Assembly: GCA_003223245.1 (NCBI GenBank)
Contig: QHYI01000116.1
Location: 1 to 48,017 of the forward strand
Length of the DNA stretch: 48,017 bases
Origin: Acidobacteriota bacterium
GTDB lineage: Bacteria > Acidobacteriota > Terriglobia > Acidiferrales > UBA7541
Direction of reading: 5' to 3'
The position numbers and the translations under genes were made by a program. Positions 1 through 48,017 of this stretch are shown here, piece after piece (positions within the stretch are counted from its first letter, which is position 1; each line of letters starts with the position of its first letter). A model generated the notes under the pieces. That model did no database searches, had not been told where the DNA came from, and saw only the letters and a list, made by a program, of their open reading frames with translations.

Positions 1-846
1 CTCGGCTGCGTTCCCCGAGCTATCAGCGATGAATTCAAGAATGGCTTCGCCATGACCTTCGCGGTAGCAGATCTCGATAGAGTCCACGAGGCGCGGGCGC
101 GATTCGGGATTCACCGCCAGGCGGTCTACCAGGACGTACACCGGTTTCGCAAAATCCACATCCAGCAACGTTTCAGGCGACGAGAATTCGTGCACCCGTC
201 CGGCTTGGTACAAGCGATTGAAACCGCGCTTTTGCAATTCCAGCAGACCTTGACGCGCTGCGTCCGCGGAAGGAGAAGCCGTGGTCTTCTTGCTCGATCG
301 TTTCGAAGCGCTCGGCACAGCAGGCGCCGCGATGCGAAATTGATAAAGAACGTAAAACCTCCGCCCCGGTGGCAACAACAAAACACGTGCGGCGATTTCA
401 TCCGGGCTGTCCTTGCGAACCTCTGCGCCGCATTGGATGCAGAGCGTTTGCCCGCATCGCGCGAACAACAACCGCAGATAATCATAAATCTCCGTGGAGG
501 TCGCCACCGTCGAGCGCGGATTGCGTGTGGAATTTTTCTGGCGAATTGCTACCGCTGGAGCAATCCCGGAGATTTCGTCCACGTCCGGCTTTTCCATGCG
601 CTCGAGGAACTGCCGCGCGTAAGCAGAGAGCGATTCGACATAGCGGCGCTGGCCTTCCGCATAAATCGTGTCGAAAGCCAGCGAGGATTTGCCCGAGCCG
701 CTCACGCCGGTGACGACAGTGATGGCGTTGTGCGGAATGTCTACCGTGACGTTTTTGAGGTTATGGACGCGCGCGCCCTGGACACGCAAAGTGTCTTGTT
801 CTGGCTGCAAAACGTCCGGAGGCGCGGTGATCTGTTTCGTCGCCAA
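1..846 (-). CDS. uvrA: UvrA, excinuclease ABC subunit A (N-terminal 282 residues; C-terminus outside window)
   Basis: ATPase and damage-recognition subunit of nucleotide excision repair in the cytoplasm, acting with UvrB and UvrC. The reverse strand translates to an unmistakable UvrA start: [18 protein letters not shown], then the Walker A loop [20 protein letters not shown], then [20 protein letters not shown] and the block [21 protein letters not shown] zinc-knuckle-like C-x2-C (CIQCG) follows around residue 137. The frame stays open to base 1, so about two thirds of the protein is missing. There is no ATG in front of the conserved region; TTG at 844-846 (L-A-T-K-Q-I-T) is the best start, and the frame is closed by a stop at 889-891. 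The long plus-strand frame over the same bases is the antisense image. Identity is certain, the exact start is not. Confidence 0.93.
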
Positions 847-942
847 AGAGAAGCCTAGACAGCAGGTTTCGAAGCTACTGCCCAAACTTCAAATTATAAA
901 GCCGCTGTCAAACAGGAGCAAACTGCGCGTGGCGGCCGGGGA

Positions 943-1884
943 TCAGGGTTCTTGGTTCAGGACAATTTCGCCAATTCCACCAGAAACTTTCAAATGAATT
1001 GTCGCGGGCGACTTTCCGTACGCCTCGTTGGTGTACGAGCCGTTCTCCTCTTTCAGGCCATAGGTGCGAATCGACCCAATGCCACCCGACGCCTCGGCAA
1101 TGACCCCAATTTTCTTCGGTAGTCGGATGTTCGCCTGGCCCACACCGCCTTCGATGTTCGCCGTCAAATCCGTCTTACGGTCGCCCGTCAAATCCACGTC
1201 CACCTGGCCGGCTCCCAAGTGCAGATCTAGCCGCGTCAGAGGAACATCCCGGAAATCCAGGTTGCCCTGCCCCGCTCCCATTTCCACGCGCAACTCCAGA
1301 GGAAGATTTTTGCTGAAGCGCAGGTTCCATTCGTTTCTCGAATTGCCGAAGTGCACAGGATGAGACTCCTGGGCGATGGTAATTTCTCCGACGCCATCCG
1401 TGACGTGATAATCGACGCGAGGGTCGTCGTAGCTGTCGGTAAACCGAAAGTCCGCGTCGAGCGCGTGCGCGGAATCGCTGCTGATCGTCAGTTCACCCGC
1501 GCTGATCTCCAATTTAGCGTGGGCGGACTTCGCCCCCTGCAGATCAACCGTCTGCACCGTGTGTTTCATGTCCGCGTGAAAGCCGTGGCTGTGTGCATAG
1601 CCGCGGCCGTGCCAGAGAAGCAGAACAAGAACCGCAACAAACGCCACAATTCCAACCGTTGTCCCTACGGCAATGCCCGGAGACGCGTTAGGGTTGCGGC
1701 TTCGTTGAAAATTGTCGTAAATCATCCCTAGCCCGACGAACACCAGAATCAGCGGCCAGTAATCGAGCATTATGGCCCAGGGCTCGAAACCTGGACGCCA
1801 ATTGCGAATCAGAAAGAGAACGCCAACCGTGATGAGGATAATGGGCAGAACCAGCGACACTCGCCGTGGATTGTCCTGAGGCAT
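943..1884 (-). CDS. LiaF-like membrane protein with N-terminal LiaI/LiaF-type membrane region and C-terminal beta-domain
   Basis: A 313-residue integral membrane protein. Three hydrophobic segments are visible: about residues 9-28, 38-58 and 72-90, the first two matching the LiaI/LiaF-like pattern ([17 protein letters not shown], then [18 protein letters not shown]). The remaining 200 residues are a glycine/valine-rich repetitive beta region ([56 protein letters not shown]), as in the LiaF C-terminal and DUF4097-type beta-helix domains. In Firmicutes LiaF restrains a cell-envelope stress two-component system; no such partner lies next to this gene, so an envelope role is inference. A good GGAGG ribosome site precedes the ATG. 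The gene is monocistronic here, between uvrA and divergent deoB. Confidence 0.7.
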
Positions 1885-2079
1885 GGCACACCTCCACTCC
1901 TTGTATTACGCACGCAAATGAAAAATAGTTCAGCCGGTAAAGGATACCGTACAACGCGCCCAGCTAGACTTGGTAAATGGGCGGTTACACGGCGCAGCAG
2001 TAGTGGCTACAAGGAAGCTCTCCTGTTTTGCCCACGATTCGCCCCGGTTCGGGTGTGATAAAGTCTTGTCGAAGGGGCT

Positions 2080-3294
2080 GTGAAGACGAGCGTGAACACG
2101 TACACGAGAGTCTTCTGGATTGTTCTGGACAGTGTCGGAATCGGTGAATTGCCAGACGCGGCCGATTACGGCGACGCGGGAAGAAATACTCTGGGCCATA
2201 TCGCCGAATCGCGGCCGCTGCAAATTCCCAATCTTGTTCAACTCGGCCTCGCCAATCTCGCTCCATTGAAATTCCAGACGCCCCCGGCAACTCCGCTCGC
2301 GGCTTACGGCAAAGGCGCCACGCGTTCCCCCGGAAAAGACACTACCACCGGACATTGGGAGATGGCTGGCGTGTGGCTCGAGCAAGCCTTTCCTGTTTAC
2401 AAGAACGGATTTCCCCGCGAGCTGATCGAAGAATTCGAAAAACAGATCGGCAGAAAGACCCTAGGCAACAAGCCGGCCTCGGGAACGGAAATCATCAAGG
2501 AGCTGGGCGAAGAGCACGTGCGAAGCGGTACGCCCATCGTTTATACGTCCGGCGACAGCGTTTTTCAGATTGCCGCGCATGAAGACGTCATTGCCGTCAC
2601 CGAACTCTACCGCATGTGTGAAACAGCGCGGCGCTTGCTCGATGGGCCACATCGTGTCGGACGCGTGATTGCCCGGCCGTTTACGGGAACGCCCGGGAAC
2701 TTCGTACGCACCGCGCGTCGCCACGACTATGCAGTGGATCCGCCTAAGCCGATGCTTCTTGACGTGCTTGTCGAGCGCAAAGTGCGCGTCCTGGGCGTGG
2801 GAAAAATTCGCGACATTTACAACGGTCGCGGCGTGGATGAATACCTCACCACCAAGGGCAACGCTGACGGCATGGCGAAACTAACCACTGCCGCGAAAGA
2901 ACGTAAAGACGGACTGATTTTCTGCAACCTCGTCGATTTCGACATGCTGTATGGCCACCGTAAAGACGTCGAAGGATTCGCGAAATCGCTCGAGGAGTTC
3001 GACCGCATGCTCGGCGATTTTCTGCCGCTGCTCAGTCTCTCGGATTTGCTGATGATCACCGCGGACCACGGTTGCGATCCTGATCCGCGCTGGCCCACGA
3101 CCGACCATTCGCGCGAATATGTCCCTATCCTTGCCTACTCCCCGGGAAGCGGCAGAGGCGTGAATCTCCTCGTGCGCCAGACCCTGGCCGACATGGGCCA
3201 AACCATCGCCGAAAATTTCGGCGGCAAGATCCCGCACGGCAAGAGTTTCCTCGCAGAGTTGGGAACTCAGCGAACCAGCGAAGTTGCCCGGTAG
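2080..3294 (+). CDS. deoB: Phosphopentomutase
   Basis: Interconverts ribose/deoxyribose 1-phosphate and 5-phosphate in nucleoside salvage; cytoplasmic, alkaline-phosphatase superfamily, two Mn ions. The 404 residues match the usual length. Visible landmarks: [20 protein letters not shown] at the N-terminus (metal-binding Asp), [11 protein letters not shown] (phospho-acceptor Thr), the long cap domain, and [20 protein letters not shown] with the Asp/His metal ligands, followed by [14 protein letters not shown] at 2080 is chosen because GAAGGGG lies just upstream and the conserved region begins ten codons later; GTG at 2092 is an alternative. Its last 28 bases overlap tail to tail with the tauE-like gene on the other strand. 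Confidence 0.95.
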
Positions 3295-4091
3295 TGCTCG
3301 GCTGCCGTAGTGCTTCGAACGGTTGCATTGGCCTCTTTCAGCGAGCGGGCCTTCACGCCCGCAACCACCAATTGAAGCCCCGCGCAGATGGCCAGGATGG
3401 CCATCACAGCACGAAGGCGGTGCGCCGGAATGCGGCGCGCAAGGAAGCAGCCCAGAATCACGCCAGGCAGTCCACCGATGAGCAGCGGAAAAAGTACAGA
3501 CGAGCTGATCGAGCCGACGGTCCAGTGAAAGACGCTGCCGATCACCGCAAGCACCAGGCCGAAGAGCAAATCGGTGCCCACCACCTGCGAAGGTGTCATT
3601 TCCGAATAGTTGAGCAGTAGCATGGTTCCTAAGGCCCCAGCACCGGCAGAGGAAAATCCCGATTCCACTCCGATGGGAAAGGCGAGCCAGGGCAGCCAAT
3701 GGGAATTTTTGAAGGCGAAAGCACGATTGCGCGCGCGGGGAGCAAAGGTAAGCGCCGAACAGAGAGCCAGCACGACTCCAAGAATGATGACGACCGTCGG
3801 GTTGCCGCCGCGCGTGGTCATAAAGCGAAGCACCAGAGTTCCGACCAGGAGGCCAGGGATCGCTCCACGCAGCAGCAGCCAGAAGTACCGCGAGTGAATC
3901 TGCCGGCTAAACAGATAGAACGGCGCGGCTACCAGCCGCACGACGCCGGCAAACACGAAAGCGGTGCCCACGGCCTCTCCCACAGAGAGCCCGCTCAAAA
4001 GCAGGAGCGCGGGTACGGTGAAACTCCCGCCGCCGATTCCCGTAAGTCCGACGGCCAGAGCGATGACGAATCCGATCAGAAGCTGCGTCAT
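3267..4091 (-). CDS. TauE/SafE-family sulfite/sulfonate exporter-like permease
   Basis: A 274-residue polytopic membrane protein. The N-terminal [20 protein letters not shown] plus [20 protein letters not shown] is the hallmark first half of the TauE/SafE repeat, and the second half repeats it ([20 protein letters not shown], then [20 protein letters not shown]). About eight membrane spans are visible. The ATG at 4089-4091 overlaps the cysH stop as ATGA, so it is the last gene of the cysDNH operon; an open frame extending 33 codons upstream lies inside cysH and is rejected as the start. Context suggests it moves sulfite, sulfate or another sulfur anion, but family members are diverse and direction of transport cannot be read from the sequence. 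Confidence 0.85.
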
Positions 4092-4795
4092 TCGGCACGC
4101 TCGGAAAACGTGTGAATTCCGCATTCTAGCTTGCGTCCGCCCCAGCGGCCGGAGCGCACGTTGCCTGGATCGGCAGGAATCGCCGTGCAAGGTTCACAGC
4201 CAATGCTGGGATAACCGGCATCGTAGAGCGGCAAATACGCCAGGCGATGTCCGCCCGTGTATTCCCACACCTGCGCCCATTTCCAATCGGCGAGCGGACT
4301 GACCTTGAGCAAAGTTTTGCCGCTGGGAAGCCGATGCTGCTCGACTTTCTTAAGATTCGCGCGCGTGGCAGACTGTTCGCGACGCAAGCCGGTGAACCAC
4401 ACGTCAAACGGTTCCAGCGCTTTCACGAGCGGCGCGACTTTGCGAAGCTGGCAGCACGCCGTGGGGTCCGATTGATAGAGCAGGCCGCGCTCGGCTTCCT
4501 GCTGCTCTACGGTTTTTTCCGGGAGCACGTTCACCAGGTTCAGGTTCCAGTCCGCGGCAAGGCGGTCGCGAAATTTGTAGGTCTCGGCAAAGTGGTAGCC
4601 GGTTTCGAGAAAAAGCACCGGAATTTGCGGCAGGCGCTTGCGGAGAAAATCAAGAACGATGATGTCCTCCGCCTGAAAACTGCAAGTAAGGCAAGCTCGG
4701 GCGGCTTGTGAGCCCGCCAGAACGGCATCGAGCAGTTGCTCGATGTTCAAAGTCTCGATTTCGTGGGAATTGAGAGTATTGAGAGTGAAGCTCAT
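4088..4795 (-). CDS. cysH: Assimilatory adenylyl-sulfate (APS) reductase, CysH family
   Basis: Reduces adenylyl sulfate to sulfite and AMP in cysteine synthesis. The 235 residues show the PP-loop-derived nucleotide fold (CSFQAEDIIVLDFL; ETGYHFAETYKFRDRL) and both cysteine pairs that bind a [4Fe-4S] cluster: CC at 114-115 (TACCQLRK) and C200/C203 (IGCEPC). These pairs are found in APS-type reductases and are absent from the PAPS-type enzyme of E. coli. The catalytic C-terminal cysteine is C225 in KLECGIHTF. Start and stop both overlap neighbours: its ATG overlaps the cysN stop (ATGA at 4792-4795) and its stop overlaps the tauE-like start. APS preference is inferred from the cluster ligands and fits the loss of a functional APS kinase domain in the adjacent CysN. 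Confidence 0.93.
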   Translation of the reverse strand: MSFTLNTLNSHEIETLNIEQLLDAVLAGSQAARACLTCSFQAEDIIVLDFLRKRLPQIPVLFLETGYHFAETYKFRDRLAADWNLNLVNVLPEKTVEQQEAERGLLYQSDPTACCQLRKVAPLVKALEPFDVWFTGLRREQSATRANLKKVEQHRLPSGKTLLKVSPLADWKWAQVWEYTGGHRLAYLPLYDAGYPSIGCEPCTAIPADPGNVRSGRWGGRKLECGIHTFSERAE

Positions 4796-6558
4796 TTCAC
4801 ACTTCCCTTCTGGCCGGCCTGTAGCTCTGGCGCCAGGCGCAGTTTTTCAGCGAAGTTCAGCGCGTCGCGGATGACTTGTGTCTCATTAGTTTCCGTATCT
4901 GAGTTCACTGTGCCCGTCAGTGACGCTTGGTCGAAAATCGTTTCGCGAGGAATTCCTGTTAGCGCCTCCGGGTGCAACGAAAGGTTTGCGCAAACAACGA
5001 GCAAGCCTGCGGCGTAAAGCGACGTCAGGAAACCTGCCAAAACCGGGGAGTCCACACCGGAGCCATTCACAACAACAACTTCGAAGCCTGCGTGAAAAAG
5101 CGCGCGCTCGAGCGACTTTGCGAGCCCTATGCGGTTTCCAAGCAGCACTACCCCTGGCTTGTGGCCGTGGCGGCGATGCCTTTCCTGCGCGGCAACTTCC
5201 CGAAGCTCAGCTTCCACCGAAGCAGAATCTCGCTCCTCCGGACTTGCATCGTCCGCGATGTACGTCTCGCGAACCATGCCCGCTCCCACGGTGGCGTTCG
5301 ACAACGGATCAAGCAGAATGAAACTGCCTGTTGCGCGACTCGTGGTGTAAGGATCGAGGAACAGCGGCTGATTGGTTTCCACTTCCACTTCCGCAATGCC
5401 ATTCATTTCCAGCCGTTCCGCGGGCTCGTGTTCCAAGGTATTGACATTGACCCGATGAAGAATCCGGGGAATGCGAGCCTTAACCAAGCGCGTCGTCTGT
5501 TTCAGGAGCAGCGGCTTTCCGCACAAAAGCGGATCCGCGTGAAGCCAAACCACCGTGGCGGAAAAGCTGCGCGAGACCGCAGGAAGATTCGACGGTGAAA
5601 CCAGCATGTCGCCGCGGCTCAAATCGATTTCATTTTCGAGTTGTACCGTGATCGACTGCGGCGCGAACGTCTGTTCCCAATTGCCATCGAAGCCCACAAT
5701 CGCCTTCACTCGCGTTTCCTGGCCGGAGGGAAGCGCCACAAGCGCATCCCCCGAACGCAACGAGCCGCTCGCCAGCTGTCCCGCAAATCCGCGAAAACGG
5801 AAATCCGGGCGAATCACGTATTGAATCGGAAAGCGCACCGCGTCTAGCGCGTGGGTTTGGCGAAAATCCACGGTTTCGAGATGCTCCAAAAGAGTCGGTC
5901 CCGCATACCAAGGCATGTTTTCGCTGGCGCTGACAACGTTGTCGCCTGCCAGCGCGCTGATCGGAATGCACTGCACGGAAGGAACGCCCAATTGCGATGC
6001 AAGCGAAAGAAAGTCCCGCTGCAGACGAAGGAAAACATCCTCGCGGTAATCCACGAGATCCATTTTGTTGATCGCTGCGAGCACCCACGGAATCCCCAGC
6101 AGCGAAGCGATGTAGGCATGGCGATGCGTTTGCGTCAGCAAACCTTTGGTGGCGTCCACGAGAATAATCGCGAGATCGGCCGTCGACGCGCCTGTGGCCA
6201 TGTTCCGCGTGTACTGTTCATGGCCCGGCGTGTCCGCGATAATGAACTTGCGCCGCGCGGTGCTGAAATAACGATAGGCAACGTCAATGGTAATGCCCTG
6301 CTCGCGCTCCGCGCGCAACCCGTCGGTCAGCAACGAAAAATCAAAAGCGCCGCCAGAGCGGTTGATCTTGCTCTTTTGCACCGAAACAACCTGGTCTTCG
6401 TAGACCGCCTTCGCGTCGTGCAGCAAGCGGCCAATCAGCGTGGACTTGCCATCGTCCACGCTGCCCGCGGTGGTAAACCGGAGTAAGTCTTTGCGCAGAT
6501 CGGCTTTAAGAAACGCCGCAAGGCTTTCCGAACGCACGGCAGGAGCGATGGTAAGCAT
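4792..6558 (-). CDS. cysN: Sulfate adenylyltransferase large subunit CysN with a C-terminal degenerate APS-kinase (CysC-like) domain
   Basis: GTPase subunit of ATP sulfurylase; with CysD it makes APS from sulfate and ATP. Residues 1-450 are a standard EF-Tu-like CysN: P-loop AGSVDDGKSTLIGRLL (about 31-46), switch region EREQGITIDVAYRYF, DTPGHEQYTRNMATGAS, NKMD, then the beta-barrel domains. Residues about 452-588 align in layout with the APS kinase half of bifunctional CysNC, but the P-loop is gone: where CysC has G-x-x-G-x-G-K-S, this protein reads GNRIGLAKS (474-482). The DGDNxR block is replaced by NGSGVD, and the rest is short and eroded. The domain is therefore probably inactive as a kinase. 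Start ATG overlaps the cysD stop as TGATG; the stop overlaps cysH as ATGA. Confidence 0.93.
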   Translation of the reverse strand: MLTIAPAVRSESLAAFLKADLRKDLLRFTTAGSVDDGKSTLIGRLLHDAKAVYEDQVVSVQKSKINRSGGAFDFSLLTDGLRAEREQGITIDVAYRYFSTARRKFIIADTPGHEQYTRNMATGASTADLAIILVDATKGLLTQTHRHAYIASLLGIPWVLAAINKMDLVDYREDVFLRLQRDFLSLASQLGVPSVQCIPISALAGDNVVSASENMPWYAGPTLLEHLETVDFRQTHALDAVRFPIQYVIRPDFRFRGFAGQLASGSLRSGDALVALPSGQETRVKAIVGFDGNWEQTFAPQSITVQLENEIDLSRGDMLVSPSNLPAVSRSFSATVVWLHADPLLCGKPLLLKQTTRLVKARIPRILHRVNVNTLEHEPAERLEMNGIAEVEVETNQPLFLDPYTTSRATGSFILLDPLSNATVGAGMVRETYIADDASPEERDSASVEAELREVAAQERHRRHGHKPGVVLLGNRIGLAKSLERALFHAGFEVVVVNGSGVDSPVLAGFLTSLYAAGLLVVCANLSLHPEALTGIPRETIFDQASLTGTVNSDTETNETQVIRDALNFAEKLRLAPELQAGQKGSVK

Positions 6559-7715
6559 CAGAAATAGCCCTCGCGTTTCTTCAATTCCATCGATCCTTCT
6601 TCGTCGTGGTCGATGGCGCGGTTCTCGCGCTCGGAGCGGCGGAAAGAAATCATTTCTTCAATGATCTTCGGCACCGTGTCTGCTTCGGAACGAATCGCGC
6701 CCGTGCACGGAACGCATCCGAGCGAACGCATGCGGCACTTGATCCATTGCACTTTTTCGCCGGGCAAAAGTTCGTCGGGAGAATAAATCAGCACGATGGA
6801 ACCGTTGCGTACCACCGCTTGGCGTTCGCGGGCATAATAGAGCGGAACGATGGGAATATTTTCCGCGTGGATGTAAAGCCACACGTCGAGCTCCGTCCAG
6901 TTCGAAAGCGGAAAAACGCGAATGCTCTCCGATTTTTCGATGCGGGAATTGAACAGGTTCCACAGTTCCGGCCGTTGATTCTTGGGATCCCACTGGCCTT
7001 GCGAATCGCGAAACGAGTAAATGCGCTCCTTGGCGCGCGACTTTTCCTCGTCGCGCCGCGCTCCGCCAAATGCCGCGTTGAATCCACCCGCCGCAAGCGC
7101 GTCCAGCAACGCTTTCGTCTTGAGCAGCCCGCAGCATCTCTGCGTGCCGAGGACAAAAGGATTCGCGCCCTGCTCCAGTGCTTCGCGGTTTTGATGCACG
7201 ATCAGTTCGGCGCCGATTTCGCGCGTGTACGAATCGCGAAACTCGATCATTTCCGGAAATTTGTAGCTGGTGTCGATGTGCAGCAGCGGAAACGGGATTT
7301 TCCCCGGATAAAAAGCTTTCTGCGCCAGGCGTAGCATCACCGAAGAATCTTTGCCGATGGAATACAGCATGACCGGGCGGGAAAATTCCGCAGCCGCTTC
7401 GCGCAGGATGAAGATGCTCTCGGCTTCGAGTGTAGCCAGATGCCCAAGCCGCCGTTCCAGTCCCCATGAGGGTGGCGCCTCGGAAACTTCTGGGCTCAGC
7501 GTTTCGTTGTTATGGAAACCCGCAGACGAAAGTTCTCCTGTCACAGCGTGGCCGGGGCGCAGCTTTGTCCCGAGTGCAAGCGAGGGAATGCTGCGCCCCA
7601 TCTCAGCACCGTCGATCCGCTGGGAACCCGAGTTGTAGGGGCGCTCATTCGGCGAGCCATTGTTACTGGACGCCGGCAGCGTTTGCTGCGGCGGCTGCAG
7701 CCCTGAAAAAGTCAT
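6558..7715 (-). CDS. cysD: Sulfate adenylyltransferase small subunit CysD, with an unusual N-terminal extension
   Basis: Catalytic ATP-sulfurylase subunit (PP-loop fold) that adenylates sulfate. The core starts near [20 protein letters not shown] and shows the PP-loop [58 protein letters not shown] and the C-terminal KKREGYF. The family is about 300 residues; this frame gives 385 because about 85 residues of low-complexity, Ser/Pro/Gly-rich sequence precede the core. ATG at 7713-7715 is preferred since GAAGGGACCAAGG sits directly upstream; a start further upstream has no site. The extension lies next to hairpin-rich repeat-like DNA (7741-7860) and may derive from it. First gene of the operon, behind an attenuator-like leader. 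The core identity is secure, the start is moderately so. Confidence 0.92.
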
Positions 7716-7740
7716 ATCCTTGGTCCCTTCACCAAAATGT

Positions 7741-7860
7741 CCCGACAACCCGTGCAAAAGGCGGCTCCGGTGTCATCCCGAGCCGTAGCTCAGGCCTTTG
7801 CAGCTAGAGCCTTTAGGCCTGAGGGGTCAGCTTTGTTTTTCGCAATGTCCGGCCTGACCG
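7741..7860. repeat. Hairpin-rich, repeat-like segment in the cysD 5' leader
   Basis: Between the attenuator terminator and cysD the DNA contains a perfect inverted repeat with 9-base arms, CTCAGGCCT (7789-7797) and AGGCCTGAG (7815-7823), separated by 17 bases, with further symmetric AAAGG/CCTTT elements inside. It resembles the short palindromic interspersed elements common between acidobacterial genes. No second copy was found in this window, so dispersal is not shown. Confidence 0.35.
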
Positions 7861-7880
7861 AGTTTCTTCAACAGACTCCC

Positions 7881-7922
7881 AAAAACACAAAACCCACCTG
7901 CCAGCTTTTCTGGCGGTGGGTT
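7881..7922 (-). terminator. Intrinsic terminator in the cys operon leader (attenuator terminator)
   Basis: Read on the minus strand: AACCCACCGCCAG, loop AAAAG, then CTGGCAGGTGGGTT, a 13-bp stem with one bulged A, followed by the T-rich run TTTTGTGTTTTT. It lies 31 bases past the stop of the Cys-rich leader ORF and about 165 bases before cysD, in the sense of the operon and with no complete gene ending just before it. Its 5' arm can also pair with bases 7970-7980 of the leader (TCTGGCG with CGCCAGA), giving an alternative antiterminator. Confidence 0.75.
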
Positions 7923-7953
7923 TAAGAAAACTGAATCGGCTAGATGCTTTGCT

Positions 7954-8019
7954 TTAGACGGCTAGCCTTCCCGCGCCAGAATGTTGTGTGCGACACATAC
8001 AACATGCGCAACACAGCAT
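7954..8019 (-). CDS. Cys-rich leader peptide of the cysDNH operon (21 residues)
   Basis: A 21-codon ORF beginning MLCCACCMCR: five of the first nine residues are cysteine (TGT TGC ... TGT TGT ... TGT). It sits between a sigma70-like promoter (8072-8100) and an intrinsic terminator (7881-7922), upstream of genes that make sulfite for cysteine synthesis. This is the arrangement of amino-acid attenuators: when Cys-tRNA is short the ribosome should stall on the Cys run and leave 7970-7980 free to pair with the terminator's 5' arm; when Cys is plentiful it runs to the stop codon at 7954-7956 and masks that segment. A second small stem, GGCTAG/CTAGCC (7962-7967 with 7938-7943), straddles the stop codon. 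The ribosome site is weak (AGCGGG directly before ATG), and the frame continues upstream to a possible GTG. Function is inference from layout. Confidence 0.65.
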   Translation of the reverse strand: MLCCACCMCRTQHSGAGRLAV

Positions 8020-8071
8020 CCCGCTGTTTGCAGGGTTCTGGCGAAGTTGGCTTGCGTAACTCACGGAGAAC

Positions 8072-8100
8072 AGTGTAACTTGCCTGCCCGTTAGATGCAA
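8072..8100 (-). promoter_or_regulatory. Sigma70-like promoter of the cys operon leader
   Basis: On the minus strand TTGCAT (8095-8100) is followed after exactly 17 bases by TACACT (8072-8077). Transcription would begin near 8065, about 46 bases before the leader ATG. The next gene upstream on this strand ends at 8295, so a promoter is expected here. Confidence 0.55.
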
Positions 8101-8110
8101 CCCTGCCGAG

Positions 8111-8140
8111 AATCGATACTTTTTCTGCATACTATCGATT
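8111..8140. promoter_or_regulatory. Inverted repeat, candidate operator upstream of the cys promoter
   Basis: Perfect 8-base arms AATCGATA (8111-8118) and TATCGATT (8133-8140) flank a 14-base A/T-rich spacer, so arm centres are 22 bases (about two helical turns) apart. The element lies just upstream of the putative -35 box, at roughly -46 to -75, where activators of sulfur genes often bind. No regulator gene is adjacent; the bound protein is unknown. Confidence 0.45.
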
Positions 8141-8294
8141 TTTTGCTGTGCCCCTTGTCGGGCTCGCCAGGCGGTCAATTGACCTTACGGAACGTTATGC
8201 CGCGGGCTGGGGGTGAGAAGAGGAGTAAGAAATGTGCGTGTCGCTCGTTCGATCGAACGTATCCAAGCAGCGCAAGCTTGGTCTTTGCCTGGCG

Positions 8295-9284
8295 TCAGTT
8301 GCCGGAGGCGGTGGTGTCCAGCGGCGCGTAGTAGCCGTTGCGCGTGCGGGCCACGAGTTTGCCGCGTCCCCGCGGCGGAATCACTTCCACGCTGACGGTA
8401 CGGAACGTGCCGTCACGCTTCGTATTGGTGGGATAGTAGGCCAAGGTGTACTGGTTGCGGATGTCGTGCGCCACCTGCTGGCAAATGGTATGCACATCTT
8501 CCACGTTTTCCGGGAAGTACGCGACGCCGCCCGAGGCTTTAGCGATGTCCTCCAGCGCCCGTTTGGCTTTTTTTGCGCTTTTCTTGCTTTCCTGGCTAAG
8601 CAAGCCAATCGTGTAAATCACGGTATCCGTCTTCTGAACTTCATGGATCGTTTTTTCGAGTGTGAAATGGCTTGAATTGTCCTCGCCATCGGTGACGATC
8701 AGCAAGACGTGCTTGTCCAGGTTGGCTTTCTTCAAGTGATCCAGTGAGCCGATGATGGCATCGTAAAGCGCGGTGCTGCCGCGCGAATCGATGCGCTCCA
8801 GGGCCTCTTTCATCTCCGGAACGTTGTTGGTAAAGTCCTTGTCCAGATCCAGATAAAAATCATCGTTGAAATTCACGACAAAGACTTGGTCCTGACGATT
8901 GCTCGCCTGCACGAGAGTGAGGGCAGCTTCGTTGACCTTCGGGCGCTTGTCGCGCATGCTGCCGCTATTGTCAATCACTAGCCCCATCGCTACCGGCACA
9001 TCTTCGCGCTTGAAAACAGCCAGCTTTTGCTCGACCTTGTCTTCGAAAACCCGGAAATTTTGCGCCGTCAAGCCGTCCGCGAAACGCTGGCGGTCATCGA
9101 GAACGGTCGTGTGCAAGACAACCAGGTTGACCCGGCTGACGATGGTTGCGCCCTGTTTTTCGGTGTTGTTCTGCCCGGGGGGCGGAGGAACGGGATTAGC
9201 TACAGGAATCTGCGCGCGGAGCGAAGGCGCAAAGAATAAACCTGCGCCCATGAAAAATAAAAATACAAGAAGAGCTACTGACAC
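8295..9284 (-). CDS. Secreted VWFA-related acidobacterial domain protein (second of a pair)
   Basis: An exported protein of about 329 residues with a von Willebrand A-type domain. After a hydrophobic signal (VALLVFLFFMGAGLFFAPS-LRAQ) comes a proline-rich linker, then NLVVLHTTVLDDRQRFADGL, FRVFEDKVEQKLAVFKREDV and the MIDAS-type metal site DNSGSM with later Thr (RGSTALYDAI) and Asp (VTDGEDN). The C-terminal NQYTLAYYPTNTKRDGTFR and RNGYYAP blocks are typical of the phylum-specific VWFA family. GTG at 9282-9284 is taken as start since it begins the signal peptide and lies just after the stop of the preceding gene; no good ribosome site is visible, so coupling to the upstream gene is likely. Ligand unknown. 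Confidence 0.82.
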   Translation of the reverse strand: MSVALLVFLFFMGAGLFFAPSLRAQIPVANPVPPPPGQNNTEKQGATIVSRVNLVVLHTTVLDDRQRFADGLTAQNFRVFEDKVEQKLAVFKREDVPVAMGLVIDNSGSMRDKRPKVNEAALTLVQASNRQDQVFVVNFNDDFYLDLDKDFTNNVPEMKEALERIDSRGSTALYDAIIGSLDHLKKANLDKHVLLIVTDGEDNSSHFTLEKTIHEVQKTDTVIYTIGLLSQESKKSAKKAKRALEDIAKASGGVAYFPENVEDVHTICQQVAHDIRNQYTLAYYPTNTKRDGTFRTVSVEVIPPRGRGKLVARTRNGYYAPLDTTASGN

Positions 9285-9303
9285 GGGAAGAGCGCACGTT
9301 CGA

Positions 9304-10446
9304 TTAGTGGCTGGGTGCGTAATACCCCGTCTTTGCGTAAACAGTGAGAGGAGGGAGCCCTCTCGGGGCGCGCAATTTGATCTTGATCTTCCGCCACCGC
9401 GCGTCGTGGGCTTTGTTGCTTGGTCGATAGCCGAGCACATATTGGTTTCGCAGCTCCATGCCGATTTTTGTCGCGATATCCGGAAGATCTTCCATTCTCT
9501 CAACCGCGAACACGCGTCCTCCCGTCATCTCCGTTATTTCGCTGAGGAGCGACGGGCCTTTCAATTCTTCCGGTGTCCGATTGCGAGAACCCAGCGGGTC
9601 AAAGATGCCGATCGCATAAATCTGCGTATCGGCTTCTCTCACCAAGCGCTTGATATCGTTCTCGTTGTACCTGCTGTGATTATCTCCCCCGTCGGATAGA
9701 ATGAGCAAGGCACGTTTGGCGTTATGTGCACCCCTCATCTCACTCAGTCCCAGGTAGATGGCGTCTAGAAGCGCGGTGCGGCCCTTTGGAGCAGTCAGCA
9801 TCAGGCGGCTCTGCAAATCTTCCACGCTGTTGGTAAACGCACTCGTTAGTTCCGCGCGTTCGTTGAAGCTGACCAGGAAAAATTCATCTTGTGGGTTCGC
9901 GGTTTTGAAAAATTGCAGGGCGGCTTCGCGGGCCTTTCCGATCTTGTTCGACATGCTGCCGCTGAAATCAAAAATCACGCCGATGGAAATGGGGACGTCT
10001 TCGGAGGAAAACGAAACTACTTCCTGCTCGACATTGTCTTCGAAGACGCGGAAGTTATCGGGATCGAGGCCCGTCACCAGGCGGTTGTAAGGATCGGTCA
10101 CGGTCACATTCACGAGCGCCACGTCCACGTCGATGTGCAGGGTGCTGCCGGGCTTGAACGGCTTCGCCGCACTATCCTTCCGCACGTCGTCGACAAGCTT
10201 TGTTTTCGGCTTGACGTCATCCGTTTTTGCCGGAGATTCTTCGCCCTTGACATCTTCCTTCTTAGGCTCTTCTTTTGGGGCCTCGTCTTTGGGCTTATTG
10301 TCATCAGGAGGGGCCTGGGCCGCGGCCTGCAGGAGGGCTTGACCGAAAAGGAAGCAAATAACGAGCAGAATCCGAAGCGATACAAACACAACGCGACGCG
10401 TCTCAGAGTGTGACTGCAGAACAGTCACCGGCAAATCGCGTTTCAC
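9304..10446 (-). CDS. Secreted VWFA-related acidobacterial domain protein (first of a pair)
   Basis: A 380-residue exported paralogue of the next gene. A cationic N-terminus and hydrophobic stretch (VSLRILLVICFLFGQALLQ-AAAQA) form a signal peptide; then a Lys/Glu/Asp-rich low-complexity linker (about residues 45-95) leads to the domain: DVALVNVTVTDPYNRLVTGL, FRVFEDNVEQEVVSFSSEDV, MIDAS DFSGSM, KGRTALLDAI, LSDGGDN, and the C-terminal NQYVLGYRPSNKAHDARWRK and KTGYYAP. GTG at 10444-10446 is chosen because GGGGG stands six bases upstream; the open frame further upstream lacks a site. The gene is 19 bases from its paralogue, indicating a two-gene operon. Role (adhesion, complex assembly) cannot be told from sequence. 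Confidence 0.85.
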   Translation of the reverse strand: MKRDLPVTVLQSHSETRRVVFVSLRILLVICFLFGQALLQAAAQAPPDDNKPKDEAPKEEPKKEDVKGEESPAKTDDVKPKTKLVDDVRKDSAAKPFKPGSTLHIDVDVALVNVTVTDPYNRLVTGLDPDNFRVFEDNVEQEVVSFSSEDVPISIGVIFDFSGSMSNKIGKAREAALQFFKTANPQDEFFLVSFNERAELTSAFTNSVEDLQSRLMLTAPKGRTALLDAIYLGLSEMRGAHNAKRALLILSDGGDNHSRYNENDIKRLVREADTQIYAIGIFDPLGSRNRTPEELKGPSLLSEITEMTGGRVFAVERMEDLPDIATKIGMELRNQYVLGYRPSNKAHDARWRKIKIKLRAPRGLPPLTVYAKTGYYAPSH

Positions 10447-10677
10447 GGCACCCCCTATGTCTCGGTCGGACCGGGACGGCCGCGTGATTCGGTTGCAGTT
10501 AAATTTTACCACTCGGCTCGACGAAAACAAGCGTAATCCTTCCATGCAAGCTATCGACAAAATGCATGAGAGTCCTGGAACTTCCGCGTGTGGTAGCATC
10601 GCCACGCTGAATCGTCATTCCTAGTACGGAACTCTGAGGAATCGGGAATTATTCCCGGAAGCTGGAGAAGCAAAGAG

Positions 10678-11427
10678 ATGCATTCGGCAGGCAAAGTGGT
10701 GGTAGTGATTCCGGCGCGCTACGCATCAACCCGCTTGCCGGGAAAGCCGTTGGTGGCGCTTGCGGGGAAGCCCATGATTCAGCGCGTGTATGAACGGGCC
10801 AAACTGGCACGACGCGTCGATCGAGTGATGGTAGCGACGGATGATGAACGCATCGTGAAGGCCGTCGAAGGGTTTGGCGGTGAAGCGCGCATGACCCGCA
10901 GCGATCACCGCACCGGCACGGAGCGTGTCGCGGAAGTAGCCGCGCATGAGGCGGGTGAGGTGTTTGTCGACGTGCAAGGGGACGAGCCACTTCTTGATCC
11001 GATGGCTGTGGATACTGCCGTCGCTTCGCTGCTCGAACAGCCTGTGGCTTCCATCGCAACCTTGGCAACGACGATCAAGACTCCTGCGGACATCATGGAC
11101 CCCAACGTGGTGAAGACGGTGCTGGATTTCGACGGGAATGCGCTGTATTTCTCGCGCGCCCCGGTTCCGTGGGTGCGGGACACCGCAAGCAAGATTCAGG
11201 TGCGACACCTGAAGCATCTCGGGCTGTATGTGTTCCAGCGCGATGCATTGCTCGAATATCCCACATTGCCGCAGGGCGAGCTGGAACGCATCGAGCAACT
11301 CGAGCAACTGCGCTGGCTGGAAAATGGCTGGAAGATTCGCGTGGCGGAAGTGGAGCACGACGCGGTCAGCGTGGATGTGTCTGAAGACGTGGCGCGCGTG
11401 GAGAAATTGCTGCAAGGCGAAGACTGA
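10678..11427 (+). CDS. kdsB: 3-deoxy-manno-octulosonate cytidylyltransferase (CMP-KDO synthetase)
   Basis: Activates KDO with CTP to CMP-KDO for lipid A-core assembly; cytoplasmic. The 249 residues match the family. Seen: the nucleotidyltransferase signature IPARYASTRLPGKPLVALAG, RVMVATDDERI, RTGTERVAEVA, VQGDEPLLDP (metal Asp) and YFSRAPVPWVRD, with HLGLYVFQRDALLEY further on. ATG at 10678 follows GGAGAAGCAAAGAG. It stands alone, about 6 kb from the other KDO genes. KDO use implies a Gram-negative outer membrane. Confidence 0.95.
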   Translation: MHSAGKVVVVIPARYASTRLPGKPLVALAGKPMIQRVYERAKLARRVDRVMVATDDERIVKAVEGFGGEARMTRSDHRTGTERVAEVAAHEAGEVFVDVQGDEPLLDPMAVDTAVASLLEQPVASIATLATTIKTPADIMDPNVVKTVLDFDGNALYFSRAPVPWVRDTASKIQVRHLKHLGLYVFQRDALLEYPTLPQGELERIEQLEQLRWLENGWKIRVAEVEHDAVSVDVSEDVARVEKLLQGED

Positions 11428-11455
11428 CAATTCGCGAGTCCATGAATCGCAAGCT

Positions 11456-11478
11456 GCCCCCTCCCCCCGGGCTTTTTT
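11456..11478 (+). terminator. Possible weak intrinsic terminator after kdsB
   Basis: GCCC (11456-11459) and GGGC (11469-11472) can form a short stem around a C-rich loop, followed directly by six T. The stem is only four G:C pairs, so efficiency is doubtful. Confidence 0.35.
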
Positions 11479-11577
11479 GTAAGTCTTGATTCTAACGAGA
11501 CTTAACGTCCTTTGTTTTCATACTCTTTTGCGAATGTTGCTTCTAAAGGGGTTGCGGGGCTACACATCTAGCTACGG

Positions 11578-13161
11578 CTATTGCTGTGCGCGGAGGATGC
11601 CGGCGACGATGCGCGTGGCACCGTTATTGTCGCGGTTGGCAAAGAAAACCAGCTGCGGATTCACCAGGTAGACGACCATGTCTATTGGCGTGACCTGCGA
11701 AAGGCTGACGGTCATGGTGTTGTTGGCCGTGCCGTCTCCGTTTAGGGTGATTTGACCAGCGGTGCCGACGCCCATATTTAGCGTCACGCCGGTGAATTGG
11801 AAGATATCCGAAGTGCCGCTGAGACCGAGGTTCGAGATGTTGGCTTGGGCAAGCAGGTCTTCTTCATCCTGAGAGCCAAGGGAACCGGCGCTCGTGACCA
11901 GGCCGCTCCAGTTCATGGCGTAGGGCCCGGTGATGGTGCTACTGCTGAAGGTTCCGGATTGCGCGAGGAGCGAGCCGTCAGCCACGACCGTCGCCGTACT
12001 GGCGTTTGGACCACTGACTTCCTGAATCACGCCGCTGCTCGGCGAACTCAGATAAAAGATGAAGGAATAAACGTTGACCGAGGAAGACTGGAAGGAAAGC
12101 GTGCCGCGGCCCGTCGTAGCGTCATAGGTGATGCTGCCGTTCGACAAGCTGCCGCTGCCAAACTCATTTTCCGAGCCTCCGTTGTTCACGTCCATGACCA
12201 TATTGCTGAGGGTAGAGCCATTAGAACTGAGACGGCCAACACGCGTTAAGCCCCCGTTCGCGGAACTGCCCGAAACGAGGAAGACGAAGCTGGTGCTGAG
12301 TGCGGTAGCCGGTGGCGGAACCGAGTTGGTTTGTAAGACGGCATCGCCGGTAAGCATGGGGCCGACACCGCCCGAGTTGATGCTGATGAATCTCACGCGA
12401 GTCGAATCGACGATATAAAAGGCATAGGCCTGGCTTTCGATTATGGCTATGCCGCGGCCCGCCGCGGTATTCGCAGAATCCAGAGTGAAGCTTCCGGTAA
12501 TGCTGCCACTGCTGGTCAAGGCCATGTCGTCATTCGCATCTTCGGTTCCCGAGGTGATGACTCCGCCGCTTGCGGCAAATTGACCCACAAGCGATTCGGG
12601 AAACGGCCCGGCGGAGTTGCCGTCCAAGCCGGTGAAATCAAACACGTAAGATCCGCCCACGGCGAATGTGGCGGGATTCTGAAGAATGAAATTGCCGCTG
12701 CCGGTCGAGGCCTGGCTGCCGCTCGCGGTTTCGTCCATCATGAGACCGTCGCTGGTGGAAGTGAGAACAATGGCAAAGGTGAGAGTCGCGGGAGCGCCGT
12801 TAGAAGTTATGTTGAAGGTCATAGTCCCCCGTCCGTTGGCGCTGACAGAATAGCTGCCGCCGGTTATCGGAATAGGCCCCGTTGCAGTGCTGGTTCCTCC
12901 GGCATTCACAAGGTCATAGACGCCGCCTGTGATCGTGCCCGACCCATTGGCGGTGAAGCTGCCGGTCCGCGAGAACGGCGTTGCGGCTGTGGCACCACTG
13001 GTGATGGCTTCGCCGCTGGTGACGAAGGCATAGTTGCCGTTCAAGCTGGAGTTGCTGTATTTGCCCGTAGGAGGCGGCGGCGCGATGGTAGGACCGTGGC
13101 TGCTGCAGGAGGCAACCGAGAGGGCCGCGGCGGCGACGAGCGCGGTGAAGAGGCGGTTCAT
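11578..13161 (-). CDS. Secreted Ala/Gly/Ser/Thr-rich lipoprotein with internal beta repeats
   Basis: A 527-residue lipoprotein: signal MNRLFTALVAAAALSVASC, a lipobox with Cys19, then a Pro linker and a long beta-rich body. Similar blocks recur: LNGNYAFVTSGEA, GGSYVFDFTGLDGN, STSFVFLVSGSSAN and ITGPYAMNWSGLV each open a segment of roughly 130-150 residues containing G-x-G-T-x-T motifs, so at least four copies of a unit are present. Composition is extremely poor in Lys and Cys. Comparable repeat lipoproteins are common and unassigned in Acidobacteriota. Its ATG overlaps the stop of the upstream small gene (ATGA at 13158-13161). Probably surface or periplasmic; function unknown. Confidence 0.75.
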   Translation of the reverse strand: MNRLFTALVAAAALSVASCSSHGPTIAPPPPTGKYSNSSLNGNYAFVTSGEAITSGATAATPFSRTGSFTANGSGTITGGVYDLVNAGGTSTATGPIPITGGSYSVSANGRGTMTFNITSNGAPATLTFAIVLTSTSDGLMMDETASGSQASTGSGNFILQNPATFAVGGSYVFDFTGLDGNSAGPFPESLVGQFAASGGVITSGTEDANDDMALTSSGSITGSFTLDSANTAAGRGIAIIESQAYAFYIVDSTRVRFISINSGGVGPMLTGDAVLQTNSVPPPATALSTSFVFLVSGSSANGGLTRVGRLSSNGSTLSNMVMDVNNGGSENEFGSGSLSNGSITYDATTGRGTLSFQSSSVNVYSFIFYLSSPSSGVIQEVSGPNASTATVVADGSLLAQSGTFSSSTITGPYAMNWSGLVTSAGSLGSQDEEDLLAQANISNLGLSGTSDIFQFTGVTLNMGVGTAGQITLNGDGTANNTMTVSLSQVTPIDMVVYLVNPQLVFFANRDNNGATRIVAGILRAQQ

Positions 13162-13616
13162 CGCACACCCCGCAGAGCTTCTTTTTGTGCCGGAGTCAAA
13201 GTCGAGGCGGGCGAGAGCGGGAGACCTCTGGCACTGCGGACGGCAACGGCTTGCGTGCCTTTCTGCACGATGCGGGCGGCAAAGTAAGTCCGCTCGCCGA
13301 GAGCCATGGGTTCGCCCACGATGCGCACCTTGTCGCCCACATTCAAAACAAGGTGATGGGCGTCCAGAACTTTGGCGTTGCCAAGATGTGCGTCCACTTG
13401 GCCGGAAGCGGTTTGCAAGGTAACATGCGCGCCCATGGGCGGAACTGTCGAATTGCTTTCATACTTGACAACCGTACCAACGAGCGAGATTTCCCGGTTG
13501 GCATTGTAGCTTCGCAGCAATTGCGCATCGGAAGGCATGGCCCGCTGCGCGTTTGCCCCGAGGCTTAGCATCAACGAGCCTGCGAGCATGAGAATTACTC
13601 GAATGGTCGATTTCAT
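13158..13616 (-). CDS. Small exported protein of unknown function, operon partner of the repeat lipoprotein
   Basis: A 152-residue protein with a clear signal peptide (MKSTIRVILMLAGSLMLSLG then ANAQ) and a compact domain with alternating hydrophobics: REISLVGTVVKYESNSTVPP, HVTLQTASGQVDAHLGNAKV, LNVGDKVRIVGEP, TYFAARIVQKGTQ. The pattern recalls small OB-fold-like periplasmic domains, but no family can be named. ATG at 13614-13616 is chosen because GGAAGGGG lies two bases upstream; the frame upstream of it has no signal. It ends inside the start of the lipoprotein gene, so the two are translationally coupled. Confidence 0.7.
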   Translation of the reverse strand: MKSTIRVILMLAGSLMLSLGANAQRAMPSDAQLLRSYNANREISLVGTVVKYESNSTVPPMGAHVTLQTASGQVDAHLGNAKVLDAHHLVLNVGDKVRIVGEPMALGERTYFAARIVQKGTQAVAVRSARGLPLSPASTLTPAQKEALRGVR

Positions 13617-13738
13617 TGCCCCTTCCCACGTGTAAGAGTTCCACTCGCAACCGTTCTCGACCGTACGGACCCCCACCAGGTCCGCTTGGAGACGCAAACA
13701 GAAGGTTCAGTTCATTAGATAGCGAATCCTTTGGCAAA

Positions 13739-13837
13739 GGTTTCGTTGGGAAACCGGGAAGTTCCAGCTTTGCGAGGCTGGAGACCGGTACAGCCAGCCC
13801 GAGCCTCCACAGAGTATTCCCTGGGTTGTAGAAACCC
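13739..13837. other. Structured intergenic segment with competing hairpins
   Basis: Three stem-loops are visible on the plus strand: GGTTTC/GAAACC (13739-13744 with 13750-13755), a two-part stem ACCGG/CCGGT enclosing TCCAGC/GCTGGA (13753-13789), and GGGTT/AACCC (13823-13837). The first two share bases 13753-13755 and exclude each other. No known riboswitch consensus was recognised. It lies before the promoter-like sequence of the S41 peptidase gene and after the start region of the opposite operon. Confidence 0.35.
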
Positions 13838-13878
13838 GTTCCGGGGAGGAAAGTTTCGTTGGCAAGAATTTCAGGGCA

Positions 13879-13906
13879 TTGGGAAACAACGGTATGGGCT
13901 TACAAT
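13879..13906 (+). promoter_or_regulatory. Candidate promoter of the first S41 peptidase gene
   Basis: TTGGGA (13879-13884) and TACAAT (13901-13906) are separated by 16 bases, 65 bases before the ATG. Confidence 0.4.
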
Positions 13907-13970
13907 GGAGGCTGTTTTTGCGTCTAAGCGAACATGCTGATTCGGGTGGCGTTCTCGCCGCGAGGGTCAA

Positions 13971-15581
13971 ATGAAACCAGAGCGTCGCTGGCTAGTTCTG
14001 ATGGTTATCGTCGTGGGCCTATCAGCCGCGTTGGGCGGGATTTATGGCCAGAACGTGCGGGCGACGGGCTCCTCGTACGAGGACACGCAGAGTTCTGTGC
14101 GAAGTTTTGCGCGGGTGCTTGATGCGGTACAAGCCAACTATGCGGAAAAGGTGGACGTTGACCGAATCGTTTATCAGGGCGCGATCCAGGGAATGCTGCG
14201 GGTGCTCGATCCTCACTCGAATTTTTACGATGCGCGGCAGTGGGCTTCCAGCCTGGAGGACCGCCACGGCAGGTACTACGGCGTGGGCATGGGGGTGATT
14301 GCTCGTGGCGAGCGCACGGTGGTGGTGTCGCCGTATGAAGGCACACCCGCCTTCAAAGCCGGAATACGGCCGGGCGATGTGATCGTAAAGGTCGACGAGA
14401 AGTCGACGCAGGGCATGAGTTCCTCGGAAGTGGCCGACCTGTTGCGGGGCGCAAGAGGCACCTCCGTAAAGATTACCATTAGCCGCGAGGGTTACACCGA
14501 GCCGCTGGTTTTTACGGTTACGCGGGGTGAAATTCCGCGGCATACCGTGGACTTGGTGTATGAGGTCAAGCCCGGGATTGGCTACATCCGGCTTTCGGGA
14601 TTCAACGAAAAGACGGAAAGCGAACTGGGCGAGGCGATGAAGCAATTGAATGCTTCCACGCTCGACGGCTTGATTCTGGACATGCGCGGGAATCCCGGCG
14701 GGCTCCTGGATGAAGCCATCGCCGTGAGCGACATGCTGCTCGACAAGAACCAATTGATCGTGTCGCACCGCGGACGCGCTTCCTCGGAGCGGCGTTACTA
14801 CGCGGTGCGCGGGAACCGGGGCAACAACATGCCGCTCGTCATCCTGGTGAATAGCAATTCCGCGTCCGCCACGGAGATTGTCGCGGGAGCCGTACAGGAC
14901 CACGATCGCGGCGTCATTGTGGGCGAAACAACGTTTGGCAAGGGTTTGGTGCAAACGCTTCAGCCGCTGAGCGAAAACACTGGGTTGGCGCTCACGATTG
15001 CGCGGTACTACACGCCGAGCGGGCGCTTGATTCAGCGCGATTACAAATCGATTTCGCTGTACGAGTATTACGAGCGCAAGGTTCCGGAACATCCGACGCA
15101 AGTCATGTTGACCGACAGCGGAAGGCAAGTCACGGGTGGAGGCGGAATCACGCCGGACATCGCGGTTCACGAACCAGAGCTCAATCACTTTCAGAAAATG
15201 CTGTTTCGAGCGGACGTACTTTTTCCCCTTGAAAATAGCGTGGGCGGATTCACGCGGCATTATTTGGGAACGCGTCCGACGGTCACCAAGGATTTTGCCG
15301 TAGACGACGCGGTGATGGCGGAGTTCCGCAAATACCTCGCCAGCGAAAACGTTCGCTATACCGAGCCGGAACTAGCGGAAAATCTGGATTGGGTGAAACG
15401 CAAAATCAAGCAAGAAGTTTTTGTGTCCTCATTTGGCCAGCAGGAAGGATTCAAGGTTCAATTGGAAACCGATCCACAGCTGCTCGCGGCCATTGAGGCT
15501 GTTCCGCAAGCGCGCGCGCTGTATGAGAAGGCGCGCAAGATTATCGCGCAGCGCGGCGGGGCGCCGACCTACCGACCGTAG
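13971..15581 (+). CDS. S41 family C-terminal processing peptidase (CtpA-like), copy 1
   Basis: Periplasmic serine protease of the tail-specific family, 536 residues. N-terminal membrane anchor or signal about residues 7-26; helical region; PDZ domain about 95-185 with YYGVGMGVIARGERTVVVSP and AGIRPGDVIVKVDEKST; then the protease core GYIRLSGFNEKT, LILDMRGNPGGLLDEAI, nucleophile in VNSNSASATEIVAGA (Ser297) and general base Lys324 in ETTFGKGLVQT. A C-terminal extension of about 150 residues follows (GITPDIAV...). ATG at 13971 has GAGGG seven bases upstream. A close paralogue lies at 40984-42603. Substrate unknown. Confidence 0.93.
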   Translation: MKPERRWLVLMVIVVGLSAALGGIYGQNVRATGSSYEDTQSSVRSFARVLDAVQANYAEKVDVDRIVYQGAIQGMLRVLDPHSNFYDARQWASSLEDRHGRYYGVGMGVIARGERTVVVSPYEGTPAFKAGIRPGDVIVKVDEKSTQGMSSSEVADLLRGARGTSVKITISREGYTEPLVFTVTRGEIPRHTVDLVYEVKPGIGYIRLSGFNEKTESELGEAMKQLNASTLDGLILDMRGNPGGLLDEAIAVSDMLLDKNQLIVSHRGRASSERRYYAVRGNRGNNMPLVILVNSNSASATEIVAGAVQDHDRGVIVGETTFGKGLVQTLQPLSENTGLALTIARYYTPSGRLIQRDYKSISLYEYYERKVPEHPTQVMLTDSGRQVTGGGGITPDIAVHEPELNHFQKMLFRADVLFPLENSVGGFTRHYLGTRPTVTKDFAVDDAVMAEFRKYLASENVRYTEPELAENLDWVKRKIKQEVFVSSFGQQEGFKVQLETDPQLLAAIEAVPQARALYEKARKIIAQRGGAPTYRP

Positions 15582-15603
15582 GCTGCCAGGCCGCGCCATT
15601 TGA

Positions 15604-17430
<1,827 letters not shown>

Positions 17431-17570
17431 ACCTCAAGACGATCTTTTCCACAATGTTTGTCTTGCTGTGCTTTTTTTGAAAACACATTCCGTGAAACAT
17501 CCCGGTCTTTGTCCAATGACTGATGCCTCTATGCTATCTTCGTTAGCCTAGCGGTGGGAACCACAGTCTA

Positions 17571-18413
17571 ATGGGGACGGTACACGAAATCGAGCTGGGG
17601 AAGCTGCGCATGGGTGCAGGGAATCCGCTGTTTCTAATTGCCGGGCCGTGCGTGATTGAAAGCGAATTGCACGCGTGCGTCATGGCGGAGAAGGTCGCGA
17701 AAATTGCCTGCGATGTGGGCCTGCCCTACGTTTTCAAGGCTTCCTATGACAAGGCGAATCGCTCTTCGCTGAAAGCGTTTCGCGGGCCGGGAATGAAGGA
17801 AGGACTACGGATTCTGGAGAAAATCAAGAAGGATTTTAAGCTGCCGGTGCTGACGGACATTCACGACGCGTCACAGGCAGAGCCGGTGGCCGAGGTTTGT
17901 GACATCTTGCAGATTCCGGCCTTTTTAGCGCGGCAAACCGATTTGCTGATCGCGGCGGGAAAGACCGGGCGAGTTATCAACATCAAGAAGGGCCAGTTCC
18001 TTTCGCCGTGGGACATGGACAACGTAACGGAAAAAGTGGAGAGCACGGGAAACAAGAAAATCCTCTTGACCGAGCGCGGCACTTCGTTTGGCTACCAGAA
18101 TCTGGTGGTGGACATGCGCTCCTTTCCCGTGATGCAGCGGACCGGTTACCCGATTGTGTTTGACGTGACGCATTCCGTGCAGCTTCCGGGAGGACAAGGC
18201 CGGTCAAGCGGAGGGCAGCCGCAATTTATCGAGCCGCTGGCGCGCGCCGCCGTGGCCGCAGGCGCGGACGGAATTTTTCTGGAGACGCACGATAACCCCG
18301 CCGCCGCGCGCTCCGACGGTCCAAACGCTCTGCCGCTTTCCGAACTCCAAGCATTGCTTCTGAAGCTAAAGAGCCTCAACACCGTGGTTCGCCGCTGGAG
18401 CGCCTCGTCATGA
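17571..18413 (+). CDS. kdsA: 3-deoxy-8-phosphooctulonate synthase (KDO-8-P synthase)
   Basis: Condenses phosphoenolpyruvate with arabinose 5-phosphate to KDO 8-phosphate. The 280 residues form the DAHP/KDO8P TIM barrel: LFLIAGPCVIESE, FKASYDKANRSSLKAFRGPG, PVLTDIHDASQAEPVAEVCD, LQIPAFLARQTDLL, KKGQFLSPWDM, LTERGTSFGYQNLVVDMRSF, DVTHSVQLPGGQGRSSGGQP. First gene of a kdsA-kdsD-kdsC run; its TGA overlaps the kdsD ATG (ATGA at 18410-18413). The ribosome site before ATG 17571 is weak. Confidence 0.96.
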   Translation: MGTVHEIELGKLRMGAGNPLFLIAGPCVIESELHACVMAEKVAKIACDVGLPYVFKASYDKANRSSLKAFRGPGMKEGLRILEKIKKDFKLPVLTDIHDASQAEPVAEVCDILQIPAFLARQTDLLIAAGKTGRVINIKKGQFLSPWDMDNVTEKVESTGNKKILLTERGTSFGYQNLVVDMRSFPVMQRTGYPIVFDVTHSVQLPGGQGRSSGGQPQFIEPLARAAVAAGADGIFLETHDNPAAARSDGPNALPLSELQALLLKLKSLNTVVRRWSASS

Positions 18414-19369
18414 GCTTGGAAACCGCCCGGCGCGTGCTGAAGATCGAAGCGCAGGCGATTCAGGACGTGATGGCGCGCCTCAACGCCAGCTTCGAAAAAG
18501 CCGCGGGTATTTTGTTCGCGTGCAAAGGACGCGTGGCCGTCAGCGGCATGGGCAAGTCTGGCCTGATCGGGCGAAAAATTTCCGCAACGTTTTCCAGCAC
18601 CGGCACGCCTTCTTTCTTCTTGCATCCCGCTGAAGCGCTGCACGGGGACCTGGGCATGCTGGCGCGCGGCGACGCGATGCTGGCGGTTTCTTATGGCGGG
18701 GAGACGCAAGAAATTATCCAACTGCTGGAAGCGCTAAAGCGCTTGGAGATGCCGCTGGTCACGCTGACCGGCTGCGTGCAGTCCACGCTGGCACAGGCAA
18801 GCGACGTGGTGCTGGACGTCAGCGTAAAGGAAGAAGCGTGTTCATTGAATCTAGCGCCGACAGCGAGCACCACGGTAGCGATGGCGGTGGGCGATGCGCT
18901 GGCAGTTTCGCTTTTGGAACGGCGCAATTTCCGGCACGACGATTTTGCCGCGCTGCATCCGGCGGGGCGGCTCGGGAAGAAACTGCTGCGTGTGGAACAC
19001 CTGATGCATTCGGGCTCAGCGTTGCCGCGCGTTCAGCCGAATGCACCGATGCCAGATGTCTTTCATGAAATGAGCGCGAAGGGCTTGGGCATGACCACGG
19101 TGCTCGAGACAGATGGACGCCTTGCCGGGATTCTGACCGATGGCGACCTACGGCGCTTGATGGAGAAACATCGCGGGGCGGTTCTTGAGATGCGCGCGGC
19201 GGAGGGCATGACGAAGACACCACAAACCATCGGGCCGCATGTACTGGCGAGCGAAGCGCTGAACCTGATGGAAAAGAAAAAAATCACCTCGGTCGTGGTG
19301 GTGGATGAAGCGAAGCGCGCGCTTGGCGTGGTGCATTTGCACGATTTGTGGACACTCGAATTGATGTAA
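18410..19369 (+). CDS. kdsD: Arabinose-5-phosphate isomerase (KdsD/KpsF family)
   Basis: Converts ribulose 5-phosphate to arabinose 5-phosphate, the KdsA substrate. The 319 residues show an N-terminal SIS domain (KGRVAVSGMGKSGLIGRKIS, FSSTGTPSFFLHPAEALHGD, VSYGGETQEIIQLLE) and two CBS domains from about residue 200 (VEHLMHSGSALPRV; TDGDLRRLMEKH; AAEGMTKTPQTIG; KKKITSVVVVDEAKRALGVV). Start overlaps the kdsA stop, so translation is coupled. Length and domain order equal those of KdsD. Confidence 0.95.
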   Translation: MSLETARRVLKIEAQAIQDVMARLNASFEKAAGILFACKGRVAVSGMGKSGLIGRKISATFSSTGTPSFFLHPAEALHGDLGMLARGDAMLAVSYGGETQEIIQLLEALKRLEMPLVTLTGCVQSTLAQASDVVLDVSVKEEACSLNLAPTASTTVAMAVGDALAVSLLERRNFRHDDFAALHPAGRLGKKLLRVEHLMHSGSALPRVQPNAPMPDVFHEMSAKGLGMTTVLETDGRLAGILTDGDLRRLMEKHRGAVLEMRAAEGMTKTPQTIGPHVLASEALNLMEKKKITSVVVVDEAKRALGVVHLHDLWTLELM

Positions 19370-19450
19370 AACCTTTTGAGCGAAAGAAAGAGATTTAACA
19401 CCGAGGCCCCGAAGAAAAGAATCACATAAGACAAGGAAAGAGGAGAAACC

Positions 19451-19999
19451 TTGGGAAAGATTCCGGCAAAAGTGGCAAGCAAGGCCAAACAAATCCTGGT
19501 GCTGCTCATGGATGTGGATGGCACGCTAACCGATGGCAGCGTGACGCTGGCATCTACGCCGGACAACCACGCCCTTGAGATCAAGACGTTCGACGCGCAC
19601 GATGGCCAAGGACTCACGTTGGCAGTGACGGCAGGCTTGCGCACTGGCGTCATCACCGGACGCAGCAGCCCCGCTCTGCGTCGCCGATGCAAAGAGCTGG
19701 ACGTCGAATTTGTCTACGAAAAGCAAGGGCACAAAATCGCCGCGTACGAAGATATTTTGCGCAAAACAGGAGCGAAAGAATCGGAGGTCGCCTATCTGGG
19801 CGACGATTTACCAGATTTGACCATCATGTGGCGCGTTGGTCTTGCGGTGGCCGTGGGCAATGCGGCGCCTGAAGTAAAGCGCATCGCGGATTACCGCACG
19901 AAAGCGCCTGGCGGCAAAGGAGCCGCGCGCGAATTGGTTGAGCTGATTCTCAAGTCCAAGGGCATCTGGGAAGAAATGATCGACAAGGCGCGCGCGTAG
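19451..19999 (+). CDS. kdsC: 3-deoxy-D-manno-octulosonate 8-phosphate phosphatase (HAD family)
   Basis: Dephosphorylates KDO 8-phosphate. 182 residues, capless HAD: nucleophile motif LLMDVDGTLTDG (Asp21/Asp23 region), FDAHDGQGLTLAVTAGLRTG with VITGRSSPALRRRCKELDVE, and the metal-binding AYLGDDLPDLTIMWRVGLAV. TTG at 19451 is the start: AGGAG lies five bases upstream and no ATG or GTG precedes the conserved region. Lies 81 bases after kdsD and completes the pathway to KDO. Confidence 0.93.
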   Translation: MGKIPAKVASKAKQILVLLMDVDGTLTDGSVTLASTPDNHALEIKTFDAHDGQGLTLAVTAGLRTGVITGRSSPALRRRCKELDVEFVYEKQGHKIAAYEDILRKTGAKESEVAYLGDDLPDLTIMWRVGLAVAVGNAAPEVKRIADYRTKAPGGKGAARELVELILKSKGIWEEMIDKARA

Positions 20000-20232
20000 G
20001 AATTTCGCCGGGTCGCCATTCGCCGTTTACCGTTCTTGGCCCTTAGCGCTATGCCGCCGCTTGTGACCATCGTTTTTGCCATTTATTTTCGGCGAAAACA
20101 GCGCGCAGGGGCGGTCCCGTAGAGCTCGAGCGCAGGCAACCGACGGACTCCCGGTTGTTCCGGCCGGTTGGCCTTTCAAGCGGATTTCAAGAGATAATGA
20201 CTGGTCACTGCTGTCTGCGAGGAAAGCTGCCG

Positions 20233-20787
20233 ATGCTGCACGCCTGGCACGACGTATCCCCCGGAAACGAGGTGCCCCGCGATTTTCAGGCGGTCATCGA
20301 AATCCCGCTGGGCTCGAATGTGAAGTACGAGCTCGATAAGCCCAGCGGCCTTTTGAAAGTAGACCGCGTCATACATTCGGCGGTGTTTTATCCCGCGAAT
20401 TACGGGTTCATTCCGCAGACTTACGCCGAAGACAACGATCCGCTGGACGTGCTGGTTCTGTGCCAGGAAGCGGTGCAGCCACTCTCGTTAATCAAAGCGC
20501 GCGCCATCGGCTTGATGACCATGATTGATTGCGGCGCGAGCGACGATAAAATCATTGCCGTGGCCACCAACGACCCGGAATTCAACAGTTACGTCGAGGT
20601 CAAAGAGCTTCCGTCTCATCGCTTGCTGGTGCTGAAGCGTTTTTTCCAGGATTACAAGCAACTGGAAGGCAAGCAGGTACAGGTGGAAGACATTCTTCCG
20701 GCGTACGCCGCGGTGAACGTGATCGAGAAAGCGTTGGCGCGCTACAAGAAGGAGCGCGAACATCTGCGCGCGAAGGACGGCCATTAA
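20233..20787 (+). CDS. ppa: Inorganic pyrophosphatase (family I)
   Basis: Hydrolyses pyrophosphate to phosphate and drives biosynthetic reactions such as nucleotidyl transfer. The 184 residues carry the family I core: AVIEIPLGSNVKYELDK, ADRVIHSAVFYPANYGFIPQ-like block, the signature EDNDPLDVLVL with metal-binding Asp residues, and KELPSHRLLVLKRFFQDYK. ATG at 20233 (M-L-H-A-W-H-D) is chosen, with GAGGAAAG nine bases upstream; the open frame before it has no conservation. The 233-base stretch between kdsC and this gene holds nothing recognisable. Confidence 0.93.
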   Translation: MLHAWHDVSPGNEVPRDFQAVIEIPLGSNVKYELDKPSGLLKVDRVIHSAVFYPANYGFIPQTYAEDNDPLDVLVLCQEAVQPLSLIKARAIGLMTMIDCGASDDKIIAVATNDPEFNSYVEVKELPSHRLLVLKRFFQDYKQLEGKQVQVEDILPAYAAVNVIEKALARYKKEREHLRAKDGH

Positions 20788-20868
20788 CACAAAAACACTA
20801 TTGGGGGGATTGCTGCTGAGTGCTAGTTTGCTTCAACCGCAAAGTTTCCGTTTGGGGGTGCTGGGCTC

Positions 20869-21645
20869 ATGAAACGTTTGCTGAAATGGATTGGCGGAGT
20901 GTTGGCGGTGCTGGCCCTCGTGGCCTTTGGTGTACTTTGTTACATGGCGGGCAGCCCCAAAGACGCTTACGGCATGGTGCGTTACGCCCTGCCGCACATG
21001 CATAGCGGCACGCTGAAAGTTGGCAGCGACGCGCCCGACGCGCGATTAGTGGCGCTTGATGGCGTGAATCATTTTCACATTCGCGAACGCATCGGCGCGC
21101 GGCCGCTGGTGCTGGTGTTCGGCAGCTTTACTTGACCGCCCTTCCGCCGCCAGGTGGGCGACATCGTTGAAATCTACAACGACTACAAGGAAAAAGCGGA
21201 TTTTCTCACGGTATACGTCCGCGAAGCGCATCCCACCGACGAATGGCAAATGAAATCCAATGTGAAGGATGACGTTTGCTACGCGCAACCGAAAACGCTG
21301 GAGCAACGCGTGGCCATCGCCAAGGATTTCACCTCGCGCTACAAATTTCCCTTGCCCTTCGGCATTGACGACATGAGTAACGCGGCCGACAGTGTTTATT
21401 CCGCGTGGCCGGAGCGGCTGTACATCATCGATGAGACGGGACATCTCGCGTACCGCGGCGGGATGGGGCCGTTTCACTACAAACCCGCGGAAGTTCGCGA
21501 CTGGCTCGCGGCCAAGTATGGTGCCGTGAAGCACGAAGCGCCGGTCGCTGTCGCGCCAGCTTCCAGCGCAACAGCTTCCGCCTCACCTTCGGCAACGGGA
21601 GCATCAGCGCCGAGTGGGCAAGCACCCGGAGGTTCCACGAAGTAG
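20869..21645 (+). CDS. Deiodinase-like selenoprotein (UGA at codon 89 read as selenocysteine)
   Basis: A 258-residue thioredoxin-fold protein anchored by one N-terminal membrane segment (about residues 8-28). An in-frame TGA at 21133-21135 lies in RPLVLVFGSFT-U-PPFRRQ, which matches the iodothyronine deiodinase active site F-G-S-x-T-U-P-P-F. The matches continue after the TGA: ADFLTVYVREAHPTDEW (deiodinases have a similar I-E-E-A-H-x-x-D-G-W), and near the end SVYSAWPERLYIIDETGHLA with GGMGPFHYKPAEVRDWL. Both halves share one frame without indel, and bases after TGA fit a bacterial SECIS. The residue two before Sec is Phe-Thr instead of Cys-Thr, as in deiodinase 2 where it is Ala. The last 40 residues are an Ala/Ser/Pro tail. 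Substrate in bacteria is unknown; a selenol peroxidase- or reductase-type role is possible. Needs SelA-D, not in this window. Confidence 0.85.
21133..21160 (+). promoter_or_regulatory. Bacterial SECIS-like element directly after the UGA codon
   Basis: Right after TGA, CGCCC (bases +2 to +6) can pair with GGGCG (+21 to +25); alternatively CCGCC pairs with GGTGG around a GCCA loop. A GGT stands at +18 to +20, almost the same distance from UGA as the GGU of the E. coli fdhF SECIS. Drawn by eye; folding energy not computed. Confidence 0.5.
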
Positions 21646-21783
21646 TGCGCCCTCATCTTGAGCGTAGGAGATGAAGCTTCGCCGGATGGAAAAACACTAC
21701 AAGGAGCGAAGAAAAGCGTCAGCGAGGCTGCGGCACTCCAAAGGAAGCTTCGAAATATTTTGCCGGCTCGGTAGAACCACGCC

Positions 21784-22548
21784 GTGAAGACTCGTGCTGC
21801 AAAACACAACCACGGCGGGATTGCACAGAAAAGAGTCGGGCTGGCGCGGGCGCTCTCGAAACTCGGTTATTGCTCGCGTTCGCGAGCTGCTGAATTGATC
21901 TTCGCGGGACGCGTCAAATTGAATGGCTCAGTACGGCGTGATCCAGAAACGGCAACGCATCCCGGCAAAGATCGCATTGAGGTGGACGGCGTTCCGCTTA
22001 TCGCCGGGGCAAAAATCTATCTTGCGCTCAACAAGCCGCGCGGCGTCCTGACCACAGCTTCCGACGAAAAGGGCCGCGAAACAGTCTACGCCTACCTGCC
22101 GAAAAATCTGCCCTGGCTTGCGCCCATCGGGCGGCTCGACAAAGCCAGCGAAGGATTGTTGTTGCTCACCAATGATTCCGAATGGGCCGCGTGTATTGCC
22201 GCGCCGGAGACGCACCTTGACAAGACGTATCACGTGCAAATCGGCGCGATGGCGGACGAGACGTTGCTCGGCACTTTGTGTAGCGGCGTTCGAATGAACG
22301 ACGACGATTTTCTGCGCGTGAAACAAGCAAGGGTTCTGCGGCATGGCCAGCGCAACTCTTGGCTCGAAATCGTGCTTGATGCGGGGAAAAATCGCCACAT
22401 TCGCCGCATGCTCGAACATTTAAACGTGGAAGTGTTGCGGTTGGTGCGCGTGGCAATAGGTCCGCTGGCGCTGGGCGATTTGCCAAAAGGCCAAACACGA
22501 AAACTCACCAGCGAAGAAAAACAAGCGCTGGATCACGCCATGCGCTGA
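21784..22548 (+). CDS. rRNA pseudouridine synthase, RsuA/RluB/RluE family
   Basis: Isomerises a uridine in ribosomal RNA. 254 residues: N-terminal S4 RNA-binding domain (RVGLARALSKLGYCSRSRAA ... GRVKLNGSVRRDP), then the catalytic domain with LALNKPRGVLTTASDEKGRE, PIGRLDKASEGLLLLTND containing the catalytic Asp, and the C-terminal GKNRHIRRMLEHLNVEVLRL plus VRVAIGPLALGDLPKGQTRK. GTG at 21784 is the only start before the S4 domain that fits. The exact uridine target cannot be assigned within this family. Confidence 0.9.
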   Translation: MKTRAAKHNHGGIAQKRVGLARALSKLGYCSRSRAAELIFAGRVKLNGSVRRDPETATHPGKDRIEVDGVPLIAGAKIYLALNKPRGVLTTASDEKGRETVYAYLPKNLPWLAPIGRLDKASEGLLLLTNDSEWAACIAAPETHLDKTYHVQIGAMADETLLGTLCSGVRMNDDDFLRVKQARVLRHGQRNSWLEIVLDAGKNRHIRRMLEHLNVEVLRLVRVAIGPLALGDLPKGQTRKLTSEEKQALDHAMR

Positions 22549-22570
22549 CAGCGGCGGCCGCCAAGTTTGG

Positions 22571-22597
22571 TTGACAGCTTTGGCGTCGTTGTATACC
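22571..22597 (+). promoter_or_regulatory. Candidate promoter giving a nearly leaderless mRNA
   Basis: TTGACA (22571-22576) and TATACC (22592-22597), spacer 15 bases. The -10 box ends only ten bases before the ATG at 22607, so the message would have little or no 5' leader. No ribosome site precedes that ATG, which agrees. Confidence 0.45.
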
Positions 22598-22606
22598 TTG
22601 CCTCGC

Positions 22607-23365
22607 ATGCCCTCGCAGATCGCCGCCGCGCCTTCGAGCCCGTCTCCAGGAACGGGCGTGGTGATCGAGCGAGTCCCCGATGTTCTCAGTTTTACGCTGG
22701 ACAATGGCAACCACGGGAACGAAGTCACCGGAGAAATGTTTGACGCGATGCTGGCCGCGTTGCGTTCCGAAGCCGCAAATCCCGCCGCGCGAGTCCTGCG
22801 AATCCGGGCACGCGGCAAAGTCTTTTGCACTGGGCGCGAACGCGCGGGACGTGACGCGGACGCCATTCGCAAAGAAGCGTCGCGGCTCATCGAATTCCAG
22901 CACGCTTTGCGCACTTCGCCGCTCATCAGCGTTGCCGAAGTACAAGGCAACGCGTTTGGATTCGGTTTCGGCCTGGCGATTGTATGCGACTTCGTGTTGG
23001 TGGCGGAAAATGCCTCGCTCGCGTTTCCCGAGATGCGCTACGGCCTCGCTCCTTCGGCCATCATGGCGTACCTGGGTCAGTATGCGCTCCCGCGTGCTGC
23101 CTTTCCTCTCGTTCTTTTCGGAGAGCCGATCAGTCCGCATCGGGCGCTACAGATCGGACTAATCTCCCAAATCGGTCCTCCCGAGCATCTCGTCGGTGAA
23201 GCGAACGCACTCGTGTCGCGCATTCTGCGTCTCGATCCGGACGCGACGAGGCGCTGCAAAGAATTTTTCATTTCAGCACAACAACATTCCTTCGATCAAA
23301 ATTGCCAGCGCGCCGTTGAAGCACTGACCGAAGGTAGCCTGGCGCTGCTCCACAAGCAGAAGTGA
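22607..23365 (+). CDS. Enoyl-CoA hydratase/isomerase (crotonase) family protein
   Basis: A 252-residue crotonase-fold protein. Seen: VLSFTLDNGNHGNEVTGEMF at the first beta-alpha turn, VLRIRARGKVFCTGRE (region of the first oxyanion residue), VAEVQGNAFGFGFGLAIVCD (second oxyanion segment), FVLVAENASLAFPEMRYGLA with a Glu where hydratases have an active-site acid, and GEPISPHRALQIGLISQIGP. Reaction and substrate cannot be assigned. ATG at 22607 is preferred over an upstream TTG that belongs to the promoter. It sits seven bases before the MFS gene, so the pair may handle one organic acid. Confidence 0.8.
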   Translation: MPSQIAAAPSSPSPGTGVVIERVPDVLSFTLDNGNHGNEVTGEMFDAMLAALRSEAANPAARVLRIRARGKVFCTGRERAGRDADAIRKEASRLIEFQHALRTSPLISVAEVQGNAFGFGFGLAIVCDFVLVAENASLAFPEMRYGLAPSAIMAYLGQYALPRAAFPLVLFGEPISPHRALQIGLISQIGPPEHLVGEANALVSRILRLDPDATRRCKEFFISAQQHSFDQNCQRAVEALTEGSLALLHKQK

Positions 23366-23372
23366 GCCGCTC

Positions 23373-24734
23373 TTGAGCGTCAATGCCGGAGCGCGCCTCG
23401 ACCGCCTGCCTCTGTCCTCCTTTCATCGCCGCATTCTGATGCTCATCGGCATTGGCATGTTTTTTGACGGCTTCGATGTGTACGTGGCCGCGACAGTTCT
23501 TGGGGCCACGCTCAAGACCGGCTTCTCCACCCTGGCGCAAAACGCCCAGTTTGTTTCCCTTACTTTTGTGGGCATGATGCTGGGATCGTTTATCACCGGC
23601 TTTCTTGGCGATCGCTACGGCCGGCGCTTCACTTATCAAGCCAATCTCATCATCTTTGGACTGGCTTCCGTCGCGGCGGCCTTCGCGCCTTCGATGTTGG
23701 TGTTGATCCTGCTTCGCTGCGTGATGGGCCTGGGGCTAGGCGCGGAACTCGTCGTTGGCTATGCAGCCATGACAGAGTTCGTTCCTCCTCAGGCACGTGG
23801 GAAATGGGTTGGCGCGCTTTCTGTTTTCGTAGTGACGAGCTTGCCCTTCAGCGCGCTGGCGAGCACGTTGATCATTCCTCGCTCAAGCTGGCGCGCCATG
23901 TTCGTGCTGGCGGGGTTCGGCGGGCTAGTCGTGTGGTATTTGCGGAAAGCCCTTCCGGAGTCGCCGCGCTGGCTGGAATCCATGGGCCGAACGGAAGAAG
24001 CGGAAGCGATTATGAAGTCGATCGAAGAAGAGGTCGCGCGGGAGCAGGACGAACTTCCTCCACCGGTTTTGTCCAAGCCCGGCCCGCCCACGAGGACGGT
24101 CGCGGCATTGCTCAATCCGGTGCTGTTCCCAAGAATGGTCGTTGGTATGGTCACGCTGATCGTGGCCAATACGCTGATCTACGGCTTCGTCATTTGGCTG
24201 CCCAGCTTTTTCGTCACCCAAGGACGTAGCATCGCGAGTTCGTTTATTTATTCCTTCTTCATGTCTGCGGGCGCGCCGGTGGGCTCAGCCATCGGCACGC
24301 TTACGGCCGATTCGTGGGGGCGCAAGCCGGTGATCATCGGCGCATCCGTGATGACCATCCTCCTGGGCGGAATTTATCCGTTGATACTGAGCCCACTGCT
24401 TCTCCTGACCATCGGATTCCTGTTGGTAGTCTCTATTTATGTTCAGGTGACCTTGCTATTTGCGATTTATGTGCCTGAGCTTTTTCCGACCGATGTGCGC
24501 ATGCGCGCTGCAGGAATCTGTAATACTGCCGGACGCGCCGCCACGATGATCACGCCATTTTTTGTGGTCGCTCTGTTGCGGTCGTATAGCGTAGGGGGAG
24601 TCCTCGCGATGATTATCGGGCTCCTGGTTGTGCAAATCATCGTTGTGCTGATATTTGGCGTCGAGCCCAAGAAGCGCCGTCTGGAAGAAATGGATTCGGA
24701 ATCGCCCTTTTCTCTGCGCGCCTCTCAAGTGTGA
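23373..24734 (+). CDS. MFS transporter, aromatic-acid/sugar-porter type
   Basis: A 453-residue permease with twelve predicted membrane spans. Family signatures: FFDGFDVYVAATVLGATL (the first-helix Asp typical of aromatic acid:H+ symporters), GDRYGRRFTYQ between helices 2 and 3, RCVMGLGLGAELVVGYAAMT, ALPESPRWL before the central loop (about residues 195-245), and DSWGRKPVI between helices 8 and 9, YVPELFPTDVRMRAAGICNT. TTG at 23373 is the start, eight bases after the stop of the crotonase-like gene. Substrate likely an organic or aromatic acid, by family and neighbour only. Confidence 0.87.
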   Translation: MSVNAGARLDRLPLSSFHRRILMLIGIGMFFDGFDVYVAATVLGATLKTGFSTLAQNAQFVSLTFVGMMLGSFITGFLGDRYGRRFTYQANLIIFGLASVAAAFAPSMLVLILLRCVMGLGLGAELVVGYAAMTEFVPPQARGKWVGALSVFVVTSLPFSALASTLIIPRSSWRAMFVLAGFGGLVVWYLRKALPESPRWLESMGRTEEAEAIMKSIEEEVAREQDELPPPVLSKPGPPTRTVAALLNPVLFPRMVVGMVTLIVANTLIYGFVIWLPSFFVTQGRSIASSFIYSFFMSAGAPVGSAIGTLTADSWGRKPVIIGASVMTILLGGIYPLILSPLLLLTIGFLLVVSIYVQVTLLFAIYVPELFPTDVRMRAAGICNTAGRAATMITPFFVVALLRSYSVGGVLAMIIGLLVVQIIVVLIFGVEPKKRRLEEMDSESPFSLRASQV

Positions 24735-24808
24735 TGCTGAATCGATTTAGTCACGCGAACCCGCGGCATTCGTACTGCCATGGGGCGCGTCATTGTCCTG
24801 GAGGGTTT

Positions 24809-25681
24809 ATGAAAAGAATTGGTGTGACTGCTTCCCTTCTCCTGTTCGTGATCCTTCCCGCGCGTGGCCAGTCCAAGTTGTCTGCGAAATGGGAACAATT
24901 GACCGCGGAAGACTTTCGCACTGCGATTCAGCAAGCGCAAGGGACCTGCCTGCTCCCGTTCGGCATTCTGGAAAAGCATGGGCCGCACCTGCCACTGGGC
25001 ACGGATCTCTTGAACGTGCGCTACGCGGCTTTGCATGCTGTGGAGCAGGAATATGCCGTGGTTTTTCCAGAATATTATTTCGGGCAGATTTTTGAAGCGA
25101 AGCACCAGCCCGGCACCGTCGCGTACAGCATGGAACTGCAACTGAAACTTTTGCAGGAGACCACAGACGAGATGGCGCGCAACGGTTGCAAAAAAGTCAT
25201 CATCGTAAATGGCCACGGCGGAAACGAGCATCTGCTTCCCTATTTTGCGCAGGCGCAGATGGCCAGCCCAAAGGATTATGTGGTTTACGTGCTCGCTGGC
25301 GAGCGCAGCCGCCCCGGTGGGCCAGCCAAAAAGTCCAGCGGCGTCGATTACCACGCCGGTGAAAACGAAACCTCGAATACGCTCTACACGCACCCGGAAC
25401 TGACGCACACCGATCGGGCCAAGCGTGAGTCCGGCGCGGATCAAAAACGCCAGAACCTGCCCGACTTTCTCTACACCGGCATTTGGTGGTACGCGCGCTT
25501 CCCGAATCACTATTCCGGCGATGGTTCGGTGGCCACGAAAGAATTGGGTGAATGGAACGTGCAGGGCTGGGTTTCCACGATCGTCGAAGCCATTCGTGCG
25601 GCGAAGGCGGATGACGCCAGCTTGAAAATCCAAAATGAGTTCTACGAAAAGAGCAAACATCCATTCGACACGCCGCAATGA
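24809..25681 (+). CDS. Secreted creatininase-family amidohydrolase
   Basis: A 290-residue protein with signal peptide (MKRIGVTASLLLFVILPARG then Q). The creatininase fold is evident: LPFGILEKHGPHLPLGTDLL (metal-binding Glu, His, Asp), VFPEYYFGQIFEAKHQPGTV, and VIIVNGHGGNEHLLPYFAQA (NGHGGN signature), plus YHAGENETSNTLYTHPEL with the later Glu ligand. Family enzymes hydrolyse cyclic amides such as creatinine or modified pterin/flavin precursors; an exported member is less usual, and substrate is unknown. ATG at 24809 follows GGAGGG. The longer frame upstream is rejected since it would bury the signal peptide. Confidence 0.85.
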   Translation: MKRIGVTASLLLFVILPARGQSKLSAKWEQLTAEDFRTAIQQAQGTCLLPFGILEKHGPHLPLGTDLLNVRYAALHAVEQEYAVVFPEYYFGQIFEAKHQPGTVAYSMELQLKLLQETTDEMARNGCKKVIIVNGHGGNEHLLPYFAQAQMASPKDYVVYVLAGERSRPGGPAKKSSGVDYHAGENETSNTLYTHPELTHTDRAKRESGADQKRQNLPDFLYTGIWWYARFPNHYSGDGSVATKELGEWNVQGWVSTIVEAIRAAKADDASLKIQNEFYEKSKHPFDTPQ

Positions 25682-25762
25682 AGTTACTTTTCCGAGGTTA
25701 GTTTGGCGCAGCCAGGAGGACGGTTAATTCGGGACCGCCAATGGATCAGCGGTGGCATCTGT

Positions 25763-26140
25763 TCAACGGGACTTAGTCAGCTGCTCCACCCAACGGTGTA
25801 ACACCCCATAGTGCGGCTGCTCAAGATCCAGAAATTCGATGCCCATGCCGATGCGCGGCTTGACGATGCGCACCATCCCGAGGGCCTCCAACTTCTGGTC
25901 TTTCCTCGTTAGCGTTATTCGTACGCGCGTATTCGACGGCAGCGGCTTGCTGGTGCAAACAAAAATTCCGCCCATGGACAGGTCGGAAGTCACTCCCTCG
26001 GCCTTTGCCCCGGTTTCCAGGTCCAAAATGATTGCGTCCGCGGCAAAAGGATAGCGGATACAAAAGCGCCGGTCCCGGACGGAGATATTCCGGGACTCGT
26101 CGTTCGATGTGCGGTCACCCATGAGAATGACATTGCCCAC
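25763..26140 (-). CDS. PilZ-domain protein (small, c-di-GMP-binding type)
   Basis: A 125-residue single PilZ domain. The N-terminal R-x-x-x-R motif appears as RRFCIRYPF and the second motif as DLSMGGIFVCTSKPLP (D/N-x-S-x-x-G), followed by RVRITLTRKDQKLEALGMVR and GMGIEFLDL. PilZ domains bind cyclic di-GMP and control motility, pili or exopolysaccharide. A start at the second Met (MGDRTSND) is also possible. Divergent from a second PilZ gene, sharing the 249-base spacer. Confidence 0.8.
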   Translation of the reverse strand: MGNVILMGDRTSNDESRNISVRDRRFCIRYPFAADAIILDLETGAKAEGVTSDLSMGGIFVCTSKPLPSNTRVRITLTRKDQKLEALGMVRIVKPRIGMGIEFLDLEQPHYGVLHRWVEQLTKSR

Positions 26141-26389
26141 AAGCGTTCACGCTGATCGAAAGGCGCGTGCTGGCGCCCTGAGACTTCCTGACCTATGCAG
26201 TCTGAACGAAAATCCCGAGCAATGGGGGTTGGTATTCGATGAGCACGCGAAAGAGGCAATACCGCATCGCCGACGCTCTGCCTGGTCTCCCGGGCGTTAT
26301 TACATGGAACGACAACCTGCCTCAACGCCGTGCTATGCAGCGTTTTCGCGCGTGTTAGCCTGAAATTCAGAACTGTGTCTAACCATGTT

Positions 26390-27232
26390 ATGAGCACACT
26401 CTCCGATGGGCTCCGACAGAGCGACCGTGTCAGCTTCCGCATGCCCGTCGAGGCGGCGTGGGCCACAGCCCAAGGCGCCACTTTTGCGCAAACCGTGGAG
26501 ACCCTCCTCGTCAGCCGCAATGGAGGCGTGCTGCGCTTCGGCGAGAAGCTGGAGACCGGCCAGGAACTGCATTTGCGCCGGCACATTGAAGGCGAGCAGT
26601 GGAAAAACGCCCGAGCGCGCGTGGTTGCCGAAATCGATCAAGACAAGAACGGCTTTCTCTACGCGATCCACATTCTGGATCCCCGGTGTGACTTTTGGGA
26701 TATCGACTTCCCCTCCCTGCATAAAGCGGAAGAAGCGCTGGCCCGGCTGCTTATGGAATGCAGTTTCTGCCAGCGGCGCGAAGTCGTTTATCTCAATGAA
26801 ATGCAGCTAAAATCCTTCGAGGTTCGCCGGTGCGTGGCACGACATTGCCGGCATTGCGATTCGCCTTCCATCTGGATCGAATCACTGTCCGAGCTTGCCG
26901 GCGCGGGCAGTGATGGAGCGCACTCATCGCTCGAAGAGCGCGTGGTTCCGCGACGCAATCGCACGCGCGTGAAGGCGCGCGTGCTGGCGTGCGTCCGGCG
27001 GCGAGGCTTTGCCGAAGAAGTAGTGGTTTGCGAGGACCTGTCGAAAGGCGGAATCAGTTTTCGCAGCCGCAACCAATATCCAGAAGGCACGCGCGTGGAA
27101 GTGGCAGTGCCATTTACTCCTGGGACTGGCGCCATTTTTGTTCCCATCCGTATCGTTTTTTCCCAGGCCATTCCGACGGCCGGCCTTTACCGGCACGGTG
27201 CTGCGTATATCAAGCCTCCGATCGACAATTAG
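26390..27232 (+). CDS. Two-domain PilZ-like protein with central cysteine cluster
   Basis: A 280-residue protein. Residues about 8-115 form a PilZ-like N-terminal domain (RQSDRVSFRMPVEAAW; VSRNGGVLRF; LYAIHILDP). A helical linker follows with a putative zinc site of paired cysteines: CSFCQRREVVYL and then CVARHCRHCDSP. Residues about 190-280 are a second PilZ domain with RRNRTRVKARVLACVRR, EDLSKGGISFRSRNQYPEGT and YRHGAAYIKP. ATG at 26390 is preferred to an upstream Met with no ribosome site. Both motif arginines of the second domain are present, those of the first are weaker. Partner and output unknown. Confidence 0.75.
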   Translation: MSTLSDGLRQSDRVSFRMPVEAAWATAQGATFAQTVETLLVSRNGGVLRFGEKLETGQELHLRRHIEGEQWKNARARVVAEIDQDKNGFLYAIHILDPRCDFWDIDFPSLHKAEEALARLLMECSFCQRREVVYLNEMQLKSFEVRRCVARHCRHCDSPSIWIESLSELAGAGSDGAHSSLEERVVPRRNRTRVKARVLACVRRRGFAEEVVVCEDLSKGGISFRSRNQYPEGTRVEVAVPFTPGTGAIFVPIRIVFSQAIPTAGLYRHGAAYIKPPIDN

Positions 27233-27234
27233 CG

Positions 27235-27680
27235 ATGAGCGTTTCTCTGCGCGGAGCCCTCGTCGATCTCAACGCCGCGTATGCTCTGTATCTGCGAAAT
27301 GTGCAGCACGAAGGCGCGTTTTATGAGCTGGCGGACGCGCGCGTTCCGGCGAACATGCGCGGCTTGTTCGAAAACGGTGATCGCGGGTCGGATGCGGCTC
27401 GGGAGGCGGTGGATTACGTGACGAAAGCGGGCGTGGGAACAGGACCGTCGGGAGAATCGCTGCGATTTCAGAAGAACGAAGTGAAAATCAAAGCGCCGCT
27501 TATTCCGAAGAAGTTCTTTCACACCGCGGGAAATTTCCGGGGGCACCACGAAGAAGCGCAGAAGCCCGGTTTTTCCCCTTCCCGTTTTGCCTTGGATCGT
27601 TTTTTTTCAAAACGTGGACGCCATCATCGGTCCCGAAGAAGCCATTCGTTTACCCCGAGCATCTGACGGAGGAGCTGGAT
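27235..27680 (+). pseudogene. Broken fumarylacetoacetate hydrolase-family gene (N-terminal remnant)
   Basis: The first frame reads RGALVDLNAAYALYLRN, YELADARVPANMRGLFENGD and KAPLIPKKFFHTAGNFRGHH, which is the N-terminal part of FAH-family proteins with the first 10-15 residues missing. Near 27580 the frame shifts: the expected VLPWIVFFQNVDAIIGPEE is found one frame over, and near 27630 it shifts again to PFVYPEHLTEELD. Then similarity ends abruptly, before the metal-binding core. So two frameshifts plus loss of about half of the gene. It follows the PilZ gene by two bases. Confidence 0.7.
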
Positions 27681-27684
27681 AGAG

Positions 27685-27819
27685 TTGGGTATCGCCCTGA
27701 CAGCCGAGCAGCCACAGGCGGTGCTCTCCCGAGTGAAACGCGCAGGAGTCGAGAAGCGCGGGCTGCTTACGGACGCGGAATTTCGCTCCATCGTGGATCA
27801 GGTGCAGAACGCGGCTTAG
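27685..27819 (+). pseudogene. LeuA-like C-terminal scrap (2-isopropylmalate/homocitrate synthase family)
   Basis: Directly after the FAH remnant an open stretch of 44 codons reads LGIALTAEQPQAVLSRVKRA and EKRGLLTDAEFRSIVDQV, resembling the helical segment (E-x-x-x-x-x-x-R-V-K-x-x-x-x-K-K-x-x-x-D-x-x-x-x-x-I-V) at the end of the catalytic part of 2-isopropylmalate-type synthases. No ribosome site or gene body. The junction suggests a deletion that joined two unrelated genes. Confidence 0.4.
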
Positions 27820-27938
27820 CGCCTGATCGTAGCGCCGCCTGGTAATTCGATAAGGTGCAAAGTGAACTGTAAGGCCCGCGGATCAATTTCGTCGGGGGCC
27901 TCCTGGACGATCCAGTTGCAGTTGCCTTAACCGGGAGC

Positions 27939-28709
27939 CTAAGGCCGGCCAGCGGTCTTTTTCGCGGCGACGGGCCGATACTTACGGCGGATGATCAGCA
28001 GATTGTGACGCCCGCGGTTTTCGTCTTCGCTGAAAGCCCCATCGCGCTGGTCGCGCGGGCTCTTACGAGGATTGGCTTGCTGGCGAGCGGTGATGAAAGT
28101 ACCGTCGGGTTGCTTTTGATGCCACCTTCCATCCTGGGGATCAAACCAGGAGATATAGCAGCCCTGGGGAACCTCAAAGGCCTGACTCAGACGACCAAGA
28201 AAATCAAATTCCGTGCCCGCCGGCGCGTTAGTGTCGTAAAACTCCGGGGTGATGAAATCGGACACGTTAATGCCATTGATGGGGTAGGAGAAGATTTCAC
28301 AAGGATCTCCGACCTCCACAAGGTACTGAACCTCGTGGCCGTCCGCCCCGGGATCGATGTCCGGATCGCTTTGCAATTTACGCCCGAGCGGATCGACGAG
28401 CATCTCGAGCATCTCGTGGCTGGCCGTGATGCTCCAGTCGTCGCCGGCTTGAATTTCTGCGAAAGGCTTACCGTTCTTGTCCAAATGCACGCCCAGACCG
28501 GCGTCCGAATGATCGAGGATGGTCATGGGCCAAGCATTTGCGGGCACATTCTCTCCTTGATTGAGCGCTTGGACCACTGCATGAACTCCCCAGACAGGAG
28601 TAAAGTCGCGATCAAGCTGGATTTGAAGAGCATTGGTAACGTCTTGAACCTCACTGCGCGTGAGATTTAAGGAAGATTGATCCTGAAGTGTGACATGACG
28701 AATTTTCAT
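27939..28709 (-). CDS. Protein of unknown function with an HExxE motif (possible metallohydrolase)
   Basis: A 256-residue soluble protein, no signal peptide. The centre reads DWSITASHEMLEMLVDPLGR, a His-Glu-x-x-Glu helix like a zinc site, followed by DPGADGHEVQYLVEVGDPCE with further acidic residues and then INGINVSDFITPEFYD. The first 90 residues contain a Val/Leu/His-rich sheet pattern (GVHAVVQALNQGENVPANAW, TILDHSDAGLGVHLDKNGKP). The last 45 residues are basic and disordered (RRKYRPVAAKKTAG). I do not recognise the family with confidence; a peptidase-like role is a guess from the motif alone. ATG at 28709 has a weak GGGGTCTCC upstream. Confidence 0.6.
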   Translation of the reverse strand: MKIRHVTLQDQSSLNLTRSEVQDVTNALQIQLDRDFTPVWGVHAVVQALNQGENVPANAWPMTILDHSDAGLGVHLDKNGKPFAEIQAGDDWSITASHEMLEMLVDPLGRKLQSDPDIDPGADGHEVQYLVEVGDPCEIFSYPINGINVSDFITPEFYDTNAPAGTEFDFLGRLSQAFEVPQGCYISWFDPQDGRWHQKQPDGTFITARQQANPRKSPRDQRDGAFSEDENRGRHNLLIIRRKYRPVAAKKTAGRP

Positions 28710-28881
28710 CGGAGACCCCCTGGTCGAGCCGGAGAACTGGCTTCGAGGCGCATAACTCTAAGCGGAGGCGCCGAGCACCGCAATAGTACTCGGCCGGAAA
28801 AACCAGTGGAAAAGCTCGGAGACAGAAGGAACCGCGAAGAAGGTCCCTAAAGAAGGTCTGCCTAGCTGAAACGCGCCGTCA

Positions 28882-29925
28882 TTAGGAGAGGGCGCCGCGG
28901 AGAAAGGCGAGCATGCGGTAGCCGGCGATATAGGAAAACGGCGCGAGTTCGAGGGAGTAGTGGCCGCAATGCAGTCCCAGCGTGCGCGGTGCCGCGCCGT
29001 TACAGCGGAGGGAGTCGAGCATCTGGCGCGTCAGCTCGGGGAGCATGGTCGGGTCGTATTTCCCGTAGACCATGAAGCAGTTGCGTCCAGCGCCCATGCC
29101 GCGCTCGACATAAGGCATCGGGCTGATGGGCGCCCAGTATTCGCGAAGTTCATCCACGGTCGCGTGTTCGCGCAAGCTTTCCCAGACGTGGTTGGTGGTC
29201 ATGCCCTGGCTGACGACGTCGGCGTAGTACGTGGACACGTGAAAGAAACCGCCAGCGCGGACGGCAGCATCGTGAACCAGCGTAATGTAGCCAATGGAGG
29301 AGCCGATGCTTGTGCCGAGAATGCCGAGTTTGGTATAGCCCAGCCGATGGAGCCAGCGCAGGCAGCGGCGCGCATCGAGGACCGCCTGACGGTTCGCTTG
29401 AAGCGTTAGTCCGATATTGGGGCCGCAAAGCTGATCGGCGCGCTCATAACCGCTTGGCATGCGGCGGTTATGATACGGCAGGCTCATCTTCAAAGCGGTA
29501 ATCCCGAACCGCGCGATCCATTCGCAAAGCCCGTCTTGCCCGTGCCATTTGGCGTTCCAGTTGGGAAGGACGAGGACTGCCGTGCCTTCCGCGGCCTTGA
29601 TCGGAGGCTTCCAACTTCGGCAAGCAGGCCAGAGGCGTGCGTAGACGGTATTGTTCTCCGGCCAGGGGGATTCGATTGCGCTCGTGAAAGTAAGGACATT
29701 CTCGTCGTCGAGATGATAGTCGGTGGCCGGTGTAGTCGCATACCAATCGCGACTATTTTCAATGGCGTTTCGAGCGTATGCGCGAACGAAGCCAGCCGGA
29801 TCAGGTTCCTCCGGCGAGCCGCCCATGTGCTCGAGCCCCCAATGGAAAGGCTGGACGCGGCGATTGTCGTCGGTGGTCCAGCGGCGATGCTCGTAGCGGC
29901 GGATGTTGCGCTCGAAGAAGTGCAT
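28882..29925 (-). CDS. Alpha/beta hydrolase family protein (ABHD18-like)
   Basis: A 347-residue hydrolase. Oxyanion region VLVLPNWNAKWHGQDGLCEW, then a nucleophile elbow LGILGTSIGSSIGYI (G-T-S-I-G), acid in MVYGKYDPTMLPEL and His in LGLHCGHYSLELAPF near the end. The N-terminal 90 residues are an extra cap-like region (WTTDDNRRVQPFHWGLEHMG). No signal peptide with the ATG at 29923-29925; an earlier Met 30 bases upstream is possible and neither has a good ribosome site. Substrate unknown. Confidence 0.75.
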   Translation of the reverse strand: MHFFERNIRRYEHRRWTTDDNRRVQPFHWGLEHMGGSPEEPDPAGFVRAYARNAIENSRDWYATTPATDYHLDDENVLTFTSAIESPWPENNTVYARLWPACRSWKPPIKAAEGTAVLVLPNWNAKWHGQDGLCEWIARFGITALKMSLPYHNRRMPSGYERADQLCGPNIGLTLQANRQAVLDARRCLRWLHRLGYTKLGILGTSIGSSIGYITLVHDAAVRAGGFFHVSTYYADVVSQGMTTNHVWESLREHATVDELREYWAPISPMPYVERGMGAGRNCFMVYGKYDPTMLPELTRQMLDSLRCNGAAPRTLGLHCGHYSLELAPFSYIAGYRMLAFLRGALS

Positions 29926-30234
29926 GAAGAAACAGTTTACAGTCGACCGTTTCATAAGAAAAGTTGAGGCAGCAAATACAGCAGCTGTGCCGCACATGTC
30001 GCTTGGCGGCACGCCGAAGCATCGCAATGCGCCATGCCAGGCGGTTGACACTAAGCCTTTTGTTTTCAACCTAAGAAACAACTTTTCGGAGCAGCGTTAT
30101 CCGGATAGGAAGGTTAGGGATGGGGCACGGAGGAAAGCAGGTTTGTTGAGGGGTGCGAGCGGCTGTGGGAGAGTAATTAAGGCGGCTCGAAAGCGGCCGA
30201 CTTTACCTGTGGCCGCGAGATGGCCGACTAAACT

Positions 30235-31152
30235 GTGGTCATCGCCAGCATATTTATTTTCCTGTTTGGGGCTGTAATTGGGAGCTTCCTGAATGTCTGC
30301 ATCACGCGGATTCCGGAGGAGGTCTCAATTATTTCGCCGGGCTCGCGCTGCCCAAACTGCACAACGCCCATCAAGCCCTACGACAACGTCCCGGTGTTTG
30401 CATGGCTGTGGCTAAGGGGAAAATGCCGGACATGTGGCGCGCCCATTTCCTTGATGTACCCGCTGGTGGAGCTGACCACGGGATTGCTGTTTGTGGCGGT
30501 GTTTCTCGAGTACGGTCCCACGCAAGCTACGGTGAAATGGCTGTTTTTCACCTGCCTTGTCATCGTCCTAATCATTACCGATTTGCGTGTGCGGCTGCTG
30601 CCGGATTTGGTGACCTGGCCCGGATTCGCGGTAGGGCTGCTGCTCTCCGCATTTGTTCCACCGAGCGACGGATTTGCACGAGCCTTGAGCTGGCGCTTGC
30701 TGCATCAGCGTTTGCAACCCCACGCGGCAGGCTTGGTCGATGGAATCCTCGGAGCGGCCCTTGGAAGCTTTCTGCTGTGGGGATTGGCGGCAGCTTACAG
30801 GATCGTGCGCAAGCGCGAAGGTATGGGCATGGGCGACGTAAAAATGATGGCCATGGTCGGTGCTTTTCTGGGATTGCGCGGAACGTTTTGGACGATTTTG
30901 CTGGGCAGCCTGCTAGGCAGCGTGATCGGGTTGAGCGTGGTAAGCACGCTGTACTTCGCGGGCTGGCAGCGTAATTTGGCCGAACGTGCGAGCAGAAGAG
31001 GGCTCGGGAGCATGAGAGGGCTTCGCTGGGCCATTGCGAGCCAATATCAACTGCCGCTGGGAACGTTTTTGGGGGTAGGGGCGCTGGCGGTTGTTTATCT
31101 TGGCCCGCTGATCGGTTCGCAATGGCCGATGCTGCTGGGGTTTCTGGGTTGA
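30235..31152 (+). CDS. Prepilin peptidase / N-methyltransferase (A24 family)
   Basis: Inner-membrane aspartic protease that cleaves and methylates type IV prepilins and type II secretion pseudopilins. 305 residues: IGSFLNVCITRIPEEVSIIS at the N-terminus, a cytoplasmic zinc loop with two pairs CPNC and CRTC (about residues 39-68), catalytic Asp in LIITDLRVRLLPDLVTWPG and the second in GMGMGDVKMMAMVGAFLG. An insertion of about 25 residues lies between helices (PPSDGFARALSWRLLHQRLQ). GTG at 30235. First of four genes in one direction; the following kinase and regulator may control pilus genes. Confidence 0.93.
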   Translation: MVIASIFIFLFGAVIGSFLNVCITRIPEEVSIISPGSRCPNCTTPIKPYDNVPVFAWLWLRGKCRTCGAPISLMYPLVELTTGLLFVAVFLEYGPTQATVKWLFFTCLVIVLIITDLRVRLLPDLVTWPGFAVGLLLSAFVPPSDGFARALSWRLLHQRLQPHAAGLVDGILGAALGSFLLWGLAAAYRIVRKREGMGMGDVKMMAMVGAFLGLRGTFWTILLGSLLGSVIGLSVVSTLYFAGWQRNLAERASRRGLGSMRGLRWAIASQYQLPLGTFLGVGALAVVYLGPLIGSQWPMLLGFLG

Positions 31153-31220
31153 GCTTTCGCCTGAAGGCTCTCTAAGCAAGACGAGCTAGGAAAGGAGCCA
31201 GACGCTAAGCGGCGAGATCG

Positions 31221-32582
31221 ATGTGGGGAACGCTCCAAACCGGAACTGGCACGCAGCACCTGTGGGAGACTGCCGCGATCCTGGGAGTTGTCTTGCTGGG
31301 GGTCGTCGGCCTGGTCGTGTATTTGCTGCGCAAGTTTTTTCAGAGTACCAAAGAAGAGCATAAAGAGAGGATTGCCGTGAGCGCGCCGCGTACAGAGAAT
31401 CCTTCCGCGTTCATGGCCGCCTCCATGCAGGCGGTGATCCAGCAACTGCGCGAACAGGAAAAAGAGCTGGAGCGGCTGCACAAGATTGAAAGAGACCGCG
31501 CTAAGCAAACCGAACGGCTGAGCGAAGAGGTCACGCGCAACATGCCTGCCGGCTTGCTGATTGTGAATGCCAACGGCATTATCTCCAGCGCGAATCCAGC
31601 GGCAGAACAAGTTTTGGGAATTCATGGGCTGGGATTCCGCCGGTACAGCGAAGCTCTGGGACCGGACTCGGCGCTTACGAGGCTCGTGGTGGAGTGCCTC
31701 GAGTCGGGAAAAATCTTTCGGAGACAAGAAGTCGAGCATGTGCCTCCCGCCGGAGACACGCGCCATCTGGGTGTCACGATTTCGCCGATCCGTCGTGGCG
31801 AAGGAAAAATCAACGGCGCCATCTGCCTTCTGACGGATTTGACCGAGTTGGCAGCTTTGCAGCAACGCATGCAACTCAAGGAAAACCTGGCGGCGCTGGG
31901 CGAATTGTCTGCTGGAATTGCTCACGAGTTTAAAAACGCGCTCGCAACAATATCCGGATACGCCCAGCTAATCCCCGGGTCTTCGCCGAAGGAAGCAGCG
32001 GATTATGCAAAGAAAATCGTCGAGCAAACCAGGAACATCACCCACATGGTGGCAGAATTCCTGAAATATGCGCGCCCGATGGAAATTCCGGAGGACCGCG
32101 TAGAACTGGAAGAGGTTGTGCAGCGCGCCATAGCTGAGGTAGCTCAGACGATGCCGCAGGTAACCATCGAATGGGCAGGGAATTTCGACGGCGTGGCAGG
32201 CGACGAGGGGCTGTTGCGGCAGGCGCTGCTGAATTTGACCAGGAATGCCGCCGAAGCATGTGCGGAAGCCGGGGGCGGCGGGCGCGTGACCCTTCGCGGG
32301 GAGGTCGTTGAAGGCGAGGACACTGGATGGCAGCGCATTATGGTTGCTGATAATGGGCCCGGGATTGCGCAAGCGACGATGTCGAAATTGTTTCGACCAT
32401 TTTTCACCACCAAAAGCAATGGAACAGGATTGGGATTGGCGGTGGTGCAGAAAATCATCGTGCAGCACGGAGGACAGGTCGAAGTAAGGAACTGTCCAAA
32501 AGGCGGGGCCGAGTTTATAGTTACGTTACCGCTGCCGCGAAAGTTGCCAGTGGCAGTAGAATTAAGCCAGGGTCGCATCTAA
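31221..32582 (+). CDS. PAS-domain sensor histidine kinase (NtrB/PilS-like)
   Basis: A 453-residue kinase with one N-terminal membrane helix (about 16-38), a coiled-coil linker (about 70-105), a PAS domain (about 105-210: NMPAGLLIVNANGIISSANP), phospho-acceptor His235 in LGELSAGIAHEFKNALATIS, and HATPase motifs NAAEACAEAG, VADNGPGIA and KSNGTGLGLAVVQ. The E-F-K-N after the His resembles the NtrB/PilS class, whose partners are sigma-54 response regulators, and one is encoded two genes downstream. Confidence 0.9.
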   Translation: MWGTLQTGTGTQHLWETAAILGVVLLGVVGLVVYLLRKFFQSTKEEHKERIAVSAPRTENPSAFMAASMQAVIQQLREQEKELERLHKIERDRAKQTERLSEEVTRNMPAGLLIVNANGIISSANPAAEQVLGIHGLGFRRYSEALGPDSALTRLVVECLESGKIFRRQEVEHVPPAGDTRHLGVTISPIRRGEGKINGAICLLTDLTELAALQQRMQLKENLAALGELSAGIAHEFKNALATISGYAQLIPGSSPKEAADYAKKIVEQTRNITHMVAEFLKYARPMEIPEDRVELEEVVQRAIAEVAQTMPQVTIEWAGNFDGVAGDEGLLRQALLNLTRNAAEACAEAGGGGRVTLRGEVVEGEDTGWQRIMVADNGPGIAQATMSKLFRPFFTTKSNGTGLGLAVVQKIIVQHGGQVEVRNCPKGGAEFIVTLPLPRKLPVAVELSQGRI

Positions 32583-32634
32583 CTATGCAAGAGACACAAG
32601 GGGCCGTCCAACAGCTCCGGAAGGGCGGGACAAC

Positions 32635-33243
32635 ATGCGGAAGAACGATTGGCTGAAGATGGCCGCTGTGCTTGCAGCACTTTGCCTGGCGCCGTTGGCA
32701 AGCTACGCACAGGACCAGGGTTCGCAGACAGGCGACCCGGTTGCGGACGCGGCGAGAAAAGCGCGAGCGGAAAAACAGAAAAAGGACGCGCAGAAACCGA
32801 AGAAAGTCTATACGGATGACGATGTAAAGCCCGCGACGCCGGAAAAGCCTGCCCTACAAAACGCAACCGCTACGACACCCACGACAGGAGGCGCCGAAAG
32901 CACAGCTACGGCCGGCACCAAGGGTACAAAGGAGAATGCCGAGGAAAAAGAAGACCCGAACAGCGAGAAAGCCTGGCGGAAGCGCTTCAGCGAGCAGCAC
33001 GCCAAGATTGCGAAGGCCGAGAAGGAATTGGATATCCTTCAGCGCGAATTGCAGAAATCCCAGCTTCAGTATTATCCTGACCCGACCAAGGCCATGACCG
33101 AGCAGAACAGCCGCACGGAAATCAACGACAAAACCGCCAAGATCGAAGCCAAGAAGAAGGAATTGGAGCAGCTAAAGCAGCAGCTGGACGACATGGAAAC
33201 CGAGCTGCGCAAGTCCGGCGGCGATGCGGGCTGGGCGCAGTAG
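32635..33243 (+). CDS. Exported coiled-coil protein of unknown function
   Basis: A 202-residue protein with a signal peptide (MRKNDWLKMAAVLAALCLAP then LASYAQ). Residues about 35-115 are Lys/Ala/Thr/Glu-rich and disordered; residues about 118-195 form a long heptad coiled coil (AKIAKAEKELDILQRELQKS; TAKIEAKKKELEQLKQQLDD). Such proteins are common beside two-component genes in Acidobacteriota and unassigned. It lies 52 bases after the kinase gene and may be co-transcribed. Confidence 0.7.
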   Translation: MRKNDWLKMAAVLAALCLAPLASYAQDQGSQTGDPVADAARKARAEKQKKDAQKPKKVYTDDDVKPATPEKPALQNATATTPTTGGAESTATAGTKGTKENAEEKEDPNSEKAWRKRFSEQHAKIAKAEKELDILQRELQKSQLQYYPDPTKAMTEQNSRTEINDKTAKIEAKKKELEQLKQQLDDMETELRKSGGDAGWAQ

Positions 33244-33472
33244 AGTCGTTGGTTCCCGTTGTCGGTCTTCCGTAAAGAGGGCCGTCTCTGGCGGTGACGT
33301 CTTCACCCCGCTTTTTATTTTTGAATTGTCCAAATTCGCTGTTTCACCAGGGTCGTGGTTCTTAACTGCGCCGCCCGAAGGGCCCCCGGAATAGTGCGGT
33401 GCTTCCCTTCTCCGCACACGCATCTCTCGTTCTTCCCTGAAGCCATTCGAATCCGTGATAGAAACAAGAGAG

Positions 33473-34861
33473 ATGGAGCCTCTTCTGCTCGTTGAAGACA
33501 AAGCTGAACTCCGGGCCATGATGCGCAAGGCTCTGGAGCGCGCCGGATACGCCGTGGAGGAAGCGCCCGACGGCGCTACCGCGATTCAAAAAGTGCGCTC
33601 GCGGCGATATCTGCTGGTAATCACCGACCTGAAGATGCCAGGAGCTTCAGGGTTGGATGTTCTGCGCGAAACCAAGCAGGCGGACGCCACGATTCCGGTG
33701 TTGCTGCTCACAGCGTACGGATCGGTGGAGGAAGCCGTGTCAGCAATGAAAGACGGCGCGTTTGATTTTCTGCAGAAACCGGTGGATTTGGATCATTTGA
33801 AGTTGTTGGTTAAACGCGCGGCGGAACAACAAGAGCTTCAGCGCGAAAACTTGCTGTTGCGGGCAGAATACTCAGCCCGCTACGGCTTTCCGCGCATCGT
33901 CGGAGAACATCCGTCGATCCGGGAAGTCAGCCAGCAAATCCAGAAGATTGCCGCGACGGATACAACTTGTCTGTTGTTGGGCGAAAGTGGGACGGGGAAG
34001 GAATTGTTCGCGCTGGCGATCCATCATTTATCGTCCCGGCGGGAACAGCCGTTTGTGGCGCTGAACTGCGCGGCGATTCCGGAAGGCTTGGTGGAAAACG
34101 AGCTGTTCGGGCATGAAAGGGGCGCATTCACAGGAGCGGCCACACGCAAAGTGGGGAAAATGGACCTCGCGCACCGTGGCACGCTATTCCTGGACGAAAT
34201 TGGCGAATTGCCGCTAGCGATTCAAGCGAAACTGTTGCGCGCGCTGGAAGAAAAACGATTCGAACGGGTGGGCGGCACACAATCGATTGACGTGGACGTT
34301 CGCATCATCGTGGCCACGAACCGCGATTTGCAGAAACAAGTCCAGGACAAGCTTTTTCGAGACGATTTGTACTTCCGGATTTCCACCGTGCCCATCACGA
34401 TTCCGCCTCTGCGCGAGCGCGGCAACGACGTGTTGCTGCTCGCAGACGACTTCTTGGAAAGGTTCAGCCGCGAGTTCACCAAACCTGGCTTGGAACTTGC
34501 TGAAGAGGCTCGGGAGCAATTGCTGCATTATCGCTGGCCAGGAAACGTCCGCGAACTACAAAACACGATGGAGCGTGCGGTGATTTTGGCCGATGGCGTC
34601 ACCATTTGCGCGGACGATCTACAGTTGCCAGCAACGAAACCGGACGCAACGAAGCTGCCGTCCGGAATGCTGCCCGAAAAGTTCGATTGGGAAGGGTCAC
34701 TCGAACAAGTTACGAGCCGCGCGGCAGCACACGTGGAAAAAGCTTTGCTGGAAAGCACGATGCGTGAATGTAAGTGGAACAAGACGCGAGCCGCCGAAAC
34801 ACTGGGCATCACGCCGAAAACGCTATTGGCCAAATTACGAGCCGCAAGGCTGGAAGAGTAA
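33473..34861 (+). CDS. Sigma-54-dependent response regulator (NtrC family)
   Basis: A 462-residue transcription activator. Receiver domain 1-120: acidic pocket VEDKAEL, phospho-acceptor Asp52 in [10 protein letters not shown] and Lys in LQKPVD. AAA+ domain 140-370: Walker [17 protein letters not shown], the sigma-54 contact loop [12 protein letters not shown], Walker [14 protein letters not shown], and [18 protein letters not shown]-terminal Fis-type helix-turn-helix: [23 protein letters not shown] at 33473 begins the receiver fold; a GTG 18 bases upstream is also in frame. The partner is presumably the kinase at 31221-32582. Confidence 0.92.
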
Positions 34862-34885
34862 AGCAGTTTGCATTGTGTGCAGTTT

Positions 34886-35674
34886 TCAGTTTGCGCTTTT
34901 TCGCGTCCCGGTGTGCAGCGCCACGGCGCGCATGGTCCATTCACGAAAGTCGACGGATTGATAGCCGAGGGCGCGCATCACTGCGGCAAGTTCGGGCGGA
35001 CGGAAAAACCGCGCGACGGATTTGGGAAGATATGTATAAGCCGATCGATGGCCGGAGATGAGCCACCCGACTCGCGGTAGAACTTTTGTGAAATACCAGC
35101 GGTACAGATTCCCTAGCAAACCTTCCGGCGGCTCGGCGAATTCGAGGATCGCAATCGTACCTCCGGGTTTGAGCACGCGATAAATTTCGCGAAGCCCAGC
35201 TTCGTAGTTGGCAAGGTTGCGGAAGCCGAAGGCGCTGGTCACCAAATCGAAGGAAGAGTCCGCAAACGGGAGACGTAGAGCGTCGGCTTCGAAAAATGGC
35301 ATTGGCCACCCTGAACCAGCGCCATCGACCTTAGACTGGGTAGCGCCCTTCTGCCTGGCGCGAACCAACATCGCGTGAGCAAAATCGACCGCAAGGATCC
35401 GCGCTTTGCCGGCGTTTCGGAGAGCGAGGGCCAGATCACCGGTGCCGCAGCAAAGGTCCAGAACTAAAGCGTTGGGGCGCTCCAAGATCGGACGGAGCTG
35501 GTGCGTGGTACGCTTGCGCCACAGCCGATCAAACTCAAAAGACAAAAGATGGTTCAGCAGATCATAGCGCGGGGCGATCTGCGAAAACATCTCGCGCACT
35601 TTTTTAGCAGCGTCCGTCTCGCTGACCGCGCCTTCCGGCCGAGTGCCCTTCACCGGGGCGCTTCCTCCGCTCAT
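34886..35674 (-). CDS. ubiE: Demethylmenaquinone methyltransferase (UbiE/MenG)
   Basis: SAM-dependent C-methylation of demethylmenaquinone, the last step of menaquinone synthesis. 262 residues with VREMFSQIAPRYDLLNHLLS, the SAM loop LVLDLCCGTGDLALALRNAG, ADALRLPFADSSFDLVTSAF, GFRNLANYEAGLREIYRVLK and YTYLPKSVARF near the end. ATG at 35672-35674 overlaps the aroB stop (ATGA), so it is coupled to aroB; the 100 codons of open frame upstream lie inside aroB. Family members act on menaquinone and/or ubiquinone; menaquinone is inferred from phylum. Confidence 0.92.
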   Translation of the reverse strand: MSGGSAPVKGTRPEGAVSETDAAKKVREMFSQIAPRYDLLNHLLSFEFDRLWRKRTTHQLRPILERPNALVLDLCCGTGDLALALRNAGKARILAVDFAHAMLVRARQKGATQSKVDGAGSGWPMPFFEADALRLPFADSSFDLVTSAFGFRNLANYEAGLREIYRVLKPGGTIAILEFAEPPEGLLGNLYRWYFTKVLPRVGWLISGHRSAYTYLPKSVARFFRPPELAAVMRALGYQSVDFREWTMRAVALHTGTRKSAN

Positions 35675-36795
35675 TTCGCGGCACCAAGATGGCCGCTCGC
35701 CGCTAGAACCAGCCGAGGCGTGAAGTGCAGAACGCGCTCGACGGCCAGTTGTGGGACGGAGTCGTACGTGTGTGCCTGCCCCATGCGTGGAGAGAGAACA
35801 AAGCGAAGTACTCCACCGCGCGCCTTCTTGTCGGAGCGCATGGCCTTCAGCAAAGCAGCAGGGGGAACGCTGGGCCAAGGCGGCAGGGGCCCCAGACGGC
35901 GAACCAGGGAGATAATCCGCGATACATCCTCGGCGGGAGTCAAGTGCAGTTCGTGTCCAAGAAATGCCGCTGCCATCATTCCCCAAGCGACCGCCTCGCC
36001 ATGCTGGTAGCGGCGATAATGCGTAATGCTTTCCAGAGCGTGAGCAAAGGTGTGCCCAAAATTCAAAATTTCGCGCAAACCGGATTCGTGCTCATCGCGG
36101 CTGACCACGCGGGCTTTGATCTGCGCGTTGCGTGGGATCAAAGAGCCGAGCGCGTCCGGGTCGCGCTCTAAGACGCAATCCATGTTTTTCTCCAGCAGGG
36201 AAAACATCGGCGCGTCGGCAATCACTGCATGCTTGATGACTTCTGCCAGGCCACCGCGGAACTCACGATCTGGAAGAGTGCGCAACAGGTCGGGATCAGT
36301 GATCACCAGCCGCGGCGGGTAGAACGCCCCAACGAGATTCTTGCCTTCCGGAAGATTTACGCCGGTTTTCCCGCCGATGGAGCTGTCTACTTGGGCGACC
36401 AAGGTGGTGGGAATGTGGACCAACGCCACGCCGCGCAAATACGAAGCTGCCGCAAAGCCGGCCACATCCCCGACGACTCCCCCGCCAACCGCAACGATCA
36501 GCGACTTGCGATCGGCGCCCACGCGACAAAGAGCACGCGCGATTTGCTCAACGCTGCCCAAGTGCTTCGCAGATTCCGCGTCGTTGAACAAATGGATATT
36601 GCGTTTCGCAAATCCCAAGCCCCGCCCCACAATTTTCCCGACCGCGCGCCAAACCTTCGCAGACGAAACAATGTGAATACTGGAAAATTTCCCGAGCGCC
36701 GCTATCTCGTGCGGCGCCTGGCGAATTATGCCTGTCCCGGCAACCACCGTGTAAGGACCGGCGGAAGATTGCACTCGAATGCGCGCAGCTTTCAT
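35671..36795 (-). CDS. aroB: 3-dehydroquinate synthase
   Basis: Second step of the shikimate pathway, NAD- and zinc-dependent. 374 residues: SLIVAVGGGVVGDVAGFAAA (NAD), TTLVAQVDSSIGGKTGVNLP, GLAEVIKHAVIADAPMFSLL (metal Glu), and the His ligands in ILNFGHTFAHALESI and GEAVAWGMMAAAFLG. Chorismate from this pathway feeds menaquinone synthesis, consistent with coupling to ubiE/menG. The ATG is divergent from nadB with a 122-base shared spacer. Confidence 0.95.
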   Translation of the reverse strand: MKAARIRVQSSAGPYTVVAGTGIIRQAPHEIAALGKFSSIHIVSSAKVWRAVGKIVGRGLGFAKRNIHLFNDAESAKHLGSVEQIARALCRVGADRKSLIVAVGGGVVGDVAGFAAASYLRGVALVHIPTTLVAQVDSSIGGKTGVNLPEGKNLVGAFYPPRLVITDPDLLRTLPDREFRGGLAEVIKHAVIADAPMFSLLEKNMDCVLERDPDALGSLIPRNAQIKARVVSRDEHESGLREILNFGHTFAHALESITHYRRYQHGEAVAWGMMAAAFLGHELHLTPAEDVSRIISLVRRLGPLPPWPSVPPAALLKAMRSDKKARGGVLRFVLSPRMGQAHTYDSVPQLAVERVLHFTPRLVLAASGHLGAAK

Positions 36796-36917
36796 CGGGA
36801 AGACGCTTCAATGTAACACACGCTCCACGACTGCCGCACGCCGCAACCGCCTCTGTTATCCGCCCATTTTCTTCGTGCTACCATATGTGGGCGATTTGAG
36901 CGCCGATTTTCATCCCC

Positions 36918-38561
36918 ATGACGACTTCCCACAGAATCCATCATGTCGACTATGCTGTCGTGGGCAGCGGAATCGCGGGACTGCGCGCGGCAATTGAATT
37001 GAGCACCTCGGGAAACGTGTTGGTGCTCGCCAAATCGAACTTGAGCGATTCGGCCACCGCCTGGGCGCAAGGCGGCATTGCCGTGGCGCTCTCCGATGAA
37101 GACGAAATCGGGCTGCACGAGCAAGACACCATCAACGCGGGCGACGGCTTGTGCCGGCCCGAAGCCGTGTCCCTGCTGGTCGAAGAAGGTCCAAAGTACA
37201 TCGCGCAGCTCATCGAATGGGGCACAGAATTCGACCGTGCCGGGACCAAGCTGGCCTTCACACGCGAAGCCGCGCACAGCCGCTCGCGGATTCTGCATGC
37301 CCAAGGAGATTCAACGGGTCGCGAGATCAGCCGAGCGCTGCTCGCCCGCGCACATTCGATCCCGCATCTGCATTTACGTCCCCATGCGTTTACTACCCAA
37401 CTGCTTATGGACCGCGGCCGCGTCACCGGCTTGCGCTTCATCGACGAGACCGACCTCACGCTGCACGAGTTGCATGCCGGGGCGGTGCTCCTGGCGACAG
37501 GCGGCTTGGGACAAATCTATCGTGAGACGACCAATCCTGAAGTCGCTACTGGCGATGGCATGGCTATCGCGTACGAGGCCGGCGCGGTCTTGTCCGACAT
37601 GGAATTCATGCAGTTCCATCCTACGGCGCTGGCGATTCAGGGCGCGCCGCGCTTTCTGCTCGCTGAAGCGCTGCGTGGAGAAGGCGGCGTGCTGCGCAAC
37701 ATCGGTCTGGAGCGATTTATGAAGAAATACCACGACGCGCAGGAATTAGCTCCGCGCGATGTGGTGGCGCGCGCCATTGTCAGCGAGATGCAGCGCACCG
37801 AGAGCACCCACGTTTACCTGGACATGACCAAAAAGAGCGAGGAATTTTTGCAGAAGCGCTTCCCGCGAATTTACGAGACCTGCCTGAGCTGCGGCTTGGA
37901 CTTGGCGAGCGACTTGGCGCCGGTTTGCCCCGCCGCGCATTATGTGATCGGTGGGGTGAAAACAGATTTGCAGGGCCGCACTTCCCTTCCCGGCTTGTAT
38001 GCTGCGGGAGAGACTGCCGCGACGGGCGTGCATGGCGCCAACCGCCTCGCCAGCAATTCGCTCCTCGAAGGACTGATTTTTGGCGCTCTCGCGGGCCAGG
38101 CTATGATCAAAGAGGCGCCCGCGGGCAAGCGCAAAGGGCAAGCGTTGCCGGGAAGCCCCGTCCCGCTGCCCGCTAATTCTTCAACCGCGCAAAAAGAAAC
38201 AGTAAAAAACGGCGCGGCAAAGAGCGAAGCAGCCAAGCCACCCGCGTTAATCTGTGCGCTGCGATCGAAAATTCGTGATTTGATGTGGCGCGACGTGGGC
38301 ATCATGCGCACTGGCAAAGAGTTGGCGGAATCCGTCAAGCAGCTCGAAGCGATGGAGCTTCCCAAGTGTGACAAGTCCGGACGCGCCAGCCACGAGCTGC
38401 AAAATCTCCACACTCTCTCGCTGGCGATGGCGCGCGCGGCGCTGGCTCGCGAGGAAAGCCGCGGCAGCCATTACCGCTCGGACTTTCCTTTCCGCAACGA
38501 CGAGAACTTCGCGAAGCACTCCGCTGTGCAAAAAGGCAAGGACGTGCGGTTCGAGGCCTGA
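36918..38561 (+). CDS. nadB: L-aspartate oxidase
   Basis: FAD-dependent oxidation of aspartate to iminoaspartate, the first step of NAD synthesis. 547 residues: FAD loop VVGSGIAGLRAAIELSTSGN, DSATAWAQGGIAVALSD, HEQDTINAGDGLC, HSRSRILHAQGDSTGREISR, SDMEFMQFHPTAL, APRDVVARAIVSEM, GLYAAGETAATGVHGANRLA and SNSLLEGLIFGALAGQ. An Ala/Lys/Pro-rich insert of about 40 residues (near 395-435) separates the catalytic part from the C-terminal helical domain; it looks like a flexible linker. No nadA or nadC follows in the window. Confidence 0.94.
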   Translation: MTTSHRIHHVDYAVVGSGIAGLRAAIELSTSGNVLVLAKSNLSDSATAWAQGGIAVALSDEDEIGLHEQDTINAGDGLCRPEAVSLLVEEGPKYIAQLIEWGTEFDRAGTKLAFTREAAHSRSRILHAQGDSTGREISRALLARAHSIPHLHLRPHAFTTQLLMDRGRVTGLRFIDETDLTLHELHAGAVLLATGGLGQIYRETTNPEVATGDGMAIAYEAGAVLSDMEFMQFHPTALAIQGAPRFLLAEALRGEGGVLRNIGLERFMKKYHDAQELAPRDVVARAIVSEMQRTESTHVYLDMTKKSEEFLQKRFPRIYETCLSCGLDLASDLAPVCPAAHYVIGGVKTDLQGRTSLPGLYAAGETAATGVHGANRLASNSLLEGLIFGALAGQAMIKEAPAGKRKGQALPGSPVPLPANSSTAQKETVKNGAAKSEAAKPPALICALRSKIRDLMWRDVGIMRTGKELAESVKQLEAMELPKCDKSGRASHELQNLHTLSLAMARAALAREESRGSHYRSDFPFRNDENFAKHSAVQKGKDVRFEA

Positions 38562-38599
38562 GCGCAAACCGACGGGCGGCCACGCTCTTCAAGCGATTC

Positions 38600-39598
38600 C
38601 TACTGAGCTTGCAACTGTTTCAGACTTTCCAGAAAAACATGTCCAACGATGGCGAGTGTCTTGGGGCTGATTTTGTCAAGCTTGTCCTCGGGCGTATGCC
38701 AGTAGCCGTTTTTCGTAAAGTCGCCGATCACATCCACGGCGGGAACGCCGCGCTTAAGGAAAGAATCATGATCGTCCTCGGCAGAAAAGGTTTCATCCAC
38801 AAAAAATGATGAGTAACCGAGCCGGTGAGCGGTATTCCAAAACAGGTTGACCAAAGCGGGGGTGGAACTAGACTCGCGCGGGAACCGGGCGTTCTTCCCG
38901 CCTACGATGTCGGCCAGCAGAAATTCTTTAATCTTCTTGATGTCACCGGACACGGCCAGTTTCGCGGCCATCTCACGGCTCCCATACCGGCTGTCGGTAT
39001 CGCTCCACTGCTTCATGGCCTCTTCGCCGTCTAAGAAAGCAATCCACACGGCGTATCTTCCACGCTGCGGACATAAGAGTCGCGCCAACTCCAGCATCAA
39101 AGCCGTGGACGAGCCTCCATCATCCGCGCCAACAAAATTTTCTTTCATCAAGGCAGTGTCGTAGTGCGTGCCAAGAAGAATGATACCGGGCTTTTCCCCG
39201 GGGATTTTGGCAACGATATTTTTCATCGGCAAGCGCCCGATAGGTGTATCCGCAGTGAAACTGTCCGTGTCAACCGCGCATCCATAGCTTTTCAATTCGG
39301 ATTGCAGGAAATCCTGCAATTTCGCAATCGCCGGTGTCCCCGAGGGCCGCGGGCCAAACTCGACCTGCTTGGCCACCAACGAGTAGGCGCGCTTGCCGTC
39401 AAAACCATCCGTCTTCTCCGGCGGTGGTGCTTCCTCGGAAGCTTGCAGTGGAGCTGAAGCCGCCTTGCTCATGAAGGGCGGCTGGCCCGCGCGGGAATCA
39501 CTTCCTCCAGCTTGGCAACCGGCAACGCCAACCGAAAAACAGCCTAGCAAAAGAACGCTTCGCACAACCTGCCAAGAATCCCTTGAAAACAAAGCCAT
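38600..39598 (-). CDS. M28-family zinc peptidase lipoprotein (glutaminyl cyclase-like)
   Basis: A 332-residue lipoprotein: signal with lipobox VGVAGC (Cys28), a short linker, then the M28 fold. Metal ligands are visible in LLGTHYDTALMKENFVGADD (His, Asp), LDGEEAMKQ (Glu pair), and NGYWHTPEDKLDKIS (His near the end), with VEFGPRPSGTPAIAKLQDFL at the domain start. The layout matches glutaminyl-peptide cyclotransferase-like members of M28. Its ATG overlaps the tatC stop (TAATG), so it is made with the Tat translocase, though the lipobox signal looks Sec-type. Confidence 0.87.
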   Translation of the reverse strand: MALFSRDSWQVVRSVLLLGCFSVGVAGCQAGGSDSRAGQPPFMSKAASAPLQASEEAPPPEKTDGFDGKRAYSLVAKQVEFGPRPSGTPAIAKLQDFLQSELKSYGCAVDTDSFTADTPIGRLPMKNIVAKIPGEKPGIILLGTHYDTALMKENFVGADDGGSSTALMLELARLLCPQRGRYAVWIAFLDGEEAMKQWSDTDSRYGSREMAAKLAVSGDIKKIKEFLLADIVGGKNARFPRESSSTPALVNLFWNTAHRLGYSSFFVDETFSAEDDHDSFLKRGVPAVDVIGDFTKNGYWHTPEDKLDKISPKTLAIVGHVFLESLKQLQAQ

Positions 39599-40422
39599 TA
39601 GCGCGCCTCCACAGGGGCTCCGATGCGGCGTTCTCTCCGCCGCGTGACTACCCCGGAGACCGCGATACCTAAGAGGTAAAGCCCGATCATGGGAGCCATA
39701 AAGACCAACATGGTCGTGGCGTCCGGAGTAGGCGTGATAATGGCAGCGATGACGGTGATCACCAGAATCGCATAGCGGAAATTCTTCCAGAGAAATCTCG
39801 GCGTCACGATTCCAAACAACGACAAAAAGAAAATCAAAACGGGAAGCTCGAACATCAGCCCCATGCCCAAAAGAATCATCAGAATAAGGTCAAAATATTC
39901 GTTAATGCTGATCATCGGTGTTACGTCCCGATGGATCATGAACAACGGCCCCGGCGTCACCAGGAAGTGCAGGATATACGGGAGCAGAACGAAATAGCCA
40001 AACGCAATGCCCGCTAAAAAAAGAAAAATCGTCGAGAACATGAAACCGGTGACCGCCCCGCGCTCATGTTTGTAAAGAGCTGGCGCAACAAACAGCCAGA
40101 TTTGATAGAGCACAATGGGAGACGCCAGCACAAATCCGAGGTACACACCTACGGTGAGGACCAAGTTCAGATACCCAGCCGGGTGTGTGTAAATCAGTTT
40201 GGGATCCAAATGCGCATCCGCGAGCGCCTTCAGCATCGGCCGGTTGATCCATTCCACGAAGTATTTGGAAAGATACACGCCAATGAACGCCCCCATGCCC
40301 ACGGCGTACAGAGAATAAATGATGCGCTTGCGTAGCTCGCTGAGGTGCTCGAAAAACGTCATCGTGCCGCCGGGTTCTTCGGAGCGGGCGGGATTTTGCG
40401 TGTTGGGAGCGGAGTTGGGCAC
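39598..40422 (-). CDS. tatC: Twin-arginine translocase subunit TatC
   Basis: Core receptor of the Tat pathway for folded proteins. From MTFFEHLSELRKRIIYSLYA onward, six membrane spans and the loop YLNLVLTVGVYLGFVLASPI then LYQIWLFVAPALYKHERGAV are typical; FELPVLIFFLSLFGIVTPRF follows. The frame extends far upstream but overlaps tatA there; GTG at 40420-40422, four bases after the tatA stop, gives 274 residues, and ATG at 40362 (M-T-F-F-E) is the alternative with 254. Neither has a strong ribosome site, so coupling to tatA is likely. Confidence 0.93.
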   Translation of the reverse strand: MPNSAPNTQNPARSEEPGGTMTFFEHLSELRKRIIYSLYAVGMGAFIGVYLSKYFVEWINRPMLKALADAHLDPKLIYTHPAGYLNLVLTVGVYLGFVLASPIVLYQIWLFVAPALYKHERGAVTGFMFSTIFLFLAGIAFGYFVLLPYILHFLVTPGPLFMIHRDVTPMISINEYFDLILMILLGMGLMFELPVLIFFLSLFGIVTPRFLWKNFRYAILVITVIAAIITPTPDATTMLVFMAPMIGLYLLGIAVSGVVTRRRERRIGAPVEAR

Positions 40423-40426
40423 GGGT

Positions 40427-40870
40427 TCACGTGGGGCGCGGAGCGTCCTGGGAAGGTTCCGGCAGATTTGCTGCCGCTGCCTCCACTTTGCTCTCGGCGG
40501 CGTCTTCTGAGCTGCGGGCCACGGACTCGGCAACAGGAGAGAGCACTGGAGCTTCGCTGGCCTGGGGCTCCCGAGCAGTCTCCGCGGTAGCCGTTTCCGT
40601 GCTTGCGGGAGCAGGAAGAGCCGCGGGCTCGACAGTTTGGGCTGCCGCGATGGCCGCTGCGGCTTCGGCGGCCTTCTTGCGCTCGGCGAGCATCGCCTGC
40701 CGCTCCAGGTCGCGCATCTCCTCTTCAAACGCCGACCTAAAATCGGTAGAAGCTTTGCGGAACTCCGCCATCAGCTTCCCGAGCCCGCGTGCCAGCTCCG
40801 GAAGCTTTTGTGGCCCGAAAACCACGAGGACCACAATAAAAACGACAATCATATGGGGAATGCTTAACAT
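40427..40870 (-). CDS. Twin-arginine translocase subunit TatA/TatB
   Basis: A 147-residue protein with an N-terminal membrane helix (HMIVVFIVVLVVFGPQKLPE) and an amphipathic helix (LARGLGKLMAEFRKASTDFR), followed by a charged helix and a long Ala/Glu/Pro tail. The F-G-P-x-K-L-P-E-L hinge is common to TatA and TatB; the long cytoplasmic part is more TatB-like. No second tatA-type gene is seen here, so this copy may serve both roles or a partner lies elsewhere. Confidence 0.88.
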   Translation of the reverse strand: MLSIPHMIVVFIVVLVVFGPQKLPELARGLGKLMAEFRKASTDFRSAFEEEMRDLERQAMLAERKKAAEAAAAIAAAQTVEPAALPAPASTETATAETAREPQASEAPVLSPVAESVARSSEDAAESKVEAAAANLPEPSQDAPRPT

Positions 40871-40948
40871 AGCGTCTTACAGTCGTCTTAGACCCCATTT
40901 GCATCATAGAAAGGGTATTCAGCTGGTGTCAAACGAGAGTTGGCGGTG

Positions 40949-40957
40949 TGCTATAAT
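40949..40957 (+). promoter_or_regulatory. Extended -10 promoter of the second S41 peptidase gene
   Basis: TGCTATAAT (40949-40957) is an exact extended -10 element; no convincing -35 box lies 17 bases upstream. The ATG at 40984 is 27 bases further. Confidence 0.55.
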
Positions 40958-40983
40958 TTTTCGTGGGTTTTCACGAGGTCAGA

Positions 40984-42603
40984 ATGAAATCAGAACGCCG
41001 AGGAATATTTATCGCCGTTGGAGTGTTGCTGTTATCCGCTGTATTGGGTGGCATTTACGGCCCCAATGTGCGGGCCACTGCGGCGTCGGCCGACGATTAT
41101 CAGACGGCCGTGCGCAACTTCACGCGCGTTCTCGACACGGTCGAGAGCAATTACGCCGACCCCGTGGACGTGGACAAAGCCGTCTACCAAGGAGCTATCC
41201 CGGGAATGTTGCGGATGCTCGACCCGCACTCCAGTTTCTTTGACGCCAAGCAATTTTCGCTGCTTCGCGAAGACCAGCGCGGAAAATACTACGGCGTAGG
41301 CATGATCGTGGCGCCCCAGCAAAATCACACCGTAGTGATGGCGCCGTACGCGGGCGCTCCTGCCTACAATGCGGGGATCCGGCCGGGCGACGTCATCCTG
41401 AAGGTCGATGACAAATCCACTGAGAATTTGTCCACCACCGAAGTGGCCGATCTGTTGAAGGGGCCAAAGGGTACCGTGGTCAAGATCACCGTTTCGCGGG
41501 AGGGCTATCCGGAACCTCTGGTGTTCACCGTGACGCGCGACGAGATTCCCCGCCATTCGGTGGACATTGCCTTTTTGCTGAAGCCCGGCATTGGTTACAT
41601 TCGTTTGTCGGGGTTCAACGAAACCACCGACCACGAAATTGCTGAAGGCCTAAAAAAACTGGATGCTTCTTCGCTCGACGGCCTAATTCTGGACATGCGT
41701 AACAATCCTGGCGGTTTGCTGAATGAAGCGGTCGCGGTTGCCGACATGTTCCTCGACAAGAACCAGTTGATCGTCTCCCACCATGGAAGGAACTCTCCCG
41801 AGCGGCGGTATTACGCCGTGCGCGGCAACCAAGGAATGACCACTCCCCTCGTGATTTTGGTGAACAACAATTCGGCGTCAGCGACGGAAATTGTCTCCGG
41901 AGCCGTGCAGGACCACGACCGCGGCCTGATTGTGGGTGAAACCACCTTCGGCAAGGGTTTGGTACAAACCGTCACTCCGCTCAGCGAAAATACGGGCCTG
42001 GCCTTGACTACTGCTCGCTACTACACTCCCAGCGGCCGGTTGATTCAGCGCGACTACAAATCCGTTTCGCTCTACGAATATCATTACGAACGCAAAGTGC
42101 CCGAGCATCCGACTGAAGTGCGGCTTACCGACAGCGGGCGGCAAGTCACCGGCGGGGGCGGAATCACGCCGGACATCGTCGTGGACGCTCCGAAGCTCAC
42201 AAAATTCGAGCAGCTTCTGTTTCGCGAAGGCGTGCTCTTTCCCGCGGAAACCGGCGCTGGAGGCTTCACGCGCTATTTCCTGGGAACCAAGCCCACCGTC
42301 GCGAAAGATTTTGAAGTCGACGACAACGTAATGCGCATGTTCCGGGAATATTTGACCAAACACAACGTCCGCTATACGGAACCAGAACTGGCGGAAAGCC
42401 TCGACTGGATCAAGCGCAAGCTCAAGCAGGAAGTGTTCATGTCTGTGTTTAACATACAGGAAGGGTACAAGGTCCTGATTGAAGGCGATCCGCAAGTGCA
42501 GAAGGCGGTTGAAGCCGTTCCACAGGCGCGCGCGCTTTACCAGAACGCTCGCCGGATCGTAGCGCAGCGTATGGCCGCCTCGGGCTCCCCTGATCAGCCA
42601 TAA
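40984..42603 (+). CDS. S41 family C-terminal processing peptidase (CtpA-like), copy 2
   Basis: A 539-residue paralogue of the gene at 13971, with the same domain order: N-terminal membrane segment (RGIFIAVGVLLLSAVLGGIY), PDZ (GMIVAPQQNHTVVMAPYAGA; AGIRPGDVILKVDDKSTENL), protease core LILDMRNNPGGLLNEAVAV, nucleophile Ser in VNNNSASATEIVSGA and Lys in ETTFGKGLVQT, and the same C-terminal extension (GGGGITPDIVVDAPKLTKFE). Long stretches are identical between the copies, so the duplication is either recent or strongly conserved. ATG at 40984 follows AGGTCAG; an in-frame ATG seven codons earlier has no site. Confidence 0.93.
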   Translation: MKSERRGIFIAVGVLLLSAVLGGIYGPNVRATAASADDYQTAVRNFTRVLDTVESNYADPVDVDKAVYQGAIPGMLRMLDPHSSFFDAKQFSLLREDQRGKYYGVGMIVAPQQNHTVVMAPYAGAPAYNAGIRPGDVILKVDDKSTENLSTTEVADLLKGPKGTVVKITVSREGYPEPLVFTVTRDEIPRHSVDIAFLLKPGIGYIRLSGFNETTDHEIAEGLKKLDASSLDGLILDMRNNPGGLLNEAVAVADMFLDKNQLIVSHHGRNSPERRYYAVRGNQGMTTPLVILVNNNSASATEIVSGAVQDHDRGLIVGETTFGKGLVQTVTPLSENTGLALTTARYYTPSGRLIQRDYKSVSLYEYHYERKVPEHPTEVRLTDSGRQVTGGGGITPDIVVDAPKLTKFEQLLFREGVLFPAETGAGGFTRYFLGTKPTVAKDFEVDDNVMRMFREYLTKHNVRYTEPELAESLDWIKRKLKQEVFMSVFNIQEGYKVLIEGDPQVQKAVEAVPQARALYQNARRIVAQRMAASGSPDQP

Positions 42604-42674
42604 ACTCCTTGACGTATTGGGTTGTCTTAACCGGCAGCAAGGACAAGAAACACGACCGTTGACCTGCTTTCTTC

Positions 42675-42713
42675 TTCACTTAGAACTTATAACTTAGCGT
42701 ACGACTTAGAACC
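42675..42713. repeat. Short ACTTAGAAC-type direct repeats before the tRNA
   Basis: ACTTAGAAC occurs twice and ACTTAGCGT once within about 36 bases (42679-42714). No function seen. Confidence 0.3.
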
Positions 42714-42726
42714 TCCTTCCTGCGTG

Positions 42727-42755
42727 TTGGAAACTCCTCGCGCCTTTGCTAAACT
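42727..42755 (+). promoter_or_regulatory. tRNA-Ala promoter
   Basis: TTGGAA (42727-42732), 17 bases, TAAACT (42750-42755), with the mature tRNA beginning 15 bases later. Confidence 0.6.
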
Positions 42756-42770
42756 TTTTGTGCTGCCCGT

Positions 42771-42846
42771 GGGCGAGTAGCTCAGCTGGGAGAGCGCCTC
42801 GTTCGCAACGAGGAGGCCGGGGGTTCGAATCCCCTCTCGTCCACCA
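42771..42846 (+). tRNA. tRNA-Ala (anticodon CGC)
   Basis: A complete 76-base cloverleaf with encoded CCA. Acceptor GGGCGAG pairs with CTCGTCC and contains the G3:U70 pair that marks alanine tRNAs. D-arm AGCTCAGCTGGGAGAGC; anticodon stem CCTCG/CGAGG with loop TTCGCAA, giving anticodon CGC; T-arm GGGGTTCGAATCCCC. It reads GCG codons. Confidence 0.95.
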
Positions 42847-42980
42847 TTGCAAAGAATTCGAACCACCTCCCCGTCGCTCGCCTTTCATCAGCGGATCTAA
42901 CGCCAAGGTATTGAGCGAAGTCGTGGCCTTGTAAAAGGGTCGATCGTTGTCACCGGCGCACGTGTCTTCCTGAACGACCC

Positions 42981-43082
42981 TGTGCCTCGCCAAAATGACG
43001 AGCGACTTTAAAATCAACGAATTACGCGACAAAGTTCGTTACCTAGGTGAGACTCAACGTCCCTAAGTTTTGGCGAGGCACA
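42981..43082. mobile_element. Small inverted-repeat element (MITE-like, 102 bases)
   Basis: Perfect 15-base terminal inverted repeats TGTGCCTCGCCAAAA (42981-42995) and TTTTGGCGAGGCACA (43068-43082) bound a 72-base centre without coding capacity, inside which AACGAA/TTCGTT can form a second stem. No clear target duplication is visible. It lies between the tRNA and the first toxin-antitoxin pair. It may be a miniature transposon or just a large RNA/DNA hairpin. Confidence 0.45.
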
Positions 43083-43122
43083 ACACCCCGGGGATCGAAC
43101 GGGAAATCCTTGATTGCTTGTC

Positions 43123-43141
43123 ATATATCATGGTATATATC
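43123..43141. promoter_or_regulatory. Candidate operator of the first toxin-antitoxin module
   Basis: ATATATC occurs twice, 12 bases apart (43123-43129 and 43135-43141), and the region ATATAT-CATG-GTATAT forms a near-perfect palindrome, 15 bases before the antitoxin start. AbrB-type antitoxins typically autoregulate at such sites. Confidence 0.45.
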
Positions 43142-43155
43142 TAACAGGAGGCCTT

Positions 43156-43419
43156 ATGCCGCGTACGGCAAAGCTATTTAAGAATGGCCGAAGCCAAGCC
43201 GTGCGCTTGCCCTCCGAATTCCGATTCGAGGGCGACGAAGTATTCATCCGCAGGGATGAGAAGACGGGGGACGTGATCCTGTCGCGGAGGCCCGCCTCGT
43301 GGGATGAATTCTTCAGTTTGAGGGAAGAAGCCCTCAAGGCCGATCCGCGTGCGTTTGAGGACTTCCTTGTTAACCGCAAAGATGAACCGCCACAGAACCG
43401 CGAGCTGTTCGGACGATGA
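43156..43419 (+). CDS. vapB: AbrB/VapB-type antitoxin
   Basis: An 87-residue antitoxin. The N-terminal swapped-hairpin AbrB fold begins at once: [20 protein letters not shown], then [19 protein letters not shown]; the C-terminal half ([20 protein letters not shown]) is the helix expected to wrap the toxin. ATG at 43156 has AGGAG six bases upstream; a 14-codon upstream extension is rejected because it runs through the operator. Its stop overlaps the toxin ATG (ATGA at 43416-43419). Confidence 0.9.
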
Positions 43420-43817
43420 GCGCTCGCTATTTGTTGGACACCAGTGCTGCCAGCTACGCCATCACGAAAAAGAGCCTTGCTTTCGATCACCATCTCGCCA
43501 AAGTGCCCATGGCGGAGATCGGTGTTTCTACGGTGACCGAAGCTGAGTTGCGCTATGGCCTCGCGAGGCGCCCTTCCCCGGCCCTGCAAGCCACCATAAA
43601 GACATTTCTTCTAGCGGTAACGGTGTTCTCCTGGGATTCGGAAGCAGCACATCATTACGGCGACCTTCGCGCTCGACTTGAACGCCTGGGGCAACTTTTG
43701 GGCAGCCTGGACATGATGATTGCCGCCCATGCGCTTTCGCTGGGACTGACTCTCATATCAAGCGATGTGGCGTTCAAACGGATCAAGCATCTGAAGGTCG
43801 AAGACTGGACGAAGTAA
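43416..43817 (+). CDS. vapC: VapC-type PIN-domain toxin
   Basis: A 133-residue PIN ribonuclease. Acidic residues of the active site: Asp in [12 protein letters not shown], Glu in [14 protein letters not shown], Asp in [20 protein letters not shown], and Asp in [12 protein letters not shown] near the end. The usual D-T-N after the first Asp is D-T-S here, a conservative change seen in some members. Translationally coupled to the antitoxin. VapC toxins of this class commonly cut initiator or other tRNAs; the target here is unknown. Confidence 0.9.
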
Positions 43818-44468
43818 TGGTTGGCTGAAGAGAGCGCTCGCCCAAGAGTGTGCGCAAAAACCTCGTCATAGCTCATGACTAAAGGTGACGCATTCGCCCA
43901 TTACTAGCAACGACTACTGTTCCAACGCGTCCAACGATGCTGTTGAAGTGATAGGCGAAGCTGTCGCAGAGCGTCTGAGCGAACCGGCGGTCAAGTCTCA
44001 GTTCCCCAGAAGTAAAGTGAGCAGCTAAGATCGCGTCCGCACGATCACCAAGCAAATGATGCGGAGGCCTTGGCTGTGAATCTCATAGGAGGTTGTTACG
44101 CACTGAAGGGAAGATGCTACGCTTGGGCTTTTGTTGAGCCATGATTTTATCCCGCCTCTCAACATCGAGCTGCACTGAAAAGACAAAGAGAAAACCGGTT
44201 TGCCAGGTTTGCCAATTAGGGGCCCCGTGAAATAGCTAAGTGATTGTGGCGCCTTGCCTTAGCTTATTTCCCCCTGTGGTCCGCAATAATTGCACACGCC
44301 GTCTGAATTCGCCCATGTAACATGTTACGCGGCCTTCTTGTGGTATCTTGCTGATTTTAAAGCCGGCTGGAGTTTTGGCGAAGGACAGGGGGTATGCGTC
44401 ATAGCTGGCTCTCCAAGGTGACTATTTTATATGACTATGGTATTCTGTTTTAGTCAATGGAGGACGTG
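43818..44468. other. 650-base stretch without an intact gene
   Basis: No convincing gene. On the minus strand about 65 codons (ending at about 43885) are open and protein-like (GDRADAILAAHFTSGELRLD, then AYHFNSIVGRVG) but have no start codon, so a decayed gene is possible. The right half (44150-44460) is more A/T-rich. A perfect palindrome GTAACATGTTAC lies at 44317-44328, and a sequence resembling the right arm of the 42981-43082 element occurs at 44371-44387. Confidence 0.5.
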
Positions 44469-44735
44469 ATGCAGGGTAGGCACAAGAAGTCGATGCAGGA
44501 AGTTGCCATTTCGGAGTTTAAGGCAAAGTGCCTTTCGTTGCTGGAAGAAGTGAGTAAGACAAGGATTCCACTTCGCGTCACCCGCCGTGGAAAAGCGCTA
44601 GCTGATGTCATTCCTGCCTCTTCGGAGACTGCGGAAAGAGATTGGATAGGTTCGATGTCCGACACCATCGAAATCGTTGGAGATATCGTCTCGCCTGTCA
44701 TTGATGTTAATACTATCGAGGCGCTGAAGAATTGA
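44469..44735 (+). CDS. Phd/YefM-type antitoxin
   Basis: An 88-residue antitoxin: QEVAISEFKAKCLSLLEEVS and RIPLRVTRRGKALADVIPAS is the Phd/YefM DNA-binding fold, followed by a short acidic toxin-binding tail ending in SPVIDVNTIEALKN. ATG at 44469 is chosen because GGAGG stands five bases before it; an ATG at 44457 overlaps that site. The TGA overlaps the toxin TTG start (TTGA). Confidence 0.88.
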   Translation: MQGRHKKSMQEVAISEFKAKCLSLLEEVSKTRIPLRVTRRGKALADVIPASSETAERDWIGSMSDTIEIVGDIVSPVIDVNTIEALKN

Positions 44736-45121
44736 AACTTCTTCTCGATACCCACATTTGGATTTGGAGTTTGGCACGGCCGAAGCAGCTCTCACAACGC
44801 GTCCACCGCGAATTGAACGACCAAAACAATGAGCTTTGGCTATCCCCGGTGAGCACATGGGAGGCGCTTTTGCTCAACTCCAAGGGTCGAATACACCTTC
44901 AGGACAATGTGCGAGATTGGATCGCAAGAGCCACGATGCACCTGCGGGAAGCGCCGCTGACGCACGAAATAGTCGTTGTGGCGCAGGAATTGCCACTCCC
45001 ACACCAGGACCCAGCGGACCGCTTCTTGGCTGCCACGGCAGATGTACTTGGCCTGACGCTGGTAACCGCGGACCATCGTTTGCTCGGCCTCGGGACCATA
45101 GCCACCCTGGCAAACCGCTGA
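44732..45121 (+). CDS. PIN-domain toxin (VapC family) paired with a Phd-type antitoxin
   Basis: A 129-residue PIN ribonuclease: KLLLDTHIWIWSLARPKQLS (first Asp), SPVSTWEALLLNSKGRIHLQ (Glu), PHQDPADRFLAATADVLGLT (D-P-x-D-R-x-x-x-A, typical of this subgroup) and LVTADHRLLGLG (last Asp). All four acidic positions are present, so the toxin should be active. Start is TTG at 44732, overlapping the antitoxin stop. Confidence 0.9.
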   Translation: MKLLLDTHIWIWSLARPKQLSQRVHRELNDQNNELWLSPVSTWEALLLNSKGRIHLQDNVRDWIARATMHLREAPLTHEIVVVAQELPLPHQDPADRFLAATADVLGLTLVTADHRLLGLGTIATLANR

Positions 45122-45201
45122 TCGTCTCTCCAACCAAACTCTTTACAGTCGCTTCAAGGAAAGCAAACGTGAAGTTAGTGATTTTGAGGGGGATAAAATG
45201 G

Positions 45202-45393
45202 TCAGGGATTGATGATCTCTTCGAGATCGCGGGCGAAGTTTCCGTCGAGCGTCACAGTAGAGCCGTGTGCTTCGGCCAGCGCGATCGATTCCGAGAGCAG
45301 CCGGCCTGGATGAGGCTCCGCAGACCGCAACACCGCCAAGGGCCGCGCGTCGTTTTCGATGACCTCTTCCGCCCTCGATCGCTTCGTATCCGG
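45202..45393 (-). pseudogene. Antitoxin remnant (Phd/RelB-like C-terminal part)
   Basis: On the minus strand 64 codons are open without a start codon and read RAEEVIENDARPLAVLRSAE and GRLLSESIALAEAHGSTVTL, then GNFARDLEEII before the stop at 45202-45204. This matches the second half of a common antitoxin family; the N-terminal DNA-binding part has gone. It stands head to head with a broken PIN gene. Confidence 0.55.
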
Positions 45394-45394
45394 T

Positions 45395-45850
45395 CAACCT
45401 TGGGAAAACTTCCAATTAAATCATCCGGGGTTTGCGTTCTTGGTTGCTGCGCGCTTCGCGGATCCGATCATTTCACTTCTACCGTATCAATTCGCCAGAG
45501 ACTGGAGGCGTGTCCGAGAACTCATTGACACTTACGCGGCCCAGGGCGTACGTTTCTTCGCACCGGACGTAGCCTTCGCTGACGCCGAGAAATATTTGCC
45601 TGCGCTCCTTAAGAAGCGGGGCAAGGCCGACGACTTGTCCGGGGCGCTCAGCTATTTGTGAGAACTCATCGAGCCGATTGGTCCTGATGTTTATGCCGCC
45701 TTTGATAGCGAAGCCCGGCTGCGCTTGCGCGGTCGCGACGAAACTGACTGGCCCGTACTGGCTTGTGCTCTCGGACTCGCTTGCGGCCTCTCGACGAAGG
45801 ACGCCGATTTCTTTGGAACCGGTAGCCTGGTTATTGGAAAATGCCTCTAG
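45395..45850 (+). pseudogene. Broken PIN-domain toxin gene with in-frame TGA
   Basis: RRVRELIDTYAAQGVRFFAP, DVAFADAEKYLPALLKKRGK and, after a TGA at 45659-45661 in the same frame, ELIEPIGPDVYAAFDSEARL, GRDETDWPVLACALGLACGL and TKDADFFGTG form a recognisable PIN toxin of the PIN_3 type. The first strand with the catalytic Asp cannot be recognised before RRVREL, so the N-terminus is also damaged. The TGA is a nonsense mutation: nothing in this family suggests selenocysteine. Confidence 0.65.
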
Positions 45851-46271
45851 GAAGACAAGAAGGGCTTTCGTAGTATGGTTGTCTGGGACGGCGCGGCGTC
45901 TTGCCGGACAACCTTCAAAGGCCGGCGTGAAAGCGGCGAGAGACGCTATGCGGCACGGGCCTCGGACAGTCTAATGATTGAAAACTGCTCATCAGCAAGG
46001 CGCGCTTGCTGGTCGCAACTATCGTTTTCAAGCCATCGTTTGCCAGAACCCCACTTGCGACTGCGGGCGCGTTACCCTCAAGTGCTTCACCGAGATGTCC
46101 GAGGCGAGAACTCCTGCCCCCGTGTACCTTGACAGTTGCACGCTTCTCAGACTAATCCGCAACGTGGATGCCAGATACCTTGCGGTTAGCCGACCACCCG
46201 CCTGGAACAACACATATCCTCGAACTCTCTGGAACAAGAGAGGCTGAGAACCTGCTCAAAATAACGTCCGT
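45851..46271. other. Non-coding or decayed stretch after the PIN pseudogene
   Basis: Apart from a doubtful small frame at 45978-46247 nothing recognisable is seen. Together with the two pseudogenes before it, more than 1.1 kb (45122-46271) carries no intact known gene. Confidence 0.5.
45978..46247 (+). CDS. Doubtful small cysteine-containing ORF
   Basis: An 89-codon frame opening with TTG at 45978, without a clear ribosome site. It contains a short knuckle-like stretch, VCQNPTCDCGRVTLKCF, preceded by QGALAGRNYRFQAI; the last 30 residues are not protein-like. It could be the front of a broken gene. Not recognised as any family. Confidence 0.25.
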   Translation: MKTAHQQGALAGRNYRFQAIVCQNPTCDCGRVTLKCFTEMSEARTPAPVYLDSCTLLRLIRNVDARYLAVSRPPAWNNTYPRTLWNKRG

Positions 46272-47135
46272 CTAATGTTCAGCCAAATAATTTCCTGTCA
46301 CATATCCTAGGGCTGCACCTACCAGGATGTCTGACGGGTAGTGTTTTTTCGCCGGATAGCGCGAGAGACTGACCCCAGTTGCAAGCGCGTATGCTCCCCA
46401 CTTGACCCATTTATTTTTGGGATATCGGTGAGCGATCACCGCCGCAAATGCAAAACTTGTGGCAGAGTGCCCCGACGGAAAAGCCCTTCCGCCGCCCCAG
46501 AACTTTCCCGTGCTGTTCGGCGTGTACGGAAACTGGCGATCGAACGCGAGCTTGAGAGCCAAATCGGCGGTGCCAGCCGCTCCCATTGCCGCGAGCGCTT
46601 TGAATCCCGTATCGCGAAAATGGGAATGGTGTTTGCCACATCCCAAGCCATATGCGAGAGCAGCTGATCCAAGCTCCAGACCGAGGCCCACGTTTGACCA
46701 CTGTCCTGCGGTCTGTTGCAAGGACTTCGATTGAATACGATTGTCAGCAGGCCGGTCTACTTTTGCAATCATCATTCCGGTGGCCGCCAAGATCGGCAGC
46801 TCCCATTTCAAATTGCTGGGACGAACTGAGCTTCGTGGAACGGCTTTCAATCCATGCCCGAATGGCGCAGCCTCCGTCCAGGTCTGGTGGAAAAACCCGG
46901 GGATACTGCAGCCGGGATCTTCGGCCCTCTCTGGCGCGGGTGGCTCTCGTGGGTTTTCCAGGACCGGCTCTGAGGATGAGCGTGTGGCCGAGTATGCTTC
47001 CGCTTCTTGCGTCCGTTCACCGGATGAGTCGCCCGTTTGAGCGAATGCTGTCCTCGGACCATGAACGAAAGCGGCACAGATGAGCAACGAATACGCAAGA
47101 AGCCGGAATGTGTCTGTCATTCTGGAAATCACCAT
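46272..47135 (-). CDS. PAP2-family phosphatase, exported or membrane-bound
   Basis: A 287-residue PAP2 phosphatase. N-terminal signal (FRLLAYSLLICAAFVHGPRT then AFAQ), a Ser/Glu/Pro-rich linker to about residue 80, then the domain with DRQFPYTPNSTGKFWGGGRA, AFPSGHSATSFAFAAVIAHR (the P-S-G-H core) and SLSRYPAKKHYPSDILVGAA (S-R-x5-H-x3-D). Catalytic His and Asp are in place. Likely acts on a lipid or undecaprenyl phosphate in the periplasm. The start could also be the Met five codons on (47120). Confidence 0.85.
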   Translation of the reverse strand: MVISRMTDTFRLLAYSLLICAAFVHGPRTAFAQTGDSSGERTQEAEAYSATRSSSEPVLENPREPPAPERAEDPGCSIPGFFHQTWTEAAPFGHGLKAVPRSSVRPSNLKWELPILAATGMMIAKVDRPADNRIQSKSLQQTAGQWSNVGLGLELGSAALAYGLGCGKHHSHFRDTGFKALAAMGAAGTADLALKLAFDRQFPYTPNSTGKFWGGGRAFPSGHSATSFAFAAVIAHRYPKNKWVKWGAYALATGVSLSRYPAKKHYPSDILVGAALGYVTGNYLAEH

Positions 47136-47415
47136 AATTTCAAGACTCTATGCGGATCGGGCGAGACCACCTCAGGAACGTCTCTCTAGAAAACAGCATA
47201 CGCGATGGCATCAACGCGACCGGCGCTTTGAGAAATGTTGGGTTCAGACAATTCCTCCCGCCTTCGCCTTCGCGTGCTCCGGGGGTCGCGGCAAAGGACG
47301 TTGAGGTTAGAAGGAAAGCGCAGGGGTTGCAGTGGGCGATACCGACACAAGCTTACTTGCCTAGAGCTAAAACGGCCTTCCACGAATAACAATCTCTGGG
47401 GGAAAGGCGCGCTAC

Positions 47416-48017
47416 TCAGTGCTCCGGTTCTGAGACCGGAGGGGTTGCGACTGACGGCACGGCTGCTTGCAGCCCTCCTCCGAATCCCTGCTTTATGAGT
47501 TTGAAAATTGTGCGGCGATTTTCAAGAATCGTTTTCAGCCATGCGAAGCGGCCCATTTGCGGAAAATAAATTCCCCGGAAGCAGAGGCGTGCGATAAAGA
47601 TGTTGATACGATAACCCAGCGGCTTGTGGTTCAGTGAATCCACGGCCCTTTCGATTGCCTCCGGGTTGTAAGAGCTGCTCCACCCAATGCGCACCTCGTT
47701 ATGCGCTTCGTCGATGCTCATCCTTAGCGGCGTATGGGCCATCGCAAAGGGAATGAACTCTTGCCAGTGCTTGGGGCGGGTGAGCCGCCCCGCGGCTTCC
47801 AGCTTTTTGTACAGGGGCGTCGCAGGAAGAGGGGTCATCAAGCCAAAGATAGGCAGCCCCGGAGGCCAACTACGAATTTCCTTCAGAGTTCGCTCCGCTA
47901 CACCAGGTGTGTCATTGTCCATGCCAAAGATAAAAGAGGTGATGGCAAAAACGTTGCGCTGGGCGAGCCGATCAAGCACCACGGCATATTCACCGGGCTT
48001 GTTGAAGCCCTTTTTTA
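47416..48017 (-). CDS. Radical SAM protein, C-terminal part (N-terminus outside window)
   Basis: About 200 residues open from base 48015 to a stop at 47416. The text KKGFNKPGEYAVVLDRLAQR, FAITSFIFGMDNDTPGVAER and LMTPLPATPLYKKLEAAGRL is the last third of the TIM-barrel of B12-binding-type radical SAM enzymes (G-M-D-x-D-T, T-P-x-P-G/A-T-P-L), followed by a helical tail like that of hopanoid- and carotenoid-type members. The Cys cluster and any cobalamin domain lie beyond the window edge, so function stays open. A GTG at 47980-47982 is internal. Confidence 0.8.
   Translation of the reverse strand, partial: KKGFNKPGEYAVVLDRLAQRNVFAITSFIFGMDNDTPGVAERTLKEIRSWPPGLPIFGLMTPLPATPLYKKLEAAGRLTRPKHWQEFIPFAMAHTPLRMSIDEAHNEVRIGWSSSYNPEAIERAVDSLNHKPLGYRINIFIARLCFRGIYFPQMGRFAWLKTILENRRTIFKLIKQGFGGGLQAAVPSVATPPVSEPEH

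Follow-up and report, generated by a model that had tools for sequence, protein, structure and literature searches.

E. coli trpL and hisL are ribosome-mediated attenuators of the trp/his type from Proteobacteria. Mycobacteria carry polycysteine leaderless short ORFs, which are reportedly also the subject of Canestrari 2020. These Cys-rich, leaderless uORFs stand before cysteine and sulfur genes (PMC4633059, Shell 2015; PMC1262725). According to PMC1262725, the earlier prediction of these ORFs, the Cys codons sit close to the stop and conserved terminator hairpins were not found; PMC4633059 states that with them Cys-directed attenuation would be seen for the first time in bacteria. A Cys-codon uORF followed by an intrinsic terminator, uORFC-8-2, precedes cysS in Rhodobacterales (PMC8632094). 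An earlier note on the DNA analysed here had described Cys leader peptides as known in mycobacteria, and they are known there, but uORFC-8-2 places them outside that group too. A leaderless leader peptide with attenuation is also already known, because the 5' end of S. meliloti rnTrpL is the ATG of the trpL leader peptide (PMC7298713). For the C. glutamicum ilvBNC attenuator, a three-hairpin model with terminator, the authors discuss leaderless initiation (PMC11857589). Among Acidobacteria almost no predicted attenuator had an associated function (PMC2965389).

The window, the whole stretch of 48,017 nucleotides that was analysed, carries on its minus strand what is very probably a trp/his-type ribosome-mediated transcription attenuator that would sense charged tRNA-Cys in front of cysDNH-TauE. 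This presumed operon runs from cysD (sulfate adenylyltransferase subunit 2, 7715-6558; TIGR02039 and NF009214 above cut-off; ORF open from 7757) through cysN (sulfate adenylyltransferase subunit 1, 6558-4792; NF003478 and TIGR02034 above cut-off) and cysH (phosphoadenylyl-sulfate reductase, 4795-4088; NF002537 and TIGR00434 above cut-off) to a TauE/SafE-family transporter as its last gene (4190-3267; PF01925), all on the minus strand.

The leader region, also on the minus strand, begins with a -35 box TTGCAT (8100-8095) and a -10 box TACACT (8077-8072), separated by the 17 bases that the earlier note had given. Seven bases downstream of the -10 box lies GTG 8064, the probable start of a leader peptide ORF of 36 codons plus TAA at 7956-7954 (8064-7954, VSYASQLRQNPANSGMLCCACCMCRTQHSGAGRLAV); corresponding ATG or GTG starts are present in loci L046, L052 and L053. 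The 21-codon ORF first proposed here (MLCCACCMCRTQHSGAGRLAV, 8019-7954) shares this frame, and its five Cys codons are in the sequence, but its ATG start is corrected to the likelier GTG. The putative sensor is the run TGT TGC GCA TGT TGT ATG TGT (8013-7993), with Cys at codons 3, 4, 6, 7 and 9 of the ATG ORF. Segment 1 (CGCCAGAA, 8043-8036) lies within the leader ORF and can pair with segment 2 (TTCTGGCGCGGG, 7981-7970), the 5' arm of the predicted antiterminator, with a core TTCTGGCG at 7981-7974. Nested in the antiterminator is a stem GGCTAG/CTAGCC (7967-7938) with the stop codon in its loop. Segment 3 (CCCACCGCCAGAA, 7920-7908) serves as both the 3' arm of the antiterminator and the 5' arm of the terminator and contains CGCCAGAA at 7915-7908. 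Segment 4 (CTGGCAGGTGGG) and the T-run TTTTGTGTTTTT (7904-7881) complete the intrinsic terminator, as also seen in the family alignment.

These segments can form three helices in the window. Helix 1:2 joins CGCCAGAA at 8043-8036 with TTCTGGCG at 7981-7974 (-14.8 kcal/mol), and helix 2:3 joins the same TTCTGGCG with CGCCAGAA at 7915-7908, extended by GG/CC (-18.2 kcal/mol). Helix 3:4 has 14 pairs with one bulged A within the terminator at 7923-7881 (-24.9 kcal/mol). The pairing of segment 2 with the 5' arm of the terminator, the small stem over the stop codon and the stem with T-run 165 bases before cysD had all been proposed earlier and are present; that proposal also claimed a complete set of trp/his-type parts, and every part it named exists, but its list lacked segment 1. 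Folding of the window leader gave z -3.34 against 200 shuffles, and no shuffle equalled it (0/200). A scan with simple consensus models found no promoter and no minus-strand terminator at the window leader, a miss presumably due to the degenerate hexamers and the bulge in the stem. Searching positions 7500-8500 with the Rfam covariance models gave no family match, the single match being a chance one to a lncRNA (E 1.5).

The element resembles the trp/his-type attenuators in its run of codons for the end product, its mutually exclusive 1:2, 2:3 and 3:4 helices and its intrinsic terminator before the first structural gene. It differs in that it would sense Cys, its start codon lies almost at the presumed 5' end of the transcript, the loop of a conserved stem nested in the antiterminator holds its stop codon, and similar copies stand before many unlinked operons. 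With uORFC-8-2 it shares a Cys-codon uORF and an intrinsic terminator; that element is alphaproteobacterial, occurs only before cysS and usually has two tandem Cys codons at positions 14-15; in sequence, the two were compared through the Rfam search, which gave no match. The window gene is cysD, and no cysS was found among the annotated target clusters. S. meliloti trpL/rnTrpL is alike in being a leaderless attenuating leader and differs in its amino acid, Trp, and its phylogenetic place, Alphaproteobacteria, whereas the C. glutamicum system concerns branched-chain amino acids in Actinobacteria.

We examined the region before cysD across the order. A search for cysD in 24 genomes, 21 of them without the attenuator, gave 0/24 matches, which is uninformative alone, so it was redone on 95 genomes including positives. 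A cysD match (E <= 1e-30) was obtained in 41 of the 95, and a Cys-rich leader preceded cysD or its operon in all 41. The covariance model R1, built from 31 aligned copies and spanning segment 2 to the T-run with the Cys codons left out, matched directly upstream of cysD in 29 of these genomes and at a laxer threshold in four more (G067, G076, G081, G086). Seven genomes (G082, G084, G085, G071, G077, G078, G083) had a diverged Cys leader with a hairpin before cysD, while G015 has the leader at the head of an ABC-transporter operon whose end is cysD. A second, distant cysD copy in G084 lies outside the 41/41 count. Every one of the 30 loci with R1 directly upstream, of which G023 contributes two, has at least three Cys codons within 15; the same holds for G067, G081 and G086, and the leaders of the other genomes likewise carry Cys codons. 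In G088 the Cys run stops just upstream of the model match.

Leaders of this type recur well beyond cysD. A DNA search found matches in 58 of the 95 genomes of the order, and R1 matched 71 of the 95 (E <= 0.01; among the matches listed). For genomes drawn from the class, order included, R1 matched 121/399 (E <= 0.001; among the matches listed), and for genomes drawn from the phylum, class included, 11/297, two of which, both weak, were outside the class. Those two (L257, L259) have Cys or Met/Cys codons. At least 189 R1 matches in order and class, among the matches listed, were fetched and rescored; five of the 189 were dropped as antisense or partial, and the remaining 184 were reduced to 109 non-redundant loci. 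In the genome that carries the window, a second copy stands ahead of a rhodanese-type sulfurtransferase gene (C41), and the further R1 Cys leaders there are one before a nitrite/sulfite reductase gene (C215) and one on C20 (E 0.007). We also scanned a terminator-only pattern over genome_contigs (84,980 species). All 34 stretches found were, by title, from Acidobacteriota, among them strain AB60 as well as Silvibacterium bohemicum and Occallatibacter savannae (both Terriglobales), where the terminator accompanies a Cys-rich leader; one record is titled Candidatus Acidiferrales (Terriglobia). Thirty-two of the 34 had at least three Cys codons in a short ORF ending upstream of the hairpin, against about five expected from dinucleotide shuffles. 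The exceptions were L237, clipped by a contig end, and L230, which has two Cys codons and a peptide that by eye resembles an out-of-frame reading of Thr leaders. Within the acidobacterial class Terriglobia, a switch of the same kind is predicted ahead of many sulfur genes.

A search of the literature available without subscription for Acidobacteria or Granulicella with attenuation, leader peptide, cysteine and leaderless found no description of the element. Each ingredient is known, and it is the combination, a class-wide set of Cys attenuators, that appears undescribed. The set would carry Cys-directed attenuation, combined with an intrinsic terminator, over to a range of sulfur genes, and would supply a signal for attenuators in a phylum where almost none had an associated function (PMC2965389).

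To evaluate pairing, we compared energies within the 109 non-redundant loci with 5000 permutations between loci, in which shared ancestry is partly retained in the result. Within-locus pairing was better for helix 1:2 (-15.9 versus -14.1 permuted), helix 2:3 (-20.3 versus -18.0) and helix 3:4 (-25.2 versus -22.8), with 0/5000 permutations as good in each case, and all three results were upheld when permuting within gene groups (0/5000 each). The 2:3 result also held in the 43 loci with a divergent segment 2 lacking TCTGGC (0/5000), and the stop-codon stem likewise paired better within loci than permuted. Segment 3 was taken by fixed windows; windows set by folding, which mis-placed some terminators, led to the same conclusion. 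Segment 1 was weaker than the other segments, with a perfect complement of at least six bases in 54/109 loci against about 17 expected. The cysD leaders of genus g11 (eight loci) have different arms 2 and 3 and retain the pairing, for example CCGAGGGCG with CGCCCTCGG in L315 and TTCGGGGGC with GCCCTCGGA in L316. Combining g11 segment 2 with the window's segment 3 gave weaker duplexes in 8/8, and the window's segment 2 paired more poorly with g11 segment 3 than with its own in 7/8. The alternative stems and compensatory changes that the earlier note had suggested looking for in relatives are thus borne out by the permutation tests and the g11 arms.

From the parts, their conservation, covariation and spacing, all of which can be read off the DNA, we infer the transcription start, translation, stalling and the response to cysteine. 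Transcription would start at GTG 8064 or just a few bases upstream of it, and the ribosome would load near the 5' end and trail RNA polymerase. With ample Cys-tRNA, the ribosome would pass the Cys codons to the stop codon, open the stop-codon stem and cover part of segment 2, so that 2:3 is prevented, the 3:4 terminator forms and transcription ends before cysD. When Cys-tRNA is short, the ribosome would stall on the Cys codons with segment 1 covered and segment 2 free; helix 2:3 and the stop-codon stem would then form, the terminator would be blocked and cysDNH-TauE transcribed. If there is no translation, 1:2 would form and the terminator would stand. The model offers a specific and testable explanation of sulfate assimilation control in a large soil phylum that is poorly understood: the control may act through translation of Cys codons.

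The acidobacterial leaders look near-leaderless, are Cys-rich and stand before sulfur genes, a likeness to the mycobacterial short ORFs that is seen here in the sequence, and leaderless short ORFs with contiguous Cys codons control downstream translation in mycobacteria (PMC9031893, PMC4633059). A similar mode here, in which expression of the next gene would be coupled to translation through the leader and the hairpin would be only a stabiliser or a leftover terminator, is nevertheless improbable. In the window the stop codon of the leader and the start of cysD lie 238 nt apart, with an intrinsic terminator and its T-run in between, and terminator and antiterminator arms covary in the family. 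The window's Cys codons also lie 13-19 codons before the stop, unlike those of mycobacteria. The remaining 28 cysD loci in the cluster have 10-103 nt, in most cases about 30, between the end of the model and the first start. Positions 7771-7799, in the window's gap between terminator and cysD, are 89-97% identical to three other places in the genome (C182, C57, C46). Since this piece is repeated in the genome and the gaps at the 28 other loci are short, a dispersed repeat has probably been inserted into the window's gap.

The start of the leader was examined further in the 109 non-redundant leaders. TANNNT preceded an in-frame ATG or GTG by 5-9 nt in 66/109, compared with 8/109 and 5/109 in the other frames, where the numbers of start codons per frame also differ (209, 53 and 92). 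The spacer histogram in frame 0 peaked at 6, 7 and 9 nt (16, 26 and 21) over a background of about 0-8, and many leaders by eye, uncounted, have TTGC or TTGAC about 17 nt further upstream. TANNNT at about such a distance has been published as the mark of leaderless genes across bacteria, the Acidobacteria among them (PMC3160421). Because start codons of relatives often lie 6-9 nt after the -10 box, the window leader probably starts at GTG 8064 on a near-leaderless transcript. We use near-leaderless as the safer term than leaderless since in three g11 leaders the distance from -10 box to start is, by eye, 11-14 nt.

The Cys codons are specific to one frame and to one position. Frame 0 was taken as the one that in most cases stays open as far as the conserved stop, and the region scored lies outside R1. 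In the 18 codons before segment 2 of the cysD and sulfurtransferase loci (37 non-redundant), Cys made up 25.1% of codons in the stop-reaching frame, compared with 8.3% and 2.4% in the other two; the sulfite reductase loci (n = 11) gave 31.8% against 8.6% and 2.5%. Over the 101 non-redundant loci without aspartokinase, the Cys frequency was 0.03, 0.15, 0.02, 0.16 and 0.08 at codons -1 to -5 before segment 2 and 0.52, 0.64, 0.24, 0.61 and 0.56 at -6 to -10, so that it falls from 0.52 at -6 to 0.08 at -5. This edge is where a stalled ribosome, by the usual size of its footprint, would leave segment 2 free and mask segment 1. Against this, the window's own last Cys codon is at -5, and in 16 of the 101 loci the fixed frame held no or one Cys codon; part of these 16 sense a different amino acid or have an ORF that ends out of this frame. 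The conserved codon spacing, together with the use of a rare codon, is a natural data set on ribosome geometry in attenuation.

A permissive count over any frame classed the 184 R1 matches, among the matches listed, as 148 Cys, 25 Thr and 11 other. One of the last, L133, has a CCC run in an ORF ending just upstream of the model match. Of dinucleotide-shuffled upstream sequences, 26% reach three or more Cys codons in at least one frame, and for this reason we preferred the frame-fixed test. The same figure is what speaks for a spurious Cys-rich frame beside an ordinary upstream terminator; the frame-specific enrichment, the positional edge, the covariation and the 41/41 conservation leave that explanation with a negligible probability. 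A chance origin of the Cys-rich leader is refuted by the comparative data. The Cys run, whose conservation in relatives had been proposed as a check, is conserved there, as shown by the frame enrichment, the position profile, the terminator-only scan and the counts at the cysD loci.

Codon choice also distinguishes the leaders. UGU accounted for 305 of 440 Cys codons in leaders, compared with 30 of 255 in the genes that follow them at these loci. Other NNY codons ended in T in 298/679 cases in leaders and in 4151/13259 in genes, so the preference is not explained by general AT content.

Clusters of R1 targets in the order, annotated via a Pfam search of one member each, comprised, among the matches listed, rhodanese (36), cysD (29), sulfite/nitrite reductase (25), aspartokinase (25), TonB-type outer-membrane beta-barrel (7), siroheme synthase (4), NMT1-type binding protein (3), asd (3) and Porin_5 (2). 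Single targets with an assignment, again among the matches listed, were an SBP_bac_11 binding protein, TauE, ATP-sulfurylase, DAHP synthase, hisG, an ilvB-like gene, a PQQ enzyme, a Mur ligase and a URO-D protein. The class matches outside the order (n = 32, among the matches listed) were 29 Cys and 3 Thr by the any-frame count, and their targets, as judged by eye, include sulfite reductase, rhodanese, TauE-like and cysteine-synthase-like (L209). Some copies precede genes without an evident role in cysteine metabolism (porin, PQQ enzyme, Mur ligase).

Other amino acids are represented too. The aspartokinase loci (n = 8) had Thr at 36.1% of the 18 codons before segment 2. In the window's own genome, a Thr-rich leader MTTIATKRITSKSTTTTMKKTMTASGDGRNS on a similar chassis precedes aspartokinase (L038 1501-1595, plus strand, C196), one of 25 such loci in the order among the matches listed. 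The same genome has a His leader HGHHHYG with terminator about 400 nt before hisG (L040 1501-1589, plus strand, C4; R1 E 0.005) and a Trp-codon leader MNTQLANWSCWYRF before a DAHP synthase gene (L042 1501-1594, minus strand, C179; R1 E 0.02). Branched-chain runs occur as IVVVRLV before an ilvB-like gene (L140 1484-1588, minus strand) and as GVLLLIGVSVVLLI in another genome (L258). That the sensed amino acid should be the operon's end product, as first proposed for the window, agrees with Cys before sulfur genes, Thr before aspartokinase and His before hisG.

The targets bear on whether the peptide itself is the sensor. A Cys-rich peptide could bind a metal, thiol or redox signal and stall the ribosome, so that redox or metal state and not charged tRNA-Cys would be sensed; dense runs such as CCCTCC and CCPCAC could coordinate metal, and some downstream genes encode porins and TonB-type outer-membrane proteins. 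Yet aspartokinase, hisG and DAHP synthase have leaders of the same layout with Thr, His or Trp codons, and for these codon sensing is the straightforward reading. The Cys leaders moreover prefer UGU, a codon rare in the downstream genes, and the number and order of Cys residues vary between leaders. We give a peptide sensor a very small probability, marginally below that of the mycobacterial mode, and retain the sensing of charged tRNA-Cys by codon reading. Cys leaders before proteins of the outer-membrane beta-barrel (TonB-type) and Porin_5 clusters were seen in L081, L086, L088, L106 and L065. For outer-membrane proteins that carry one, the Cys leader suggests roles in the uptake of sulfur compounds, and sulfur roles are what the attenuator predicts for them.

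R1, although built from Cys leaders, matches Thr leaders at about 3e-9 to 5e-6. Because a Cys-built model finds them, the two versions are suggested to be homologous, with convergence as the alternative. Leaders of one genus before cysI (L117) and asd (L165, L171) can be aligned from promoter to terminator, and these alignments appear to be direct evidence of attenuator copying between unrelated operons. We tentatively propose, as a possibility short of even odds, that one ancestral chassis was copied to many Acidobacteriota operons with its sensor codons exchanged, and that attenuators may spread as retargetable modules. The proposed chassis consists of the near-leaderless promoter, the SG-x-GR codons of segment 2, the stop-codon stem and a CCCACC...GGTGGG terminator, and the exchanged sensors would be Cys, Thr, mixed Met/Thr/Cys and others. 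The C20 copy in the window's own genome (L041 1501-1604, minus strand) has a Cys leader CPRCVYSC and a diverged terminator, and the protein downstream, without a Pfam match, looks secreted.
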